DNA of 64,000 nucleotides, taken from positions 1 to 64,000 of the forward strand of contig JADFDI010000006.1 of the NCBI GenBank assembly GCA_018262985.1, read 5' to 3'. Under the pieces are notes generated by a model. It had not been told where the DNA came from and searched no databases. It saw only the letters and a list, made by a program, of their open reading frames with translations. Shown piece after piece: positions 1 to 64,000 of this stretch; within the stretch, counting starts at the first letter, position 1; every line of letters begins with the position of its first letter. This DNA is from Spirochaetota bacterium. GTDB lineage: Bacteria > Spirochaetota > Spirochaetia > Treponematales > UBA12059. The position numbers and the translations under genes are program-made.

Positions 1-590
1 CCGTCAACATTCAAACGGTCCTGACCAATTTGAACTCATCTCAAGATGAACTTGATAAACTGTACCGTTTTTTACGCCCTCTCGGTATTTCATCATGGAA
101 GATTCGAACAGCCTTTAAATCGAACAATAATTTAAAAACAACTGAACTAGTACCGCCCGATGAATCAATACTGTCATGCGAATCATTTCTTTCAAGCCTG
201 AATAGTCAAGGAGATTTTAAAATAGATCTCAGTGGGATACATAAAAAAGGTGGATCGGCTATAAACAGGAGAGAGTTTTGCCCTGGAGGAATCTCTTCAA
301 TTTTCATAAGACCAGACGGATTTGTATCATTATGCGAAACTTGTCAGTTCCAAATCGGGACTGCCTCGCTGTCAATACGAGATACATCGATACTAGATAT
401 TTGGCATTCGAAAGAACTTGAAGAATTGAGACATCCCGATCCGACTGCATTGGGGAGGCAATGCAAAGATTGCACTCGAGCGTCTGTTTGTATCGACGAA
501 GGTTTCTGCATCGCGGAAAACATACATATATTCAATGGAACTTTCGTCCCAGACAACCATTGTACCGATAGTGCTGTTTGGAGAAAGTAA
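1..590 (+). CDS. Radical SAM/SPASM-domain protein, C-terminal part (5' end outside the window)
   Basis: The frame is open to the left edge (in frame from base 3), so the start lies upstream; a TTG at 30 is in frame but reads like mid-protein. The visible ~196 residues resemble the end of a radical SAM TIM barrel (VNIQTVLTNLN, then LRPLGISSWKI) followed by a SPASM domain. The cysteine spacing fits SPASM: FCPGG, an RPDG turn, LCETC, then CKDC, VCIDEGFC and a final NHC, enough to bind auxiliary Fe-S clusters. SPASM proteins typically modify ribosomal peptides or protein cysteines; the substrate here is unknown. The radical SAM CxxxCxxC motif itself is outside the window. Base composition is only about 40% GC against about 70% next door, which suggests acquisition by transfer. 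Two ABC half-transporter genes follow 3 nt downstream in the same direction. Confidence 0.8.
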   Translation, partial: VNIQTVLTNLNSSQDELDKLYRFLRPLGISSWKIRTAFKSNNNLKTTELVPPDESILSCESFLSSLNSQGDFKIDLSGIHKKGGSAINRREFCPGGISSIFIRPDGFVSLCETCQFQIGTASLSIRDTSILDIWHSKELEELRHPDPTALGRQCKDCTRASVCIDEGFCIAENIHIFNGTFVPDNHCTDSAVWRK

Positions 591-593
591 GCG

Positions 594-2411
594 GTGGTAC
601 AGAAAACAGCAACACTGGGAAAAGATCGACTGTACCGTACCATTGAATCACTAAGGGTCCCGCACATTGCCGCGCTCGCGGCAGCGCACCTCGCGGTCGG
701 GCTCGCGGTGCTTTTGTTCCCGCAGGCGCTGAAGCGCTTCGTAGACGCGGCAGGCCCGGGCGGCGCGCCGGCGCTCGCACTGGCCTGGGCTTTGGCCTAT
801 CTCTGCATCGGTGTCGGCTACGAGCTCCTCCAAATCGCCAAGACCTGGATCGTCGAGCTCACGAAGGGGAAGGCAGTCGCCGCCGCGCAGGCGCGCGTCA
901 CTCGTCGCATGCTCGACGCGTATCCCGCGGGCCGCGGGGGCCTCGAGGCGGGCGCGCTCGTCGAGACGCTCGACGGAGACGTCGACGCCGTGCTCGGTTA
1001 CCGGAGCTCCGTCCGCTTCGAGACGGCGGGTTCGATCCTGGTGCTCGCCGGCTCCGTCGCCGCGATGGCGCGCGAAGACTGGCGGCTCGCGCTCGCGGCG
1101 GTCGGCTACGCCGCCGCCGTCGGCGTCCTGGCCGCGTCCACGGGCTCGGCGGGCGTGGCGGCGGCCGGCAAGCGGCGCGCGGCCGCTTCGAAGCTCTTCG
1201 GCTTCATCGAGGAATCTATCGGCGGGGCCGAGGCGATCCACGCCGCGGGCGCGGCGGACGCCCGGGTGGCGGACCTGCGCGGCCTCGTCCGGCGGCACGT
1301 GGGCGCGTCCCGCGGCGCCCTCGTCGCGAACAAGACCCTGCAGCAGGCTTTCCGGCTCCTCAACGCAGCGAGCTACGCGCTCCTCCTCGGCCTGCTGTGG
1401 CTGGGCTGGCGGCGCGGCGCGCTCGAAGCCGGATCGGCGTTCCTTGCCGTGTCGTACTTCAAGTCGCTCGACGGATCGGTGTTCCAGATCGCCGGAGCCC
1501 GGTCGGCGCGGCAGAGTTTCCTGGCATCGCGCGACCGGCTCGCGGAGCTGGCCGATTCGTTCGGCAGCGCACCCGCGACGGAATCCGGCCCTGACCGCAC
1601 GGCTTCGCGGGCGCCCGACGCGGGCGGCGACGGCGGCCCGGCACCCCGGCTATCGATCCCGCCGGAAATCCGGTTCGATCGGGTGAGCTTTTCCTATGTC
1701 GAAGGTACGCCGACGCTCCACGACGTTTCATTCGTCCTGTCGCCCGGCACGGTGACCGGCCTCGTGGGCCGCACTGGCTCGGGAAAGTCCACGGTGGCGC
1801 GGCTACTCTTCGGGTTCCTCGCGCCCGCCTCCGGCCGCGTCCTCGTAGACGGCGCGGACCTGGACGACCTGACGCGTCGGGACGGCCCGAGCGCCTGGCG
1901 GCGCCGCGTCGCGTTCGTCTCGCAGGACTCGCCCGTCTTTCCGGCGACCCTGCGCGAGAACCTCTCGATGTTCGACCCTGGCGTTCCCGACGCGCGCATA
2001 CTGGAAGCCGTCGGGAACCTGGGGCTTTCGGAATGGTTCTCGCGCTTCTCAGGCGGCCTCGACGCGCCGGTCGACGCGGCCGCGCTGGCGGGCGGCGACG
2101 CCCAGCTCGTCGCCCTCGTGAGGGCGGCGCTCCGCGAACCGGATTTTCTCTTGCTCGACGAGGCGACCTCGCGAGTCGACCCGCGCACCGAGCGCCTCCT
2201 CAAGGAATCGGAAGGCATCCTCTCGCGCCGCGCGACCACGCTGGTGGTGGCGCACCGCCCGTCCACCGTGAGCGACGCCGACGCGGTGATCGTGATGGAG
2301 GACGGCGCCATCGTCGAGGCGGGCGCGCCGGCCTCGCTCGAACGCGACCCCGGCAGCCGGTGGAACGCGCTGCTCCGCGCGCGCGAAGGGGAGGACGACC
2401 ATGCCGCGTGA
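594..2411 (+). CDS. ABC transporter half-exporter with intact ATP site and degenerate signature
   Basis: 605 residues: a transmembrane domain (about residues 25-330) fused to an ATPase domain (about 360-600), the layout of an ABC exporter half-transporter. Walker A is GRTGSGKST (K398), Walker B ends LLLDEATS (D522, catalytic E523) and the H-loop is VVAHRP (H554). The signature is degenerate, ALAGGD (~499) instead of LSGGQ. A GTG start 3 nt after the SPASM gene is used; the ribosome site there is weak. The first ~20 codons are AT-rich like the upstream gene and the rest is GC-rich. The 3' end overlaps the next gene by 11 nt, so the two are probably translated together and form a heterodimer. 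Likely role is inner-membrane export of the SPASM-modified product (inference). Confidence 0.88.
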   Translation: MVQKTATLGKDRLYRTIESLRVPHIAALAAAHLAVGLAVLLFPQALKRFVDAAGPGGAPALALAWALAYLCIGVGYELLQIAKTWIVELTKGKAVAAAQARVTRRMLDAYPAGRGGLEAGALVETLDGDVDAVLGYRSSVRFETAGSILVLAGSVAAMAREDWRLALAAVGYAAAVGVLAASTGSAGVAAAGKRRAAASKLFGFIEESIGGAEAIHAAGAADARVADLRGLVRRHVGASRGALVANKTLQQAFRLLNAASYALLLGLLWLGWRRGALEAGSAFLAVSYFKSLDGSVFQIAGARSARQSFLASRDRLAELADSFGSAPATESGPDRTASRAPDAGGDGGPAPRLSIPPEIRFDRVSFSYVEGTPTLHDVSFVLSPGTVTGLVGRTGSGKSTVARLLFGFLAPASGRVLVDGADLDDLTRRDGPSAWRRRVAFVSQDSPVFPATLRENLSMFDPGVPDARILEAVGNLGLSEWFSRFSGGLDAPVDAAALAGGDAQLVALVRAALREPDFLLLDEATSRVDPRTERLLKESEGILSRRATTLVVAHRPSTVSDADAVIVMEDGAIVEAGAPASLERDPGSRWNALLRAREGEDDHAA

Positions 2412-4191
2412 CAATGCTTCCGGCTTACGGACGATCGGTACGCTGATGCGGCGCGCGCCGCTCGCCGTAGCGGTCGACTTCGCCAAGCAGACGCTCCAGT
2501 ACTTCACGAACCAGATCGCGCCCGCGCTGATCCTCAAGGGCTTCTTCGACCTCCTCGCGGGAGACCGCTCCGCAACGGGCGACATAGCGCTGACGTTCGG
2601 CCTCGTCCTCGGCGCGTGGTTCCTGTCGGTCATAGGCGACGCGATGGAAACCTGGTCGCGGCCGCTCATCAACGAGGGCCTGGCCGGATTGATCCGCGGC
2701 AACCTGCTCGGCGCCTTGCTCGACCGGCCCGCGACGCGCCGGCCGAAGACGCCGCCGGCCGGCACCCTGAGCCTCTTCCGCCGCGAGACCACCGAGATCA
2801 CTTCGTTCGTCGACCAGGTCGGCGACATTTCCGTGTCCGCCGCCGCCTTCGCGGTCTCGGTCGGGATCCTGGCCCGCGAGAGCGCCGTGGCGACGCTGCT
2901 CTGCCTGCTCCCGCTCGCGCTCGCGCCGGCGGCCGGCGCGCTTCTTTCGAAATGGGTCGAAGCGCGGAAGGCGCGCTGGTTCGAGGCGTCGGCCTCGTGG
3001 TCGGCCCTTCTTGGTGCGGCGGTCGACGGGGCGGAGTCGATCGCCGCCGCGTCCGCGGAGGGCGCGGTCGTCGCCGCCATTTCGCGCCGTGCCGAAGAGC
3101 ACAGAAAGGCAAAGCTCCGCGTGGCCCTGGCCGGCCGCGCGCTCGAAAGCGTCTTCAGCTTCCCCCAGTCGCTCGCGACGGCGCTGGTGCTCCTCGTCGC
3201 CTCGCTGGCGGGCTCGGGCGGAAAGACGGTGGCGGGCGACCTCGCGCTCTTCGTCACGATGATTCCCGGGCTCGGAACCTTCACAGGTTTCGTCGGCCAG
3301 GCACTCACCTGGTACCGCCAGGCCGCGCTCGCGCTCCGGCGCCTTCGCGACGCATTCGGGTTCGCGGACTTCGGCCCGATCGCGGCGCGGCAGCGGCGCC
3401 CGTCGCGTCCCGAAGCGGACCCAGCGGGCGGACACCGCGCGGGCGGCCACATCCTCGAATGCCACGACCTTTCGTGCGTCCACCCGGACTCGGGGAAAGG
3501 GGTACGGGGTGTGGACCTGCACCTCGGTCCGGGCACGCTGACCGTGGTGACGGGACCGACCGGCTCCGGCAAGTCGACCCTGCTCCGCGCGCTCGCGGGC
3601 CTCGCACCGCTGTCCGGCGGCAGTATTCTGTGGGACGGCACGCGCGTCGATGACCCGGAAGCCTTCCTGGTGCCGCCCAGGCTCTCATGGGTCGGGCAGT
3701 CGCCCGGCGTCTTCGCGGCCACCGTGGGAGAGAACGTCCGCATGGGACTGGCCGGCCGCGACGGCGCGGAAGGCGAAGCCCGCCTGGAGCGGGCGATCGC
3801 CGCCGCGGCGCTCGCGCGCGACCTCGATGCGCTGGAAGCCGGGCTCGACACGGACGCGGGCCCGGGCGGCGCGCGGCTCTCCGGCGGCCAGCGCCAACGC
3901 GTGGCGCTCGCGCGCGCGCTCGCGACGGGCAGCGCGATCCTCGTCCTGGACGATCCGACGAGCGCGCTCGACAAGGCCACCGAGCTCGCGGTGTGGAAGG
4001 CGCTGAAGGGATTGCGCGGGGTCTCGACGCTCGCGGCCTCGAACAGCCCGGCCGCGCTGCGCGCCGCCGACTGGACACTCGTGCTCGAGGACGGCCGCGT
4101 CGCCGCGTTCGGCCGTCCCGCCGAGCTCGCGGCGTCGCACCCATTCGTCCGCGAACTGCTCGGCGCCGGTCAGGGCGCGCCCGAGACGTAA
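2401..4191 (+). CDS. ABC transporter half-exporter with degenerate ATP site and intact signature
   Basis: 596 residues, again a transmembrane domain (about 15-310) plus ATPase domain (about 350-590). Walker A is GPTGSGKST (K391) and the signature is canonical LSGGQRQRVALARAL (from L493). The catalytic glutamate is replaced by aspartate (LVLDDPTS, D518) and the H-loop histidine by serine (LAASNSP, S547). These defects complement the upstream half-transporter exactly: its intact Walker B and H-loop would pair with this signature, and its bad signature with this bad site. That is the one-consensus, one-degenerate arrangement known for heterodimeric exporters of the TM287/288 and TmrAB type. Starts with ATG inside the end of the previous gene. 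It is the last gene of the unit; the next gene is convergent. Confidence 0.88.
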   Translation: MPRDNASGLRTIGTLMRRAPLAVAVDFAKQTLQYFTNQIAPALILKGFFDLLAGDRSATGDIALTFGLVLGAWFLSVIGDAMETWSRPLINEGLAGLIRGNLLGALLDRPATRRPKTPPAGTLSLFRRETTEITSFVDQVGDISVSAAAFAVSVGILARESAVATLLCLLPLALAPAAGALLSKWVEARKARWFEASASWSALLGAAVDGAESIAAASAEGAVVAAISRRAEEHRKAKLRVALAGRALESVFSFPQSLATALVLLVASLAGSGGKTVAGDLALFVTMIPGLGTFTGFVGQALTWYRQAALALRRLRDAFGFADFGPIAARQRRPSRPEADPAGGHRAGGHILECHDLSCVHPDSGKGVRGVDLHLGPGTLTVVTGPTGSGKSTLLRALAGLAPLSGGSILWDGTRVDDPEAFLVPPRLSWVGQSPGVFAATVGENVRMGLAGRDGAEGEARLERAIAAAALARDLDALEAGLDTDAGPGGARLSGGQRQRVALARALATGSAILVLDDPTSALDKATELAVWKALKGLRGVSTLAASNSPAALRAADWTLVLEDGRVAAFGRPAELAASHPFVRELLGAGQGAPET

Positions 4192-4243
4192 CCGCGTTCC
4201 GTCCGTTGGTCCCCGAACCGTCCGACGCCGGCCCGACAGGCTC

Positions 4244-5512
4244 CTAGCCGCCTGCGTCCGCCACGACCCGGTTCCTGCCTTCGCCCTTGGCGCGGTAGAG
4301 GGCGCGGTCGGCGCGGCGGACGAGCGAGGCGGCGTCCTCGCCCGGCAGTAGTGCCGCGACGCCGCCGCTCAGGGTGACCGAGAAAGGTTCGCCCTCGCGG
4401 CCGATTCGCGTGGCCTGGACGCGGAGCCGGATGCGTTCCGCGACGGCGACCGCGGACTCGAGGCCCGCGCCCGGGAGGAAGAAAAGGAATTCCTCGCCGC
4501 CCCAGCGGATCGCGACGTCCTCGGCGCGCAGCTCGGACGCGCAGGCGCGCGCCATGGCCCTGAGCGCGAGGTCGCCGGCCTCGTGGCCGCGGGTGTCGTT
4601 CACCTGCTTGAAATGGTCGCTGTCCACCATGATGGCGGAAAGGAACGCGCGCTCCCGTCCGCCCCGGCCAAGCTCCGCCTCGAGGCGCTCGAGCCCCGCG
4701 CGGCGGTTGAAGAGGCCGGTCAGCGAATCGCGCTCCGCGAGCTCGGCGATGCGCGCGAAGGACCAGCGCGCGCCCGCGAGCAGGACGCCGAGCGCCACCG
4801 CGAGCAGGCCGACCGTGAAACCGCCGAGGAGGAGCAGCTGGCCCCGGAGCCCGCGCGCGAGCTCGGCGCCCTTCGCCGCCGCCTGGGCCTCCACGTCGTC
4901 GAGGTACACGCCCGTCGCCACCACCCAGTCGAAGTCGCGGTAGAGCCGCGCGTAGCTCATCTTGAGGCCGAGCTCGTCGACGCCGGGCTTCTTGAACTTG
5001 TAGACCTGGAGGAGCTCGCCGTCCTTTTTCATACCCTCGAGCTCGGCGAGGTAGGGCAGGCGGCCGTCCGCGTCCTTCGTGTCCGTCGAAAGGAGCGAGC
5101 CGACCGTCTCGGGCAGGTTGGGATGCACGAGCCGCCGCGCGTAGCCGTCGCCGCCCGAGTAGTCGATGATCTCGTTCACCCAGAAATAGCCGTCGTTCTC
5201 GGTGCGGAGCCGCGACAGCATGCCGACGAGCCGGCCGCGCGCGAGCGCGTCCCCGGCCGCCGCGTCGCCGCCCGCGTCGTCGAGCGCATGCAGGCGTTCG
5301 AAGTCGATGACCTGGAAGATCTGGTCGACGAGGATGCGGACCAGGTTCTCCTTCTCGGCCATCAGGTCGGACCGGTAGGTCGCGAGGGCGGCGTCGGCGT
5401 CGCGGCGGAGCCAGGCCGCGTCGAAGCCGAGGAACGCGGCGCCGGTGGCGAGCCCGACGAACGCGAAGAGGACGATGAGGTGGCGCGGCCGCGTCGAGGG
5501 CGTGAATCGCAT
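4244..5512 (-). CDS. Membrane diguanylate cyclase with periplasmic Cache sensor
   Basis: 422 residues. An N-terminal membrane helix (about 10-30) is followed by a ~190-residue periplasmic region containing a single-Cache type 2 signature (NDGYFWVNEI, then WVVATGVYLDDVE), a second helix (about 215-240) and a C-terminal GGDEF domain (about 250-418). The active-site loop is RWGGEEFLFFLPG, so the catalytic motif is intact, and DSLTGLFNRR and VDSDHFKQVND are typical cyclase motifs. Predicted to make cyclic di-GMP in response to a small extracytoplasmic ligand; this Cache type often binds carboxylates (family knowledge). Monocistronic, convergent with the ABC genes. Starts at ATG 5512. Confidence 0.9.
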   Translation of the reverse strand: MRFTPSTRPRHLIVLFAFVGLATGAAFLGFDAAWLRRDADAALATYRSDLMAEKENLVRILVDQIFQVIDFERLHALDDAGGDAAAGDALARGRLVGMLSRLRTENDGYFWVNEIIDYSGGDGYARRLVHPNLPETVGSLLSTDTKDADGRLPYLAELEGMKKDGELLQVYKFKKPGVDELGLKMSYARLYRDFDWVVATGVYLDDVEAQAAAKGAELARGLRGQLLLLGGFTVGLLAVALGVLLAGARWSFARIAELAERDSLTGLFNRRAGLERLEAELGRGGRERAFLSAIMVDSDHFKQVNDTRGHEAGDLALRAMARACASELRAEDVAIRWGGEEFLFFLPGAGLESAVAVAERIRLRVQATRIGREGEPFSVTLSGGVAALLPGEDAASLVRRADRALYRAKGEGRNRVVADAGG

Positions 5513-5578
5513 GACGCTTCAACTATCGGCCATGCGGCCGGCCGAATCGAGGGCGGAGCGAAGGAGGCTTCGCGCGGA

Positions 5579-6883
5579 TTACAGGAATCGCGCCAGCGCC
5601 GCCGCGTACGCGATCGCGACCCCGAGGTAGGCCGCGAGCGGCAGGGCGAAGCGCCGGATCATGGCGACGAGGCCCGTGCCGAAGTGCTCCGCCGTGACCA
5701 CCATGCAGACGTGGAGCGGACTGAGCATCATGCCGGCCCAGCCGAACGCGCCGGCGAGCACCACGGCGGCCTCGCGCGGGAAGGCGCCGTCCTGCGGAAA
5801 CAACCCGAGCACGATGGGGTACGCGAGCCCGACGTAACCGAAGCCCACGCCCGTCACGAGCCCGGCCACGAGCGGCAGGACCGCGCAGGCGACGAGCGGG
5901 TGGATGCCCGCGGCCGCGAGCTCGGCGGCGCTGGCCGTCGCGGCCTCGCCCGCCTCGAGCAGGGCCGAGAACACGAGGATGCCCGCGATCACGAAGGCGA
6001 GCGATAGGGTGTGCGCGTTGAACGAGCCCGCGAAGGGCTTCCAGCTTCCCGCGCGCGAACGGAGCACCAGGGCTCCGAGCGCGAGGCCCGAGAAAATGGG
6101 GACGTAGCGCGAGACGAGGGCCTTGGCGCTTCCCTCGAGGTCGAGCGCGGGAGCGAGCGCGCCGATGGCGAGCGCGATGACGATATAGGCGCCGAGCACC
6201 GCGGCGAGCGGCGCGAGCCCCCGCGCGACGACGCGGAGGCCCTCGCCCGCCGGCGGGCGGGCGGCGGCGGGCGGATGGTCCTTTCCTTTCAGCGGCTTGA
6301 GCACGAGGAACCACCCGAGGACGACGACCGCGGGCAGCGCGTACCAGTTGAGCAGGGCCTGCTTGCCCATACCGAAACCGGTCATGCCGGCGGCCAGGAT
6401 GAAGGCGGGGTAGAGCGGCCAGAGCAGCTCGAGCCCGTGGCGGAACCAGTAGTTCGCGGTGGAAAGCCCGTCCGCGCCGTAGCGGCGCTCGGGGTCGAGC
6501 GAGTCGACGAGCGGCGCCGAGAGTATGGCTCCGCCGGGCATGGGCAGGGTGCCGATGAACAGCGGCGCCGCGATCATGGCGGCGCGCGGCTCAGGCGCCA
6601 GCGCCGAGACGGCGGCCTGGAAATCCGCGAGCGCGCCGCCTTTCTTCATGGCGGCGGAAAAAGCCATGATGCACATGACGAGCAGCACGAGGAGCAAGGT
6701 GTCCGGGTCGAAGAGCTCGCCCGAAGCCGCGCCGAGCGTCTCCCGGAGGGACAAGCCCCGGAGCAGCGCGAACGCGACGCCGCCCGCCGCCGCGGCGAGC
6801 CCGAGGTGGACCTTGCGCGTGGTGGCGAACACGACGAGCGCGAAGACGGCGAGTACGAGGAGGATGACGGGCACCTGGGACAC
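5579..6883 (-). CDS. DUF401 family membrane transporter
   Basis: 434 residues, almost entirely hydrophobic with roughly 10-12 membrane helices. Conserved motifs of the DUF401 family are visible: TLPMPGGAILSAPLVD, then STANYWFRHGLELLWPLYP. The GTG start at 6883 is chosen because AAGGAG lies 6 nt upstream and the protein then begins directly with a membrane helix (MSQVPVILLVLAVF); the open frame runs further upstream but there only shadows the next gene. Substrate unknown. It lies 71 nt downstream of the MFS gene on the same strand, so the two may be co-transcribed. Confidence 0.85.
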   Translation of the reverse strand: MSQVPVILLVLAVFALVVFATTRKVHLGLAAAAGGVAFALLRGLSLRETLGAASGELFDPDTLLLVLLVMCIMAFSAAMKKGGALADFQAAVSALAPEPRAAMIAAPLFIGTLPMPGGAILSAPLVDSLDPERRYGADGLSTANYWFRHGLELLWPLYPAFILAAGMTGFGMGKQALLNWYALPAVVVLGWFLVLKPLKGKDHPPAAARPPAGEGLRVVARGLAPLAAVLGAYIVIALAIGALAPALDLEGSAKALVSRYVPIFSGLALGALVLRSRAGSWKPFAGSFNAHTLSLAFVIAGILVFSALLEAGEAATASAAELAAAGIHPLVACAVLPLVAGLVTGVGFGYVGLAYPIVLGLFPQDGAFPREAAVVLAGAFGWAGMMLSPLHVCMVVTAEHFGTGLVAMIRRFALPLAAYLGVAIAYAAALARFL

Positions 6884-6954
6884 GGAAGGCTCCTTGCGTC
6901 GCGGCCGGATCGGGCGGCGCTTCCATCGCGGCGCGCTGCCCGGAGCTCGAAGCG

Positions 6955-8376
6955 CTACTCTACCCCGTCGCCGCCCTTCCGTGAAGCCTGGTCTTCCGGC
7001 GCCGCCTTGCCGCGCGTCCCGCCGCGGGCGGCCTCGGCGATGAACTGGAAGCGGGTGAGGAGCAGGGTGAGCGGTTGGTAGACGAAGAAGTGGATGGCGG
7101 GCGGAGAAGGCTCCACCGCGCGCACCTCGCGGAAGCCGCGGATGAACGCGAGGAACACGACGAGCCGGACGAGGCCGGACAGGGCGAACACGATCGCGTA
7201 GTTCCCCGGCAGCAGGAAGGGAAGCTCGAACCGCCCCGCGAGCGCGGCGATCGCCCCGCCCGAGAGCGAGCCCGCGAAGGCGGCCAGGTTGTTGATCGCG
7301 TTCCAGCCCGCCATGCTCGGGGCCACGCGCGAACGGTGGACGCTGTCGAAGATGAAGTTGGTCGTGGCCAGGTTGAAGCCCGCCCACACGAAGCCCGAGA
7401 ACACCTGGAGCGCGAGCATGGCGGGCACCGAGCGGACCAGGGCCCAGCCGAAGCCCATGATCGGGAGGGCGCCGCCGCAGAGGACCAGGATCCGGTAGTT
7501 GCCGAAGCGGTCGGCGAGCGGTCCCCAGTAGCTCATGGCGACGAACGAGAGCACCATCGAGGCCATCATCACCGCGGTGTACTCGCCGTACGAAAGGCCG
7601 ACGGACTTGAGGAGGTGGACCGACAGCACGGGAGGCAGCAGGTTGACCGCGAAGGTCGTGAGGGCGCCGTAGGCCACGAAGCGGCCGAGCCTGCCTTTCG
7701 GCAACGAACGGAAGAACTCGCCGAGCCCCGTGCGGCCCCGCTCCAGCCCCTCGGGCATCGGCGGCTCGTGCTGGCGGGAGATCGCGTATACGCCGACGAG
7801 TCGGAAAACCGTGGCGAGGCTGAAGTAGAGCGCGAAGGCCTCGAAGGTGAGCCCCCGCGGCTCCGCCCAGCGGAAGCCGAGCCCGGCCGCGCCGATGGCC
7901 GCGAACTGCGCCAGGCCCGCCACCGCGTTGCGCTTGCCCCAGAAGGCGCCGCGCATGGTTTCCGGCACCAGGTCGTTCATCCACGACAGCCAGCCCGGAC
8001 CCGCGAGCGAGGTGGCGAAGAGCCCCGCCGCGTAGCCGACCACGATCACCAGGGGGTCGCCCGTGAGCGCGGCGCCCGCTAGCACCGCGAGCCAGCTCAG
8101 CGCGTGCACCGCCGTAGTGGCCAGGGCCAGCGCCTTGCGGCGCCTCAAGCGCGCGACGAGCCAGGCGCCCGCGAGCTGGGCGGCGGCCACGCCGAGCTGG
8201 CCCATGCCGGAAACGAGGCCCGTCTCGACGGTGCCCGCCCCGAAGTGGATGGCGAAGGGCAGGATGAAGTACTCGGCCAGGCCGAACATGAGGGCCCAGA
8301 GGCCCGCGTCGACGGTCGAGGCCGCGAGCGAGCGGCGGATCTGCCGGTCGGGGATGGTGGAGAGGAGCGCGCGCAC
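6955..8376 (-). CDS. MFS permease, 5' end abutting an inserted element
   Basis: About 473 residues with ~12 membrane helices and a typical MFS loop (ARLRRRKALAL) after helix 2. The C-terminal tail is hydrophilic. The start is uncertain: GTG 8376 (VVRALLSTIPDRQ) is the last plausible start before the left inverted repeat of the IS-like element begins 9 nt upstream (8386). No Shine-Dalgarno sequence is visible, and the frame stays open across the element only by chance. Before the insertion the gene would have begun about 11 nt after the M48 protease stop, probably as the same operon. The element may have removed its promoter or its true start. Substrate unknown. Confidence 0.8.
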   Translation of the reverse strand: MRALLSTIPDRQIRRSLAASTVDAGLWALMFGLAEYFILPFAIHFGAGTVETGLVSGMGQLGVAAAQLAGAWLVARLRRRKALALATTAVHALSWLAVLAGAALTGDPLVIVVGYAAGLFATSLAGPGWLSWMNDLVPETMRGAFWGKRNAVAGLAQFAAIGAAGLGFRWAEPRGLTFEAFALYFSLATVFRLVGVYAISRQHEPPMPEGLERGRTGLGEFFRSLPKGRLGRFVAYGALTTFAVNLLPPVLSVHLLKSVGLSYGEYTAVMMASMVLSFVAMSYWGPLADRFGNYRILVLCGGALPIMGFGWALVRSVPAMLALQVFSGFVWAGFNLATTNFIFDSVHRSRVAPSMAGWNAINNLAAFAGSLSGGAIAALAGRFELPFLLPGNYAIVFALSGLVRLVVFLAFIRGFREVRAVEPSPPAIHFFVYQPLTLLLTRFQFIAEAARGGTRGKAAPEDQASRKGGDGVE

Positions 8377-8385
8377 GACGTATAG

Positions 8386-8407
8386 AGTGTCACGAAGCTT
8401 CCGGGTA
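8386..8407. repeat. Left terminal inverted repeat of the IS-like element
   Basis: 22 bp, exact reverse complement of 9602-9623. Contains the HindIII-type palindrome AAGCTT. The match stops at both ends of the 22 bp. Confidence 0.85.
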
Positions 8408-8436
8408 GCGCAAGCGAAGGAACTACTTCTAGACGG

Positions 8437-9597
8437 TTGACCGGCATGCACCATCTTTTCGCAATTCCCGATTCGGCCATGGTTCCGCCCTTCTGCCCGC
8501 GTCCCGGATGCGTTCACCACCTCGCGCCGACCGAACAATCCTGGTACGAACGCGATGGCTACCACGAAACCAGCGCGTTCGGCCGGGTGGCGAGGTTCCG
8601 CTGCAAGACCTGTGGACGTAACTTCTCCACCCAGACCTTCCGCGTCGACTACTATGCAAAAAAGGTGGTCGACTACCGTGAGTTCGAAGGACTGCTCGCC
8701 TCTTCGATGAGCGGTCGCGCGCTCGGTCGGCACTTCGGACTGTCCCCGGACAGCGTTCAGAACCGCGTCGACCGGCTCTCTCGCCAGGTGCTCGCGATAC
8801 ACTCCCATTTACGGTCCCTCGCCGATCCTCGGGAGCCGGTCGCCATCGACGGATTCCAGAGCTTCGACCGGTCGCGGTTCTTTCCCAACAACATCACAAT
8901 TTCAGTCGCCGGCGACTCGCGCTTCCTTTTGGAAGCGACGCACGCGAGCCTCCGCCGGTCGGGCTCGATGACAGCGAGACAAAAGGCGCGGCGGGAAGTG
9001 CTCGAAAGGACGGTCACATACGAACCGCGGGCGGTCGAGCGGTCGTTCGCGGAACTGCTCGACCAGATCGCCCGCGACCGACCGCCGCGCGGTGGCCAGC
9101 CGCTCGTCCTCGTCACGGATCTCAAGAAGGAATACACGTCGGCTCTGGAAACGCATGCGCTGGGATCCTTCGGTAAGGGGATGGTCGCGCGGGTGCTCGT
9201 AAGTTCGCGGAAGCCTCGCACCGGATGGAATCCGCTCTTTCCCGTAAACTACTGGGACCGGGAGCTCAGGAAGGACCAATCCGCGTACAGACGCAAGACG
9301 AGTTGCCACGCTCGCAACGCATCGAACGGGATGGCTCGGTTCTGGTGCTACGCACGCTACCATAACTATCGCAAACGATACCTGATCGGCTCTCACATCG
9401 ATGATCGGCGGAAGCACGCGGATGTCGCGGGCATCCTCAAGGAAGCCCGGTTCGGTCTTGAAGGACTCTTCTACCAGGCTCGGGCGTTCTTCTCGCGCAG
9501 CTCGCTGTCCACGGCGGGGATGAAGGCTTGGCTCAAGCTCTACCCGACGCCAGGCACCGACTGGATCGGCCGTGTCCCGGCATATGCGTTGGATTGA
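8437..9597 (+). CDS. Transposase-like protein (zinc ribbon, HTH, DDE-type fold suspected)
   Basis: 386 residues from TTG 8437, or 383 from ATG 8446; neither has a clear ribosome site. An N-terminal zinc-ribbon pattern (CPRPGC, then RFRCKTCGRNFSTQTF) is followed by a helix-turn-helix-like stretch (GRALGRHFGLSPDSVQNRV, about 90-108), an acidic EPVAIDGFQSFD, a second acidic VTDLKKEY and a basic C-terminal region with SCHARNASNGMARFW. This order (zinc ribbon, HTH, DDE core) resembles IS1- and IS1595-type transposases, but I do not recognise a named family. The gene fills an element with perfect inverted ends and has no stop or frameshift, so it may be recent and functional. Confidence 0.7.
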   Translation: MTGMHHLFAIPDSAMVPPFCPRPGCVHHLAPTEQSWYERDGYHETSAFGRVARFRCKTCGRNFSTQTFRVDYYAKKVVDYREFEGLLASSMSGRALGRHFGLSPDSVQNRVDRLSRQVLAIHSHLRSLADPREPVAIDGFQSFDRSRFFPNNITISVAGDSRFLLEATHASLRRSGSMTARQKARREVLERTVTYEPRAVERSFAELLDQIARDRPPRGGQPLVLVTDLKKEYTSALETHALGSFGKGMVARVLVSSRKPRTGWNPLFPVNYWDRELRKDQSAYRRKTSCHARNASNGMARFWCYARYHNYRKRYLIGSHIDDRRKHADVAGILKEARFGLEGLFYQARAFFSRSSLSTAGMKAWLKLYPTPGTDWIGRVPAYALD

Positions 9598-9601
9598 GGC
9601 A

Positions 9602-9623
9602 TACCCGGAAGCTTCGTGACACT
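9602..9623. repeat. Right terminal inverted repeat of the IS-like element
   Basis: 22 bp, exact reverse complement of 8386-8407. It ends 2 nt before the stop codon of the M48 protease gene (9626-9628). Confidence 0.85.
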
Positions 9624-9625
9624 AA

Positions 9626-10618
9626 TTACTGGTTGAAGATGTCCTTGAGCGCGCCCCCGAGCTCACCGGCCGCGTGCTCGATGCCCTTCCCGAGATTCGT
9701 GAACAGGCGGGACAGCGGATCCTCGCCCTCCTCCACGGTGCGCTTGTAGTAGTCGAAGCCTTCCTTCATCTCGGCCGCGGGGTCGTCGGTGCGGTGCTCG
9801 CGCTTCAGGTACATGCCGTCGAGGATCGTGGCGTAGAGCCCCGAGGCGGCCCAGGTCTTTAGCTCCGAGAGGCGCGTGACGGGATGCGGGTGGGAAAGCC
9901 AGAGCTGGTTGAGGATCTTGTGGAAGGTGTCGACCAGGTCCTTGCGGTCCTCGAACTCCCGCGCCTGCGCGAAGAAGTCGTTCAGGTTGACCTGCGAAAG
10001 GTCCTCGCCGCCGGCCATGCGCATCAGGACCCGGTAGCTCGGCTCCTCGACCTGGGTGGCGAGCAGGGCGGCGCGGTCGGCGGACAGCTCGCTCTTGCGG
10101 TCCCATTCCGAGAGCGCCGCGATGATCGGCAGCGCGGCGAGCTGGGCTCCCGGAATCAGCGAGAGCGAGACGTTCGCCAGCAGCCAGATCAGGGTCTTGT
10201 ACATCGCGTGCCCGCTCATCACGTGGCCGAACTCGTGGGCCACCACGACGCGGAGCTCGTCCTCGTCGAAGGTGCGGAGGATGGAGCTGTTGAGCACGAT
10301 CCAGGGTTCCTTGGCTCCGAAGGTGTGGGCGTTGAAGAAGGGGCTCTGGGTGACGAAGACCCTCGGCCGGTACGGCCAGTCGAAGGTCTCCACCAGGTCG
10401 TCGATGATCGTGTTGATTTTCGGATACTGGGTCGGGCCGACCTTGACGCTCGAGGCGTAGTGCATCAGCTGCATGCCGCGCTCGGTGGTCACCGAGAGGA
10501 AGGTCTTGATGAGCTCGTCGAGCCCCTTGACCTGCCGGAGCGCCGCCAGGGCGGCCCGGTCCGCGGGGTGCTCCCAGGAGCGGGGATCGATCTCGTACAG
10601 CTTCTTCACGCGCTTCAT
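9626..10618 (-). CDS. M48 family zinc metalloprotease
   Basis: About 330 residues. The zinc-binding HExxH motif is present in VVAHEFGHVMSGH, with a probable third ligand glutamate in the KSELSADRAALL segment, as in M48 peptidases. A hydrophobic stretch follows the HExxH (LIWLLANVSLSLIPG), so it is membrane-associated or has a buried helix; there is no N-terminal signal. ATG 10618 is preferred over ATG 10624 because GGAG is 9 nt upstream rather than 3. Probable role is proteolysis of membrane or misfolded proteins (family knowledge). It lies 115 nt after ugpE with a strong hairpin between, so it is probably transcribed separately. Confidence 0.88.
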   Translation of the reverse strand: MKRVKKLYEIDPRSWEHPADRAALAALRQVKGLDELIKTFLSVTTERGMQLMHYASSVKVGPTQYPKINTIIDDLVETFDWPYRPRVFVTQSPFFNAHTFGAKEPWIVLNSSILRTFDEDELRVVVAHEFGHVMSGHAMYKTLIWLLANVSLSLIPGAQLAALPIIAALSEWDRKSELSADRAALLATQVEEPSYRVLMRMAGGEDLSQVNLNDFFAQAREFEDRKDLVDTFHKILNQLWLSHPHPVTRLSELKTWAASGLYATILDGMYLKREHRTDDPAAEMKEGFDYYKRTVEEGEDPLSRLFTNLGKGIEHAAGELGGALKDIFNQ

Positions 10619-10688
10619 GAGCATGGTCGGTCTCCTCGTCCAGGGTTCGGCGGCCGCCGCGGCGGGCGGACCGGGGTTGGATGGAGCG

Positions 10689-10721
10689 CGAGGAAGGAAG
10701 GGATTCCCCCTTCCTTCCTCG
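10689..10721. terminator. Perfect 14-bp hairpin downstream of ugpE
   Basis: Arms 10689-10702 (CGAGGAAGGAAGGG) and 10708-10721 pair perfectly around a 5-nt loop. It starts 19 nt after the ugpE stop on the minus strand. No T-tract follows on either strand, so it is an intrinsic-terminator-like or mRNA-stabilising hairpin rather than a textbook terminator. Confidence 0.6.
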
Positions 10722-10739
10722 TTCGGGCTCTCCCGCGGC

Positions 10740-11585
10740 TCACTTCTCCGTGTCGGTCATGCCCTTCACGAACTGCTTCTGCATCAGCACCACCACGAGG
10801 ATGGGCGGGATCATCGCGAGCAGCGTGGTGGCCATGACGATCTCCCACTCGATCTGCACGTCGGCGCCCGAGAGCATGCGGTTGATGCCGATGAGCAGCG
10901 TGTAATACTTCTGTTTGGTCGTGATGAGCAGGGGCCAGAGGTACTGGTTCCAGCCGTAGATGAACTGGATGACGAACATGGCCGCGATGGGCGTGCGCGT
11001 CATCGGCACCAATATCTCGGCGAAGAAGGCCATCGGACCGGCGCCGTCGATCTGCGAGGCCTCGGCGATTTCGCGCGGCACCGTCATGAAGAACTGCCTG
11101 AACAGGAACACGGCGGTCGCCGACACCACCATGGGCAGGATGAGCCCGAGGTAGCTGTTCGTGAGGCCCAGGTCGGACACGACCTTGTAGGTGGGCATGA
11201 TGCGCACCTCGACCGGCAGCATGAGCGTCACGAAGATCGACCAGAAGAAGAAGCTCCGGAAGGGGAACTTGAAGAAGACGATGGCGTAGGCCGCGAGCAG
11301 CGAGATGACGATCTTCCCCACCGCGATGCCGAGCGCCATGATGAGCGAATTCTTCATCATGGTGAGCGCCGAGGCGCCCAGGTTCTCCGCGCCTTCGCCG
11401 AGCGCGCGGGCGTAGTTCTCGAGGAGGTGCGGCCCCGGCGTCACCGGCATCGGCGCCGAGAGGATCTCCTGGCTCGTGTGCGTCGACGCCACGAAGACGA
11501 GGTAGATCGGGAAGACGATGACGACGATGGCGAGCGCCAGCCAGAAGTGGGTCATGAAGCGCCTGAGGCGCGAGTGTTCGGTCAT
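10740..11585 (-). CDS. ugpE: sn-glycerol-3-phosphate ABC transporter permease UgpE
   Basis: 281 residues, six predicted membrane helices, and the MalG-type EAA loop that contacts the ATPase (EASQIDGAGPMAFFAEILVPM). The order binding protein - UgpA - UgpE and similarity of the partner binding protein to UgpB support the assignment; as a lone permease it could serve another sugar. ATG 11585 lies 9 nt after the ugpA stop with GAGAGG between, so it is co-translated with ugpA. No ATPase gene (ugpC/msmX type) occurs in the window. Confidence 0.88.
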   Translation of the reverse strand: MTEHSRLRRFMTHFWLALAIVVIVFPIYLVFVASTHTSQEILSAPMPVTPGPHLLENYARALGEGAENLGASALTMMKNSLIMALGIAVGKIVISLLAAYAIVFFKFPFRSFFFWSIFVTLMLPVEVRIMPTYKVVSDLGLTNSYLGLILPMVVSATAVFLFRQFFMTVPREIAEASQIDGAGPMAFFAEILVPMTRTPIAAMFVIQFIYGWNQYLWPLLITTKQKYYTLLIGINRMLSGADVQIEWEIVMATTLLAMIPPILVVVLMQKQFVKGMTDTEK

Positions 11586-11594
11586 GGCCCTCTC

Positions 11595-12479
11595 CTAGTA
11601 GGTGACTTTCCGCTCGATGAAGCGGAACTGCAGGACCGTGAGGCCGATGACGAGGATCATGAGCACCACCGACTGCGCGGCGGAGCTGCCGAGCTCGAGG
11701 TTCACGACGCCGTCGCGCCAGACCTTGTAGATCAGGATGCTCGTCGCCTTGCCCGGCCCGCCGCCCGTCACCTGGTGCACGATGGGGAAGGTCTCGAAGA
11801 AGCCGTACACGAGGTTCATGACGAGCAGGTAGAAGGTGGTCGGCGAGAGCATGGGGAAGACGATGCGCCAGAAGCGGCTGAAGGGACCCGCGCCGTCGAT
11901 GGCCGCCGCCTCCACCAGGGTGGCCGGCACGCTCTGCAGGCCAGCCAGGAAGAACACGAAGTTGTACGCGATCTGCTTCCACGAGGCCGCGACCGCGATC
12001 AGGAGGAAGGCGTGCGTCGAGTCGAGCAGGTGGTTCCACTCGACGCCGAAGGCGCTCTTGAGGAACCAGGCCACCACGCCCACGTTCGGGTTGAACATGA
12101 AGAGCCACAGCACGCCCGCCACCATGGTGGCCACGGCGTAGGGCCAGGTCAGCATGGTTTTATAGAACGAAGCGCCGCGGATCCGCTTGTTGGCCTGCGC
12201 CGCCAGGAAGAGCGCGATGCCCATGGACGAGAGCGCCACCGTCACCGCGAAGGCGGCCGAGACGCCGAACGAATCCCAGTATTCGGGGTCGCGGAAGAGC
12301 TTCAGGTAGTTGTCGAAGCCGACGAAGATGCTGCGCAGGCCGAAGGCGTCCTGCACGAAGAAGGACTGCCACAGGGCCTGCGCCGAGGGCCAGAAGAAAA
12401 AGACGAGGACGATGGCCATCTGCGGCAGAACCAGCAGGTAGGGCAATCCCTTGGATGAAAACTCGTACTGCTTGGCCAT
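11595..12479 (-). CDS. ugpA: sn-glycerol-3-phosphate ABC transporter permease UgpA
   Basis: 294 residues with six predicted membrane helices and the MalF-type EAA loop (EAAAIDGAGPFSRFWRIVFPM). A GGGAGGGGG ribosome site precedes ATG 12479. It is separated from ugpB by 165 nt carrying a long imperfect palindrome, while only 9 nt separate it from ugpE. It forms the heterodimeric membrane channel with UgpE for uptake of glycerol-3-phosphate or glycerophosphodiesters (family knowledge). Confidence 0.88.
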   Translation of the reverse strand: MAKQYEFSSKGLPYLLVLPQMAIVLVFFFWPSAQALWQSFFVQDAFGLRSIFVGFDNYLKLFRDPEYWDSFGVSAAFAVTVALSSMGIALFLAAQANKRIRGASFYKTMLTWPYAVATMVAGVLWLFMFNPNVGVVAWFLKSAFGVEWNHLLDSTHAFLLIAVAASWKQIAYNFVFFLAGLQSVPATLVEAAAIDGAGPFSRFWRIVFPMLSPTTFYLLVMNLVYGFFETFPIVHQVTGGGPGKATSILIYKVWRDGVVNLELGSSAAQSVVLMILVIGLTVLQFRFIERKVTY

Positions 12480-12510
12480 GCCCCCTCCCGGATCGACGTT
12501 ACGGAGAATC

Positions 12511-12626
12511 GAACCGCGGAGACGCCGAGACGCGGAGAGGAATGGAAGAGGACCCGTCGGGGAAGAATTCCTTCCCGAGTCCTCTTCCTCCCTCTTTGCT
12601 CTGCGTCTCAGCGCCTCCGCGGTTTC
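12511..12626. repeat. Long imperfect palindrome between ugpB and ugpA
   Basis: Arms of about 55 nt begin with GAACCGCGGAGACGCCGAGA and end with its imperfect complement (GCGCCTCCGCGGTTTC), with a symmetric centre around GGAAGAATTCCTTCC. Transcribed as RNA it would fold into one long hairpin inside the operon, immediately after ugpB. A related element with the shared core CGCCGAG(A/T)CGCGGAGAGGA lies at 55700-55812. Confidence 0.75.
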
Positions 12627-12644
12627 TTGTCTGTTCGACTGCGT

Positions 12645-13970
12645 TTATTTATTGAGCCGCTCGAAGTCGCGCAGTTTGATGTTGCCTTCGGTCACGATCT
12701 TGTCGAGGCCGGCCTTGACGGAGATCTTGTCGGCCAGGATGTCCTCCCAGGTCTGGTCCTCGAGCTCGCGGATCTGCGGCATGTAGCCGAAGCGGATGCC
12801 CATGGAGTTCGCGGTCGGGGCCTTGTTGAGCAGCTGCTGGATGGCCACTTCGAGGCCCGGGTTCTCCGTGTAGTAGCCTTCGCCCTTGGTGAGCTCGTAC
12901 GCCGCGATGGTGATGGGCAGGTAGCCGGTGGTCTTGTGCCAGAAGGCCTGGACCTCGGGGCTCGAGAGGTAGGTGAAGAACTTGGCGGTGGCCTTGTACT
13001 CGGGCTCGGTCTTGCCTTCGAAGACCCAGAGCGAGGCGCCGCCGATGATGGAGTTCTGCGGGGCGTTCGCGACGTCGGGGTAGTAGGGCAGGCGGGCGAC
13101 GCCGAAGGGGAACTTGCAGTTGGCCTTCATGTTGCCGTAGCCGCCGATCGACTCGAAGTGGATGCCGACCACGCCGCCGGTGAAGAGCGGGTTGGCCTTG
13201 TTCTCGCGGCCGCCGTACTTGAACACGCCTTCCTTGGAAAGGTCGTAGAGGTTGGTCAGGTGCTTGACCTGCAGGTCGGCGTTGATCTTGAGCTCCGCCT
13301 CGAGGCCGTCGAAGCCGTTCGACAGGGTGCCGAAGGGCACGTCGTGCCAGGCCGAGAAGTTCTCGAGCTGTATCCAGGAGATCCAGTTGGTCGTGAACCC
13401 GGCCTCGTAGCCGGCGGCCTTGATCTTGCGGGCGGCGTCGAAAAGCTCGGGCCAGGTGGCGGGCGCCTTCTCGGGGTCGAGCCCGGCCTTGGCGAAGGCT
13501 TCCTTGTTGTAGTACATGACCGCGGTCGACGAGTTGAAGGGGATGGAGATCATCTCGCCCTTCGAGGTCGAGTAGTAGCCGGTGATGGTCGGGATGTACG
13601 CCTTCGGGTCGAACTTCTCCTTCATCTCCTTCATGAGGACGTGGACCGGCTTGACGGCGCCCTTGGCGGCCATCATGGTCGCGGTGCCGACCTCGTAGAC
13701 CTGGATGATGGCGGGGGCCTGGCCGGCGCGGAACGCGGCGATGCCGGCGTTCATAGTGTCGACGTACGACCCCTTGTACACGGGCGTCACCGTATAGACG
13801 TCCTGGCTGGCGTTGAAGTCGTCGCAGATCTTCTGGACGGCCTCGCCGTTCTTGCCGGTCATGGCGTGCCAGAACTCGATGCTGGCGGGCTCCGGCGGCT
13901 TCGGGGCGCAGGACATGGCGACCATGGCCAGCGCGGCAAGCGCGAGCACCCACACGTTCCTCGTTTTCAT
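12645..13970 (-). CDS. ugpB: sn-glycerol-3-phosphate-binding lipoprotein UgpB
   Basis: 441 residues. A lipoprotein signal (MKTRNVWVLALAALAMVAMSC) puts the lipidated cysteine at residue 21. The mature protein carries UgpB hallmarks: IEFWHAMTG, VYKGSYVDTMNAGIAAFRAG, then QVYEVGTATMMAAKGAVKP. It captures glycerol-3-phosphate or glycerophosphodiesters outside the inner membrane for UgpAE. ATG 13970 is chosen because AAGGAGG lies 6 nt upstream and the signal peptide begins there. Second gene of the operon, 99 nt after the GDPD gene. Confidence 0.92.
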   Translation of the reverse strand: MKTRNVWVLALAALAMVAMSCAPKPPEPASIEFWHAMTGKNGEAVQKICDDFNASQDVYTVTPVYKGSYVDTMNAGIAAFRAGQAPAIIQVYEVGTATMMAAKGAVKPVHVLMKEMKEKFDPKAYIPTITGYYSTSKGEMISIPFNSSTAVMYYNKEAFAKAGLDPEKAPATWPELFDAARKIKAAGYEAGFTTNWISWIQLENFSAWHDVPFGTLSNGFDGLEAELKINADLQVKHLTNLYDLSKEGVFKYGGRENKANPLFTGGVVGIHFESIGGYGNMKANCKFPFGVARLPYYPDVANAPQNSIIGGASLWVFEGKTEPEYKATAKFFTYLSSPEVQAFWHKTTGYLPITIAAYELTKGEGYYTENPGLEVAIQQLLNKAPTANSMGIRFGYMPQIRELEDQTWEDILADKISVKAGLDKIVTEGNIKLRDFERLNK

Positions 13971-14069
13971 CGTTCGCCTCCTTGTGGCGCGTCGCCCTGG
14001 CCATCGATGGCACGGAGCGGACTTCACTACTGTAGAACGGCTTGGACGTACGCGCAACGGAAAGCTGGA

Positions 14070-14897
14070 TTACCGCGAGGACATTACTTCGAAGGCGCGG
14101 TCCTGGAAGTCGGTGAAGACCCCCGTGGCGCCCCATTCGATCATGCGCTCCAGGTCGGGGATTTCGTTCACGGTCCAGACCATGAGCCCGAAGCCGGCAT
14201 CGCGCACGGCCCGGGTGGCCTCGCGCTCCAGGATGTCGAGGCCGGGGTGGTAGGAGTACGCGCCGAGCTCCCTGAGCAGGCCTATGGGATCGGCCGGCGC
14301 GACTTTTTCGACCAGGGCTCCGACAGGGATTCCCGGCGCCGCCTTCCTCGAGCGTCGGAGGTACTCGTGGTTGAAGGAGGAAACGAGGACCCGATCCGCC
14401 ATGCCGGTTTCCCGGATCAGGTCGAGCGAGCGCTCAACGATCCACGCGTCGCAGGCGCGGCCCGTCGCGTCCTTGATCTCGACGTTGACGGATCCGCCGC
14501 GAACGCGGGCCAGCTCGAGGCATTCGCGCAGGGTCGGGATCCGCTCGCCCCGGAAGGACGCGAGCGCCTCCTGCGCCACCCCGCCCGAGGCGATCCTGCC
14601 GAAGGGATCCCGCTCCACGAACCAGGAGCCTGAGTCGAGTTCCCGCAGCTCCGCGAGGGTCCAGTCGTAGACGGCGTAGCTTCCCCGGTCAGGGAAGCGG
14701 CGTCGGGCGTCGGTGGTCCGGTCGAGGGTGTCGTCGTGGATGACCACGAGCCCGCCGTCGGAGGACGCGGCCACGTCGAGCTCGATCCACGACGCGCCCG
14801 AGTCGAACGCGGCGGCGAAGGCGGCCAGGGTGTTCTCGGGGGCGACCGAGCGGAAGCCTCGGTGGGCGATGACGAGGGGCGCGGTGCCTGCAGCCAT
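14070..14897 (-). CDS. Glycerophosphodiester phosphodiesterase
   Basis: 275 residues with the GDPD signature: IAHRGFRSVAPENTLAAF (catalytic HRG and E..N), WIELDVAASSDGGLVVIHDDTLDRTTD (metal ligands E and D, catalytic H). No signal peptide, so it is cytoplasmic. It hydrolyses glycerophosphodiesters to glycerol-3-phosphate plus the alcohol, matching the uptake genes ugpB, ugpA and ugpE downstream. Starts at ATG 14897 with GGAAAGGA upstream; longer in-frame extension lacks similarity to the family. First gene of the operon, divergent from the GIN-domain gene. Confidence 0.93.
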   Translation of the reverse strand: MAAGTAPLVIAHRGFRSVAPENTLAAFAAAFDSGASWIELDVAASSDGGLVVIHDDTLDRTTDARRRFPDRGSYAVYDWTLAELRELDSGSWFVERDPFGRIASGGVAQEALASFRGERIPTLRECLELARVRGGSVNVEIKDATGRACDAWIVERSLDLIRETGMADRVLVSSFNHEYLRRSRKAAPGIPVGALVEKVAPADPIGLLRELGAYSYHPGLDILEREATRAVRDAGFGLMVWTVNEIPDLERMIEWGATGVFTDFQDRAFEVMSSR

Positions 14898-14948
14898 GTG
14901 GGTCCTTTCCTTTCGGGAGCGGCGTCGCGGCCGCGCCGGGCGTCGCGC

Positions 14949-14957
14949 AGTATACCA
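14949..14957 (-). promoter_or_regulatory. Candidate extended -10 for the GDPD-ugp operon
   Basis: On the minus strand TGGTATACT, an extended -10 (TG-N-TATACT), lies 52 nt upstream of the GDPD start. No convincing -35 is seen. Confidence 0.4.
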
Positions 14958-14981
14958 TCGACCGCTTTTTCCGGCGCGGCG

Positions 14982-15010
14982 TTGCCCCGCGGCCCGCGTC
15001 GCGGTACTGT
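14982..15010 (+). promoter_or_regulatory. Candidate sigma70-type promoter for the GIN-domain gene
   Basis: TTGCCC, 17 nt, TACTGT, 62 nt upstream of the ATG at 15072. The same TTGCCC-N17-TANNNT form precedes the amino-acid permease at 62139. Confidence 0.45.
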
Positions 15011-15071
15011 ATGCGTGTGGCCGCTTCCCCGCGCTCCCCGCGAGGCCCGGAACGGCGCAATGGAGGATAGT

Positions 15072-15851
15072 ATGAAAACCCGCAACATCGTCGCCCTGTC
15101 CCTCGTCTCGGCCGTCGCCCTTTACGGCATCGGCGCCGCCACGAAGAGCCTGCCCTTCCCCGCCCCCTGGCGGAACGCGCCCGTCGTCCGCACGGCCGGA
15201 ACCGAGCTCGCCGCGTCCGGCTCGAGGCTCACGGAGTCCCGCCAGGTCGGGGAATTCGACACGGTGGAAATTTCCGGACCCGTCGAGCTGGTGCTGACCC
15301 GGGGCGAGGACTTCGCCCTCACCATCACCCACGACGCCGCCCTGCTGCCCTCCTACGCGTCCGAGCTGCGCGGCTCCACGCTGCGCCTCGGCCAGGAAGG
15401 CGCGGTCCGCTCCTTCGCCGGCGGAACGCCGCGCGTGGAGCTCGTCGCGCCGGACCTCGAGCGCCTGACGCTCACGGGAACGGCCCGCGTCGACCTCGGA
15501 CCGCTCGGGTGGGACGATTTCCGGCTCGTGTCGTCCGGCACCATCTCAGGCCGGCTCGAGGGCAGCTTCGACGAGCTCGAGCTCGAGTTCACGGGCGCGG
15601 GCAGCATCCTCCTGGTCGGCGACGCCCGCGAGCTCTCGATCTCCAGCCCGGGGGCCTCCGGCATCGACGCCGCGGCCTTCGACGCGGAATCGGCGGAGAT
15701 CCGCATCTCCGGCGTCGGCACCGTGGACCTCGGCCGCACGGAAAAGCTGGACGTCAGCTTGAGCGGCCTCGGTTCCCTGAGCTACCGCGGCGATCCCGAG
15801 GTCACCAGCAAGATCTCGGGCCTCGGCCGCGTGGTCCGCAAGGAAGACTAG
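15072..15851 (+). CDS. Secreted GIN-domain (DUF2807) protein
   Basis: 259 residues. N-terminal signal peptide or anchor (MKTRNIVALSLVSAVALYGIGA), then repeated short beta segments typical of the DUF2807 head domain: FDTVEISGPVELVLTRGED, LTLTGTARVDL, ELEFTGAGSILL, then ISGVGTVDLG and LSGLGSLSYRGD. These fold into a right-handed beta structure; the family is exported and of unknown function. TGGAGG lies 7 nt before ATG 15072. Divergent from the GDPD operon and followed by a hairpin. Confidence 0.85.
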   Translation: MKTRNIVALSLVSAVALYGIGAATKSLPFPAPWRNAPVVRTAGTELAASGSRLTESRQVGEFDTVEISGPVELVLTRGEDFALTITHDAALLPSYASELRGSTLRLGQEGAVRSFAGGTPRVELVAPDLERLTLTGTARVDLGPLGWDDFRLVSSGTISGRLEGSFDELELEFTGAGSILLVGDARELSISSPGASGIDAAAFDAESAEIRISGVGTVDLGRTEKLDVSLSGLGSLSYRGDPEVTSKISGLGRVVRKED

Positions 15852-15887
15852 TCAAGGGAAGCGCGTCCTTGCGCATCCCCTGACACG

Positions 15888-15913
15888 GACGAAGCGCATC
15901 GAGGCGCTTCGTC
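15888..15913 (+). terminator. Hairpin downstream of the GIN-domain gene
   Basis: GACGAAGCGC and GCGCTTCGTC pair perfectly around ATCGAG, 37 nt after the stop. No T-run follows, so termination is a guess. Confidence 0.45.
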
Positions 15914-16034
15914 GGCGGCTCCGTTCGCACTTCCTGTCCTCATTCCCCGGGAAAACGGGGATGAAGCAGCGGAAATGCGATTTGTCCGCGTGCGGGGTGA
16001 ACCCAGGCCGCCGCCGCAGTATGTTTAAAACGCC

Positions 16035-16481
16035 ATGACGCGCCCGAGCCAGCTCCCGATAGCCCTCGCCTGCCTCGCCGCTACCGCGGTCCTCGCGTCC
16101 TGCGCGCGCGTCTCGCTCGAGCCCGGTTCGGCTGCCGCGCGACCCGTCACCTTCCAGATTTCGATAGAACTGCCCGACGCGCCGCCGGACGGCACGGCGA
16201 CTTGGGCCACGACGCTCCCTCCCACGATCGGCTGGTCGACCCAAGGAACGCCTACTCCCGTTAGCGTCACTATCTCCCACGACCTGCCCGTGACCTCAGT
16301 CTATCGCTGGTACCTGAACGGCGCGCCGTTGGAGGACGCGACCCCGGACGGCACGCTCGCGGTGGGCGGCGCCGCGAGCGACACGGGCTCCCTCGCCATC
16401 GGACATTACATCCTGACCGGCGTCGTCGCCGACGGCGTCGCCATCGCAACCGTCGATTGGGTTTTCGAGGTGACCGAATGA
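16035..16481 (+). CDS. Small lipoprotein of unknown function
   Basis: 148 residues. Signal peptide with lipobox LASC (Cys about residue 23), then an acidic, beta-rich region with YRWYLNGAPLEDATPDGTL and IGHYILTGVVADGVAIATVDWVFEV, resembling an Ig-like or PKD-like fold seen in spirochaete lipoproteins. A possible promoter (GTGAAC-N17-TATGTT) ends only a few nt before the ATG. It overlaps the next lipoprotein gene by 4 nt (ATGA), so the two are translationally coupled. Confidence 0.7.
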   Translation: MTRPSQLPIALACLAATAVLASCARVSLEPGSAAARPVTFQISIELPDAPPDGTATWATTLPPTIGWSTQGTPTPVSVTISHDLPVTSVYRWYLNGAPLEDATPDGTLAVGGAASDTGSLAIGHYILTGVVADGVAIATVDWVFEVTE

Positions 16482-18580
16482 CCGGGCGACGCCGAGCCTC
16501 GATCGGGCCTAGGGCTTTCGCCCTCCCGCGCCTGTCGCTCATCGCGCTGCTCGCGCTCGCTTTCGGCGCCGGCTGCTCGGTACCCTTGCTGCCCGCGACC
16601 GAGGCCGGGATCCAGGCCGATCCGGCCGCCGCGCGCTTCGCGCTCGCGCTGCCTAGCATCGCCGGCGTCGCTTCCTTCAGCGTGTCGGGATCGGGGCCGG
16701 ACGGCGCGAGCTTCGGTCCCTCGCTCCTGGACGACCAGACCCTGAGGACGGCCGAAACCCTCGCGCTCGGCGAGTGGACCTTCACGGTCGAGGCTCTCGA
16801 CTCGGGCGGCACGGTCATGGCGACCGGCATCGTGAGCTACACCATCGACTGGAACGACGAAATCGCCGAGTTGGTCCTTCCGATGGACGAGGCGCCCGGA
16901 TCGATAGGAATCTACGTTTCCTGGGACGCCGGCGACCTCCTCGGCCCGGGCGACGGTTACGGGACGAGGCTCGCGCCCGCCGCGGTCGAGGTCGCCTACG
17001 AGCTCAAGGACGCCGCCGGCGCGACGGTGCCGGGCGGATCCGGAACCGTCGCCGTCGCGGCGTCGGCGACCTCCGCCTGGGACAGCGTCACCGGCCTGGC
17101 GCCGGGCATGTACCTGCTCCGCGTCCAGATCCTTGTGGACGGCTTCGCGGTCTGGGGCGGGGTCCGTCCCGTCGCGGTCCGCTCGGGTTTCCAGACTACG
17201 GCCTCGTTCAGTCCGCTCGCCCTTGAAGTCAACGCCGCCCCCAACGTGTACGCGGCCGCCGCGCCCGGCGAATACCTTCCCTTCGAGACGACGACGCTCG
17301 TCGGTGCCGATTCCTGCACCGACGTGGCGTACACGGTCGACGGATCAGATCCTCCCGCAGTCCCGGGCGCGGCGTACGGCGGAGAGTCCATATCCCTGGG
17401 CCCTTGGAACGTCCTGATCAGGGCCGAGAACGCCTGGGGCGCCCAAGCCGCGGCAGAAGTCGATCCCGAAACCTACTCCTTCGCCATCCACGTCTCGACG
17501 AGCGGCGACGACGCGAATCAGGGTACCGCCGCGCTGCCGATTGCGACGCCCCAGGTCGCGGTGGACCTCGCGGCGGCCTTCGCGAATACATTCCCGGCCG
17601 GCGCGCTTACCGTGCAGGTCCGGATCGAGCAAGGCGAATACGTGGACACGAACAGCCTGGTCCTCGAAGGCGACATCGCCATCTCGGGCGGCTGGATGGA
17701 CGACTTCGCCGCTCGCTCGCCGAACCCGGCCTTGACCAGCATCACCAGGAATCCACCCAACGGCGCCCCTCCCATAACCGCCGTAACCGTTCCCGGAACG
17801 TACACGGGTGCCGCCAGTCTTCAGGGTTTGACCGTTCTAAATACTGCGCCGAACGTCACGACGGATACGACGGCGATCTATATGGCGGGGACGGGGCGCC
17901 TGACCTTGATGGATTGCGTCCTTGACTCAGGTAGCGGGGATGTTTCCTCCACCGGCATCCTTTCCGTCGGCGGCGCCGACCTGGTCCTCCTCCGCAACCG
18001 GATATGGGGCGGCGCAGGCGCTTCGGAGGACCTCGGCGGAACGGTGCGCGGCGTTCTGGTGGACGGCGGCTCGCCATCGGTCTACCTCGCCTCGAACGCC
18101 ATCATGGCGAGGAAGCCGTCCGGCGCGACCGGCATGGTCGACGCCGTCGGCGTCGGGATCGTGGCGGATTCAGGCGAGGCGGTCGATCTCCTTATGTACG
18201 GCAACACGGTCGTCGCCGACGGGGACACTTCGTTCGCCCTTGAGCTCGATACCGCGGGAGGCGGGACGATCTCCTCGACGGTCGTGAACACCATCCTCGC
18301 GGCGCCGGGCGGCGCCAGCGTTCCCGACGTCGCCGCGACGAACTACCTCGCGACCGATCTTGCCGTCCTCGACGCGGCCCTCGCCGGAGACCTCGCCGGC
18401 ATCGTCGACTACGCTTCTTTCGCCGCGATGGACTGGACGCCGGCGGCCACGACGGAAGGCGACGCGCTCGCGAACTTAGGTTCCGAGAATCCCGATCAGG
18501 CTTCGTCTGACGAGGACTTCGATCTGGCGGGCAATCCGCGCACCTTCCCGTGGTCCATCGGCGCGATGGAACGCGAGTAG
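16478..18580 (+). CDS. Large surface lipoprotein with predicted beta-helix domain
   Basis: 700 residues. Lipobox GAGCS (Cys about residue 28). Order: an Ig-like region similar to the upstream lipoprotein (to about 250), a chitobiase C-terminal-like element (YTVDGSDPPAVPGAAYGG), then from about 335 a pectate-lyase-like region with HVSTSGDDANQGTAALPIAT and many short turns of a right-handed beta helix. It ends FDLAGNPRTFPWSIGAMERE, the 'choice-of-anchor Q' type ending. Probably surface-exposed carbohydrate binding or adhesion; no catalytic residues identified. ATG 16478 overlaps the previous stop. Confidence 0.75.
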   Translation: MTGRRRASIGPRAFALPRLSLIALLALAFGAGCSVPLLPATEAGIQADPAAARFALALPSIAGVASFSVSGSGPDGASFGPSLLDDQTLRTAETLALGEWTFTVEALDSGGTVMATGIVSYTIDWNDEIAELVLPMDEAPGSIGIYVSWDAGDLLGPGDGYGTRLAPAAVEVAYELKDAAGATVPGGSGTVAVAASATSAWDSVTGLAPGMYLLRVQILVDGFAVWGGVRPVAVRSGFQTTASFSPLALEVNAAPNVYAAAAPGEYLPFETTTLVGADSCTDVAYTVDGSDPPAVPGAAYGGESISLGPWNVLIRAENAWGAQAAAEVDPETYSFAIHVSTSGDDANQGTAALPIATPQVAVDLAAAFANTFPAGALTVQVRIEQGEYVDTNSLVLEGDIAISGGWMDDFAARSPNPALTSITRNPPNGAPPITAVTVPGTYTGAASLQGLTVLNTAPNVTTDTTAIYMAGTGRLTLMDCVLDSGSGDVSSTGILSVGGADLVLLRNRIWGGAGASEDLGGTVRGVLVDGGSPSVYLASNAIMARKPSGATGMVDAVGVGIVADSGEAVDLLMYGNTVVADGDTSFALELDTAGGGTISSTVVNTILAAPGGASVPDVAATNYLATDLAVLDAALAGDLAGIVDYASFAAMDWTPAATTEGDALANLGSENPDQASSDEDFDLAGNPRTFPWSIGAMERE

Positions 18581-18588
18581 GGGCGGGT

Positions 18589-20229
18589 TCAGCGCCCGAA
18601 GCTCCAACCGAAACGGAGGAAGGGCCGCAAGAAGTCGGCGGGCACGTCGATATAGAAGACGTGCTGCCAGGCGCAGCCGGTTTCGACCAGGAAGCGTCCG
18701 AGGCTAAAGCGCGTCGACAGCGACCCTTGCGCCGCCGGGTCGCCCAGGCTCCACTCGTCGAAGTCGCCGATCATGCCGGTACGCGTCACGTGCGTGACGA
18801 ACAGGGCGCCGCCGCCCCGCAGCGCCAGCTCCAGCCAAACGGCAGGTCGCCACGAAGCGCCAAGTTCCAAGGATGCGGCCATCGCGAGCGTTTCCGCCGA
18901 CTCGATGAAGGCGCCCGTGATGCCGGGCAGGCGGAAACCGGTCGCCCCAAGCTCGACCGAGAAGACGCGAAGCCAGGCCGGAGCGGGTTCCGCGAGCCTC
19001 AGGCCGAGCGCCAGCTCCGCGCCGGCCCATCCAAATCCGTACGACCCTCCCCAATCGGCGTCGAGCGCGATGGCGGGGCGCCAGCCGACCAAGACCTCGT
19101 AACGAAGCGGAAGAGGTTCGCGGGGTCGGCGCGGGACGGAGTCTCTTCCGGGCTCTACCGCCACCGCGTCGGCCTCGGGTTGTGCCATCGGTTCCGTTTC
19201 AGGATCGGGTACCGGCGATGGCTCGACCATCGCTAAGGCCGGCTCGGGCTCTGTCCCCGCCACCGATTCCGGTCCCGGCTCGGGCTCTGTCCCCGATGCC
19301 GATTCCGGTCCCGGCTCGAGCTCTGTCCCCGATGCCGATTCCGGTCCCGGCTCGAGCTCTGTCCCCGCCGCGGGTTCCGGTTCCGCTTCGAGCTCTGTCC
19401 CCGCCGCGGGTTCCGGTTCCGCTTCGAGCTCTGTCCCCGATGCCGACTCCGGTTCTGGTTCCGGCTCGGGCTCCGTCCCCGTACCTGGTTCGGGTTCCGG
19501 CTCCGGTTGTGGTTCCGGCTCCGGTTGTGGTTCCTGCTCCGGTTCAGGTTCAGGTTCAGGTTCAGGTTCAGGTTCAGGTTCAGGTTCAGGTTCCGGCTCG
19601 GGCGCCGCCACCCGGACCGCGCCATCGATGCGGGCCGAGTAGCCGCCCGGGTTCTCGAGCACCAGGTCGTAGTCGCCCGCGGGTGCGCCGGCGAGGTCGA
19701 AAGCGACTTCGAGCCCGGCCTCCCCGGGTTCGACGCGCGTCGCCTCTATCCGGACGTCCTGTCCTTCGAGCCTCGCGACGGTATCGGGCATGGCTCCGGA
19801 AACGTGGATCCGAATGACGATCAAGGCGGGATTCGACGGATCCGCTTCCGGAGGGGACGCGAGGGAAGGCTCCTCGAGCCGGGCGGTCGCGCGGACGGAG
19901 AAGGCGGTCCACTCGCCGACCGCGACGGCTTTTCCGAACACGTTGAGAGCCGACACGCGGATCTCGTAATCGCCGGGAACGAGCGGCGCCTCGATCCGGG
20001 GCTCGACGGCGGTCGCGGAAAGAACGAGGCCGGCGGCGCCCGAGGCTCGGATTTCGACGAGGTAGCTCCGCGCGCCTTCGACGGCGGTCCATTCGAGCCT
20101 GACTCCGGCTCCCTCCGCGAACGCGCGCGAATATGGCGAGGAGAGCGAAAGCGCGAGCGACGCGAGGAGGAGCGCCACGAAGCGCCGAGGACGCGTCCCG
20201 GCTCGCGCTCCGCTAGTCGCCGAGGACAT
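18589..20229 (-). CDS. Outer-membrane protein with Glu-Pro repeat linker and C-terminal beta barrel (predicted)
   Basis: 546 residues. Signal peptide to about 40 (AFAEGAG), two fibronectin-like modules ([36 protein letters not shown]), a ~130-residue low-complexity Glu/Pro region, then about 170 residues of alternating hydrophobic strands ([13 protein letters not shown] to [11 protein letters not shown]) that end in an aromatic residue near the terminus, like an outer-membrane barrel. The Glu-Pro region could span the periplasm. It overlaps the FecR gene by 17 nt with GAAGGAA before ATG 20229, last gene of the HU-to-OM operon. Function unknown. Confidence 0.72.
19241..19456. repeat. Six tandem 36-bp repeats in the outer-membrane protein gene
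   Basis: Six copies of a 36-bp unit (core CTCTGTCCCCG on the plus strand) encode 12-residue repeats of the type [12 protein letters not shown]. Copies differ by a few bases, and copy number changes would keep the reading frame. Confidence 0.85.
19541..19588. repeat. Eight tandem GGTTCA hexamers
   Basis: GGTTCA repeated eight times without a mismatch, followed by degenerate GGTTCC-type copies; it encodes (Glu-Pro)n in the outer-membrane protein. Near-perfect identity suggests recent slippage. Confidence 0.9.
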
Positions 20230-22330
20230 AGATTTCCTTCGGCGAGACGATCACGGGCGCTGACTCCGGGTCTTCCGCCGAAAGGACGAAAGTCCAGGTA
20301 GCCGGCGGACCCGTACGCTCGCCAACGCCGTCCGAGGCCACGTAGGAGGCCGCGACGGAGACCGAGTACCTGCCCTTGTCGAGGCGCGCGAGATCGAGGA
20401 AGGACCACGAGGCGAGCACCGTTTCCCTCCGGACGACGAGCCGCCCTCTCGCGTCGCGGAGTTCGAGCTCGTAGCGGTTGGCGCCGGCCACGGCGGTCCA
20501 CGCGAAATCCAGCGAACTCGCGCGGCTCAAGTCCAGCGCGGCGCCGGCGGCCGGTCGGAGCGGCGACGGAGCGGCGAGCGGACCGAAGCGCGAGACGGAG
20601 AACGTGGCGGTCGCCGGCGGTCCGAAGCGCGGGTTCCCGTCGGGATCCTCCCCCTCCGCGACCACGCGCCAGAGGTACTCGCCCGGACCGAGGGACGTTC
20701 CGCGAATTTCCAGATCCGTGGCCGAGACGGTGCGCTCGAGCGCGGAGCCGCCTTCCGCGGCGGTCCGGATGGTCACGCGATAGGATGTCGCGCCGTCCAC
20801 CGCCCTCCACGAAAGGACGAGGGACCGGCTTTCGGGCAGGTCCAGGGCCGCGCCCGGCTCCGGCGTTACGGGCGCGGGAGCGGAGAGCGGAGCGAGCACC
20901 GTGAAGCGCCTCGACTCGCCCGTCCCGTCCCCGGAAGAGAAACCCCAGACGTACTCGCCCGGTCCCGGCGGAACGAAACGCGCGGAAGCGATCGCCTCGG
21001 GGAATTCGGCGATCGGCGCATCGGGATTCGGCGCTCGCCAGACCGAAAGCCGTCCCGTTCCGCCGCCGCCGCGGGCGAGGGTAAGCTCAGTCCCCGCCTC
21101 GAACCAGGCCCCGTCCGCCGGCGCCAGCAGCGAACCCGAGGACGCGGTCGCCTCCGAGGGGAGCGGCGCGACGGCGGCAGGCGGCGGGAGCGCGGTTGAC
21201 GTCACCCTGAACTCCCGGGGCTCGCTCCATTCGCCGGAACCCGCCCCGCCGTAGCCGAACACGCTCCGCACCCTCCAGGCGTATTCGCCGGGCTCCTTCG
21301 CCGGGAAGGCGTAGCCTTCTCCCGCGGTCCTGACGATTTCGGGCGCGGCGTCGGACAAGCCCGGGCGGGCCAGCTCGCACTCGTAGGCCGACGCTCCCTC
21401 GACCGGGGCCCACGCCAGCGCCACCGACTCGCCGGGCGCGAACGCTTCGGCCGGACGGGGCGCGAGTTGCGCCGGCGCGGCCGACGGGAAGACGGAAAAC
21501 CGCGAAACGGGGCTCGTCGCGCCCGTCGCGTCGCTGACTCGCCAATGCCAGGCGCCGGGTTCGAGCGCGAACGCCGAGGACGCGCCGGACGCCCGCAGGG
21601 CGACCGCGTCGATGAGATCCCTCGTCCTCGAGAACTCGACCAGCCAGGGTCCGACTCCGCCGGACCAGGCGAGGTCCACGGGGAGGCCGAGCCCTTCCCC
21701 GGGAACCAGCACGACCGCGCCGGACGCCGGAGCCGTCTGGACGATGCCGTACGACACGGCCCGGGAGCCGCCCGCGTCGGCCGATATCCCGGCGCTGCCT
21801 GAGAGCTCCACCTCGGTCCCGGCGACCCGCGCGGTCGCCGACCCGGAGGGCGCGAAGGCCTCGACCGCTCCGTCCTTCCCCGCGATTTCGAGCGTCCCGG
21901 ATCCGAGCTCGAGGTCGAGGCCCGCGGTCTTCACCCTGAGCGTCGCGTCGCCCGCGACGTCGCGCCGGGCCGAGACGGCGCCGCTCACGAATTCCAGGGT
22001 GGCCCCGCGCGGATCGAACTCGAGCAGGACCAGCGAGTTCTCCGCCAGGGTGAGCTCGGTGCCGTCGTCGAGCAGCACCACGGCGCCGGATCCCGCGTCG
22101 GTGCGGATGGCGTCGCCGGAACGCAGCGGATCGTTGACGGAAATCCCCGCCCACACGGCGCGTCCGGCCGGACGGCGTTGCGCGACGCGCTTCTTGAGGA
22201 CGAGCGACCCCACGCGCTCCCCTCCGCCCGAATCCCCGGCGCGCAGATCGAGCGCGAGGCCGGCGACGCAGGCCAGGAAGAGCGCCGCGCTCGCGATCGC
22301 CACCGCGAGGTCGGCCGCCCTCGGCTTCAC
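20213..22330 (-). CDS. FecR-domain protein with fibronectin-like modules
   Basis: 705 residues. One N-terminal membrane helix ([22 protein letters not shown]), then a FecR domain (about 35-190) with [30 protein letters not shown] and [15 protein letters not shown]-like features. The rest has repeated modules with the pattern W..V.GA..Y ([48 protein letters not shown]). The cyclase upstream and the outer-membrane protein downstream overlap it by 4 and 17 nt. GTG 22330 (overlap GTGA with the cyclase stop, GGGGAGG upstream) is used. Probably a periplasmic, membrane-anchored sensory or structural partner of the cyclase (inference). Confidence 0.82.
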
Positions 22331-24414
22331 GTCGCCTCCCCGCCCGGCTCCGTTCCGAGGATGCGGTATTTCTTCTCGCCGTCCGCGTCCGGAACCTCGG
22401 TCGGCGCCTCCGTGCCGAGCCTGGCGCGCAACTCGTCGAGGTCTCGGGGCCGCTCTGGATCGTCCGCGCGCCCGAGCAGGGCGTAGACGCGCAAGGCTTC
22501 GCTCTTCCCTTTCACCTCCACCGGCGGAAGCTCCCCGAAGGCCCAGCCGTCTCCCAGCTCGCGGGCGGCGCCCTCCGAGAGCAGGATGTCCGTGCCGAAG
22601 GGTTTGTTGAGCGCCTCGATGCGCGAGGCCAGGTTGACCGCGTCGCCGATGACCGTGTACTCCATGCGCCGCTCGGAGCCGATTTGCCCCGCCAGCACGG
22701 GCCCCGCGTTGATGCCGATGCCGATCCGGATGAGCGGGTCGTCCGGTCCGCCGCGGTCGGCGTTGAACTCCTCGAGGGAGGCGCGCATCGCGAGAGCGCC
22801 GAGCGCCGCCGCCTCCGTGTCGCGCCCGGTTCGCACCGGCACGCCCCAGATGGCCATGATGGCGTCGCCCACGAACTTGTCGACCGTCCCTCCGGTCGAT
22901 TCGACGCAGGCGACCATGCGCGAGAGGTAGCGGTTCAGGAACTCGACCACGCGTTCCGGCTGCATGGTCTCCGAGATGGCGGTGAACGAGCGGATGTCGG
23001 AGAAGAGCACCGTCGCGACGCGGCGTTCGCCGCCGAGGCTCAGCTCGCCCTTCATGGCGAGTTCCGCGACGGTCTTGTTGACGAAGCGGCCGAAGGCGTC
23101 CTTGATCTTCTCGCGCTCCGCCAGTCCCCGGCACATGTCGCCGAAGGTCTCGATCAGGGCGCCGAGCTCGTCGCGCGTGGTGGCCTCGGCCGCGAAGGCG
23201 AAGTCGCCGCCCTCGACCCGGCGCGAGGCGTCCATCAGCACGCCCACCGGCCCTGTCAGGCTGCGCGAGAAGAACCACGCCAGCGCGAGGGCGATCGAGA
23301 GCACCGCGCCGAGTATCAGGTAGTTGCGCCGGCCGATCGCGGAGACCGCCTCGAAGGCCAGGTTCGCGGGAGCCTCCGCGACCACGCCGACGCCGGCGAA
23401 GGCGGTGCGCCTGAAGGCGCCGAGCCGCTCCTCGCCGTCCGCTCCCCGATACCGAAGGGAACCATTGCCGGCGTGGCTTTCCCGCAGCGCCGCGACGACG
23501 GGCGATCCGGAGAGGTCCGCCCGCGAAGCGAGGCCGGCCGCGTCGGCTGAAAGGATCAGGACGCCGTCGGCGTTGACCGCCCAGGTTTCGACGATGCCGG
23601 GGGCGTCGAAGGCGTCGATGAAGGACTGGGCGGAGACGAGCGCCACGAGCGGCGAATCCAGCTCCGACGACGGCACCCTTATAGACAGGGCGGGCAGGCC
23701 GGAAACCAGCGAAGCGACGTCGACCCCGAGCGCGTTCCCCTCGGCCTGAGCCGCGAGCGCCGCGGAGCGCGCAGCCCGCTCGGTCGCGCCGAGCGCGGAG
23801 AGCGCCTGCCTGTTGACCAAGGCCTCTCCGAGCGGTCCCGCCACGTACAGGAGCCCGGGGTTCGCCGCCATGATGCGCGCGGTCGACTCGCCGGTCGGAT
23901 CCGCGCCGGCGAGCCGCAAGGCCAGCGCGGCCAGGTCGGCCATGGCCCGGAGCTCGGATTCCACGGCCCGAGCAGTCAGCTGGGCTATCGCGTGATTGTT
24001 TTCCTCGACGCGCGTCGTGGCGTCGCGGAGGAAGAACACCGAAGCCAGGCCGTTCATGACGAGCAGCGCGGACACGAGCAGGGCGGAGACCATCGCGACG
24101 AGCTTGAGGCCTATGGGATAGCGGACCTTGGCGCGTCCGGCACCCGGAGCGGCCCCGGGACTTCGACCCGGTCGATCCTGGCGCTCCGCGCCCGCGGCGC
24201 GTCGGCCAATGGGCGGAGAAGCATCGGGGCGGGGCGCCGGAAGGCCGGCGCTCCCCGGAGCCCGGTCAGGCCGCGGCTCTCCGCCCCCGATCGAACGCAG
24301 CCGTTCGGCCCTGCGGAGCAGGCCTCCGCCCGCGACGGAACCGGAGTCGGTCGCGACGGCCGGGTAGGCGGCGCTTTGCGGGGAAAGGGTCCTTGCCCTG
24401 CGCGTTTTCATCAT
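22327..24414 (-). CDS. Membrane class III adenylate cyclase
   Basis: Up to 695 residues. A poorly conserved, Arg/Pro-rich N-terminus (about 1-95) is followed by a membrane helix (IGLKLVAMVSALLVSALLVMNG), a ~220-residue periplasmic sensor region, a second helix (NYLILGAVLSIALALAWFF), HAMP, and a cyclase domain (from about 460). Metal-binding aspartates are in VLFSDIRSFT (D473) and VDKFVGDAIMAIWG; the lysine before FVGD favours ATP as substrate, so the product is probably cAMP. ATG 24414 overlaps the VanZ-like stop, but a start nearer the first helix is possible. Coupled to the FecR gene by GTGA. The cAMP could feed the cyclic-nucleotide-binding GGDEF proteins at 53.6-55.6 kb (speculative). Confidence 0.9.
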   Translation of the reverse strand: MMKTRRARTLSPQSAAYPAVATDSGSVAGGGLLRRAERLRSIGGGEPRPDRAPGSAGLPAPRPDASPPIGRRAAGAERQDRPGRSPGAAPGAGRAKVRYPIGLKLVAMVSALLVSALLVMNGLASVFFLRDATTRVEENNHAIAQLTARAVESELRAMADLAALALRLAGADPTGESTARIMAANPGLLYVAGPLGEALVNRQALSALGATERAARSAALAAQAEGNALGVDVASLVSGLPALSIRVPSSELDSPLVALVSAQSFIDAFDAPGIVETWAVNADGVLILSADAAGLASRADLSGSPVVAALRESHAGNGSLRYRGADGEERLGAFRRTAFAGVGVVAEAPANLAFEAVSAIGRRNYLILGAVLSIALALAWFFSRSLTGPVGVLMDASRRVEGGDFAFAAEATTRDELGALIETFGDMCRGLAEREKIKDAFGRFVNKTVAELAMKGELSLGGERRVATVLFSDIRSFTAISETMQPERVVEFLNRYLSRMVACVESTGGTVDKFVGDAIMAIWGVPVRTGRDTEAAALGALAMRASLEEFNADRGGPDDPLIRIGIGINAGPVLAGQIGSERRMEYTVIGDAVNLASRIEALNKPFGTDILLSEGAARELGDGWAFGELPPVEVKGKSEALRVYALLGRADDPERPRDLDELRARLGTEAPTEVPDADGEKKYRILGTEPGGEAT

Positions 24415-24902
24415 CCATTGGAGGATACTTCACCCGAGTCCGCTCCGCCAGAACCGGAGCGATTTCCGCGAGCCCGGACCACGGCCAGCGCGATGGCCGC
24501 GAGCGCGCCGCCGAGCGCGTCCGCGGCCAGGTCGGCCAGGTCGAACGAGCGCGCGACGGCGAGGGTCTGCAGGCCTTCGCCGATCAGCCCGAACGCGGCC
24601 GCGGTCGCGACGAGCAGCGCCGGCCTCGCGCGGAACACCCGGAAATCGAAGCCGAGCGCCAGGGACCACAGGGCGAACAGCGCCGCGTGCGCGAGCTTGT
24701 CGAGTCCGGGCGCGTCGATTTCGGGCAGCCCGTCACCAGGCCAGAGCAGGGCGGCGAGCACGACCGCGCTCGCGAGGCCCGAGGCCAGGCCGCGAAACCG
24801 GCGGCCAGCGTTCGAAAAGGCGCCCCGCGCGTCGCGAGCGACGGCGGGGCGGAGCCGCCCGTCCTCGGGCGGCCTATCGGAGGAAGTCGTGGGAACGCTC
24901 AC
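24411..24902 (-). CDS. VanZ-like membrane protein
   Basis: 163 residues with about four membrane helices and VanZ-family features: DAPGLDKLAHAALFALWSLALG, then AAAFGLIGEGLQTLAVARSFDLADLAADALGGALA. The GTG start (24902) overlaps the HU stop by 4 nt (GTGA), and its stop overlaps the cyclase start. The VanZ fold is linked to teicoplanin resistance in enterococci, but most family members have no known function. Its place between HU and a cyclase is unusual. Confidence 0.8.
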   Translation of the reverse strand: MSVPTTSSDRPPEDGRLRPAVARDARGAFSNAGRRFRGLASGLASAVVLAALLWPGDGLPEIDAPGLDKLAHAALFALWSLALGFDFRVFRARPALLVATAAAFGLIGEGLQTLAVARSFDLADLAADALGGALAAIALAVVRARGNRSGSGGADSGEVSSNG

Positions 24903-25204
24903 TTCGTGCCGAGTATCGCGTCCTTGCACGCCTTCGAGATGGTCATCTTCACGGTGGTCTTCGCGGCGATCTTGATCTGCTCGCCGGTCTTGGGGTTGCG
25001 ACCCATGCGGGCCTTGCGCTTGTTCAGCTTCAGGATGCCGATGCCGGGCAACGTGAACTTCTTGTTCTTCTTCGCTTCCTTGTACGCGAGCTCCACCACG
25101 GATTCGAGGAAGGCGGCGGCGTCCTTCTTGGTGACGTTGTTCTTCTCGGCGAGCCAGGCGATCACTTTGGCCTTGGTCATGGGCTTCGGTTCGGCGGTCG
25201 GCAT
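24899..25204 (-). CDS. HU/IHF-family DNA-binding protein
   Basis: 101 residues, typical HU length plus a short N-terminal extension (MPTAEPKP). HU signatures are visible: MTKAKVIAWLAEKNNVTKKDA, FTLPGIGILKLNKRKARMGRNPKTGE (DNA-binding beta arm with RMGRNPKTG) and IKIAAKTTVKMTISKACKDAI. AGGAGTGG lies 5 nt before ATG 25204, whereas the longer frame lacks a ribosome site. It leads an operon of five overlapping genes. Confidence 0.92.
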   Translation of the reverse strand: MPTAEPKPMTKAKVIAWLAEKNNVTKKDAAAFLESVVELAYKEAKKNKKFTLPGIGILKLNKRKARMGRNPKTGEQIKIAAKTTVKMTISKACKDAILGTK

Positions 25205-25717
25205 TTTTCCACTCCTGCGTGAAGGGCTTCGGGCGCCCGTAGGCGCCCGGTATCGCGCCAGTATCCACCACTTCGCGCCGGCGCGCAAGCGCGGGAAGGG
25301 TCGCGCGCCCATCGACCATCAATAAACCGAGCTTGAAGGCAGCGCGGCGAGGGGTCGAAGGAAACCGTGTCGGGCGGGGCCTGACGAGCGGAAACGCACA
25401 CCATCGCGCTCAAGCTCTCGCGTGACGGCGCGCGTTTCCGCTCGTCACCCGCCGTCCTTCCGGGCTCCATGTGGCGTACGCCGGGCTGAACTCAAGCACG
25501 CCGCCCTCATGCCGACGGTCGAGCGCCCGGCGCGGCGATGGCGGTGGGACGCGTTCTACCTTCCCACCCGCCGCGTCGCAGTCCAGCGCGATGCGCTTCG
25601 CCAACCGTTACCCGACCACGCCGCCGTGCTTCGGCTCCCTTCAATCGCTCTGGCGGAATCGTTCCCGACCTTCCATACTTCGCCGCGTGCGCGCCGGAAG
25701 GCGCGGGAGGTGGCTGC
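25205..25717. other. 513-nt intergenic region upstream of HU and of a divergent small gene
   Basis: No convincing coding sequence; the open frames are high-GC shadows rich in Arg and Pro. It should hold the HU operon promoter, but I see no clear -35/-10 pair. A GGGCGCC/GGCGCCC-type hairpin lies near 25230-25250, and a perfect 16-bp inverted repeat lies at 25382-25447. Confidence 0.5.
25382..25447. repeat. Perfect 16-bp inverted repeat with a 34-nt spacer
   Basis: TGACGAGCGGAAACGC (25382-25397) and its exact complement at 25432-25447. The spacer contains a smaller hairpin (CGCG...CGCG). It stands alone in the intergenic region; a regulatory site, a terminator or a mobile-element remnant are all possible. 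Confidence 0.7.
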
Positions 25718-26080
25718 ATGGACAAGGGCAACGCGGCGGCGGACCGCAAACTGGTCATCAGGCTCGCGAGCCTGCCGGACATCGACACGCTCGAGGACGT
25801 GGGCGAGCACGGCTACTCCGGCTACGGCCGCTTCGCGGCGCTCGAGGACGGCGGCTTCTGGTTCGGCGAGACCCGCTCGACGCACCCGGCCGGGACCGAG
25901 ACCGGCTGGTACTGGGCCACCACCAAGGACGGCGAGCTGCTCGTCTCGGCGCGCGGCGCGGTCGCGGACGGCGAGGCCCTCTTCGGCAAGCGCAAGCCCG
26001 TGCTGGCCCTGCTCATCGACGAGCTCGTGAAGATGCGCTACATACGCAAGCCGGCCTCGATCGAGCTCAAGCGCGAGTAG
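25718..26080 (+). CDS. Conserved-looking hypothetical protein, 120 aa
   Basis: Starts at ATG 25718 with GGGAGG 7 nt upstream; the open frame extends further but the upstream part looks non-coding. The sequence (MDKGNAAADRKLVIRL, then GYSGYGRFAALEDGGFWFGET, then KRKPVLALLIDELVKMRYIRKP) is soluble, with no signal peptide or membrane helix. I do not recognise a domain. Stand-alone, convergent with the XpaC-like gene. Confidence 0.65.
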   Translation: MDKGNAAADRKLVIRLASLPDIDTLEDVGEHGYSGYGRFAALEDGGFWFGETRSTHPAGTETGWYWATTKDGELLVSARGAVADGEALFGKRKPVLALLIDELVKMRYIRKPASIELKRE

Positions 26081-26125
26081 GGCGGGACGGCCGGCGACCG
26101 GGCGCGTCCCGGCCCGTCGGCCAGG

Positions 26126-26800
26126 CTAGCCCGTGATCCCGGTCGCGCCTTCGCCGCGCTTCGCCGGGCGTGCGGCGTCGATGTCGGCCTCCAGGTCGAG
26201 CGTCGCCTCGAGCGTCTCGAGCTCCGCCCTCAACTCGGCCAGGTTGTCCTCCTGCAGGCTGTGGAGCTGCCTCCGATGCGCGGCGATCAGGGAGTCGAGC
26301 GCTGCGCCGACCCGCGCGCGCGCGTCCTCCACCTGCTCGCGCGAACCCCCGCGTGTTTCGATCTGCAGCGCGAGCCTGGCGGCGCGCGCGGAAGCTTCGC
26401 CCTGGGCGGCGACGAAGGCGAACGCGGCCGCGGCGTCCTTCGGGTCGGCCTCGACGTCCGCGGCGATGGCCCCGAGCAGGCCCGACAGCTCTCGCAGCTT
26501 CGGCAGGAGCGCGTCGCGCGGCCCCAGGCCCTTGGCGGTGGCCTCCAGCGAGGAGGCCGCCTCGCGCGCGGCGGCCGCGGCGCGCTTCGCCAACACGGGG
26601 TCGACGAACTCCCCGATGGGCGCCTCCTTCCGTTCGCGCGCCAAACCGGAGAAAAGCGCCCAGAGCGCGGCGTAGCCCGCCACGCCCGCGCCTGCGCTCC
26701 ACGGCAGCGGTATGCCCAAGGCCAGCCAGAACAGCGCGAAAAGCACGCCGGCCCCGCCGGCCGAGGCGAGCGCGCGCAGCGATCCGCCTTTCTCGCTCAT
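26126..26800 (-). CDS. XpaC-like membrane protein with coiled coil
   Basis: 224 residues. Two closely spaced N-terminal membrane helices (GAGVLFALFWLALGIPL and AGAGVAGYAALWALFSGLA), then a long Ala/Glu/Leu-rich helical region (about 75-210) likely to form a coiled coil. Size, two-helix hairpin and neighbours match the '5-bromo-4-chloroindolyl phosphate hydrolysis' (XpaC) family, which usually sits beside TelA; the name does not imply enzymatic activity. No telA gene is in the window. ATG 26800 overlaps the VWA gene stop (ATGA). Confidence 0.6.
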   Translation of the reverse strand: MSEKGGSLRALASAGGAGVLFALFWLALGIPLPWSAGAGVAGYAALWALFSGLARERKEAPIGEFVDPVLAKRAAAAAREAASSLEATAKGLGPRDALLPKLRELSGLLGAIAADVEADPKDAAAAFAFVAAQGEASARAARLALQIETRGGSREQVEDARARVGAALDSLIAAHRRQLHSLQEDNLAELRAELETLEATLDLEADIDAARPAKRGEGATGITG

Positions 26801-27681
26801 GGCGAAACCCCCTCGCCCGCGGCCTCGAGCCGGGTCGCGTCGGCCTCCAACAGGTTCGAAAGCACCCGCGCCAGCTCCTCCTGATCCGCCGCGCCCACGA
26901 CGCGGGCGCCGTAGGCCTCGAGCGGCGCGAAGCGCCCCGCGTCGATGTCGAAGCCGATGAAGCTCACCAGGGTGGAGCCCGTGTACACCGGGAAGTCCTC
27001 CGTCGACGCGCTCGACCGGTTCGCGCGCACCGCCTCGAGCACGTCCGCCGGATCGGGATCGCGCGCGTTCTCGCCGTCGGTCACCACGATGAGCGAGCGG
27101 AGGATCAAGCCCGAGAGGGCGAGAGCCTCGACGCCGGCCTCGATGGCCGAGCCGATGGCCGTGGAGCCCTCGGGGCTGAAGGACTTCGGATCTTCCACGA
27201 TGGCCCTGAGCCTCGCCAGGCCTTCCGCGTCGAGCGTGACGAGCGGCAGGAGCTCGCGCACCTCCGACGAGAAGACGAGCACGCCCGCCTTGACGGCCTG
27301 GCCCTCCGGAGCCTCGGCCGCGATGCGCTCGAGGGTATCCGCCACCTGCGTGAAGGCCTTCGACGCCTGTACGTACTTGGCCCGACCGCCGGCCGCCGGC
27401 GAGGCGGCCATGGAGCCGGACACGTCCACCGCCACCACCACCGCTATGCCGAGCTCGTCGCGGGCGGCGAGCGCCGCGTTGAAGTTCTCGCCGAAACGGA
27501 GGACGTAGCCGTCCTGCGCCGCGGAAACGCTTTCATCCGCCGCTCCGGCCGCCCGCGCTTCGACGGCGGCGCGTTCCCGCTCCGCGCAGCGCGTTACGGA
27601 CGCCGGAATCGCCAGCGCCGCGGCGATGGCGACCAGCACGGTCCGGGCGGTCCGGATCCCGGGACTGACGCTCCGTTTCAT
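26797..27681 (-). CDS. VWA-domain protein, membrane-anchored
   Basis: 294 residues. An N-terminal helix (TVLVAIAAALAIPASVTRC) could be an anchor or signal. The von Willebrand factor A domain (about 75-270) has an intact metal-dependent adhesion site: VVVAVDVSGSMAAS (DxSxS), SPEGSTAIGSAI (Thr ligand), IVVTDGENARD (Asp ligand). Overlaps both neighbours by 4 nt, so the three proteins probably act together at the envelope. VWA proteins mediate protein-protein contacts; the partner is unknown. Confidence 0.82.
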   Translation of the reverse strand: MKRSVSPGIRTARTVLVAIAAALAIPASVTRCAERERAAVEARAAGAADESVSAAQDGYVLRFGENFNAALAARDELGIAVVVAVDVSGSMAASPAAGGRAKYVQASKAFTQVADTLERIAAEAPEGQAVKAGVLVFSSEVRELLPLVTLDAEGLARLRAIVEDPKSFSPEGSTAIGSAIEAGVEALALSGLILRSLIVVTDGENARDPDPADVLEAVRANRSSASTEDFPVYTGSTLVSFIGFDIDAGRFAPLEAYGARVVGAADQEELARVLSNLLEADATRLEAAGEGVSP

Positions 27682-29363
27682 TCGAAGCTGATGAAGCGGA
27701 CCTCGACGCGGCGGTTGGCCGCGTGGTCCACGGCGTCGACCGGCGAGTCCCAGCCGCGCCCCTCGGTGACGACGCGCTCGGGGTCGACGCCGAAGCGCTC
27801 GACCAGCAGCGTCTTGACGAATTCCGCGCGCCGCTTGGAAATCAGCTTGGCCTGGGCGCTCGCCTCGACGAAGGCAGTCGCGCCCTGCGAGCGGAATTCC
27901 TCCATCTTGCTCGTGTCCAGGTGCCCGATCAGCTTCAGCACCGTGGTGCCGAGGAACTCGGTCTGCTCGGCCACGCGCGCCAGCAGGCGCATGTTCTCGC
28001 GGATCTCGGCCTGCGTGGAGTCCGGGTCGAACTTGAGCTGCTGGGCCTCGAAGTAGAGGCGCACGTCGTTGGCCAGCACCGTCCGCTGGTTCTCCAGGTC
28101 GTTGATATCGAGGGCCGCGTCGCGGTTGAAACTGTCCTGGATGGTGTTGGCCTGCGCGTCGAAGCGGCCGGACTTCGCGGCGGCGTCGATGCCCGTCCGC
28201 GCGACGGCGCGGTCCGCCTCGTAGCTCGCGTCGCCCGGAAGCGCGCCGAGCAGCTTGTAGTACTCCTGCGCCAGGTAGAAAAGCTTGTGCGCGCCGATCG
28301 GGTTCTCCGGATCGAAGAACATGCGCGACTCCGGGAAGGTGGCCAGGTGCACCTCGTCGAGCATGCCCTTCGCCTCCGAAACGCCGCCGGGCAGCTTGTA
28401 GAATTCCGCCATGGCCCGGTAGGCGGGCGCCGGATCCTTGGCCAGCAGGTCCACGCCCTCGAAGATGCCGGCCACGAGGCCCGCCACCAGCTCCGGCTTC
28501 TCGCGGGCGAAGTCGTTGCGCGCCACGAAGACGTCGGCGATCAGCTGGTTGGCGTCCTTCGAGGTGATGAGGAGGCGCGTGCCCTTCACGTAGCCCTCGC
28601 TCCCCTCGTCCACCGCGTCGGTCAGGAAGGGCGTCCAGGTCACCCAGGCCGCGATGCCCGGGTTGTCGCGGAAGGTTTCCAGGGCCTCCGGGCCGTCGTC
28701 GACGTGGACCACCTTGACCGCGCGCGGGTCGATGCCGAGCTGCGCGAGGTACCAGAGCAGGAAGAAGGAGTACGGCGCTGGCGAGCTCGTCAGGATGGTC
28801 TTGCCCTCGAGGTCGCGGCCCTGCTTCACGAATTCGCGCACCAGGATGCCGTCGCCGCCGACCGACCAGTCGAAGAGGCCGATGGCCTGGGGCACCACGC
28901 GCCTGTCCGCCTTGAGCGCGTCGTAGAGCAGGGGCAGCCCGTCCATGCCGGACCAGATGACCGGCCAGCGGCCGGCGGCGAAGCCGTCGAGCTGTGCCTG
29001 CGCGCTTTCCTCAGGCACCAGCTCCACGGCGAAGCGGTGCGAGCGGTAGAAGGCGGAGTCGCGGTTCGGCTTCGCGCCGCCGTTCGCTGCGAACAGGGCC
29101 GCGTAGCCACCCCAGGTGTCCAATGGTATGCGAAGGAGGGGCACCGGGCCGTCGCCCAGGTCGACGCTCGAAAGGCTGTAGCCGCCGATGCCCGCGATGC
29201 GGAGCGGCTCGATGGTGGCCGCAGGCAGCTTGTCGGTGCCGGGCACCGCGGCCGTCGCGCCGGGGGTGGCCAGGGCGCCCTGCGGCGTCAGGAAGCGCCA
29301 CGCCAGTGCCGCGCCCACGATGACGAGCAGAACCACGAGTCCGATCCAGAACGATTTCTTCAT
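27678..29363 (-). CDS. Substrate-binding-protein domain fused to OmpA peptidoglycan-binding domain
   Basis: 561 residues. An N-terminal membrane helix (MKKSFWIGLVVLLVIVGAALAWRF) is followed by a periplasmic NMT1/TauA-like solute-binding domain (about 55-345; RIAGIGGYSLSS, WSVGGDGILVREFV, WTPFLTDAVDEGSEGYVKG) and a C-terminal OmpA domain (about 445-561) ending in HAANRRVEVRFISFE. GGAGG lies before ATG 29363; the upstream frame has no support. A solute-binding domain that is both membrane-anchored and peptidoglycan-binding suggests sensing or structural coupling rather than ABC transport; no transporter genes are nearby. First gene of the three-gene cluster. Confidence 0.83.
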   Translation of the reverse strand: MKKSFWIGLVVLLVIVGAALAWRFLTPQGALATPGATAAVPGTDKLPAATIEPLRIAGIGGYSLSSVDLGDGPVPLLRIPLDTWGGYAALFAANGGAKPNRDSAFYRSHRFAVELVPEESAQAQLDGFAAGRWPVIWSGMDGLPLLYDALKADRRVVPQAIGLFDWSVGGDGILVREFVKQGRDLEGKTILTSSPAPYSFFLLWYLAQLGIDPRAVKVVHVDDGPEALETFRDNPGIAAWVTWTPFLTDAVDEGSEGYVKGTRLLITSKDANQLIADVFVARNDFAREKPELVAGLVAGIFEGVDLLAKDPAPAYRAMAEFYKLPGGVSEAKGMLDEVHLATFPESRMFFDPENPIGAHKLFYLAQEYYKLLGALPGDASYEADRAVARTGIDAAAKSGRFDAQANTIQDSFNRDAALDINDLENQRTVLANDVRLYFEAQQLKFDPDSTQAEIRENMRLLARVAEQTEFLGTTVLKLIGHLDTSKMEEFRSQGATAFVEASAQAKLISKRRAEFVKTLLVERFGVDPERVVTEGRGWDSPVDAVDHAANRRVEVRFISFE

Positions 29364-29463
29364 CGATTGCCTCCGCCCCGCGATCATGTCCGCGTCCGCG
29401 GCCGGGTGTCAATGCGCGCTTCTCCCGCGCCTCGAACCCGCGCCCGCCGCGCCACGGCGAACT

Positions 29464-30696
29464 TCAACCAAGCGCCAGCCTCATCTCGTTCGTGCGCGCG
29501 AAGCCGAGCTCCTCGTAGATCGGGCGCCCGGCGTCGCTCGCGTGGAGCGAAACGGCGCCGAAGCCCCGCTCGCGGCACCACGAGACCATGACGCTCATGA
29601 GCGCGTGCGCGAGTCCCCGCCCCCGCCATGCCGGAACGACGTAGACGTTGACTATCCAGGCCCTGCGGGGCGCCGGGTCGGACGGCGTGGGCTGGAAGGG
29701 CGCCGTGATGACCCCGCCGCCGGCCACGACGGAGCCGCCCGCCTCGGCGAGCCAGGCCCGGTACGAGCCGTCCTCAAGGCCGCGCGCTATCTCCCGCTCC
29801 GCCGCGACCCGCATGCGCTCCACCGCGTCAGGATCCTTCGAGCCCATGTCGACGAACATGGCGGCGCGCTGGGCGGCGATGGCCGCCGCGTCCCCGGTGC
29901 CGGCTTCGCGGATCGTGACGCCGTCCGGGAGCGGATGCTCCCCGTCCTCCCCCACGACGCCGCTTGAGTCGATCCGGAACCCCATCCCCTCGCGCGCGAA
30001 CTCGACGCGCCCGCGCCTCGCCACCATCGGACCCGATAGGTGCGTGCCGAGCAGCCGGGTTCCCGCCGGCACGATCGCGTCGAGCCGACCTTCGATATCC
30101 TCCGCCCCCATGTGCACCGAGCGGTCGCCGCCCGTGCCGTTCAGGTCGCAGACCGCGAGCCGGGCGCCGAGCGAGAGATACTCCCCGACGCGCTCGTCCC
30201 AGCGCGTGTCCGGCAGGTACTGGAAGAGGAGTCCGCCGCGCTCGCGCAAGCCGAGCCCGAGTGTCGGCAGCTCGTGGAACATCGGGTAACACTCGGCCCC
30301 GTAGGGCCCGAAAGCGAACGCCGCGTCCGGCGCCGCCTCGACGAACTCGCACGCGTCGCGTATCCACGCGACGTACGGATGCCCCGGCCGTATCGCCAGC
30401 GCCGCGAGCTCGAGGATCCGCTCGCGCACGTCCCGGCTCGCCGCGATCCGCGGCCCCTTCCCGCCCGAACGCTCCTTCCACGCGTTGAACAGCAGGAAGG
30501 GCGCGCCGAACACGTGGTCGCCGTGCGCGTGCGATATGAAGATCTCCTCGATCGCCCCCGCCCTCGCGCCCGCGGCTCCGAGCGAGGCGACCACGTCCGG
30601 CGGCGTCTCGACCAGCAGCCGGCCGTCCACCAGGAACGCGTTGCCCCGCAGTCCCGCGTTCAGGAATCCGCCCGTCCCGAGCACCCTCACCCGCAT
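29464..30696 (-). CDS. Metallo-beta-lactamase-fold hydrolase fused to GNAT acetyltransferase
   Basis: 410 residues. The N-terminal half (about 1-255) is a beta-lactamase-fold hydrolase with ISHAHGDHVFG (HxHxDH) and further His/Asp residues (VCDLNGTGGD, LLGTHLSGP). The C-terminal half (about 260-405) is a GNAT domain with the acetyl-CoA loop VVPAWRGRGLAHALM and SLHASDAGRPIYEELGF. ATG 30696 follows GGGAGG at good spacing. Both domains look complete. Substrates unknown; the fusion suggests hydrolysis and acetylation of related molecules. Confidence 0.85.
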   Translation of the reverse strand: MRVRVLGTGGFLNAGLRGNAFLVDGRLLVETPPDVVASLGAAGARAGAIEEIFISHAHGDHVFGAPFLLFNAWKERSGGKGPRIAASRDVRERILELAALAIRPGHPYVAWIRDACEFVEAAPDAAFAFGPYGAECYPMFHELPTLGLGLRERGGLLFQYLPDTRWDERVGEYLSLGARLAVCDLNGTGGDRSVHMGAEDIEGRLDAIVPAGTRLLGTHLSGPMVARRGRVEFAREGMGFRIDSSGVVGEDGEHPLPDGVTIREAGTGDAAAIAAQRAAMFVDMGSKDPDAVERMRVAAEREIARGLEDGSYRAWLAEAGGSVVAGGGVITAPFQPTPSDPAPRRAWIVNVYVVPAWRGRGLAHALMSVMVSWCRERGFGAVSLHASDAGRPIYEELGFARTNEMRLALG

Positions 30697-30848
30697 TTCG
30701 CCACCTCCCGCTACTACTTCGCCGAGAGCGTAGTCCCGAGCGGCGGACGCGGGCAAGGTTTTTCGCGCGACGGATTATTTTCGCGCGACCGCGATGCTTC
30801 GCCCTTCGCTACCGAAGTCCCGGCGGGGCTCCGCCGGGTGCCAGCTCG

Positions 30849-30871
30849 CCCCGGCCAGGGTTTGGCCGGGG
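30849..30871 (-). terminator. Hairpin after the radical SAM gene
   Basis: CCCCGGCC and GGCCGGGG pair perfectly around AGGGTTT, 23 nt downstream of the radical SAM stop on the minus strand. A second GC hairpin (CCGGCGG/CCGCCGG) lies just beyond. No T-run. Confidence 0.45.
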
Positions 30872-30894
30872 AAGTTTACCGTTCGCGGGGATTC

Positions 30895-31767
30895 TCAGAA
30901 CAGGAGCGAGCCCCTGTCGTCCCACTTCGTGTAGAGCCGGCAGTCGGGGCGGAGTATCAGGTAGCGGAGCGCCGGAGCCTCGTCGGCCGCGGCCATGCAG
31001 TCGTCGTCGATCACGGTGGAGACGCCGCCCACGGAATAACGCACCGGTCCGTAGGGCAGGCGCTCGAGGGCGCGGCCCTCGCGCCTGACGTGCGCGGACA
31101 GCGCCGGCCAGAAGGCCGGGTCGACCGAGTGCTCGCGCACCCAGGTTTCCTGGGGCCCGTCCCCCGGGCCGCCGTAGAGCTTCCGGAAGGTCAGTTGTTC
31201 GGCGCCGAGCTCCCGCGCCCGCGCGAAGGCCCTTCCCGCGTCGCCGCTCGCGTACGCGTCGGTCATGTTCAGGGATAGCCGCAGGTTGAAGCCGCGGGCC
31301 TTGACGGCGGCGCAGAGTTCCCCGACGCGTATCCTGAAGCGCTCCGGAGCGCCGTTGTACTCCGCGTTGACGCCGTCGTCGAAAATCGAGGAGAGCGAGA
31401 GCGCTATGGTCGAGACGCCGAGCTCCGCGCGGAGGAAGCCGAGCGTCGCGTCGTCGAGGCCCGCCCCGCTCGTCTGCAGCTCCATCCAGCGGAAGGGCTT
31501 GGCGAGCGCCGCGTTCCATGCCGCGAAGCGAGCGAGGAAGCGCCGGTTGAGCGCTGGCTCGCCCTCGCCGGTCAAGATCAGGTTGTTGCAGCCGTTGTCG
31601 CGCGCGAAGGCCATGCGCGAGAGGTAGTCGCGCTCGCGCAAGGCGGCGTCCGCGTCGTCGCGCTCCACCAGGTTCGCGTACGGGTCGTCGCGCATGCGCG
31701 ACACGCAAAACTTGCACGCGTTCGGGCAGCCGCCCGGCACCACGATCGAAAGGCTCTGGATTTCCAT
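30895..31767 (-). CDS. Radical SAM protein
   Basis: 290 residues. The iron-sulfur motif CPNACKFC (CxxxCxxC) is near residue 14, followed by LILTGEGEPALN (GGEP-like motif) and a TIM-barrel pattern (WMELQTSGAGLDD, ALSLSSIFDDG, FNLRLSLNMTDAY). No SPASM or other C-terminal cluster domain is visible; the end (CRLYTKWDDRGSLLF) is short. The substrate cannot be inferred. Monocistronic between the MBL-GNAT gene and a lipoprotein gene; starts at ATG 31767. Confidence 0.85.
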   Translation of the reverse strand: MEIQSLSIVVPGGCPNACKFCVSRMRDDPYANLVERDDADAALRERDYLSRMAFARDNGCNNLILTGEGEPALNRRFLARFAAWNAALAKPFRWMELQTSGAGLDDATLGFLRAELGVSTIALSLSSIFDDGVNAEYNGAPERFRIRVGELCAAVKARGFNLRLSLNMTDAYASGDAGRAFARARELGAEQLTFRKLYGGPGDGPQETWVREHSVDPAFWPALSAHVRREGRALERLPYGPVRYSVGGVSTVIDDDCMAAADEAPALRYLILRPDCRLYTKWDDRGSLLF

Positions 31768-31838
31768 CGTTTCGTGGTAATCCGGAACGCGGAGCGGCGC
31801 AAGGGCGCATTTTTTCCGCTCGCCTCCGAGATGGAAGC

Positions 31839-31868
31839 GGGCCCGGCCGGAAAGCTCCGGCCGGGCCC
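31839..31868 (-). terminator. Perfect 12-bp GC hairpin after the repeat lipoprotein gene
   Basis: GGGCCCGGCCGG and CCGGCCGGGCCC pair around AAAGCT, 49 nt downstream of the lipoprotein stop. No T-run; probable terminator. Confidence 0.55.
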
Positions 31869-31917
31869 TGGGAAACCAGGTTGGCGCGCTCCGTCGGAAG
31901 CGTGCCGCATCTGAAGT

Positions 31918-34038
31918 TTACGGTTCCGGAACCAGGAAAATTTCCCACTCGGCATCGAGGACATCGAGGGTCGTGGAGTCCGCTCCAAGGGTGAAATTCT
32001 TGCTCGCCCACTGGTCGCTCGAGTCCGGCAGGTAATCCGTCGATTCGGCGTTGCCGTTCACGTCGATGAAGAAATGGACGGAATAGCTGCCCTCGGGCAA
32101 CAGCGCGAAGGCGTAGTTGCCCGAGCCGGCCAGCACGATGGTCGTGCTGGTCGAATACAACGCCGTGGCCTGGTAGCTGGCGCCAAGTTCCACCAGCTTG
32201 ATGTAGGCGATTTCGTCCTCGCTCAGGAATTCCTTGTAGAGCATGCCGCTCATGTTGTAGACCGCGGTCCAGTCATAGCAGTCCTGCCTGAGCTCCGGCG
32301 TCCCGAGGTCGATCTCGTAGACGTACGCCGTCGGCATGAGGTCGCCGTTCGTCGGCATGTACCCTGAACCCGCGGCGTTCGCGTCGAGGTCGATGAACGC
32401 GTAGAGACGGTAAGCCCCGAACTCAACGTCGGGCATCAGGAAGTCGGCCGTATGTTCCGTGTCGTCGAACTCGCAGCTTGTCGAGTAGAGCGCCGTTCCC
32501 CCCGGCCCGTCCCCGGAAGCGACCAGCTTGACGTAGGCGAAAGTCCCGACGCCTGAACTCGTGTGCCAGAGCGTGCCGAGCACCGTCCCGAGCCGGTACC
32601 TCGACCATTCGCCCGGGTCGACCAGGTCCCGCGTGGTGTCGGCGTTTACGATGAAGGTCGTGGTATCCTTGTTTCCCGCCGACCATTCGCCGACTTCGGG
32701 CAGGGTCGTCGCGCTCGGCGTTCCGATATCCGCGTCGGCGTCGATGAACGCGTACAGGGTATAATTCGCATTGGCCGCCCAGAGCGTATAGCTAGCCGAG
32801 CCGCCGGAGAACGCTTCCGAGAGGCCGTAGCTGACGGCCTCGGCGTTCGATTCGGCCATCGCGGCGACGAGCTTCACGTACGCCAGGTCGCCGTTCGCCG
32901 CGTCGGCCTGGGTCAAGGTGCCCGTGACCTTGAACATCGCGTAGCGCCGCCAGTCGGCGGTCAATCCGACGTCGCCAGTAGTATCGCCCGCGACCGTGAC
33001 CGCCCCCCCGTAAGACCACTCTCCCGGCTCCGGCATGGTGGTCGGGATCGGAACGCCCGCGTCGGCGTCCGCGTCGATGAAAACGTAGAAGCCGTAGGTG
33101 CCCGGCGCGACACCCGTCATCGAGTACCAGGCCGCCCCGGCGGAGAACGCGTCGGACTGGTCGAGGTAGAGCGCCTCGGCGTCGCCCGCCGCGCCTTCCG
33201 GCACGAGCTTCACATAGGCGAACGCGCCGTCGGCGGCGTCGGAGTTGCTGATTGTGCCCGATACCGCGTAGGTGAAGAAGGTCGACCAATCCGCTTCCTC
33301 CACATGCTTCGAAGCGTCGGCGGCCAGTGTCACCGTGACGTCGGGTGAACCCGAAATATCGTCTCCGCTGTCGGGCATCGGATTCCCCGCGTCCGCGTTC
33401 CCGTTGCGGTCGATGAACGCGTAGAAACCGTAGGTGCCCGCGGGCACTCCGTCGATCCGGTAGGAAGCTTCGTCGGCGGTCCCGATGACGACCGCATCGG
33501 CGTAGAGCGCGGTCGCGTGGAAGGTCTCGCCGGAGGGCACGAGTTTCACGTACGCGTCCAGGTCTCCCGGAAGCCCGGCCCTGACGAGCGTGCCCGTGAG
33601 CGAGTATACGCCGAACACGGTCCAGGACGAGTGGCCCGCGGGAATCTGGTAGGAAAGGTCGGAGTTCACCGTGACGGTGACGGCGGGGGCTCCATAGGCC
33701 CAATCGCCCGAGTCCGGCAGCGGATCGGGATCGCCCGCCGCGCTGCCGTCCATGTCGACGAAGGCGTAGACCGTATAGGTGCCCGCTTCGACGTCCGGAA
33801 TCGAATAATTCTCCGTATCGGTCACGATGAGGACGGAGGTCGAGAATTGCGCGGGAGCCGTGTAATCCGCTCCCTGCGTTACAAGCTTGATGTATGCGGT
33901 CTTTCCCGTACCCTCGGGACGCTCGATCGAGCCCGAAACGGTGAAAAGGGATGCCGGCGGGTCCACGGGACACCCTGCGAGCAAGACGAGCGCCAGTACG
34001 GCCGCTCCCGTCGACCACGCGAAGCTGCGGAATTTCAT
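31918..34038 (-). CDS. Lipoprotein of six ~110-residue repeats
   Basis: 706 residues. Lipobox LLAGC (Cys about residue 23), then six homologous modules, each starting like SGTI.....AYVKLV and containing an aromatic motif Y.FYAFID followed by an Asp-rich turn (DMDGSAAGDPDP, DRNGNADAG, DADADAG, DLDANAAGS, DVNGNAES) and a P..G.W element. The Asp-rich turns look like calcium-binding loops. Family not recognised; probably a surface, calcium-stabilised repeat protein. AAGGAGG precedes ATG 34038. It lies just downstream of the ABC-2 permease whose reading frame lacks a stop. Confidence 0.8.
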   Translation of the reverse strand: MKFRSFAWSTGAAVLALVLLAGCPVDPPASLFTVSGSIERPEGTGKTAYIKLVTQGADYTAPAQFSTSVLIVTDTENYSIPDVEAGTYTVYAFVDMDGSAAGDPDPLPDSGDWAYGAPAVTVTVNSDLSYQIPAGHSSWTVFGVYSLTGTLVRAGLPGDLDAYVKLVPSGETFHATALYADAVVIGTADEASYRIDGVPAGTYGFYAFIDRNGNADAGNPMPDSGDDISGSPDVTVTLAADASKHVEEADWSTFFTYAVSGTISNSDAADGAFAYVKLVPEGAAGDAEALYLDQSDAFSAGAAWYSMTGVAPGTYGFYVFIDADADAGVPIPTTMPEPGEWSYGGAVTVAGDTTGDVGLTADWRRYAMFKVTGTLTQADAANGDLAYVKLVAAMAESNAEAVSYGLSEAFSGGSASYTLWAANANYTLYAFIDADADIGTPSATTLPEVGEWSAGNKDTTTFIVNADTTRDLVDPGEWSRYRLGTVLGTLWHTSSGVGTFAYVKLVASGDGPGGTALYSTSCEFDDTEHTADFLMPDVEFGAYRLYAFIDLDANAAGSGYMPTNGDLMPTAYVYEIDLGTPELRQDCYDWTAVYNMSGMLYKEFLSEDEIAYIKLVELGASYQATALYSTSTTIVLAGSGNYAFALLPEGSYSVHFFIDVNGNAESTDYLPDSSDQWASKNFTLGADSTTLDVLDAEWEIFLVPEP

Positions 34039-34122
34039 GCGGTCCTCCTTGCCGTACCGAGTCTAGGCTTTTCCGGCCGCGAGTGCAAAAAACCTCACGC
34101 CGGAGGCGAAGCGCGGCCTGCC

Positions 34123-35116
34123 TCATCCCCCGCCTGATCTTCGGGGCGAGGGCCAGGAAGCCCAGGGCCGTTATGCCGAGTATGATGGCCGCCGAGGTTC
34201 CGACCTGGGCCCAGCTCGCCTGGTTCAGCAGGATTGATTTCATGGTCCGGTACGACCAGTAATGCGGCGACCACCAGAGCAGGACCTGCCACTTTTCGGA
34301 AAGGAAGATCCCGCCGAACACCGAGGCGAAGACCGGCAGGAACACCGTCTTCATGCCCGCCACCGCGGCTATCGGATCCGTGGACGCGAGCCCGATGGTG
34401 AAGCCGATGAGCACGCTGATGGCGGCCGTGCAGAGCACCGTCACCGCGGCCATGCCGAAATCGATGCCTTCGAAACCCAGGATCGAAATCACGCCGACCG
34501 ACGAGATCGCCGGCGCGAGGAAGCCTAGCGTCGCCTTGCCCGCCACGAACTCGGCCCGCCGCATCGGCGAGACGTTCACCGCAGACAGCGTGTTGCTCAT
34601 CTTCTCCTCCACCATGCCGAGGGCGATCAGCATCCCTCCGAACACGGTCAGGAAGACGAGCAGGAAGTTGCCGCCCTCGAGCTTGAGCGGCGACATTTTC
34701 CAGCCGACGTCCTCGACGCCAACGGCGACCGGCGACGGGAAATCCGCATTTGTCCTGGCGTCCAGGAGGAGCGCCAGCGCCTCGCCGCCGCCCGCTTCGT
34801 TGCCCTGCCGCACGATCTCGTGGCCGCCGTCCGCTTTTTCGACCACCCCGAACACGTCGTCGGTCCGGAGCACGCGAGCTTCGAGCGCGGCTCGGTCCCT
34901 GACCGACTCGACCGGAGCGTAGGTCTCCAGCCAGGCCCCGACGCCCCCGCGCTGTTCCTCCAGCACCGCGGCTCGGAACAGGGACGCTCCCACCCCGGGT
35001 ACGATGAGGCGCAGGGCCAGCGCCAGGATGAATGGCATGACCAGCACGAAGACCACCATGAAATCCCTGAGTCCGCTCGTCAGGTCGCGGCGCAGTACCG
35101 CGAAGATCCGTTTCAT
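34123..35116 (-). CDS. ABC-2 type permease with lost stop codon
   Basis: About 330 residues belong to the permease: membrane helix (FMVVFVLVMPFILALALRLIVPG), a ~150-residue periplasmic domain, then five helices and LAPKIRRG at the expected end. The reading frame has no stop there and runs on in frame to 32792, where it only overlaps the lipoprotein gene in another frame. A one-base shift in the run of five G (34127-34131) would give an immediate TGA at 34125-34123, which is the boundary used here. So this is either a recent frameshift or a sequencing error. The partner permease upstream is also damaged. Confidence 0.65.
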
Positions 35117-35125
35117 CGGCGCCTC

Positions 35126-35891
35126 CTATGCGGTCATCCGGCGCCGGTACTGCCGCTCGGCCAACAGGAAGAGAACTACCGTCCCGGCCGAGTAGCCGCC
35201 GACGTTCGCCCAGACCAAGCCCGCGTCCGGCGCCGCGAGCAGCGTCTCGCGGAAGGCGAAAAGCATCGGGTACGAAGGCAGCAAACGCACCGCGAGCGGC
35301 GAGAACGAGGGCATGTAGTACGAGACCGCGGCCAGGCCGAGCAGGGCCACGCTGCCGAACACCCAGCCCATCGCGGACGAAAGGTCGTCGAAGAACGACG
35401 CGATGAAGAGCCCGACGGCCGATCCGAAGGCGTTGGTCGCGAGGAGCAGGACGACGAAAAGCGGGTAGTCCACGTTCCCGCCGGCCACGAGCGCGACGGT
35501 GAGCAGCCCGGAGGCGAGTCCCGTCACGGCGACGACGCCCATCTTGCCCGCCAGGTAGTGCCATACCTTGGCGGGGCTCACCGCGAAGGCCTTGACCGCG
35601 CCCTCGGCCTTGTCCAGGAAAATGTACGAGGCGATGATGAACAGCCCCATGAACGCCGCGTTCATGGCCAGGAAGACCGGCAGCACGTTGATGCGGTCGG
35701 AGAGCGTCGCGTGGCGCGACTCCAGCGTGGTCGTCGCGGTCGACGCGCGATAGCCCGGCAGCGCCCGCGAGAAAGCCGCCTCCGCCGTGGTTTCCAGCGT
35801 GGCGCGGAGGCTCGCGCTCTCCTAGCCCTGCAGTACGAAGACCAGCTTCGGCCGACCGTCCTCGAGCCTTTCCGTCGACGAACGAGAGGGT
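35126..35891 (-). pseudogene. ABC-2 type permease remnant: N-terminus missing, in-frame TAG
   Basis: From 35686 downwards an intact stretch encodes five helices of an ABC-2 permease (MNAAFMGLFIIASYIFLDKAEG to AERQYRRRMTA). The same frame continues upstream as recognisable periplasmic-domain sequence (ERLEDGRPKLVFVLQG, stop, ESASLRATLE...LPGYRAST) but is broken by TAG at 35824-35822. The first helix and about 100 residues expected before it are absent: the homology begins directly after the ATPase stop. An internal start could still yield a 186-residue fragment. Confidence 0.75.
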
Positions 35892-36611
35892 CTAGCTCCG
35901 CGTCCCGCCGACCTCGGTCCGCGCGTCGATGCGCACCAGCTTCTCGCCGTAGCGCAGCTTGAGGGCGCGCGGCGAATCGACGAGCTTTATCTTCCCGTCG
36001 ATTATGAAGGCGACGCGGTCGCAGAGCTCGTCGGCGATGTACATGTTGTGGGTCGTCAGGAAGATGGTCGCGCCTTCCTCCTTCCGTTTCTTGACGATGT
36101 CCTTGATCTCGCTCGCGATGGCTGGGTCGAGGCCCGTGGTCGGCTCGTCGAGGAACCAGAGCTCGGGCCGGTTCAGCATGCTTCGCGCGAAGGTCAGGCG
36201 GTGCTTCATGCCCTTCGAGAACTCGCCCGCCTTCTTCTTCGCCACGTGGTCGAGGCCCACCGTCCTGAGGAGCTCCATCGGATCGAGGGTCTCGACGTCG
36301 AAGAGCTTGCGGTAGAACTCGAGGTTCTCAAGCGCGGTCAGCTTGTCGTAGACGTTCGACTGCTCGAACGATACGCCGATGCGGTTGAACATGGCGCGCC
36401 CGGGCTTCCGCATGTCGTGTCCGGCCACCGTGACCGCGCCTTTCTGCAGCTGGAGCAAGCCCGTCAGGACGCCCTGGGTAGTGGATTTCCCTGCCCCCGA
36501 GGGTCCGAGGAACCCGAAGGTCTCGCCCTTGGCGATGGCGAACGAAACATCCTCGACGGCGTAGCGCCCGTCGCGCGCGTATGAATGGTACAGGCCTTCG
36601 ACTTCGACCAT
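35892..36611 (-). CDS. ABC transporter ATPase (ABC-2 exporter)
   Basis: 239 residues with intact motifs: Walker A GPSGAGKSTT, signature FSKGMKHRLTFARS, Walker B LWFLDEPTTGLD and H-loop FLTTHNM. GGAGGCG precedes ATG 36611; the longer upstream frame is unrelated. It heads an operon with two ABC-2 permeases, one a pseudogene and one without a stop, so the ATPase may be an orphan of a decaying exporter. Confidence 0.88.
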   Translation of the reverse strand: MVEVEGLYHSYARDGRYAVEDVSFAIAKGETFGFLGPSGAGKSTTQGVLTGLLQLQKGAVTVAGHDMRKPGRAMFNRIGVSFEQSNVYDKLTALENLEFYRKLFDVETLDPMELLRTVGLDHVAKKKAGEFSKGMKHRLTFARSMLNRPELWFLDEPTTGLDPAIASEIKDIVKKRKEEGATIFLTTHNMYIADELCDRVAFIIDGKIKLVDSPRALKLRYGEKLVRIDARTEVGGTRS

Positions 36612-36709
36612 CGCGGCGCCTCCGCCGAAAAGTCTAGACCCGCGAAACCAGGAGCGAAACCCGTAATCCGGAAAAACGCGAAAAAACGGACCGGCGCCGC
36701 GCCGGCCGC

Positions 36710-38206
36710 TCAGGTTTCCGCGTGCCCGGAAAAGCCCGGTTCGCGGAACGCCATGGTCGCCCGTTCGAACGCGTGGCCGAGCCGGAGCAGGACCGGTTCC
36801 GACCAGGCGGTTCCGATGAACGACAGGCCCGTCGGAAGTCCGGAAATGAAGCCCGCGGGCACGGTCAGGTGCGGATAGCCCGCCACCGCCGGCAGGGTCG
36901 TCGAGTCGACGCCCCACTCGATGGCGTCGCCGTTCACGAGGTCGATCGGCCAGGCCGGCCCGCCCGAGGGCACGACGAGGGCGTCGAGCCTATGACGGCG
37001 CACGGTCGCGTCGATGGCGCGGCGCGCCATTCGCCGGTTCGCCTCTCGGGCCTTCCTGTATCCTTTCAGTCCCGCCCGAGCCTTTTCCAGCGACGCGACC
37101 AGGTGTTCCTGCCCGAAATGCGCGAGCACCCGGTCGGCGCGCGCCTCGTTGAAGCGGACCAGCTCCTCCATCGATTTCACCGGGACATCCGGCCCGCGCG
37201 TCGCGAGGTACGCGTCGAGGTCGGCCTTGAATTCGCCGTGAAGCACCTCGAGTTCGTTCTCGCCGAGCTTCGGGGTTTTCGAAAGCTCGACCGGATCCAC
37301 TAAAACCGCGCCGAGTCCGCGCAGGGCCTCGAGGCTCCGCTCGAACACGGCGAGGATTTTGGGATTTTTCCCGGCCAGGCTCCGCGCCACGCCGAGCCGC
37401 GCTCCCTCGAGGCCGCCGGAACCGAGGAAGCGCGCGTAGTCACGCCGCTCGCGCTTCCCCGCCGCGCGCATCTCGGCGTCGTTCTCGTCGTAGCCGATCA
37501 TGCCGCCGAGAAGAAGGGCGAGATCCGCGACGCCGCGGGCCATGGGACCCGCCGTGTCCTGGCTGTGCGCGATCGGGATTATTCCAGAGCGGCTGACGAG
37601 GCCGAGCGTGGGCTTCAGCCCCGCGACGCCGCAGGTCTGCGCGGGACAAATGATGGAGCCGTCGGTCTCGGTGCCCACGGCGCCCGCGCAGAAGCCCGCC
37701 GCCACCGCCGCGGCCGATCCCGAGGACGAGCCGCAGGCCGAACGGTCCAGGGCGTGCGGGTTCCGCGTCAGCCCGCCGCGGCTCGACCAGCCGCTCGTCG
37801 AGCGCTCGCCCCGGAAGTTGGCCCATTCGCTCAGGTTGGTCTTTCCGAGTATCAGGACTCCGGCCTCGCGGAGGCGCGCGACGAGGAAGGCGTCGCGCGG
37901 GGCGGTCGATCCCTCGAGGGCGATGGACCCCGCGCTGGTCGCCATGCGGTCGTCCGTGTCGATGTTGTCCTTGAGCAGGATCGGGACGCCGTGCAGAGGG
38001 CCGCGCGATTTTCCCGCGGCGAGCTCCCGGTCGAGGTCGTCCGCGATTTCGGTCGCGTCGGGGTTGAGCTCGATGACGGAATTCACGCGCGGGCCTTTTC
38101 GGTCCAGGCGCTCGATCCGCTCGACATATCCATCAACGACCGCCCGGACGGTCGTCGCGCCTTCGGAGATTCCCCGGGCCAGCTCCGCGATATTCCCGAA
38201 ATCCAT
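36710..38206 (-). CDS. Amidase-signature family hydrolase
   Basis: 498 residues. The amidase catalytic triad is visible: lysine in PILLKDNIDT, cis-serine in the SACGSSSGSAAAVAAG loop, and the nucleophile region AVGTETDGSIICPAQTCGVAGLKPT. The C-terminal half has VDSTTLPAVAGYPHLTVPAG as in GatA-like and secondary amidases. No gatB/gatC neighbours and no signal peptide, so a cytoplasmic amidase of unknown substrate is more likely than tRNA amidotransferase. ATG 38206 is used because AAGGAG is 9 nt upstream; a TTG 6 nt earlier would be too close. Confidence 0.88.
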   Translation of the reverse strand: MDFGNIAELARGISEGATTVRAVVDGYVERIERLDRKGPRVNSVIELNPDATEIADDLDRELAAGKSRGPLHGVPILLKDNIDTDDRMATSAGSIALEGSTAPRDAFLVARLREAGVLILGKTNLSEWANFRGERSTSGWSSRGGLTRNPHALDRSACGSSSGSAAAVAAGFCAGAVGTETDGSIICPAQTCGVAGLKPTLGLVSRSGIIPIAHSQDTAGPMARGVADLALLLGGMIGYDENDAEMRAAGKRERRDYARFLGSGGLEGARLGVARSLAGKNPKILAVFERSLEALRGLGAVLVDPVELSKTPKLGENELEVLHGEFKADLDAYLATRGPDVPVKSMEELVRFNEARADRVLAHFGQEHLVASLEKARAGLKGYRKAREANRRMARRAIDATVRRHRLDALVVPSGGPAWPIDLVNGDAIEWGVDSTTLPAVAGYPHLTVPAGFISGLPTGLSFIGTAWSEPVLLRLGHAFERATMAFREPGFSGHAET

Positions 38207-38243
38207 GATCAAGGCTCCTTCCTCGCGTACGGTCCGGACATCC

Positions 38244-38334
38244 GGATAATCCCCGGAAAATCGGCCTCCGCGATCGTCCCCGGGAAATTCCGCCCCGAGG
38301 AATGATTGGCCCCGGGGATAATTCCGGAAAATCG
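38244..38334. repeat. Two direct copies of a GGATAAT(T/CC)CCGGAAAATCG motif
   Basis: GGATAATCCCCGGAAAATCG at 38244-38263 and GGATAATTCCGGAAAATCG at 38316-38334, between the amidase and the histone-like gene; the TTCCGGAA core of the second copy is a palindrome. Possible operator pair. Confidence 0.5.
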
Positions 38335-38340
38335 ATGGAT

Positions 38341-38414
38341 AATATTACCGGATCGCGATTTTTGGATGAAAAAATAAAAAAATGCCTGTAAAAAAAACGC
38401 GACGCGGTTAAAAT
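38341..38414 (+). promoter_or_regulatory. AT-rich promoter region of the histone-like gene
   Basis: A strikingly AT-rich stretch with A-tracts in a GC-rich region, ending in a good -10 (TAAAAT at 38409-38414). A -35 is not clear (CTGTAA or TGTAAA at about 38386). The A-tracts may act as an UP element or a bent binding site. Confidence 0.5.
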
Positions 38415-38442
38415 GAACGCATCCGTTTCCAAGGAGACATTC

Positions 38443-38736
38443 ATGCCCAAGGTCGCGAATCCGATCCTGAAAATCCAGAAGGCGGTCGAGGCGCTCAAGA
38501 CGAAGAACGCCAAGCTGAACGCCGACATCGCCAACATCGAGAAAATGCTGGTCGACGCCGCCAAGGCCCCCGCGCCCGCCGCCGTCAAGGCGGTAGCCAA
38601 GAAAGCCGCCGGCGCCAAAAAGCCGGCCGCCAAAACCGCCGCGAAAGCCGCCGCCCCCAAGCCAGCGGGCGACAAGCCCGCCGTTCCCGGCGACGCGCCC
38701 GCGAAGAAGCGCGGCCGCCCGCCCAAGGCGAAGTAA
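38443..38736 (+). CDS. Histone H1-like / AT-hook chromosomal protein
   Basis: 97 residues. The N-terminal half is helical (PILKIQKAVEALKTKNAKLNADIANIEKML, coiled-coil-like); the C-terminal half is Lys/Ala/Pro-rich like histone H1 tails and ends in an AT-hook, KKRGRPPKAK. AAGGAG lies 6 nt before ATG 38443, so the upstream in-frame ATG at 38413 is not preferred. Strong promoter-like AT tract and a strong terminator suggest a highly expressed monocistronic nucleoid protein. Confidence 0.82.
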   Translation: MPKVANPILKIQKAVEALKTKNAKLNADIANIEKMLVDAAKAPAPAAVKAVAKKAAGAKKPAAKTAAKAAAPKPAGDKPAVPGDAPAKKRGRPPKAK

Positions 38737-38758
38737 GCCGACTTCTTCGGTGGACCGG

Positions 38759-38797
38759 AACCGTCCGTGACGCGAGTCGCGGACGGTTGTTTTTTTT
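38759..38797 (+). terminator. Intrinsic terminator of the histone-like gene
   Basis: AACCGTCCG and CGGACGGTT pair, followed by G and eight T. A textbook Rho-independent terminator. Confidence 0.9.
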
Positions 38798-38820
38798 GGC
38801 CGCGCATTCGCGGACGCCGT

Positions 38821-40767
38821 TCAGCGCCCGAGCGCGGTCGTCTCCTCGCGCGGGTCGGCGGCGGCGATGAAGCCGCCCGCGCCGTCCGCCATGATCGCGC
38901 CGACCGCGCCGTAGTCCTTGTGCCACGCGGGATCCTCCATCGCCTCGTAGCCGAGCGCGCGAAGGCCCGCCGCCGCGCTCGCGTACAGGTCGGATTCGAG
39001 CCGGAGCCGCGCCGGATACGACTCGTGCGGCGCGAATGACGAAGGCGCCGACACCGAGTAGAAGCGAGGCGCGGCGATCGCCTCGTCGAGGCTCATCCCG
39101 AACGCGGTCACGTTGAGGAGCACCTGGGCCAGCGCCTGCGCCTGCATGTCGCCGCCCGGCGTCGAAAGGCCCATGAAGAAAGCGCCGTCGCGCGTGACGA
39201 TCAGCGCGTGCGGCGTGATTCGGGGGCGCTTGCCCGGCTCGAGCGCGCCGACGTGGTCCGGATCGAGGCGGAACTGCGTCATGCGGTTGCCCAGGTTGAG
39301 ACCCGTGCCCGGCACCATGGGCGTCTGCGGAAAATCCGAGGGCGTCATCACGACGACGTTTCCCGCGCGGTCGAGCACCGCGAGCTGGCTCGTGTCCTGT
39401 CCGACCGAAAAATCCGAACGCGAGAGGATGGAGGTCGCCGACCCGGCCGTCGGGTCAATCCCGGTCCGCCGCGCGACCGCCGCGATCGCCTCCGCGCCTT
39501 CCCGTCCGCTCGACCGCTCCGAAGCGGAACCCGCGCGCGCGTCACCGGGGGGCGGCAGGGCCGGAAACGCCTTTTGCGTCATCATGCTCCGTCGCGAGGC
39601 CGCGTAGGCGTCCGACAGGAGAGCCTCGAGAGGCACGTCGACGAAGGCCGGGTCTCCGACGTAAGCGTCGCGGTCGGCCATGGCCAGCTCGATGGCCTGG
39701 GTGACGACGTGGATGTATTCCGGCGTGTTGTGCCCGAGCGCCGCGAGGTCGATGCCCTCGAGGGTGCGCAATATCAACGCTTCCATGACGCCTTGCGACC
39801 AGGCGCCGTTGGCGTGCAGCTCGAAGCCGTTCCACGCGGCGCGCACCGGTTCCTCCCAGCCGCCGCGGTAGGCGGCCAGGTCTTCGCGCGTGATGAAGCC
39901 GCCCTTCTCCTCGTGCAGGGCGACGATGGCCTCGGCGATCGGACCTTCGTAGAAATGCCGTCGGACGGCCGTCAGCGCTTCCTCGCGCGAGGCGCCGGAG
40001 TCGAGGGCGGCGCGCTCCGCGTCCGCCAGCCTCTCGAGGGTGTCGGCGAGATCGGGGAAGGTCATGCGTTCGTTCGGGTGGACGGGCCTCCACCATTCGC
40101 CGCGGATGAACACGCGCGCGTTGTACGGCATCAGTATGGAAAAGCCGATGCGCTCGACCAGCGAGAAGTCCAGGTTCTCGACCATGGCCCGATGCGCGGG
40201 AAAACCGGCGCGGGCCAGGTCGATGGCGGGTTTCGCGAGCTCGCCGAAGCCCATCGTGCCGTATTTCGCGAGGAGGCCGACGATCACGTCCGGCGAGGCG
40301 GGCAGGAGCTGGGCGCGGATGTCGAGTTCCGGCACGGTCTCGAAGCCGGCCTTCCGGAACGCCTCGATGGTGGCGGCGCGCGGGGCCGTTCCCGCCCCGA
40401 TGTAGGATTCCGCCCTTCCCGTCGCCGCGTCGAAGTACATGAGCGGCGCCACGCCCGGGAAAGAGGCCGCCTCGCCGTGGGTCACGTTGAGCGCGAGCAG
40501 GGTCGCGACGGCCGCGTCGGCCGCGTTGCCGCCCTCCTCGAGGACGCGATAGCCCGCCTCCGCGGCCCAGGGCGTTCCCGCCACCACCGCGAATTCGCGC
40601 GCCCGTATTTCCGGCTTTCGCGTTCCCGCCGTCCCCTCGTATTCCATCGGGTCGCGCGGACCCTTCGGCAGGAAGGCGTACGCGAGCGCGCCGAGGGCGG
40701 CCGTGGCCGCCAGGAAGATGAAAACCGCCCTTATGATCCTCGACGGACGCGATGCGCTCATGGCCAT
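38821..40767 (-). CDS. Gamma-glutamyltransferase family protein, membrane-anchored
   Basis: 648 residues. An N-terminal signal-anchor helix (IIRAVFIFLAATAALGALAYAF) places the enzyme outside the inner membrane. GGT motifs: GTPWAAEAGYRVLEEGGNAADAAVA, YIGAGTAPRA, then the catalytic region GQDTSQLAVLDRAGNVVVMTPSD, where the threonine of DTSQ is the expected autoprocessing nucleophile, and RPRITPHALIV. The family cleaves gamma-glutamyl bonds (glutathione and related). GGAG is 6 nt before ATG 40767; ATG 40761 is also possible. Monocistronic. Confidence 0.87.
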   Translation of the reverse strand: MAMSASRPSRIIRAVFIFLAATAALGALAYAFLPKGPRDPMEYEGTAGTRKPEIRAREFAVVAGTPWAAEAGYRVLEEGGNAADAAVATLLALNVTHGEAASFPGVAPLMYFDAATGRAESYIGAGTAPRAATIEAFRKAGFETVPELDIRAQLLPASPDVIVGLLAKYGTMGFGELAKPAIDLARAGFPAHRAMVENLDFSLVERIGFSILMPYNARVFIRGEWWRPVHPNERMTFPDLADTLERLADAERAALDSGASREEALTAVRRHFYEGPIAEAIVALHEEKGGFITREDLAAYRGGWEEPVRAAWNGFELHANGAWSQGVMEALILRTLEGIDLAALGHNTPEYIHVVTQAIELAMADRDAYVGDPAFVDVPLEALLSDAYAASRRSMMTQKAFPALPPPGDARAGSASERSSGREGAEAIAAVARRTGIDPTAGSATSILSRSDFSVGQDTSQLAVLDRAGNVVVMTPSDFPQTPMVPGTGLNLGNRMTQFRLDPDHVGALEPGKRPRITPHALIVTRDGAFFMGLSTPGGDMQAQALAQVLLNVTAFGMSLDEAIAAPRFYSVSAPSSFAPHESYPARLRLESDLYASAAAGLRALGYEAMEDPAWHKDYGAVGAIMADGAGGFIAAADPREETTALGR

Positions 40768-40859
40768 TTCCTGCTCCCCATGGTCAGACCGAACCCCGCC
40801 CCGTCATCGGGCCGGCGAATCGCGCCCTGTTACGGACGGAATCGGGACGCCGACCGGAG

Positions 40860-41618
40860 TCACCAGTAGGGAATGAAGGTCGGGAAAAGCGGCGTGGAGG
40901 GGTCGAGCGCGGCGAGGTAGCGCCGTCCCCCGAAAATTTCCGAACCGTCGCCCCAGAGGACGCCGAGGAGGTTCCAGCCTTTCATCACGACCACGCCCCT
41001 CGCGACGATGACCAGGTCGCCGAGGCGGATTTCCCCGTCCAGCGTGCATGCCTCGTTGAACCACGCGGGGAGAACCTGCTCCAGCTTGGAAAATCCGAGG
41101 AGGGCCCTCCCGTCGGGCTGCAGGAGCGGACGGTTGGCGACGAGCCTGAGCCAATAATCGGTCGAGCCGCCGCCTTCGAAGCAAGGTTCGTTCGTCTCGC
41201 CGAACAGCACCGCCACCGCGAAGCGGACGCCCGCCTTGTCCGCGTTCAAACCCGCGGGCAGCGCCGCGAGCGCCGAATCCGCGGGGCCGGCGATCTTCAC
41301 GCTGATCGATGCCCTGCCTTTCACCGTCCCGACCGGGAGCCGCTCGCGATCGAAACCCGCGAGGTCGGCGTCGTACGCTTCCTTGATCGAACCGAGGAAG
41401 GCGTAGCGCAGCGTCTCGGGTCCCGCGCCGACGTTGAGATGCTCGAAGTACGGGACCGCGAACGGCGCCCGCTGGAGCAAATGACCGTTCGGCGTGTGCG
41501 CCATCGCGAGCCAGACCCGCTGGTCCTCGAGCACGAACGCGTCTCCGCGGATCGCGGTCTGGCCCCACGAGAGGGCCGCGGCGAGCAGCGCGAACATCAC
41601 CACCAAACGGTACTTCAT
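40860..41618 (-). CDS. Secreted protein of unknown function
   Basis: 252 residues. A cleavable signal peptide (MKYRLVVMFALLAAALSWGQ) is followed by a soluble region with two cysteines (EPCFEGGGS and EACTLDGE) that could form a disulfide. I recognise no domain. AAGGATCGG precedes ATG 41618; the longer frame upstream is rejected for lack of a signal and ribosome site. Same strand as tRNA-Leu but 463 nt away, beyond two terminators. Confidence 0.7.
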   Translation of the reverse strand: MKYRLVVMFALLAAALSWGQTAIRGDAFVLEDQRVWLAMAHTPNGHLLQRAPFAVPYFEHLNVGAGPETLRYAFLGSIKEAYDADLAGFDRERLPVGTVKGRASISVKIAGPADSALAALPAGLNADKAGVRFAVAVLFGETNEPCFEGGGSTDYWLRLVANRPLLQPDGRALLGFSKLEQVLPAWFNEACTLDGEIRLGDLVIVARGVVVMKGWNLLGVLWGDGSEIFGGRRYLAALDPSTPLFPTFIPYW

Positions 41619-41764
41619 TGACCGATCCTTTCCGGAGCCGGCTTGATCCCGGGTGGTAGCCCGAGGCGCCCGCGCGCGGTTTCGGATCGAAATCATCGCC
41701 GATCGGAGCCTCGTCCGCAAGCCGGCCGCGCGTCCTCAAAACCCCTCCGGGCCGATCACAAGAT

Positions 41765-41802
41765 AAGGAAAAACCCCGCTCTGGCGAGCGGGGTTTTCCT
41801 TT
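41765..41802 (-). terminator. Strong hairpin terminator distal to the tRNA-Leu-derived element
   Basis: AAGGAAAA and CCCCGCT pair with AGCGGGG and TTTTCCTT around CTGGCG. Symmetric, so it could work in both directions; on the minus strand it would end transcripts of the 220-nt element. Confidence 0.75.
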
Positions 41803-41808
41803 CTTGTT

Positions 41809-42028
41809 GCCCAGAGGGGGACTTGGCTTCCGCGGCTCGGCTTCGTGTCGAGCCGCTCCAGCCCGCCTCCGGCGCTCTCGGCGCATCCCTTCGGCCGCGC
41901 GCTTCCTGCGCGCGACCTCCGGGCCGCCTCGCTCGCTTGACCTCGCATCCTGCGAGGTCACCGGCATGTCGCGCTGCGAGTCTCGCGCGCCATGCCGGCG
42001 CGAGCTCGGTTCAAGTCCCCCTCTGGGC
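41809..42028. repeat. 220-nt multi-hairpin element closed by inverted tRNA-Leu 3' ends
   Basis: The ends GCCCAGAGGGGGACTTG (41809-41825) and its exact complement (42012-42028) equal the T-arm/acceptor 3' segment of the neighbouring tRNA-Leu; the right copy matches over 21 nt (42008-42028). Inside lie at least four hairpins: GCGGCTCG/CGAGCCGC, CGCGCGC/GCGCGCG, GACCTCGC/GCGAGGTC and GGCAT/ATGCC with an inner CGCG/CGCG. It is bracketed by two strong hairpin terminators, so it may be a separate structured RNA or a mobile, tRNA-targeted palindrome. No open reading frame of note. Confidence 0.8.
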
Positions 42029-42034
42029 TTGTCG

Positions 42035-42080
42035 CTAAAAGTAAAAGCCCCGTCCTGGCGGACGGAGCTTTTACTTTTAG
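42035..42080 (-). terminator. Terminator of tRNA-Leu
   Basis: CTAAAAGTAAAAGC pairs with GCTTTTACTTTTAG and, after one mismatch, CCGTC with GACGG around CTGGCG. It begins 1 nt after the tRNA 3' end. A very long, A/T-flanked hairpin, symmetric in sequence. Confidence 0.8.
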
Positions 42081-42081
42081 C

Positions 42082-42165
42082 TGCCCAGAGGGGGACTTGA
42101 ACCCCCATGCCGGTAAAGGCACTAGAACCTGAATCTAGCGTGTCTGCCAATTTCACCATCTGGGC
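42082..42165 (-). tRNA. tRNA-Leu (anticodon CAG)
   Basis: On the minus strand: acceptor GCCCAGA/TCTGGGC, D-arm with GAAATTGGCAGAC, anticodon stem CTAGA/TCTAG with loop TTCAGGT (anticodon CAG), a variable arm (TGCCTTTACCGGCA) and T-arm GGGGG-TTCAAGT-CCCCC. Discriminator A. No encoded CCA. Its 3' half is duplicated twice in the adjacent 220-nt element. Confidence 0.95.
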
Positions 42166-42347
42166 GAGGCGACGATCTGTATAGCCTGAAGCGGCGGAGC
42201 GCGTCAAGGACGTGCGGCGCTCGCGTCCAGGCGCTTCGCGGCGGCCGAACCTGCGCGATCGCGGAGCTCCGGGACGGGGAGACGGGCATTGAGGACGGGG
42301 CCGGGCATTCCGATGTAGGATGGAGCATCTGCACGACGGAGTACCTC

Positions 42348-44552
42348 ATGCGCGCCCGATCCGCTTCGCCCGCCCCCGGGCGACCCGAAATCCGCTTCGC
42401 CCTTGCCGTGGGCCTCTTCTCCGCCCTCGTCGCCGGAGCGGCCCTGCTTTCCGGCTCGCTCGCTTCCTGCCAGGCCGCATCCGCGCAAACGCCGCCCGCG
42501 GGTGCCGGCGCGTCCCCCGCGGCGGTTCGCGCGCGGCCGTACTACCCTCTCTACGCCGGCTACGAGAAAGGTCTGTACCGAATCGACGCCGACGGCTCCG
42601 AGACGCCTCTATGGATCGAGGGAGAGGTGCGGAAGATCATCCCTTCGGGGACGGGCGCTTGGCTGCTCACCGATAGAGGGCCCGTAAGGACGCGGGACTT
42701 CGCGAGCTTCGAGCTGCGCGCCGGGGGACTTCCGTCCAAGGTCATCAAGGAATGGGACGGCGCCGCCAAAGCCCTGCTCAGGGAGCCGGCCGACCTCAAG
42801 GACCTGGAGCTCGACCCTTCGAACCCGGAGCGCCTGGTCGCCTGCACCAAGGACGAGCTTTGGCTCTCGTTCGACTCTGGCGGCTCCTGGAACCGCCTCG
42901 CGAGTCCCTCCGCCACGAGCGGCCTCAAGGCCGTGGCGCTGGTGCCCGGAACCGTCCCGACGGTCTACGCCTCGCACGCCATCGAAGGGCTTTTCGTCCT
43001 CGAGCTGCAGCCGGACGGCAGGATTCCCGCCAAGCCCGTCTGGAAAAAGGCGCGGGGCGACTTCGCGCTCGCGCCGGGAACCGGGAACCACGACGAAGTT
43101 TCCGACATCGCGGTCCGCATGACCGAATCCGGCCCCCAGGTCTGGGCGGCCAACAGCTTCCTCCCGAGGCTCTACCGGCTCGATCCGGCCACGGGCGCTT
43201 TCGCCCTCGTCCGCTCCGACGCGCGGGATTTCGGCGAAATCGACTCGCTCTCCGCCGGGGCGGACGGCGTGCGCTACCTGGCCCGCGGCCAGGCGCGGCG
43301 CTGGGATCCGCGCTCCGGACGCGACGAGGCGGAGCCGCTCCTCCAATCCGCCCTGCGCGACGCCGTCCGCGACCGGCTCGGCGCGCTCGACTGCGTCCTG
43401 ACCCGCGACGCGGACGGCGCGCCGGTCGCCCTCTCGGAGCTCTGGCTGCTCGTCGACCGACCCCGGAGCGCCTTCCGCGAGGCCGCCGACGCGCGGCACG
43501 GCCTCTATCTCCGCACGGGCTACGTCGCCGCCGCGGCGGACCGCGCGCGGATCTACGGCTTCATGGAGGAGCGGGGCCTCGACTCGCTCGTCATCGACCT
43601 CAAGGACGACGAAGGCAAGCTCCGCTTCAAGCCGCGCGACCCCAAAATCGCCGCGCGCGCCAAGGTATCCGCGCCGATCGACGTCGAGGCCATCACGGCG
43701 GAAACCCGGGCCCGCGGCATCTGGCTGGTCGCGCGCATCGTGGTCTTCAAGGACAAGGCGCTGCAGGAGTCCGCGGGCGGCGCGCTGGCGGTCTGGGACG
43801 CCAAGGAGAAGGCGCCCTGGCGCGGCTACGAAATCCTGCCCGGCGCCGACGGCGCTCCCGCGACGCGCAAATACTACGGGGAACACTGGGTCGACCCCTA
43901 CTCCGAGCTCGTTTGGGAGTACAACGTCGCCATCGCCAACGAGCTGATCGACTCGGGCTTCGACGAGGTGCAGTTCGACTACATCCGCTTCCCCACCGAC
44001 GGGGTCAATCTCGGCGACGCGAGCTACCGCCACCATGATCCGGGCATGGACCGCGAAAGCGCCATCGCCAGCTTCCTGCGCCACGCGCGAGCCAACGTGC
44101 ACGGCCCGATCTCCATCGACATCTACGGGGCGAACGGCTGGTACCGCTCCGGCGCCCGGACAGGGCAGGACCTCGAGCTGCTCGCGCGCTACGTGGACGT
44201 GGTGAGCCCCATGTTCTACCCCTCGCACTTCGCCCAGGACTTCCTGGCCCACGAGCCCGCCGAGCTCCGTCCCTGGCGTATCTACAACCTGGGCACGCTC
44301 AGGGCCAGGACCATCGCGCGCGACCGCGTGGTCATACGGCCCTACGCCCAGTCCTTCTTCCTGGACGTGTCCTATGACCGCGCGTGGTACGGCAAGCGCT
44401 ACGTCGAGCTCCAGACCTTGGGGGTGCGCGACGGGGCGAACGCTGGACTGACTTACTGGAACAACGTCGCCCGCTACGACGAGGTGCCGAAGCTCCTGCT
44501 CGGGACGGACCGGCGCCTCGCCCTCGACGATTCCGGCGACGCGCTGGATTGA
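42348..44552 (+). CDS. Secreted DUF4015 (putative glycoside hydrolase) protein with N-terminal propeller-like region
   Basis: 734 residues. Signal or anchor at the N-terminus (FALAVGLFSALVAGAALLSGSLASC; LASC could be a lipobox). The N-terminal half has BNR/WD-like repeats (GLYRIDADGSETPLWIEGEV, ELWLSFDSGGSWNRL, LYRLDPATGAFALV). The C-terminal half (from about 385) is a DUF4015 barrel: LDSLVIDLKDDEGKLRF, IWLVARIVVFKDK, FDEVQFDYIRFPTDG, ISIDIYGANGW, VVSPMFYPSHF. GGAG is upstream of ATG 42348. Predicted envelope carbohydrate-active protein; activity unproven. Confidence 0.85.
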   Translation: MRARSASPAPGRPEIRFALAVGLFSALVAGAALLSGSLASCQAASAQTPPAGAGASPAAVRARPYYPLYAGYEKGLYRIDADGSETPLWIEGEVRKIIPSGTGAWLLTDRGPVRTRDFASFELRAGGLPSKVIKEWDGAAKALLREPADLKDLELDPSNPERLVACTKDELWLSFDSGGSWNRLASPSATSGLKAVALVPGTVPTVYASHAIEGLFVLELQPDGRIPAKPVWKKARGDFALAPGTGNHDEVSDIAVRMTESGPQVWAANSFLPRLYRLDPATGAFALVRSDARDFGEIDSLSAGADGVRYLARGQARRWDPRSGRDEAEPLLQSALRDAVRDRLGALDCVLTRDADGAPVALSELWLLVDRPRSAFREAADARHGLYLRTGYVAAAADRARIYGFMEERGLDSLVIDLKDDEGKLRFKPRDPKIAARAKVSAPIDVEAITAETRARGIWLVARIVVFKDKALQESAGGALAVWDAKEKAPWRGYEILPGADGAPATRKYYGEHWVDPYSELVWEYNVAIANELIDSGFDEVQFDYIRFPTDGVNLGDASYRHHDPGMDRESAIASFLRHARANVHGPISIDIYGANGWYRSGARTGQDLELLARYVDVVSPMFYPSHFAQDFLAHEPAELRPWRIYNLGTLRARTIARDRVVIRPYAQSFFLDVSYDRAWYGKRYVELQTLGVRDGANAGLTYWNNVARYDEVPKLLLGTDRRLALDDSGDALD

Positions 44553-44570
44553 GGCCCTTGGCGCGGCGCC

Positions 44571-44600
44571 CGCCGGATCCGGACGGCTCCGGCGTTTTTT
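44571..44600 (+). terminator. Intrinsic terminator of the DUF4015 gene
   Basis: CGCCGGA and TCCGGCG pair around a 10-nt loop and are followed directly by six T. Confidence 0.8.
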
Positions 44601-44610
44601 CGCCGCCCCC

Positions 44611-44640
44611 TTGAACTTCCGCTCGCGGCGGCCCTATGCT
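44611..44640 (+). promoter_or_regulatory. Candidate sigma70-type promoter of a mini transcription unit
   Basis: TTGAAC, 18 nt, TATGCT, directly after the DUF4015 terminator and 33 nt upstream of a short ORF with a perfect ribosome site. Confidence 0.55.
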
Positions 44641-44673
44641 CGTTTCCATCACGATCAAGGCAAGGAGGCCCGT

Positions 44674-44727
44674 ATGCGAAAGCTGACCGGCGCCCCGATC
44701 CATGATCAGCGGGCGTCCGCCCGGTAG
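44674..44727 (+). CDS. Possible 17-residue small protein or leader peptide
   Basis: ATG preceded by AAGGAGG at 6 nt; it encodes MRKLTGAPIHDQRASAR and stop. A promoter-like sequence lies upstream and a hairpin 23 nt downstream, so it forms a self-contained unit. No gene follows on the plus strand (the next gene is convergent), which argues against a classical leader peptide. A small protein, a dual-function small RNA, or the stump of a deleted gene are all possible. Confidence 0.4.
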   Translation: MRKLTGAPIHDQRASAR

Positions 44728-44749
44728 CGGCGCACCGTTCTATATAAAA

Positions 44750-44792
44750 GAAGCTGTCCGGGAGGCCCGCGAGGACCTTTTCGGACAGCTTC
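44750..44792. terminator. Hairpin between the small ORF and the LUD gene
   Basis: GAAGCTGTCCG and CGGACAGCTTC pair perfectly around a 21-nt loop. Between convergent units, probably bidirectional. Confidence 0.55.
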
Positions 44793-44840
44793 GTCATTTT
44801 CCGGTCCGCTATCAGCGCAGCGATCCGCGCCGCGGTCCGC

Positions 44841-45491
44841 TCAGTACCCGAGGCGCGCCCCGACGATGACGACGGTGAAGTCCGAGAGGCTCGGCTTGCG
44901 GCGCAGGATCTGGTAGACCCGGCAGATTCGCGTGGCGCCCTCGCAGTCCTCGCAGAGCCCGGTCTTGACGCAGGGATTGGTCTTGTCGAGGCGCTTGTTG
45001 TTCATGGGGCTGGCGTAGCTCTCGATGCGGGCCATCGCCTCGTCGAGGTCGCGGACGATCTTGTTGACGCCGACCACCACCACGGTCTTGGCCGGGCCGA
45101 AGGTCAGCGCCGCCACGCGGTTGCCGTTGCCGTCCACATTGACGATGTCGCCCTCGAGGGTGACGGCGTTCGATCCCGAGACGAATACGTCGCAGGTGAG
45201 CTGGCGACGCAGGACGGCGAGCTTCCCGTCAGGGGAAAGACCCTGCGCGTTGTGGTCGAGGATCTCGGCCCCGAGCGCCTTCGCCTTCTCCTGGATACCG
45301 AGGGCCTTGACCGTCATCGAGCCGCCGAAGCCGACGGTCTTGCCCTTGGCGATGAAGGCCATGACCTTTTCGACCGCCTCGTCGGGCGTCGCGGCGAAGA
45401 TCGCGTCGAAACCGTTCTTCTTGAGGGCCTTGACGGCGGCCTCGCCGAGGGTGGCGTCGTGCCAGGCGTCGACCTGCGGAGTCGGGTTCAT
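44841..45491 (-). CDS. LUD-domain protein (LutC/YkgG-like)
   Basis: 216 residues covering one LUD domain: VMAFIAKGKTVGFGGSMTVKALGI, DVFVSGSNAVTLEGDIVNVDGNGNRVAAL, TVVVVGVNKIVRDLDEAMARI. A C-terminal pair (CVKTGLCEDCEGATRICRVYQI) supplies four cysteines that could bind metal or a cluster. The family is linked to lactate utilisation (LutABC), but no lutA/lutB neighbours are present, so lactate metabolism is unproven. GGAGG precedes ATG 45491. Monocistronic. Confidence 0.87.
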   Translation of the reverse strand: MNPTPQVDAWHDATLGEAAVKALKKNGFDAIFAATPDEAVEKVMAFIAKGKTVGFGGSMTVKALGIQEKAKALGAEILDHNAQGLSPDGKLAVLRRQLTCDVFVSGSNAVTLEGDIVNVDGNGNRVAALTFGPAKTVVVVGVNKIVRDLDEAMARIESYASPMNNKRLDKTNPCVKTGLCEDCEGATRICRVYQILRRKPSLSDFTVVIVGARLGY

Positions 45492-45599
45492 GCTGTGGCC
45501 TCCGGACTGCGTGGAATGCGGCGCTCGCTCGCGAGTCGCCGCCCCAACGATAGCGCCCGGGGTGCCGGGTGTAAAGCGGCGCTTCCCCCGGCGGGACCC

Positions 45600-47162
45600 T
45601 CAGTCCCCGGAGCGGGCGTAGAGCCGCGTCATCCGCGCGAGCTTGCCGGCGAGCCCCGCGTCGAGGGCGTCGGACTCCAGGCGCCAGGCCCAGTTCCCGC
45701 CGAGCGTGCTCGGAACGTTCATGCGGGCCTCGGTACCGAGGGCGAGCAGGTCCTGGGCGGGAATGACGGCAAGATCGGCGACGCTCTTCAGGGCCTCGCG
45801 CACGAGGCCTTCCACGAGCTCGGCCGAACCCGCGGAGGACGGCAGGCCCAGGTACTCGGCCATGAAGGCGCGCTCGTCGGCGCCGGCCTTGTCGAGCCAG
45901 CCGCGGGTGGTGTCGTTGTCGTGGGTTCCCGTGTAGACGACGCATTCACGCGGGTAGTTGTGGGGCAGGAAGGCGTTGCGCGGATCGAGTCCCTTTCCGC
46001 CCTCCTTGAAGTCGAAGGCGAACTGGAGGATCTTCATGCCCGGCAGGTCGAAGCGGTCGCGCAGGTCGCGGACTTCCTCGGTTATCAGCCCGAGGTCCTC
46101 GGCGATGATGGGGAGCTCCTCCCCGAGCTCGGCGCGTATGGCCTTGAAGAGCTCGTGGCCCGGCGCCTTGCGCCATTCGCCCCTGCGCGCGGTCTTCTGG
46201 CCCGCGGGCACGGCCCAGAACGCCTCGAAGCCGCGGAAGTGGTCGATGCGCACCACGTCGTAGAGCCTGAGGGCCGCGCGGATGCGGTCGATCCACCAGC
46301 GGAAGCCCGAGGCCTCGTGCGCCTTCCAGGCGTAGAGCGGGTTGCCCCAGAGCTGGCCGTCCGCGGAGAAGTAGTCCGGCGGGACTCCGGCGACGTCGAT
46401 CGGCGACCCGTCGTCCTCGAGGAGGAAGAGTCCCCGGTTCGCCCAGACGTCCACCGAGTCGGCGGCGACGAAGATGGGGATGTCGCCGACTATTTTTACG
46501 CCCTTCGCCCTGGCCCGGGCCCGGAGCGCGTCCCATTGGGCGAAGAAGAAGAACTGGAGTATCTCGACGCGACGGATGCCCTCGGCGTGGGCGGCGCGCC
46601 AGGCTTCGAGGGCGGCGGCGTCGCCGAGGGCGAGCTCCTTCGGCCACCAGTTGCTCCACATGTCGCCGAAGCGGCCCGCGGCCATCGACTTCGCGTCGTA
46701 CTCGCGCTTGATGGACATGAAAAGGGCGTAGTCGGGTAGCCACGCGGAGTTCTCGGCCACGAAGGCATCGAAGGCGGCCCGCCGCGCGGCGGAGGCGCGC
46801 GCGGCGAAAGCGTCGGCCGCCTTGTCCAATACCGCGGACTTCCGGGGTATCAGGTCTCCGTACGCGACCTTGCCCCGGGGCAGGCGCTCGAGGGCGGCGA
46901 GATCGTTCCTGGCCAGCAGTCCCTCGTCGACCAAGGGGTCGAGCGCGACGAGCAGCTCGTTGCCGGCGTGGGTCGAAAAACTCGCGTAGGGCGAATCGCC
47001 GTAGCCGGTGGGTCCCAGCGGCAGCACCTGCCAGACGCCCTGCCCCGCCTCGGCGAGCCAGTCCACGAAGCGGTGCGCCTCGTCGCCGAGGTCGCCGATG
47101 CCGTATTTCCCGGGTAGCGAGGAGGGGTGGAGGAGGACGCCTGCGGTTCGTTCGCTGCGCAT
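45600..47162 (-). CDS. malQ: 4-alpha-glucanotransferase
   Basis: 520 residues, full length for bacterial MalQ (GH77). N-terminal RTAGVLLHPSSLPGKYGIGDLG and GQGVWQVLPLGPTGYGDSPY are diagnostic. Catalytic residues are visible: nucleophile Asp in VRIDHFRGFEAFW, acid/base Glu in PIIAEDLGLIT, and Asp in YTGTHDNDTTRGW. It transfers maltodextrin units in glycogen or maltose metabolism in the cytoplasm. AGGAG precedes ATG 47162. Its promoter carries an AAACCGGTTT palindrome inside the spacer, suggesting repression by a LacI/GalR-type regulator. Confidence 0.95.
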   Translation of the reverse strand: MRSERTAGVLLHPSSLPGKYGIGDLGDEAHRFVDWLAEAGQGVWQVLPLGPTGYGDSPYASFSTHAGNELLVALDPLVDEGLLARNDLAALERLPRGKVAYGDLIPRKSAVLDKAADAFAARASAARRAAFDAFVAENSAWLPDYALFMSIKREYDAKSMAAGRFGDMWSNWWPKELALGDAAALEAWRAAHAEGIRRVEILQFFFFAQWDALRARARAKGVKIVGDIPIFVAADSVDVWANRGLFLLEDDGSPIDVAGVPPDYFSADGQLWGNPLYAWKAHEASGFRWWIDRIRAALRLYDVVRIDHFRGFEAFWAVPAGQKTARRGEWRKAPGHELFKAIRAELGEELPIIAEDLGLITEEVRDLRDRFDLPGMKILQFAFDFKEGGKGLDPRNAFLPHNYPRECVVYTGTHDNDTTRGWLDKAGADERAFMAEYLGLPSSAGSAELVEGLVREALKSVADLAVIPAQDLLALGTEARMNVPSTLGGNWAWRLESDALDAGLAGKLARMTRLYARSGD

Positions 47163-47214
47163 CGGGAGCTCCTTGCGCGAGGGTCGGATGCGGGAGTGGG
47201 AACACCCGTGTCAT

Positions 47215-47243
47215 GGTATAAAACCGGTTTAGTAAAAAGTCAA
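47215..47243 (-). promoter_or_regulatory. malQ promoter with palindromic operator in the spacer
   Basis: On the minus strand TTGACT (47243-47238), 17 nt, TATACC (47220-47215), 53 nt upstream of malQ. The spacer contains the perfect 10-bp palindrome AAACCGGTTT (47221-47230) with a central CG, as in LacI/GalR-family operators. A repressor there would block RNA polymerase. Confidence 0.65.
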
Positions 47244-47296
47244 CAGGGTTTCGCGCGCGTCCGGGCGCGGTTCGGGCCGTTCCGGCCGGGTTTCTT

Positions 47297-47325
47297 TTGA
47301 CCTGCGGGCGATGCGGTGGTAACAT
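47297..47325 (+). promoter_or_regulatory. Promoter of the 5'-nucleotidase gene
   Basis: TTGACC, 17 nt, TAACAT, 40 nt upstream of the ATG at 47366; divergent from the malQ promoter. Confidence 0.6.
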
Positions 47326-47365
47326 GGCGTTCCCGATAGATCGTCATATGTTTCAAGGAGGTTAC

Positions 47366-48859
47366 ATGAAAAAGTACGTCGCTGTAATGGCCGCCGTCCT
47401 CGCCTTGTTCGCCGTCGGCTGCGCCAGCTCGGGCGCCGCCCCCGCCGCCAAGGCGCTCGCCGCCGACGTGGGCATCACCATCATCCACACCAACGACATG
47501 CACGGCCGCGGCCTCGAGACCGCCACCGAAGTCGGCTACCCGAAGATCGCCGGCTACGTCGAAGGCCTCAAGGCCGCCGGCAAGAACGTCCTCGTCCTCG
47601 ACGCGGGCGACACCATCCACGGCCTGCCCTGGGTCAACCTCGAGAAGGGCGCCCCTGTCATCAAGCTGATGAGCGCGGTCGGCTACGACGCCATGGTCCC
47701 GGGCAACCACGACTTCAACTACGGCCAGGAGCGCCTGTTCGAGCTGGCCAAGGAAGCGAAGTTCCCGATCCTCGCCGCCAACATCTACAAGGACGGCGCC
47801 CGGGTCCTCCCCGCCTACACCATCAAGGAAGTGGGCGGCGTCCGGGTGGCCCTCGTCGGCCTTTCGACCCAGGAGACCACCTACAAGTCCGACCCGTCCG
47901 GCCTCAAGGGACTCGTGTTCGAGCACCCGGTCGGCGAACTCGCCCGCCTCGTACGCAACGAGATCGCGGGGCTCTACGACGTGCTCGTCGTCGTCTCGCA
48001 CATCGGGCTCGACGGCTCGAGCGACCCGGTCAGCGCCACCCTGCTCGAATCCGTCCCCGAGATCGACCTGATCATCGACGGCCACAGCCACACCAGCCTC
48101 GAGTCGGCCCGCAAGACCGAGCCGCGCATCGTCTCCACCGGCGCCAACGGCGTCGGCTTCGGCGTGGTCGAGCTGACCATCGGCAAGGACCGCAAGGTCG
48201 CCGCCATGAGCGCCAAGACCATGACCGTCAAGTCCGAGCCGGCCCTCGTCAGCTCCGCGGCCGTCAAGGCCATGACCGACGAGATCCAGAAGGCCCAGGC
48301 CCCGCTCTTCGCCGAGGTCATCGGCAAGAGCGCCGTCCTGCTCGAAGGCACCCGCGGCATCGTCCGCACCTCCGAGACCAACCTCGGCCGCCTGATCGCC
48401 TGGGGCATGAAGGACGCCGCGGGCTCCGACATCGCCATGATGAACGGCGGCGGCATCCGCGTCTCGATCCCCGCCGGCGACATCACCAAGGGGATCATGT
48501 ACACCGTGCTGCCCTTCGGCAACTACGTCTGGTCCACCACGCTCAAGGGCTCCGAGCTCGACGCCATCATCGAGCACGGCGTGGGCAAGCTCCCCGACGC
48601 CGACGGCCGCTACCCGCACTTCGCCAACCTGACCTTCACCCTCGACGCGACCAAGCCCGCGGGCGACCGAGTGTCGAACATCTTGGTCGGAGGCGTCCCC
48701 GTCGATCCGGCCAAGAACTACAGCTTCGCCACCCTGAACTTCCTCTTCGCGGGCGGCGACGGCTACACCATGCTGACCGGCCGGACCTACAAAGAGTTCA
48801 TCATGGACGCCGACGCGTTCATCAAGCGGCTCCAGAAGATCGGCACGGTCGTCGACTGA
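47366..48859 (+). CDS. 5'-nucleotidase / bifunctional metallophosphatase lipoprotein
   Basis: 497 residues. Lipobox AVGC (Cys about 19). The N-terminal metallophosphoesterase domain has IIHTNDMHGRG, VLDAGDTIHGLPW, MVPGNHDFNYG, VVSHIGLDG and IIDGHSHT, the complete dinuclear metal-site set. The C-terminal nucleotidase domain (from about 330) has ETNLGRLIAWGMKDAAGSDIAMMNGGGIR and VLPFGNYVW. It probably releases nucleosides and phosphate from nucleotides outside the inner membrane. AAGGAGG precedes ATG 47366. Monocistronic with its own promoter and terminator. Confidence 0.93.
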   Translation: MKKYVAVMAAVLALFAVGCASSGAAPAAKALAADVGITIIHTNDMHGRGLETATEVGYPKIAGYVEGLKAAGKNVLVLDAGDTIHGLPWVNLEKGAPVIKLMSAVGYDAMVPGNHDFNYGQERLFELAKEAKFPILAANIYKDGARVLPAYTIKEVGGVRVALVGLSTQETTYKSDPSGLKGLVFEHPVGELARLVRNEIAGLYDVLVVVSHIGLDGSSDPVSATLLESVPEIDLIIDGHSHTSLESARKTEPRIVSTGANGVGFGVVELTIGKDRKVAAMSAKTMTVKSEPALVSSAAVKAMTDEIQKAQAPLFAEVIGKSAVLLEGTRGIVRTSETNLGRLIAWGMKDAAGSDIAMMNGGGIRVSIPAGDITKGIMYTVLPFGNYVWSTTLKGSELDAIIEHGVGKLPDADGRYPHFANLTFTLDATKPAGDRVSNILVGGVPVDPAKNYSFATLNFLFAGGDGYTMLTGRTYKEFIMDADAFIKRLQKIGTVVD

Positions 48860-48901
48860 CCGTGCCGGGCGCTCCCGACCGCGGGAACGCCGGCCCGATC
48901 G

Positions 48902-48933
48902 AAAGGCCGCCCTTCGGGGCGGTCTTTCTTTTT
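48902..48933 (+). terminator. Intrinsic terminator of the 5'-nucleotidase gene
   Basis: AAAGGCCGCCC, TTCG loop, GGGCGGTCTTT, then a T-rich run. Confidence 0.9.
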
Positions 48934-49003
48934 CCCCGGAGCTTTCCCCCGGCCGGAGCGATTCGATATATTCGACACCAATCCTGCTTCGGAGGAGCGT
49001 ACC

Positions 49004-49939
49004 GTGCTCAAAGTGGAACAGGTCGTCAAGACCTACGAGACGGTGCGGGCGGTGGACGGGCTGTCGTTCGAGGCGCGTCCCGGCGAGATCTTCGGGCTCA
49101 TCGGGCCCAACGGCGCCGGAAAGTCGACCACCATCCGCATGATCATGAACATCATCGCCCCGGATTCCGGGACGATACGGTTCGACGGCGAGCGCCTGTC
49201 GGAATCGGACAAGGCCCGCATCGGCTACCTGCCGGAGGAGCGGGGGCTCTACAAGAAGGCGAAGGTGGGCGAGTCGCTCGAGTACCTCGCCGCCTTGAAG
49301 GGCATGAAGCTCCCGGAAGCCCGCGCCTCGATCGACGCCTGGCTCGAACGCTTCGGCATAGCCGACTGGCGCGAGCGGAAGGTATCCGAGCTCTCCAAGG
49401 GCATGGGCCAGAAGGTGCAGTTCATCGGCGCGGTCGCCCACAAGCCGTCGATAGTCCTCTTCGACGAACCTTTCTCCGGCCTCGACCCGGTGGCCCAGGA
49501 CGAGCTCCTGGCCGCCATGGTGGAACTGAAGGAGGACGGGGTCACCGTGCTCTTTTCCACCCACGTCATGGATCACGCGGAGAAGATCTGCGAGCGCATC
49601 CTGCTCGTGGACAGAGGCCGGGAAGTGCTCTACGGGCCGCTCGCCGAGGTCAAGGAACGGCATGGCCGGAACGCGGTGCAGCTGGAGTTCGACGGCGACG
49701 CGGCCTTCGTGAAAGACCTGCCCTTCGTCGAGACCGTCGTCGCCTATCCGCGCTGGATCGAGGTCGAGCTCAAGGAAGGCTCGGAATCGGACCAGCTCTT
49801 CCGCGCCGTGGCGGGCAGGCTCCGCGTGCGCCGCTTCGAGGCCGTCGCGCCCTCGCTCCACAAGATTTTCGTCCGCCTGGTCGGACGCAGCCCCGAGGAA
49901 GGAAACGGCGCGGGCGCCGGGGAGGCCCTCCGTGCGTAA
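49004..49939 (+). CDS. ABC transporter ATPase, NatA-like
   Basis: 311 residues: Walker A GPNGAGKSTT, GYLPEERGLYKK (typical of NatA-type ATPases), signature LSKGMGQKVQFIGAV, Walker B IVLFDEPFSGLD, H-loop FSTHVMDHAE, then a ~90-residue C-terminal domain. GTG 49004 follows GGAGGAG. It overlaps the permease gene by 8 nt. Together they probably form an exporter related to the Na+ efflux system NatAB; the substrate is not certain. Confidence 0.9.
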   Translation: MLKVEQVVKTYETVRAVDGLSFEARPGEIFGLIGPNGAGKSTTIRMIMNIIAPDSGTIRFDGERLSESDKARIGYLPEERGLYKKAKVGESLEYLAALKGMKLPEARASIDAWLERFGIADWRERKVSELSKGMGQKVQFIGAVAHKPSIVLFDEPFSGLDPVAQDELLAAMVELKEDGVTVLFSTHVMDHAEKICERILLVDRGREVLYGPLAEVKERHGRNAVQLEFDGDAAFVKDLPFVETVVAYPRWIEVELKEGSESDQLFRAVAGRLRVRRFEAVAPSLHKIFVRLVGRSPEEGNGAGAGEALRA

Positions 49940-51167
49940 GCTCGCTCTCATCGTACGCCACGAATTCCGCATGGCGGCCGCCAACAAAGCCTTCGTCATC
50001 CTGACCGTGCTCGGACCCTTCCTGATCCTCGCCGTCACCGTGCTGCCCACCTTCGTCGCCAACAACCCGGCCGCCATGTCGGCGGGAAGGCCGGTGGCCA
50101 TCTCGAGCGCGGTGCCGGGAGCCGCCGAGGCCCTCGCCGCGGCCTACGAAGGCATGGGAGTCGAGGTCTCCGTGACGGACGACCCTCGGGCGGCCAAGGC
50201 CGCCGTGCTGGACGGCTCGTCCGCGGGCTACGTGGTCGTGGAAGCCGGCTGGCCCGACGCGGGCCGGGCGCTTTTCTACTCCAAGACCGGCGTCGACGCC
50301 ACCATGTACGCCTCCACCCGGGCGATACTCGGCGCCTTCGCCCGCGAGCTCCGCATCGGCGCCGCCGGCATCGATCCCGCCCTGGTCCGCGGCATACTCG
50401 CCGACGCTCCCTTCGAGGTGCTCAAGATCGGCCCCGAGGGGAACGAGGAGTCGAAGACCCAGGACGACTTCATGGAGGCGCTCTTCGTCTCCCTGAGCTT
50501 CGTCATGGTGCTCTACATGACCGTCCTGCTCTACGGCCAGATGATCGGCGCCTCGGTCGTGCGCGAGAAGACCTCGAAGACCGTCGAGGTGATGCTCTCG
50601 AGCGTGACGAGCCGCGAGCTCATGTTCGGCAAGATCTTCGGGCTCGGCCTCGCGGGACTGCTGCAGTACGGCGTCTGGATCTCGGTCGCCCTGGCGCTGG
50701 TCAAGCTGGTCGGTCCCGCGTTCGACCTCGCGGTGCCCGCGTCGATCAGCCCCGAGAACCTCGGGTGGCTGCTCGTCTTCTTCCTGCTGGCCTTCTTCCT
50801 CTACTCTTCGGCCTACGCCGCGCTCGGCGCCGCGAGCGAGGACGAGCACCACCTGGGGCAGCTGGCCTGGCCCCTGCTGTTGTTCCTCATCGTGCCGCTG
50901 GTCATGGTTTCCTCGTTCATCATGTCGCCCGATTCCGCGCTGGCGACGGCGCTCTCGATCTTCCCGATGACGGCGCCGCTCGTGATGCTGATCCGCGTGC
51001 TGGTCTCCGATCCGCCCGCGTGGCAGCTGGCGCTCTCCGTGGGCGCGGTCTTCGCCAGCGTCGTCGGCATGGCGCTGCTCGCCTCGAAGATCTTCCGCAC
51101 CGGCATCCTGATGACCGGAAAGCGGGCGAAGCTCGGCGAGATACTCCGCTGGGTCGCGGTCAGGTAA
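49932..51167 (+). CDS. ABC transporter permease, NatB-like
   Basis: 411 residues: first helix (AFVILTVLGPFLILAVTVLP), a ~180-residue extracytoplasmic domain, then five or six helices including ASVVREKTSKTVEVMLSSVTSRELMFGKIFG, the conserved ABC-2 segment. GTG 49932 has GGGGAGG upstream and overlaps the ATPase gene. Unlike the ABC-2 operon at 34-36.6 kb, this pair is intact. Confidence 0.9.
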   Translation: MRKLALIVRHEFRMAAANKAFVILTVLGPFLILAVTVLPTFVANNPAAMSAGRPVAISSAVPGAAEALAAAYEGMGVEVSVTDDPRAAKAAVLDGSSAGYVVVEAGWPDAGRALFYSKTGVDATMYASTRAILGAFARELRIGAAGIDPALVRGILADAPFEVLKIGPEGNEESKTQDDFMEALFVSLSFVMVLYMTVLLYGQMIGASVVREKTSKTVEVMLSSVTSRELMFGKIFGLGLAGLLQYGVWISVALALVKLVGPAFDLAVPASISPENLGWLLVFFLLAFFLYSSAYAALGAASEDEHHLGQLAWPLLLFLIVPLVMVSSFIMSPDSALATALSIFPMTAPLVMLIRVLVSDPPAWQLALSVGAVFASVVGMALLASKIFRTGILMTGKRAKLGEILRWVAVR

Positions 51168-51204
51168 GCGCCACGCGGCCGGGACACGGATCCCGGCCGC
51201 GCCC

Positions 51205-53574
51205 TCACCCGCTCGGCGCCGGAAGGTCCTGAACGACCGGGCCCGCCTCCGGCGGGGCTTCCGCGACGCGGAGCCTGACCGTGAAGACGGTCCGACCCGG
51301 CCGCGATTCGAAGCGGATGGCGCCGCCGGAGCCCTCCACGAAGCGCCTGCAGACGTCGAGCCCGAGCCCGGTGCCCTCGCCGTCGCGCTTCGTGGTGAAG
51401 AAGGGCTCGAAGACCCTGCCCTGGATTTCCGCGGGTATGCCGGGGCCGTCGTCGCCGACCGAGACCTCGACCCAGGAACCGTCGCGGCGGGTGGAGAACG
51501 AGAGGACGCCCTGGTTGCCCATGGCCTGGAGGGCGTTGTTCACCAGGTTCACCCAGACCTGGTCGAGTCGGTCCTTGGAACCGAGCACCTTGTCGCGGCA
51601 CTCCCAGCTCCGCTCGACGCGGATCGTCCGCTTGTAGGCGCCGTAGTAGAGCACGAGCAGGTTCTCGATCGAGGCGACCGGGTCCACCGGTTCGGATTCT
51701 CCCGGCGAGGTGCGCGAATAGGACTGGATGGCGGTGACGACCCGCGATGCCTTGAGCGCCGCCTCGGATACTATGCGCGAGGAACGGACCAGCGCCGCCA
51801 CCTCGGAGACCGACTCCACGAGCGACGACGCGGCGGGGATTCCGGCGAGCCGGGCGGCGAAGGCGAGCGCGTCGTCCGGCTCGAAGAGTTCGGCGAGCTC
51901 CCGCGCCAAGCGACGCGGCTTCTCGAAGCCGCCGCGCGCGAGCGCGGCCTCCAGGCCGTGGACGACCTCGCGCTCGGAGGAGTCCTCGAGGCTCATCGCC
52001 CGGGCGACCGCGCGCTCCACCATTTCGTCCGCCAGCGCCTCGCAACCCGGGCAGCGGGTATCGTCGGCCCGGGCGAGCGAGCGGATCGCCGCGAGTATCC
52101 GCTCCGGGGTTCCGCTCACGGCGGACAGGATGGCGCCGAGCGGCGTGTTCAGCTCGTGGGCGATGCTGGCGCCGAGCCGTCCCATCAGGGCGTGCTTTTC
52201 GGCGACGGCGAGGGATTCGCGTGCGTGCGTCAGCTCGGCGAGCGCGCCCTCCAGCTCCGCGGTGCGCTCCTTCACCTTGATTTCGAGGTTGGCCGCGAGA
52301 TCGGCGAGCCTCGCTTCGGTCTCCTTGTGGTGGGTGATGTCGCGGATGGACTCGATCGCGCCAATGATACGCCCCTCGGCGTCGCGGAAGGGCTTGGCGA
52401 TGCCCCACAGGTGGAAGCCCGTTCCGGACCGCATATAGGCGTTGTAGTTTTCCGCCACGAGCGAGTCGCCGCGTCGCTCGAGGGAATCGTACTTCGCCTC
52501 CGTGGCCGGATCGGGCTTGAGCGCGAGGTCGACCAGGATGGGGCGGCGGGAGCCGAAGAAGGGCAGGGCGTATTCGTAGTCGCCCCGCCCCATCACCTCG
52601 TCCGCGGATTTCCCGGACAGCTCCGCGATGGCGCGGTTCCAGGCGATGATCCGGCCCTCGAGGTCGATGGCGAAGGTGGGGTCCGGCAGGAAGTCCAGGA
52701 TGTCGGCGAGCTGGCGCTTGGAGGATTCGAGCGCCTTCTCGACGTTCCGTCGTTCCGCGAGCTCGCGGTCCGCGCTCGCTCGCGCCTCGGCCGCCTTCCG
52801 CGCGTCGGCCGCGAAGGTTCCGAGCACGGCCAGGCTCGACAGGACGGCGAAGGTCGCGCCGCCGAGGCCCACGCGCGAGACCTGGAGCTCGCGGAAGGGA
52901 TCGAGGAAGCCTCCGAACAGGTTCTGCGAGAGGGACTGCAGGCTCGACAGGATGAACACCAGGACGGCCGCGAGGTGGAGCCAGTCGTCCCGGCGCCACG
53001 CGCGGGCGAAGGCGACGCGGACGAGGGTGGCGAGCGCCACGATCGAGGCAGGCGACGACGCGAGGTTGATGGCCGAGAGCAGGGGCCCCCTCGTACCGCG
53101 GGCGGCCCAGGTCGCTCCTTGATGCGCGTCCGCCGACGGGACGGTCTGCGAGATGACCAGGGAAGGATCCGCCGCCGTCGCCGCGCAGACGAGCAGGGCG
53201 AACGCCACGCCGGCCATGGTCATCGCCCGGAGAGCCCGGTCGAGCCGCGCGCCGAGCCGCGAGTCGGACACGGCGCGCGCGTAGAGGAAGAAGGCGGGTA
53301 CGAACCAGGCTCCGCTCGCGACCTGGGCGGCGTGGAACAGCCGGCCCGTCGGTATGGCGCCCTCGATCAGGCCGCACGCGATGACGACCAGTTCAAGCCC
53401 GATGAAGGCTGTGGCCGCGAGGTTGACGAAGAGCGAGGCGCGCAGGGAGCTCCTGGGGTGCTCGCGCAGCGCGACGAGGATGAGGGCGGAGCAAAGCGCC
53501 ACGGCGCCGAGCGCGAGGTTCGGAACGGAGAGCTCCATGAAGCGGACGAAGGCGCTCGGCGCACCGGGGGGCAT
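51205..53574 (-). CDS. Membrane histidine kinase with PAS domain
   Basis: 789 residues. About seven or eight membrane helices (1-265), a PAS domain (about 290-410; FLPDPTFAIDLEGRIIAWNRAIAELSG), a coiled coil, the phospho-acceptor box SIAHELNTPLGAI (H473) and a HATPase domain (VWVNLVNNALQAM N-box, VGDDGPGIP, FTTKRDGEGTGLGLDVCRRFVEG). About 140 residues, including DDTRCPGCEAL, separate H473 from the second dimerisation helix (SRVVTAIQSYSR), much more than usual. No receiver domain and no adjacent response regulator, so it is an orphan kinase. ATG 53574 has no strong ribosome site. Confidence 0.9.
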   Translation of the reverse strand: MPPGAPSAFVRFMELSVPNLALGAVALCSALILVALREHPRSSLRASLFVNLAATAFIGLELVVIACGLIEGAIPTGRLFHAAQVASGAWFVPAFFLYARAVSDSRLGARLDRALRAMTMAGVAFALLVCAATAADPSLVISQTVPSADAHQGATWAARGTRGPLLSAINLASSPASIVALATLVRVAFARAWRRDDWLHLAAVLVFILSSLQSLSQNLFGGFLDPFRELQVSRVGLGGATFAVLSSLAVLGTFAADARKAAEARASADRELAERRNVEKALESSKRQLADILDFLPDPTFAIDLEGRIIAWNRAIAELSGKSADEVMGRGDYEYALPFFGSRRPILVDLALKPDPATEAKYDSLERRGDSLVAENYNAYMRSGTGFHLWGIAKPFRDAEGRIIGAIESIRDITHHKETEARLADLAANLEIKVKERTAELEGALAELTHARESLAVAEKHALMGRLGASIAHELNTPLGAILSAVSGTPERILAAIRSLARADDTRCPGCEALADEMVERAVARAMSLEDSSEREVVHGLEAALARGGFEKPRRLARELAELFEPDDALAFAARLAGIPAASSLVESVSEVAALVRSSRIVSEAALKASRVVTAIQSYSRTSPGESEPVDPVASIENLLVLYYGAYKRTIRVERSWECRDKVLGSKDRLDQVWVNLVNNALQAMGNQGVLSFSTRRDGSWVEVSVGDDGPGIPAEIQGRVFEPFFTTKRDGEGTGLGLDVCRRFVEGSGGAIRFESRPGRTVFTVRLRVAEAPPEAGPVVQDLPAPSG

Positions 53575-53623
53575 GGCGCAAGTCTAAGCCCGCGCGTCGG
53601 CCGGGACAAGCTCTCCGCGCGTT

Positions 53624-54601
53624 TCAGCGTCGGCCGGCGGCTTCCACGCGGTTCCGGCCCTTTTCCTTCGCGCGCGCGAGGGCGTCGTCCGCCGTCGAGA
53701 GCAAGCCCTCCGCGGTCTTCGCGTCGTCGGGCAGGCTCGAGACGCCGATCGAGCCGGTCAGCCGGAGCCGCACGGGCGCCGCGTTCCTGCCGGTCCGGAA
53801 TTCCAGCCAGAGCCCTTCGATGACGGCGCGCGCCCGCTCGGCGACCGCGAGCGCCTCGGCCTTTCCCGCGCCGCGGAGCAGCAAGGCGAACTCGTCGCCG
53901 GAAAGGTGGGCCGCCACGTCGTTCTCGCGGACGAGGGACTGAAGCGCCGCGCCCGTCGAGGCGATGGCGGCGTCGCCCGCGGCGAGCCCCCAGGCGGCGT
54001 TGACCTCGCGGAAGCGGTCGATGTCGAGCATGAGCAGCGAGCAGGGAGTTCCCCGGCGCACCGCCTCGTCGAGGTTCTCGTCGAGGTAGCGCCTGTTGAA
54101 GAGCCCGCTCGCCTCGTCGACGATGGTTCTCCGCCGCGCGGATTCGCCCCACTTCACCAGATCCGACAGGATGCCGGTCGCCTCGGCGAGCCGCGTCCGC
54201 ATCACGTCGCGCATCGAGGCGAGCAGCTTCGCGCCGATGACGGGATGGTCCCAGACCATTCGGTAGAAGTCGATGCCCTCGAGCACGAGCAGCTCCGAAT
54301 CGACGCGGGCGTAACAGGTGGCCGAACGCGGCAGCCCCTCGACGATGGCCATCTCGCCGAAAAAGCGCCCGGGGCCGAATTCGTAGGTGTCGACCTCCAC
54401 CCCGTCGGCTTGCGGCGCGCGCATGCCGACGAGCCCGGACCGGACGATGTAGAATTCGGTGCCCGTGTCGCCCATGCTGAAGACGATCGAGCCCGACGCG
54501 ACGCGGCGCTCGCCGAGGAAGGCGGAGAGCGCCTCGAGCTCGAGCCGGCTCATGTTCCCGAAGGCCCCGGTGGCCGCGAGGAAATCCGCGACCGGGTTCA
54601 T
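53624..54601 (-). CDS. Cyclic-nucleotide-binding GGDEF protein
   Basis: 325 residues. The N-terminal cNMP-binding domain (about 10-130) has VFSMGDTGTEFYIVRSGLVG and the phosphate-binding cassette FGPGRFFGEMAIVEGLPRSATC (FGE..I......R.A pattern). The C-terminal GGDEF domain (about 160-325) has the site loop HLSGDEFALLLRG, with Ser for the first Gly; such variants may remain active. ATG 54601 overlaps the upstream paralogue's stop (ATGA). Likely a cyclic di-GMP synthase gated by cAMP or cGMP. Confidence 0.85.
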   Translation of the reverse strand: MNPVADFLAATGAFGNMSRLELEALSAFLGERRVASGSIVFSMGDTGTEFYIVRSGLVGMRAPQADGVEVDTYEFGPGRFFGEMAIVEGLPRSATCYARVDSELLVLEGIDFYRMVWDHPVIGAKLLASMRDVMRTRLAEATGILSDLVKWGESARRRTIVDEASGLFNRRYLDENLDEAVRRGTPCSLLMLDIDRFREVNAAWGLAAGDAAIASTGAALQSLVRENDVAAHLSGDEFALLLRGAGKAEALAVAERARAVIEGLWLEFRTGRNAAPVRLRLTGSIGVSSLPDDAKTAEGLLSTADDALARAKEKGRNRVEAAGRR

Positions 54602-55599
54602 CCCGTCGCCTTCGCGGAGGGCCGGACCCGATAGACGCGGCCGCCCCCGTCCTGCCACGCCTTGAGCAGCACGTCGCGCGCGCGGTCGAGCAGGCGCCGC
54701 GCCTCGGCGCCGTCTTCGGGCCAGAGCGCTATGGCGAAACAAGCCGTCAGCGGGAAGGGCCGGCCGCCGTTCGCGTCGGACAGGTCGATCGCATGGAGTT
54801 CGCCCGCTATGGTCCGCGCCAGGGCGACGGCGCCCTCCGCGTCGAGTCCGGGCACGAGGACGGCGGTTTCGTTGGAGCGGACGCGGAGCGCCTCGCCGCC
54901 GGGATGGACCCTGGCGACGGCGAGCAGCCGAGCCGCGACGCGGGACATCGCGACATCGCCGGCGACGTGTCCGCGGGCGTCGACCAGCTCCTTGAAACGC
55001 TCCGGCTTGAGGAGGACGAAGGCCGCGCGGCCCTTCAGCGAAGGCGCGAATTCCTCGTCGAACCAGGCCCGGTTGCGCAGGCCCGTCGCCGCGTCCACGT
55101 GGATGCGCCGCCTGAGCTCGCGCACCCACGGGGAATTCTCGGCGATGAGCGCGCGGGCCGCGCGGATGCGGCCCGCGACCATGGCGAGGGAGCGGAGCAG
55201 GATGCGGGCCGTGGTATCGGGCTTTTCCAGCGACATGGTCTCGAGGGTCACGCCGGCGTGCGGGAAGACCAGGAGCGAGGTCGGCCCGACGGCCGCGGCC
55301 CGCGCGTCGCGGCGCGTGCCGGCGGCGAAGTCGAAGTCGCCCACGACTTCGTCGGGCCCGAACCTGGCGAGCTCGAGCTCGGCTCCGTCGACCACGCGCG
55401 AGACGCGCACCTCGCCGGATCGCACCACGAAGAAGCGGTTCGCCTCGTCCCCATCGCCGAACAGCGCCGCGCCGTCGGGAACCTCGAGCCGCTCCGCGCG
55501 CGAAGCCACGTAGGCGAGGTCGTCGTCGAGCAGGGCGGCGAAGAGCTCGGCCTGCCTGAGCAATCTGAACGTTTCGGCGTTACCGGGATTCGTCGGCAT
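54598..55599 (-). CDS. Cyclic-nucleotide-binding protein with degenerate GGDEF domain
   Basis: 333 residues. A cNMP-binding domain (about 10-130; LFGDGDEANRFFVVRSGEVRV, FGPDEVVGDFDFAAGTRRDA) whose phosphate cassette has GD where the downstream paralogue has GE. The C-terminal half aligns with GGDEF domains (DAATGLRNRAWFDEE) but the active-site loop is RVRSNETAVLVPG, lacking GGDEF, so it should not make cyclic di-GMP. It probably regulates, or dimerises with, the active paralogue that overlaps it by 4 nt. Confidence 0.82.
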   Translation of the reverse strand: MPTNPGNAETFRLLRQAELFAALLDDDLAYVASRAERLEVPDGAALFGDGDEANRFFVVRSGEVRVSRVVDGAELELARFGPDEVVGDFDFAAGTRRDARAAAVGPTSLLVFPHAGVTLETMSLEKPDTTARILLRSLAMVAGRIRAARALIAENSPWVRELRRRIHVDAATGLRNRAWFDEEFAPSLKGRAAFVLLKPERFKELVDARGHVAGDVAMSRVAARLLAVARVHPGGEALRVRSNETAVLVPGLDAEGAVALARTIAGELHAIDLSDANGGRPFPLTACFAIALWPEDGAEARRLLDRARDVLLKAWQDGGGRVYRVRPSAKATG

Positions 55600-55699
55600 G
55601 GTTTTTCGGGCCAGTATAGGACCGCGCCTCCGCCCCGGTCAAGTTGCGCCCCATTCCCCCGGACACGACGCCGAGGCTCCGAGAGCCGGAAAAAAGGGA

Positions 55700-55812
55700 A
55701 CGAGAAGCGACGCCGAGTCGCCGAGCGCGCCGAGAGGAAGGCGAGGCGTCCGGGATTTCCTCCCTCGATCCTGCCGTTTCCTCTCCGCGACTCGGCGCCT
55801 CGGCGTTTTCCC
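55700..55812. repeat. Second long imperfect palindrome related to the ugp element
   Basis: The left arm begins near CGACGCCGAGTCGCCGAG and the right arm ends CGCGACTCGGCGCCTCGGCG. The right arm's complement (CGCCGAGTCGCGGAGAGGA) matches the ugp palindrome's CGCCGAGACGCGGAGAGGA at 18 of 19 positions. It lies just beyond the stop of the acyl-CoA synthetase gene, so it may end or stabilise that operon's mRNA. Confidence 0.7.
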
Positions 55813-55817
55813 GTCTG

Positions 55818-58094
55818 CTACGGAGCCAGCCTGGCGTCCAGCCAGAGGTTGAGCATGCGCAGGGCTCGGTCGGCGGTGCGGAAGATCGGCACGCCGCGCC
55901 TGCCGAGCTCGTCCGCGAGCGGGTCGTACAGGCTCCCCGAGTCGACCACCGCGATCCACGGCTTGTCGGTCTCCGCCATGATCCTGCCGTAGCGCCCGGC
56001 CACCGAGTCCTCCCGCGTGACGTCTTCGGCGTGGCCCTCGCCCGCGCCCAGCGTGTTCATGGCGCCGGTCAGCGGCACGATGCCCGCGAGTCCGCAGTCC
56101 ACGTTCGGGTCGTCGAGGATGGTCCGGAAGGTGTCGTCGTAGGCGGCGTCGGGCGCCATGGGCGTGAGGTCGATCGGGTTGTGCACGTCCACGATCTCGC
56201 TGATGCGCGAGTCGGCGAACACCTTTTCGAGCCGCGGGACCGAGGCGGGGCTGAACCCGGCGAGCTCGAGCGAGCCGAGGTTGTCCGCGAAGGCCACGCA
56301 CTCGAAGCCGGCGTTCGAGAGGGCGCCGAGCCTCCGGCCCGCCGCCTTCTTGCCGCGGAGCAGCGCGAAGGTGGTAAGCGCGTCGTCGAAGTCGTCGAGC
56401 GTCTCGACCACCACGGCGCCGGCCTGGGCCATGAGGGCGCGCGTCACGGGCCAGTCGCCCGCGATGCTGGCCGTGTGCGAGGCGGAGGCCGCGGCGCCGG
56501 CGGCCGTGCGTCCCGCGCGGTAGAAGATGACCGAGCGGCCGGAGTCGACGATGCGCCTGACGGCGCGCAGGGTCTTCTCGCCGTCGAGCGGCTTGAAACC
56601 CTCGACGTACACGGCGAAGATCTCGAGGTGGCGGTCGTCCGCGAGGCGCTCGAGGTAGTCGCCGACGGTCAAGTCCATCTGGTTGCCGCAGGTGATGACG
56701 TACTTCGGGTTCACCCGCGGGTGCTTCGAGACGCGGCAGATGGCGAAGGCGCCCGACTGCGAGATGACCGCGATCGGCGCCACCTCCCCCTTGGGCATGG
56801 GCAGCTTGTGCTCGGGGATGAAGAGCGTGTTGTACCGGCCCGGCACCGAGCGGATGCCGAGGCAGTTGCCGCCGTTGAGGAGCGGTCCGCCCCCTTCCGC
56901 GCGGGCCTTGGCCAGCGCCGCCTTCATGCGGCCCACGATCTCCTCGGTGCCTTGCTTCTCCTCGAGGCCTCCGGGAATGACGATGACGCTCTCCGCCTTG
57001 TCGGCCTCGGCCAGCTCGGCGATGGTGAGCGCGGCCTGGGCGGCCGGTATGACCAGCACGAAGAGGTCCACCTTCTCCGGCAGCGAAGCCACGTCCGGCA
57101 CGCAGCGGCAGCCGTCGAGCTCGTCGAGGCCGGGCTTGACCACGTAGAGCCGTGTCCGGTCGAAGCCGTTCTCGATGAGGTTGCGCAGGATGATCCGGCC
57201 GTTGTTCATGCCCTTCTCGGACACGCCGATGACGGCGGCGCTGCGCGGCTCGAGGATGCGGTCGATCTTGCCGAGGGGACGGGCGGCCTGCGCCGCGTTG
57301 ACGATCCGGTCGCCCACGCGCTCGAGTTCCCCGCCCTCGAGGCGGCCGATCTTCACGAGGGCGTCGAGCGCGACGAGGCGTCCTTCGCCCTTTTCGTCCT
57401 TCGCGACCGCGAAGGGGTTCACCTCGAACTCGAGGATGCCGAGCGCCGGGAAGAGGGAGGACGCTTCCACGAACGCGGCGACCACGTCGACGAGCTTCCT
57501 CTCCTCGAGCGCGGCCCTGGTGCCGCGGAGGCCCCCGCAGAGCAGGGTGCGCACCGCGTTGTCCCGGAGCGCCCGCTCCACCTCGGCGCGACCCGACACC
57601 GCGGGGCTCCAGAAGGCGTTGGCGGCCCCGGGCTTGAACACCGTCGCCAGGAACTCGGTGTAGACGCCGCCGGGGCCGAAGCTCACGACGGGGCCGAAAT
57701 CCGGCGCGAAGCGGTAGCCGACGATGATCTCGTGGCCGAGCCTCGGCTCGAAGGGCACGAACTCGTTGATCGTGAAGCCCTCGACCTTCTGGCCGGCGAA
57801 TTTGGCTTCCATGGCGCGGATCGAGTCCGCGATCGCGGCGCTTTCGTTCGGCACGATGGCCACGCCGCCGACCTCGGTCTTGTGGAGGATCTCGGGGCTG
57901 ATGACCTTGAGCACCGCGCGCGGCCCCGGAAGGAGGGCCTTCGCCGCGGCTTCCTTCGAATCCTTGACGAAATGGCGGCGCGCGGTCGGCACGCCCATGG
58001 CCTCGAGGATGGCGAGGCCCTCGAGCTCGGTCAGCGCGTCGCGGCCCTCGGCGAGGGCGGCGTCCACGAGCTTACGGATTGGCGCGGCGTCCAT
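55818..58094 (-). CDS. Fused ADP-forming acetyl/acyl-CoA synthetase (ATP-grasp domain first)
   Basis: 758 residues, both subunits of the ADP-forming acetyl-CoA synthetase in one chain. The ATP-grasp beta part comes first (about 1-240; VLKVISPEILHKTEVGGVAIV) and the CoA-binding alpha part second (from about 265; ILEPRSAAVIGVSEKGMNNGRII). The phospho-histidine motif is SASHTASIAG (H540). It converts acyl-CoA plus ADP and phosphate to acid plus ATP. With iorAB it forms the classic route conserving energy from amino-acid-derived 2-oxoacids. The start overlaps iorB by 23 nt. The domain order is the reverse of the common alpha-beta fusion. Confidence 0.92.
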   Translation of the reverse strand: MDAAPIRKLVDAALAEGRDALTELEGLAILEAMGVPTARRHFVKDSKEAAAKALLPGPRAVLKVISPEILHKTEVGGVAIVPNESAAIADSIRAMEAKFAGQKVEGFTINEFVPFEPRLGHEIIVGYRFAPDFGPVVSFGPGGVYTEFLATVFKPGAANAFWSPAVSGRAEVERALRDNAVRTLLCGGLRGTRAALEERKLVDVVAAFVEASSLFPALGILEFEVNPFAVAKDEKGEGRLVALDALVKIGRLEGGELERVGDRIVNAAQAARPLGKIDRILEPRSAAVIGVSEKGMNNGRIILRNLIENGFDRTRLYVVKPGLDELDGCRCVPDVASLPEKVDLFVLVIPAAQAALTIAELAEADKAESVIVIPGGLEEKQGTEEIVGRMKAALAKARAEGGGPLLNGGNCLGIRSVPGRYNTLFIPEHKLPMPKGEVAPIAVISQSGAFAICRVSKHPRVNPKYVITCGNQMDLTVGDYLERLADDRHLEIFAVYVEGFKPLDGEKTLRAVRRIVDSGRSVIFYRAGRTAAGAAASASHTASIAGDWPVTRALMAQAGAVVVETLDDFDDALTTFALLRGKKAAGRRLGALSNAGFECVAFADNLGSLELAGFSPASVPRLEKVFADSRISEIVDVHNPIDLTPMAPDAAYDDTFRTILDDPNVDCGLAGIVPLTGAMNTLGAGEGHAEDVTREDSVAGRYGRIMAETDKPWIAVVDSGSLYDPLADELGRRGVPIFRTADRALRMLNLWLDARLAP

Positions 58095-58644
58095 GCTCGA
58101 AGGCCCTCAGGTTGGCGTCGACGACCGCGTCGCCCTTCCGGGCGAAGAGGTCCTTGATGGCCGCCTCGAGGGCGGACGCCTCGAGCGGCAGGTATTTCGC
58201 GGCGGCGCCGACGAGCGCCACGTTGGCGGCGCGCGCGTTGCCGGCTTCCTTCGCGAGCGCGTCCGCGTCCACGAGCACCGCGCCCGGAATCTTGCGGAGC
58301 TCCGCGACGACGGCGTCGGGGTCGGGATAGTTCGTCATGTTCTTGAGCGGCGCGGTGGCCGTGACGATCGCCCCGCCCTTCCGGAGCCAGGGCACGTAGC
58401 GCAGGGCCTCGAGCGGCTCGAAGGCGAGGATCAGGTCGGCGCTCGCGCGCGGGATGATGGGACTCGCGACCGGCTTGTCGGACATGCGCAGGTGCGCGAG
58501 CACCTCGCCGCCGCGCTGGCTCATGCCGTGCACCTCCGACTGCTTGACGTCGAGGCCGGCGGCCATGGCGGCGCGCGCGATCACGACGGACACGGAGATG
58601 CCGCCCTGGCCGCCCACGCCGCAGAGGACGATGTCGTACTTCAT
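58072..58644 (-). CDS. iorB: Indolepyruvate oxidoreductase subunit beta
   Basis: 190 residues. The POR gamma-type fold begins MKYDIVLCGVGGQGGISVSVVIARAA, followed by VKQSEVHGMSQRGGEVLAHLR and SADLILAFEPLEALRY, diagnostic of IorB. ATG 58644 overlaps the iorA stop by 4 nt. It works with IorA to decarboxylate aryl- or branched 2-oxoacids to acyl-CoA. Confidence 0.93.
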   Translation of the reverse strand: MKYDIVLCGVGGQGGISVSVVIARAAMAAGLDVKQSEVHGMSQRGGEVLAHLRMSDKPVASPIIPRASADLILAFEPLEALRYVPWLRKGGAIVTATAPLKNMTNYPDPDAVVAELRKIPGAVLVDADALAKEAGNARAANVALVGAAAKYLPLEASALEAAIKDLFARKGDAVVDANLRAFEHGRRANP

Positions 58645-60257
58645 TTCGCGCGCTCCTTCTTGTAGGCCTCGATGCAGACGCGCACGCCGATGACCACCGA
58701 GGGACCCGGGTGGGCGAGCTCTTCCTTGATGGCCTTCACGCTCGCCTCGTGCGAGCGTTTGTGCGCATCGAGCACGCGGACGTGGGCAGGATCGACGCCG
58801 AGCCCGATCACGAGGTCCTTGAGCCTCGAGGACGGCGCGATGGTCGGCTGGGCGCCGGTCATGCCGGTGGTCTGGTTGTCGAGGATGTAGACGGTCGTGT
58901 TCGTGCCGTGCGAGACGGCGTCGACCAGGTTGCTCATGCCGGAATGGTAGAAAGTCGAGTCGCCGATGATGGCCACCGTCGGCCGGAGGCCCGCCTCGGC
59001 GGCGCCGCGCGCCATGCCGATGCTGGCGCCCATGTCGACGCAGCTCTCGATGGCGTTGTACGGCGCGAGCGCGCCGAGCGTGTAGCAGCCGATGTCGCTG
59101 TTCACCGCGTGCGTCGGGTACTCGAGCAGCGCTTCCTTGAGCGCGGCGAAGCTGTCCGCGTGCGGGCAGCCGACGCAGAGCTGCGGCGGGCGTCCGGGCG
59201 GGGGCAGGCCCGGCGCCGGGACGCCCTCGCGCTCGGGAAGGCCCAGGGCCGCGCGCACGAGGTCGGGGTTGAGCTCGCCGTCGAGCGGCAGTTCCCCGCT
59301 CATCTTGCCGAGCACGGGGATCGGCGTCGGGAGGACGCCGCGCAGGGCTTCCTCGACCACGGGGTAGCCGTCCTCGATCACCAGCACCTTTTCCACGTTC
59401 GCGCAGAGCTCGCGGAGCTTTCCGGCGGGTATGGGGTAATGCCCGATATGGAGGTGCGACGGCGCCTCGCCCTCGGCGGCGACGAAGTCCTCGAGGTTCT
59501 CGCGGTAGTACTGGAGCGCGAGGCCCGCGGTCACGACGCCGAGCTTCTTCGACGCGGCCGCGAGCGTCGAGCGTTCCTCGGCGTAGGCGCGGAAGTCCGC
59601 CTGCTTGCCGAGCAGCGCCTTCCAGCGCTTGCGGGCGACGGCCGGCATGAGGATCCACGACATGTCCTGCGGGGCCTTGTCGACGGGGTTCTGCGCCCTT
59701 CCCTTCGCGGCGACCTTGACGACGGCCCGGCTGTGGGCCAGGCGCGTCGTGATGCGGACGAGGACGGGGACTTCGTGCTTCTCGGAAAACTCGAAGGCCT
59801 CGAGCGTCATGTCGTAGGCTTCCTGCTGGTCCGCGGGCTCGAAGCAGGGCATGCGCGCGAAGGCGGCGAGCGCGCGGCTGTCCTGCTCGTCCTGGCTCGA
59901 GTGCATGCCCGGGTCGTCCGCGACCACCACGACGAGGCCGCCGTGGATGCGGATCAGGGCGGAGTTGACGAAGGGGTCGGCGGCCACGTTGAGGCCGACG
60001 TGCTTCATCGACACCATGGCGCGCCGCCCCGCGTAGGAGGCGCCGAGGGCGCTCTCGTAGGCGGTCTTCTCGTTGGCGCACCACTGCGCCACGAACTTCG
60101 CGCCGTCGGCGGTGGTCGCGCCTTTCTCCGCCATGGCCTGCAGCGTTTCCATGATCTCGGTGCTCGGCGTGCCGGGATAGGCGAAGGCCGCCGAGAGTCC
60201 CGCGTGCACGGCGCCGAGCGCGATCGCCTCGTCGCCCATCAGGGTTTCGGTGTTCAT
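58641..60257 (-). CDS. iorA: Indolepyruvate oxidoreductase subunit alpha, without ferredoxin domain
   Basis: 538 residues. Pyrimidine and thiamine-diphosphate domains are intact: MGDEAIALGAVHAGLSAAFAYPGTPSTEI, SMKHVGLNVAADPF, CVGCPHADSF, NSDIGCYTLGALAPY, IGDSTFYHSGM and LDNQTTGMTGAQP. Typical IorA has a C-terminal domain with two [4Fe-4S] clusters, but this protein ends VVIGVRVCIEAYKKERAK with only one cysteine there, so electrons must leave by another route or a separate ferredoxin. The ribosome site TAGGAG includes the stop codon of the preceding tail reading frame. Confidence 0.93.
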   Translation of the reverse strand: MNTETLMGDEAIALGAVHAGLSAAFAYPGTPSTEIMETLQAMAEKGATTADGAKFVAQWCANEKTAYESALGASYAGRRAMVSMKHVGLNVAADPFVNSALIRIHGGLVVVVADDPGMHSSQDEQDSRALAAFARMPCFEPADQQEAYDMTLEAFEFSEKHEVPVLVRITTRLAHSRAVVKVAAKGRAQNPVDKAPQDMSWILMPAVARKRWKALLGKQADFRAYAEERSTLAAASKKLGVVTAGLALQYYRENLEDFVAAEGEAPSHLHIGHYPIPAGKLRELCANVEKVLVIEDGYPVVEEALRGVLPTPIPVLGKMSGELPLDGELNPDLVRAALGLPEREGVPAPGLPPPGRPPQLCVGCPHADSFAALKEALLEYPTHAVNSDIGCYTLGALAPYNAIESCVDMGASIGMARGAAEAGLRPTVAIIGDSTFYHSGMSNLVDAVSHGTNTTVYILDNQTTGMTGAQPTIAPSSRLKDLVIGLGVDPAHVRVLDAHKRSHEASVKAIKEELAHPGPSVVIGVRVCIEAYKKERAK

Positions 60258-60266
60258 CGGGGACTC

Positions 60267-60514
60267 CTAGAAATAGAGCTCGTATTCCCGGGGCACCTCG
60301 CGGGCACCCAAGGCTTGCGATGCCGGACCGTCGCGCCCGCGGGACGGTTCGATCCGCGAACCGGCTGACACGGAGCAACGCCCCGGCCTTTCAGAAATAC
60401 AATTCATACTCTTGAGGCACCTCGCGGGCGCCCAGAAGCACGATGCGATCCCGTCGCGCCCGCGGGACGGTTCGCTCCGCGAACCGGCTGGCCCGGACAA
60501 CGCCCCGGCCTTCA
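60267..60514. repeat. Two 124-bp tandem units repeating the glutamine synthetase 3' end
   Basis: Units 60391-60514 and 60267-60390 have the same length. Each starts (minus strand) with AAGGCCGGGGCGTTG after a stop codon, holds a hairpin (CGGTTCGC/GCGAACCG or CGGTTCG/CGAACCG) and ends with a coding-like tail, GAREVPQEYELYF or GAREVPREYELYF plus stop. The glutamine synthetase itself ends APVPQEYELYF. The tails share protein sequence but differ at most synonymous sites, while the spacers are nearly identical in DNA. Confidence 0.85.

Positions 60515-60515
<1 letters not shown>
60267..60515 (-). CDS. Possible 82-residue coupled reading frame across the tail array
   Basis: ATG overlaps the glutamine synthetase stop (TAATG), and the TAG stop forms part of the iorA ribosome site (TAGGAG). 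The frame reads MKAGALSGPAGSRSEPSRGR and ends GAREVPREYELYF, with GSR(S/I)EPSRGRDG twice. It could couple translation across the operon, or be chance within a duplicated gene end; composition is not convincing as a folded protein. Confidence 0.3.
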
Positions 60516-61867
<1,352 letters not shown>

Positions 61868-61905
61868 GGGAGTTCTCCTTGGGAAGAGGACGATGGGGAG
61901 CTTGA

Positions 61906-61934
61906 ATCGTAACCCGGTTCCTCCATTCCGTAAA
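61906..61934 (-). promoter_or_regulatory. Candidate promoter of the glutamine synthetase-ior operon
   Basis: On the minus strand TTTACG (61934-61929), 17 nt, TACGAT (61911-61906), 38 nt upstream of the start codon. Confidence 0.45.
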
Positions 61935-62075
61935 GGAAAAGGCCCGGGGTCCGACCAGGACGCCGCCGGGGAAAGGCGCGAGGAGGCGGGATGGAAGGGC
62001 CCGGGAAGGAAGGGCGGAGCCCTTTCGTCCCGGACGGCTCCCGGATTCCTGACCGACGCGCCGGGCAAATAAACC

Positions 62076-62104
62076 TTGCCCCGATCCGCCGCGCCGCTTA
62101 CCAT
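62076..62104 (+). promoter_or_regulatory. Candidate promoter of the permease-EIIA gene
   Basis: TTGCCC, 17 nt, TACCAT, 34 nt upstream of ATG 62139. Confidence 0.45.
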
Positions 62105-62138
62105 GGGAAGGCAGCGACATTCCGCCCCGGGAGGCCCG

Positions 62139-64000
62139 ATGGAACTCAGGAAGTCCCTCGACACGATCGGCGTGTTCAGCCTCGGCGCCGGCGCCATGAT
62201 CAGCTCGGGGCTCTTCATCCTGCCCGCCCTCGCCTTCTCCGAAGCCGGACCCTGGGGCGTGCTGGCCGCGTACGCGGTGGCCGGTCTCGGCATGCTGCCG
62301 GCCATCTTCTCCAAGCTCGAGCTGACGAGCGCCATACCCCGCTCGGGGGGCGCCTTCTTCTACCTGGCCCGCATCTTCGGCGGCGGGGTCGGCACGGTCG
62401 CGGGGCTGGCCGACTGGTTTTCCATCGCCCTGAAAAGCGCCTTCGCCCTGGTCGGCATCGGCCTGTTCGGCAGCCTGGTGGCGCCCGGCCTCGGCGAGGG
62501 CGAATTCAAGCTGATCGCCCTGGGCGCGCTCGTACTCTTCACCCTGGTCAACGTCCTCTCCGTGGAAGGCACCGGACGCTTCCAGGTCGCCATGGTGGTC
62601 GCGCTGCTCGCCATACTGGTCGCGTACATCGTGGTCGGGTACAGCTCGATGGACTTCGTCCACTTCTCCGCCTCGTCCTTCCCGGGGGCCAAGGCCATGC
62701 TCTCCGTGACGGCCATGGTCTTCATCTCCTACGGGGGCATCACCAAGATAGCGGCCGCGGTCGAGGAGGTGCGCGACGCGAAGCGCATGCTGGTGCCGGG
62801 CATGCTGGCCGCCTTCCTGGTCGTCCAGGTCGTCTACCTGCTCGCGGTCTTCGTGACCGTCGGCGCCATGGACGGAGCGAGGCTCTCGTCCTCGGTCTCC
62901 CCGCTCACCGACGCGGCCTCCGGATTCTTCGCCTCGCCGGCCCTCTCCGAAGTCGCGGTCGTCGCCGTGGCGGCGGCGGGCCTCCTCGCGTTCTTCACCA
63001 CCGCCAACGCGGGCATCCTCTCGGCGAGCCGCGTGCCCATGGCCATGGCGCGCGACGGACTCCTGCCCGCCTTCCTCGGGAAGGTCTCGCGCAAGGGCAC
63101 GCCGGTGCCGGCCATCCTCGCCACGAGCGGCTTCATGGCGGCCGTCATCCTCGGTCTGGGGGCGAAGGAGCTCGCGAAGGTCGCCTCGCTCTTCCTGCTC
63201 CTCGTGTTCGCCCTCGAGAACCTCGGGCTCGTGCTCATGCGGGCCTCCCGCATGGCGAACTACCGGCCCATCTTCCGCTCGCCGCTCTTCCCCGCCATGC
63301 AGATCGCGGGCATCGTCCTCTACCTCTCGCTGATCGCCTCGACCGGCCTCGTGCCGCTCGTCATCGCCGCGGTTTTCGTCGTCGCCGCCCTGGCGTGGTA
63401 CCTGGCCTGGGGCCGCCGCGGCTGGAACCGGACCTCGGCGCTCCTGACCATGACGCGGCGCCTCTCGGAGCCGGACTTCGGCTCGACGGTGAACGACCTG
63501 GAGGACGAGCTGCTCGAGGTGCTGATGGAGCGCGACAATATCGTCGAGGACCGCTTCGATCGGCTCGTCAAGGAATCCGCCGTCATCGACTACGACCGCA
63601 CCGTCGACCGCGAGGAGCTCTTCCGGGACGTGGGCGACCTCTTCGGCGACCGCCTGCGCATGGACGGCGCCGCCCTGGCCCGCCGCTTCGCGGCGCGCGA
63701 GAACGAGGCTTCCACCATCATCGATCCGGGCGTCGCGGTTCCCCACGCCCTGCCCCACGTGGTGCTCGAGGGCGAGAGCCTCTTCGACCTGGTGCTGGTT
63801 CGCAACCGCTTCGGCATCAAGTGGGGCGGCGACGAGGTGGTCTACACGGCCTTCTGCATGGTGGGTTCGCGCGACGAGCGCACCTTCCACCTCAAGGCCC
63901 TCATGTCGATCGCGCAGAGCCTGCAGGATCCCGCCTTCGTCAAGGCCTGGTCCGAGGCCCGGACCGAGCGCGAGCTCCGCACCGCCCTGGTGCTGGCCCG
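62139..64000 (+). CDS. APC-family amino-acid permease fused to PTS EIIA domain (3' end outside the window)
   Basis: 620 residues visible, open at the right edge. Residues about 1-420 are an APC permease with ~12 helices (MELRKSLDTIGVFSLGAGAM, SSGLFILPALAFSEAGPWGV, VFISYGGITKIAAAVEEVRD, SASRVPMAMARDGLLPAFL). After a linker (about 430-470), a PTS EIIA type 2 domain follows, with active-site histidine in DPGVAVPHALPH (H536). GGGAGG precedes ATG 62139. The EIIA part could let PTS phosphorylation control amino-acid uptake, which fits the divergent amino-acid catabolic operon. Confidence 0.9.
   Translation, partial: MELRKSLDTIGVFSLGAGAMISSGLFILPALAFSEAGPWGVLAAYAVAGLGMLPAIFSKLELTSAIPRSGGAFFYLARIFGGGVGTVAGLADWFSIALKSAFALVGIGLFGSLVAPGLGEGEFKLIALGALVLFTLVNVLSVEGTGRFQVAMVVALLAILVAYIVVGYSSMDFVHFSASSFPGAKAMLSVTAMVFISYGGITKIAAAVEEVRDAKRMLVPGMLAAFLVVQVVYLLAVFVTVGAMDGARLSSSVSPLTDAASGFFASPALSEVAVVAVAAAGLLAFFTTANAGILSASRVPMAMARDGLLPAFLGKVSRKGTPVPAILATSGFMAAVILGLGAKELAKVASLFLLLVFALENLGLVLMRASRMANYRPIFRSPLFPAMQIAGIVLYLSLIASTGLVPLVIAAVFVVAALAWYLAWGRRGWNRTSALLTMTRRLSEPDFGSTVNDLEDELLEVLMERDNIVEDRFDRLVKESAVIDYDRTVDREELFRDVGDLFGDRLRMDGAALARRFAARENEASTIIDPGVAVPHALPHVVLEGESLFDLVLVRNRFGIKWGGDEVVYTAFCMVGSRDERTFHLKALMSIAQSLQDPAFVKAWSEARTERELRTALVLA

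Follow-up and report, generated by a model that had tools for sequence, protein, structure and literature searches.

The window, a 64,000-nucleotide (nt) stretch of spirochaete DNA analysed here, carries on its minus strand a tRNA-Leu(CAG) gene with a 220-nt structured unit 53 nt behind it. Read in the tRNA sense, the order is tRNA-Leu(CAG), a terminator (T1), an inverted 21-nt copy of the tRNA 3′ end (A′), a series of hairpins, an 18-nt sense copy of that end (A) and a further terminator (T2) (Table 1). The arms at 41809–41825 and 42012–42028 form a perfect 17-bp inverted repeat, and 42008–42028 forms a perfect 21-bp inverted repeat with 42083–42103 in the tRNA 3′ end. These tRNA-matching repeats, the hairpins and the two flanking terminators had been reported in a preliminary description of the locus, and all are present. 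What proved key had not been stressed there: the tRNA 3′ end and its terminator recur together as direct repeats (41765–41825 and 42039–42099; 61 nt, 77% identity), of which 18 nt are identical between 42082–42099 and 41808–41825. A′ begins at tRNA nt 72 and omits the complement of the discriminator, a rule that holds across the family described below. The multi-hairpin structure claimed earlier is borne out by folding, with z-scores of −10.8 and −9.5 on the two strands against dinucleotide shuffles.

Table 1 Features of the array behind tRNA-Leu(CAG)
Feature	Position	Strand	Basis
tRNA-Leu(CAG), host of the array; no encoded CCA	42082..42165	-	ARAGORN; Rfam RF00005, 53.7 bits
A, direct repeat copy 1: 3′ end of the tRNA from the T-loop as far as nt 73 (discriminator)	42082..42099	-	sequence; direct repeat
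T1, palindromic intrinsic terminator past the tRNA, 22-bp stem	42034..42081	-	inverted repeat; fold
A′, 5′ arm of the unit: tRNA 3′ end in inverted copy, 21 nt	42008..42028	-	inverted repeats
Interior of first tRNA-linked repeat (TLR; stem P2, hairpins a, b and c), ending at the fusion point	41887..42007	-	covariance model match 41880–42018; 94% identity to G001
Hairpin loop CAGGATG (GGA loop, CsrA-type motif)	41946..41952	-	sequence; family loop statistics
Hairpin loop CAGGAAG (GGA loop)	41902..41908	-	sequence; family loop statistics
3′ half of second TLR, joined by deletion	41826..41886	-	covariance model match 41819–41925; comparison with G001; 84% to the Leu-CAG copy of G021
A, 3′ arm of the unit: tRNA 3′ end in sense copy, with discriminator	41808..41825	-	direct and inverted repeat
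T2, palindromic terminator past the unit	41765..41807 (palindrome 41765–41802)	-	inverted repeat; fold
Probably the degenerate inverted arm of one more unit, now decayed (GGCCCGGAGGGGTTTT)	41738..41753	-	inferred from reading the sequence

The feature is real and not an assembly artefact, because a congener (G001) has the same locus and related units occur throughout the phylum. The interior in G001 is 61 nt shorter, and comparison with it places a deletion that joins …CCGAAGGG to ATGCGCC… within the hairpin-b loop of a second copy. What follows the junction comprises the 3′ strand of hairpin b, a GAGGCGGGCTGGAG linker, hairpin c and GGAAGC. The window's unit is thus two TLRs fused by deletion, and for that reason bigger than a standard unit. 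An Rfam 15 scan of the window returned tRNA only, and a permissive scan of eight unit-bearing loci returned tRNA and tmRNA, with otherwise only chance-level matches; RtT RNA (RF00391) had no match in the window, nor in the eight loci at E ≤ 1.

Related units are widespread. A DNA search found matches in 27 of 59 relatives behind tRNA genes of various kinds (Leu-CAG, Leu-GAG, Leu-TAA, Met, Thr and Glu), each followed by a common interior between arms that repeat the sequence of the local tRNA. Nine copies went into a covariance model of the interior (R1), which raised this to 39 of the 59. In the genome that contains the window it gave nine matches at E < 0.002, and a further unit there lies behind tRNA-Pro; the other tRNA-flanked copies that the preliminary description had proposed to look for thus exist in the same genome and in relatives. 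The comparison set holds one genome per species, several of them as fragmented assemblies, and the model's E-values rest on a short calibration. Across Spirochaetota, units occur in at least 60 of 393 genomes at E ≤ 1e-5, a lower bound, as few candidates were scored per genome. Searching GTDB genomes for the hairpin pattern likewise located the family in Spirochaetota metagenome-assembled genomes. One to five tandem copies stand at a locus, the five being behind a tRNA-Asn (L351). Searches of phage and plasmid records gave no match to the unit, and viral contigs yielded only an enterobacterial look-alike. This unannotated intergenic repeat of about 175 nt in Enterobacter, Leclercia and E. coli (L169–L247, L287–L293; median of three places per E. 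coli genome) has the hairpin GCGAGGCGCA(N)GGANGCGCCGAGAG in common with the spirochaete units and is not tRNA-linked. It was rejected as a family member on its low covariance-model scores and on having no tRNA directly before it.

The units lie directly 3′ of tRNA and tmRNA genes, nearly always on the same strand, and both of their arms match the local tRNA. A same-strand tRNA stands no more than 500 nt upstream of 109 of the 127 fetched copies, mostly at 41–74 nt, and 26 kinds of tRNA are represented; a single copy faces a tRNA on the opposite strand. The link holds for 34 of 36 copies that were not used for the model and belong for the most part to different orders and families within the phylum. 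One copy follows a tmRNA identified by Rfam (L112) and one a tmRNA-like 3′ end recognized by eye (L090), and the other exceptions examined are behind 3′ fragments of tRNA genes or at contig ends. The sense arm of about 18 nt agrees with its own upstream tRNA at 16.1 of 18 positions and with other tRNAs at 9.3; the corresponding values for the held-out set are 16.3 and 9.0. The discriminator, nt 73, is copied in 76 of 84 sense arms, and only 5 of 54 units have its complement just before A′. Single changes in the two arms, which we designate P1 when paired, number 28 in A and 83 in A′, A being more often tRNA-like, and the pair is kept in 7 of 9 double changes; this compensation test mildly favours A′:A pairing. 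At one locus of G015 (contig C12), two copies of the 3′ half of a CAT-anticodon tRNA plus a unit (L104, at 69.3 kb, and L160, at 80.0 kb) lie 10.7 kb apart, spaced as if flanking an integrated island.

Conservation and covariation mark the interior as a structure into which the tRNA-sense strand folds. From 5′ to 3′ in that sense, P1 (A′:A) encloses CC-GA-P2-GA-GG, hairpin a, hairpin b and a 4-bp stem (GGCT/AGCC, GCCC/GGGC or GCCT/AGGC) that in turn encloses a GGA internal loop and hairpin c (loop consensus CA(N)GGANG for b and CA(G/C)GANG for c); tandem G·A recurs in the fold. Double changes are seen at 33 of the 34 model pairs across 127 copies, and the covariation score is 0.589 against 0.156 for shuffled alignments and at most 0.07 for slid controls; a second set gave 0.657 against 0.164, and these alignments are fitted to the model and so biased towards structure, with margins that are large. 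The covariation that the preliminary description had called for is therefore there. Interior stems contain 37 G·T and 16 A·C combinations (p = 0.005), an excess which indicates that it is the tRNA-sense strand whose structure is constrained, whether as RNA or as single-stranded DNA.

The preliminary description knew of no class with this layout, and here it needs amending, because E. coli has one. Its TLRs, first reported in 1978 and including RttR of the tyrT operon, comprise 22 genes at ten loci with 1–5 per locus; 18–19 bp at the 3′ end of each equal the 3′ end of the upstream tRNA or rRNA, and most are without known function or origin, rrA, rrB and rrF being excepted for function (PMC8144298). 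We re-found E. coli TLRs with 18–19-nt direct repeats behind tyrT, tyrV, the argVYZQ operon, the lysT-lysQ operon and lysV; those of tyr and lysQ/lysV also carry an inverted T-arm, and the rrnB T1–T2 region repeats the 5S end AACTGCCAGGCATCAAAT. By layout, the spirochaete units are TLRs: both kinds stand directly behind tRNA or rRNA genes in 1–5 tandem copies, with 3′-end identity of 18–19 nt in E. coli, a GA-rich multi-hairpin interior and, in the tyr and lysQ/lysV units, the 5′ inverted T-arm, and the rrn-linked E. coli units, too, lie between two terminators. Against 50 kb of E. coli sequence, the spirochaete model placed the tyr and rrnB TLRs among its best matches, but at only 10–16 bits (best 15.9 bits, E = 0.09), a weak sequence homology by which common descent is at most suggested. 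Differences are also clear. Hairpin c of the spirochaete units is nested in the GGCT/AGCC stem, whereas the E. coli GCCC/GGGC appears to be a local hairpin; the spirochaete inverted arm is usually longer (up to 17–21 bp) and accompanied by its own terminator; and spirochaete units stand at nearly all tRNA kinds and tmRNA, with up to 18 per genome. They therefore seem to be a variant with its own fold. The rrnB T1–T2 TLR (L370, 1040–1075) has an inverted tRNA-type T-arm (GCGGATTTGAAC) although the RNA before it is 5S rRNA; it looks like a captured TLR of tRNA origin. The literature searched, which covers little of the older work, contains no report of TLRs in spirochaetes.

Comparison of occupied and unoccupied sites in three congeners defines what is gained or lost. 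At tRNA-Leu(GAG), G000 reads tRNA-A-S0, where S0 is the terminator, and G001 reads tRNA-A-S1-A′-X-A-S0, with X the interior and the same S0 terminator now past the unit. In G001, the A of tRNA-Leu(TAA) is followed by an encoded CCA and by terminator S0; at the same tRNA, G002 has A without CCA, a different terminator S1, A′ and X, and only then A-CCA-S0. From both sites it follows that the gained or lost unit is A, terminator, A′ and interior. After the change the tRNA bears another 3′ end and terminator, and the old ones stand behind the unit. With three species each case reads as gain or as loss alike, and loss by recombination between A copies would yield the same picture. The encoded CCA of tRNA-Leu(TAA) is present in one species and absent from its congeners (L325, L019 and L072, all of one genus), apparently because the inserted unit replaced the tRNA 3′ end. 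The nearest neighbour of an interior lies at the same tRNA in another genome for 31 of 110 copies (shuffled mean 6.4) and at another tRNA of the same genome for 11 of 110 (shuffled mean 2.8); these excesses indicate that vertical descent and spread are both present. Hairpin c has been swapped as a block between congeners.

Units are themselves hosts to other repeats. A second, smaller family of about 45–65 nt (…CAATCCATTCCTCTCCGAAAG…GCGAAGCGACGC) occurs in their hairpin loops and sense arms (L068 at 1150–1640, L154, L011, L110 and L105); it is also found between inverted and sense tRNA T-arms, and it is tandem in L154 behind tRNA-Gly. A RAYT-type transposase gene interrupts a unit behind tRNA-Gly(TCC), in the loop of hairpin b (L310, 1290–2000; G015, contig C8). 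Hairpin-b loops look like hot spots for insertion.

We consider it probable that the feature in the window is a TLR array in which a deletion has fused two units, the units having spread as cassettes and being transcribed by read-through. In the tRNA sense a unit consists of A, a terminator or short spacer, A′ and the multi-hairpin interior, and the following copy of A closes it. Such units may spread as cargo-less cassettes that insert via the tRNA 3′ end or T-arm, and then multiply through unequal exchange between A repeats. Read-through of the tRNA terminator would transcribe them, and the RNA may be trimmed at the tRNA-like A′:A helix, by analogy with the rrn-linked E. coli TLRs, which are trimmed at their 5S-like end; its GGA hairpin loops may bind CsrA. 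The DNA and RNA layers of this mechanism are not mutually exclusive. The earlier proposal of a tRNA-targeted, protein-less mobile palindrome was thus largely right, given the tRNA-linked copies and the whole-unit gain or loss at tRNA 3′ ends. Its suggestion of an integrase or recombinase site cluster fared less well, as no recombinase gene was seen adjacent and integron integrases show no association; its structured RNA may be transcribed behind the tRNA, for which E. coli offers a precedent.

Integron gene cassettes with their attC sites, and the attP of CTX phage, have a palindromic site that can fold as a single strand; insertion displaces the old site, and tandem arrays result. Units resembling such cassettes would give the mobile layer of the TLR explanation a specific mechanism, which we put forward tentatively: the folded A′-interior-A hairpin would be the single-stranded recombination site, like attC or the phage attP, with the 3′ end of the tRNA as an attI-like entry site at which a tyrosine recombinase inserts a circle of A, terminator, A′ and interior via A, so that the newest unit is nearest the tRNA. 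The foldable palindromic site, the displaced old A and terminator, which have the topology of cassette insertion, and the tandem arrays are all likenesses. It is the best explanation of why the inverted arm copies the local tRNA, since the folded stem must equal its target, and it accounts for a single folding strand and for the several (though not all) arrays in which proximal units are intact and distal ones are broken by other repeats. Other observations fit it poorly. In some arrays the weaker copy is the proximal one; A′ frequently spans the T-stem only; unit loops are conserved, whereas attC tips are variable; the arms are target-specific; and no gene-bearing cassettes were seen. Integron integrases above the cut-off occur in 15 of 39 carrier genomes and 8 of 20 non-carriers, so they do not track the units, and we reject an integron integrase as sole mover; no recombinase, transposase or reverse transcriptase was tied to the units. 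That they are REP/REPIN-type repeats moved by a Y1 (RAYT) transposase seems very improbable to us. The units are short, intergenic, protein-less palindromes as well, RAYT genes occur in 33 of 59 genomes and one lies inside a hairpin-b loop in G015, yet arms that copy the target are foreign to REPs, and the units' ends, orientation and position are tRNA-specific with no consistent RAYT partner. RAYT surroundings hold their own TCTGTCCC-type repeats and not the linker motif of the unit, and G006, G011 and G013 are rich carriers without RAYT; this lack of association, together with the different flanking repeats, led us to reject RAYT transposases as the mover. Only slightly less improbable is an origin without any mobile unit, in which template switching at the terminator hairpin simply duplicates the tRNA 3′ end in tandem and inverts it. 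Direct repeats of T1 and T2 are found at many loci, and in 22 of 84 copies the 10 nt past nt 73 are identical in tRNA and unit, which shows that in-place tandem duplication happens. As a complete account, however, it is disfavoured by the same interior standing behind different tRNA kinds with re-tailored arms, and by unit and tRNA terminators that are often unlike, the old one displaced intact.

On the RNA side, the units may instead be host genes for a functional small RNA, transcribed past T1 from the promoter of the tRNA, cut back at the tRNA-like ends and sequestering CsrA or another protein via GGA loops, with copies kept by selection; we regard this, too, as possible rather than likely. 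The covarying fold conserved on the sense strand speaks for it, as do GGA in the hairpin-b loop of 95 of 105 copies and in the hairpin-c loop of 75 of 105, and CsrA genes in most carrier genomes, that of the window included. In E. coli, rrA, rrB and rrF have a terminator on either side; they are transcribed by read-through from rrn operons, processed, and bind Hfq and CsrA in vitro, RrB binding CsrA via GGA loops; transcription and processing are shown for these rrn-linked TLRs only, and the remaining 19 are predicted non-binders of CsrA (PMC8144298). The two terminators, folding strand and GGA loops of the spirochaete units parallel RrB. CsrB/CsrC/RsmZ-type small RNAs likewise have CA(N)GGANG hairpin loops, whereas the spirochaete units have one or two GGA loops each, tRNA-derived ends and many loci, and their CsrA binding is putative. 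Selection for a host RNA sits less easily with units that are polymorphic, truncated and invaded by other repeats. The hairpin-c loop is CGA in 28 of 105 copies, where CsrA binding is not expected, and one carrier (G014; 94% complete, 8 copies) has no CsrA; both argue against CsrA binding as a universal role, and the presence of CsrA is not a strict requirement for units. In family f4, the four genomes with CsrA all carry units and the eight that lack it carry none; the loss of both may be a single phylogenetic event.

The broadest form of the preferred reading, in which TLRs are mobile cassettes, would make them a distinct class of cargo-less elements: folded as a single strand, each would restore a tRNA gene's 3′ end to serve as a recombination site, and each insertion would swap the host's 3′ end and terminator for its own. 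The tRNA genes of spirochaetes, and of E. coli, would then be integron-like entry points, an idea we offer as a conjecture that may well not hold. TLRs emerge here as a phylum-wide family of Spirochaetota, with a covariation-backed structure, arms drawn from the local tRNA and comparisons of sites with and without units. A curiosity of E. coli since 1978, TLRs become a widespread and testable spirochaete family, and a repeat element can exchange the 3′ ends and terminators of tRNA genes.
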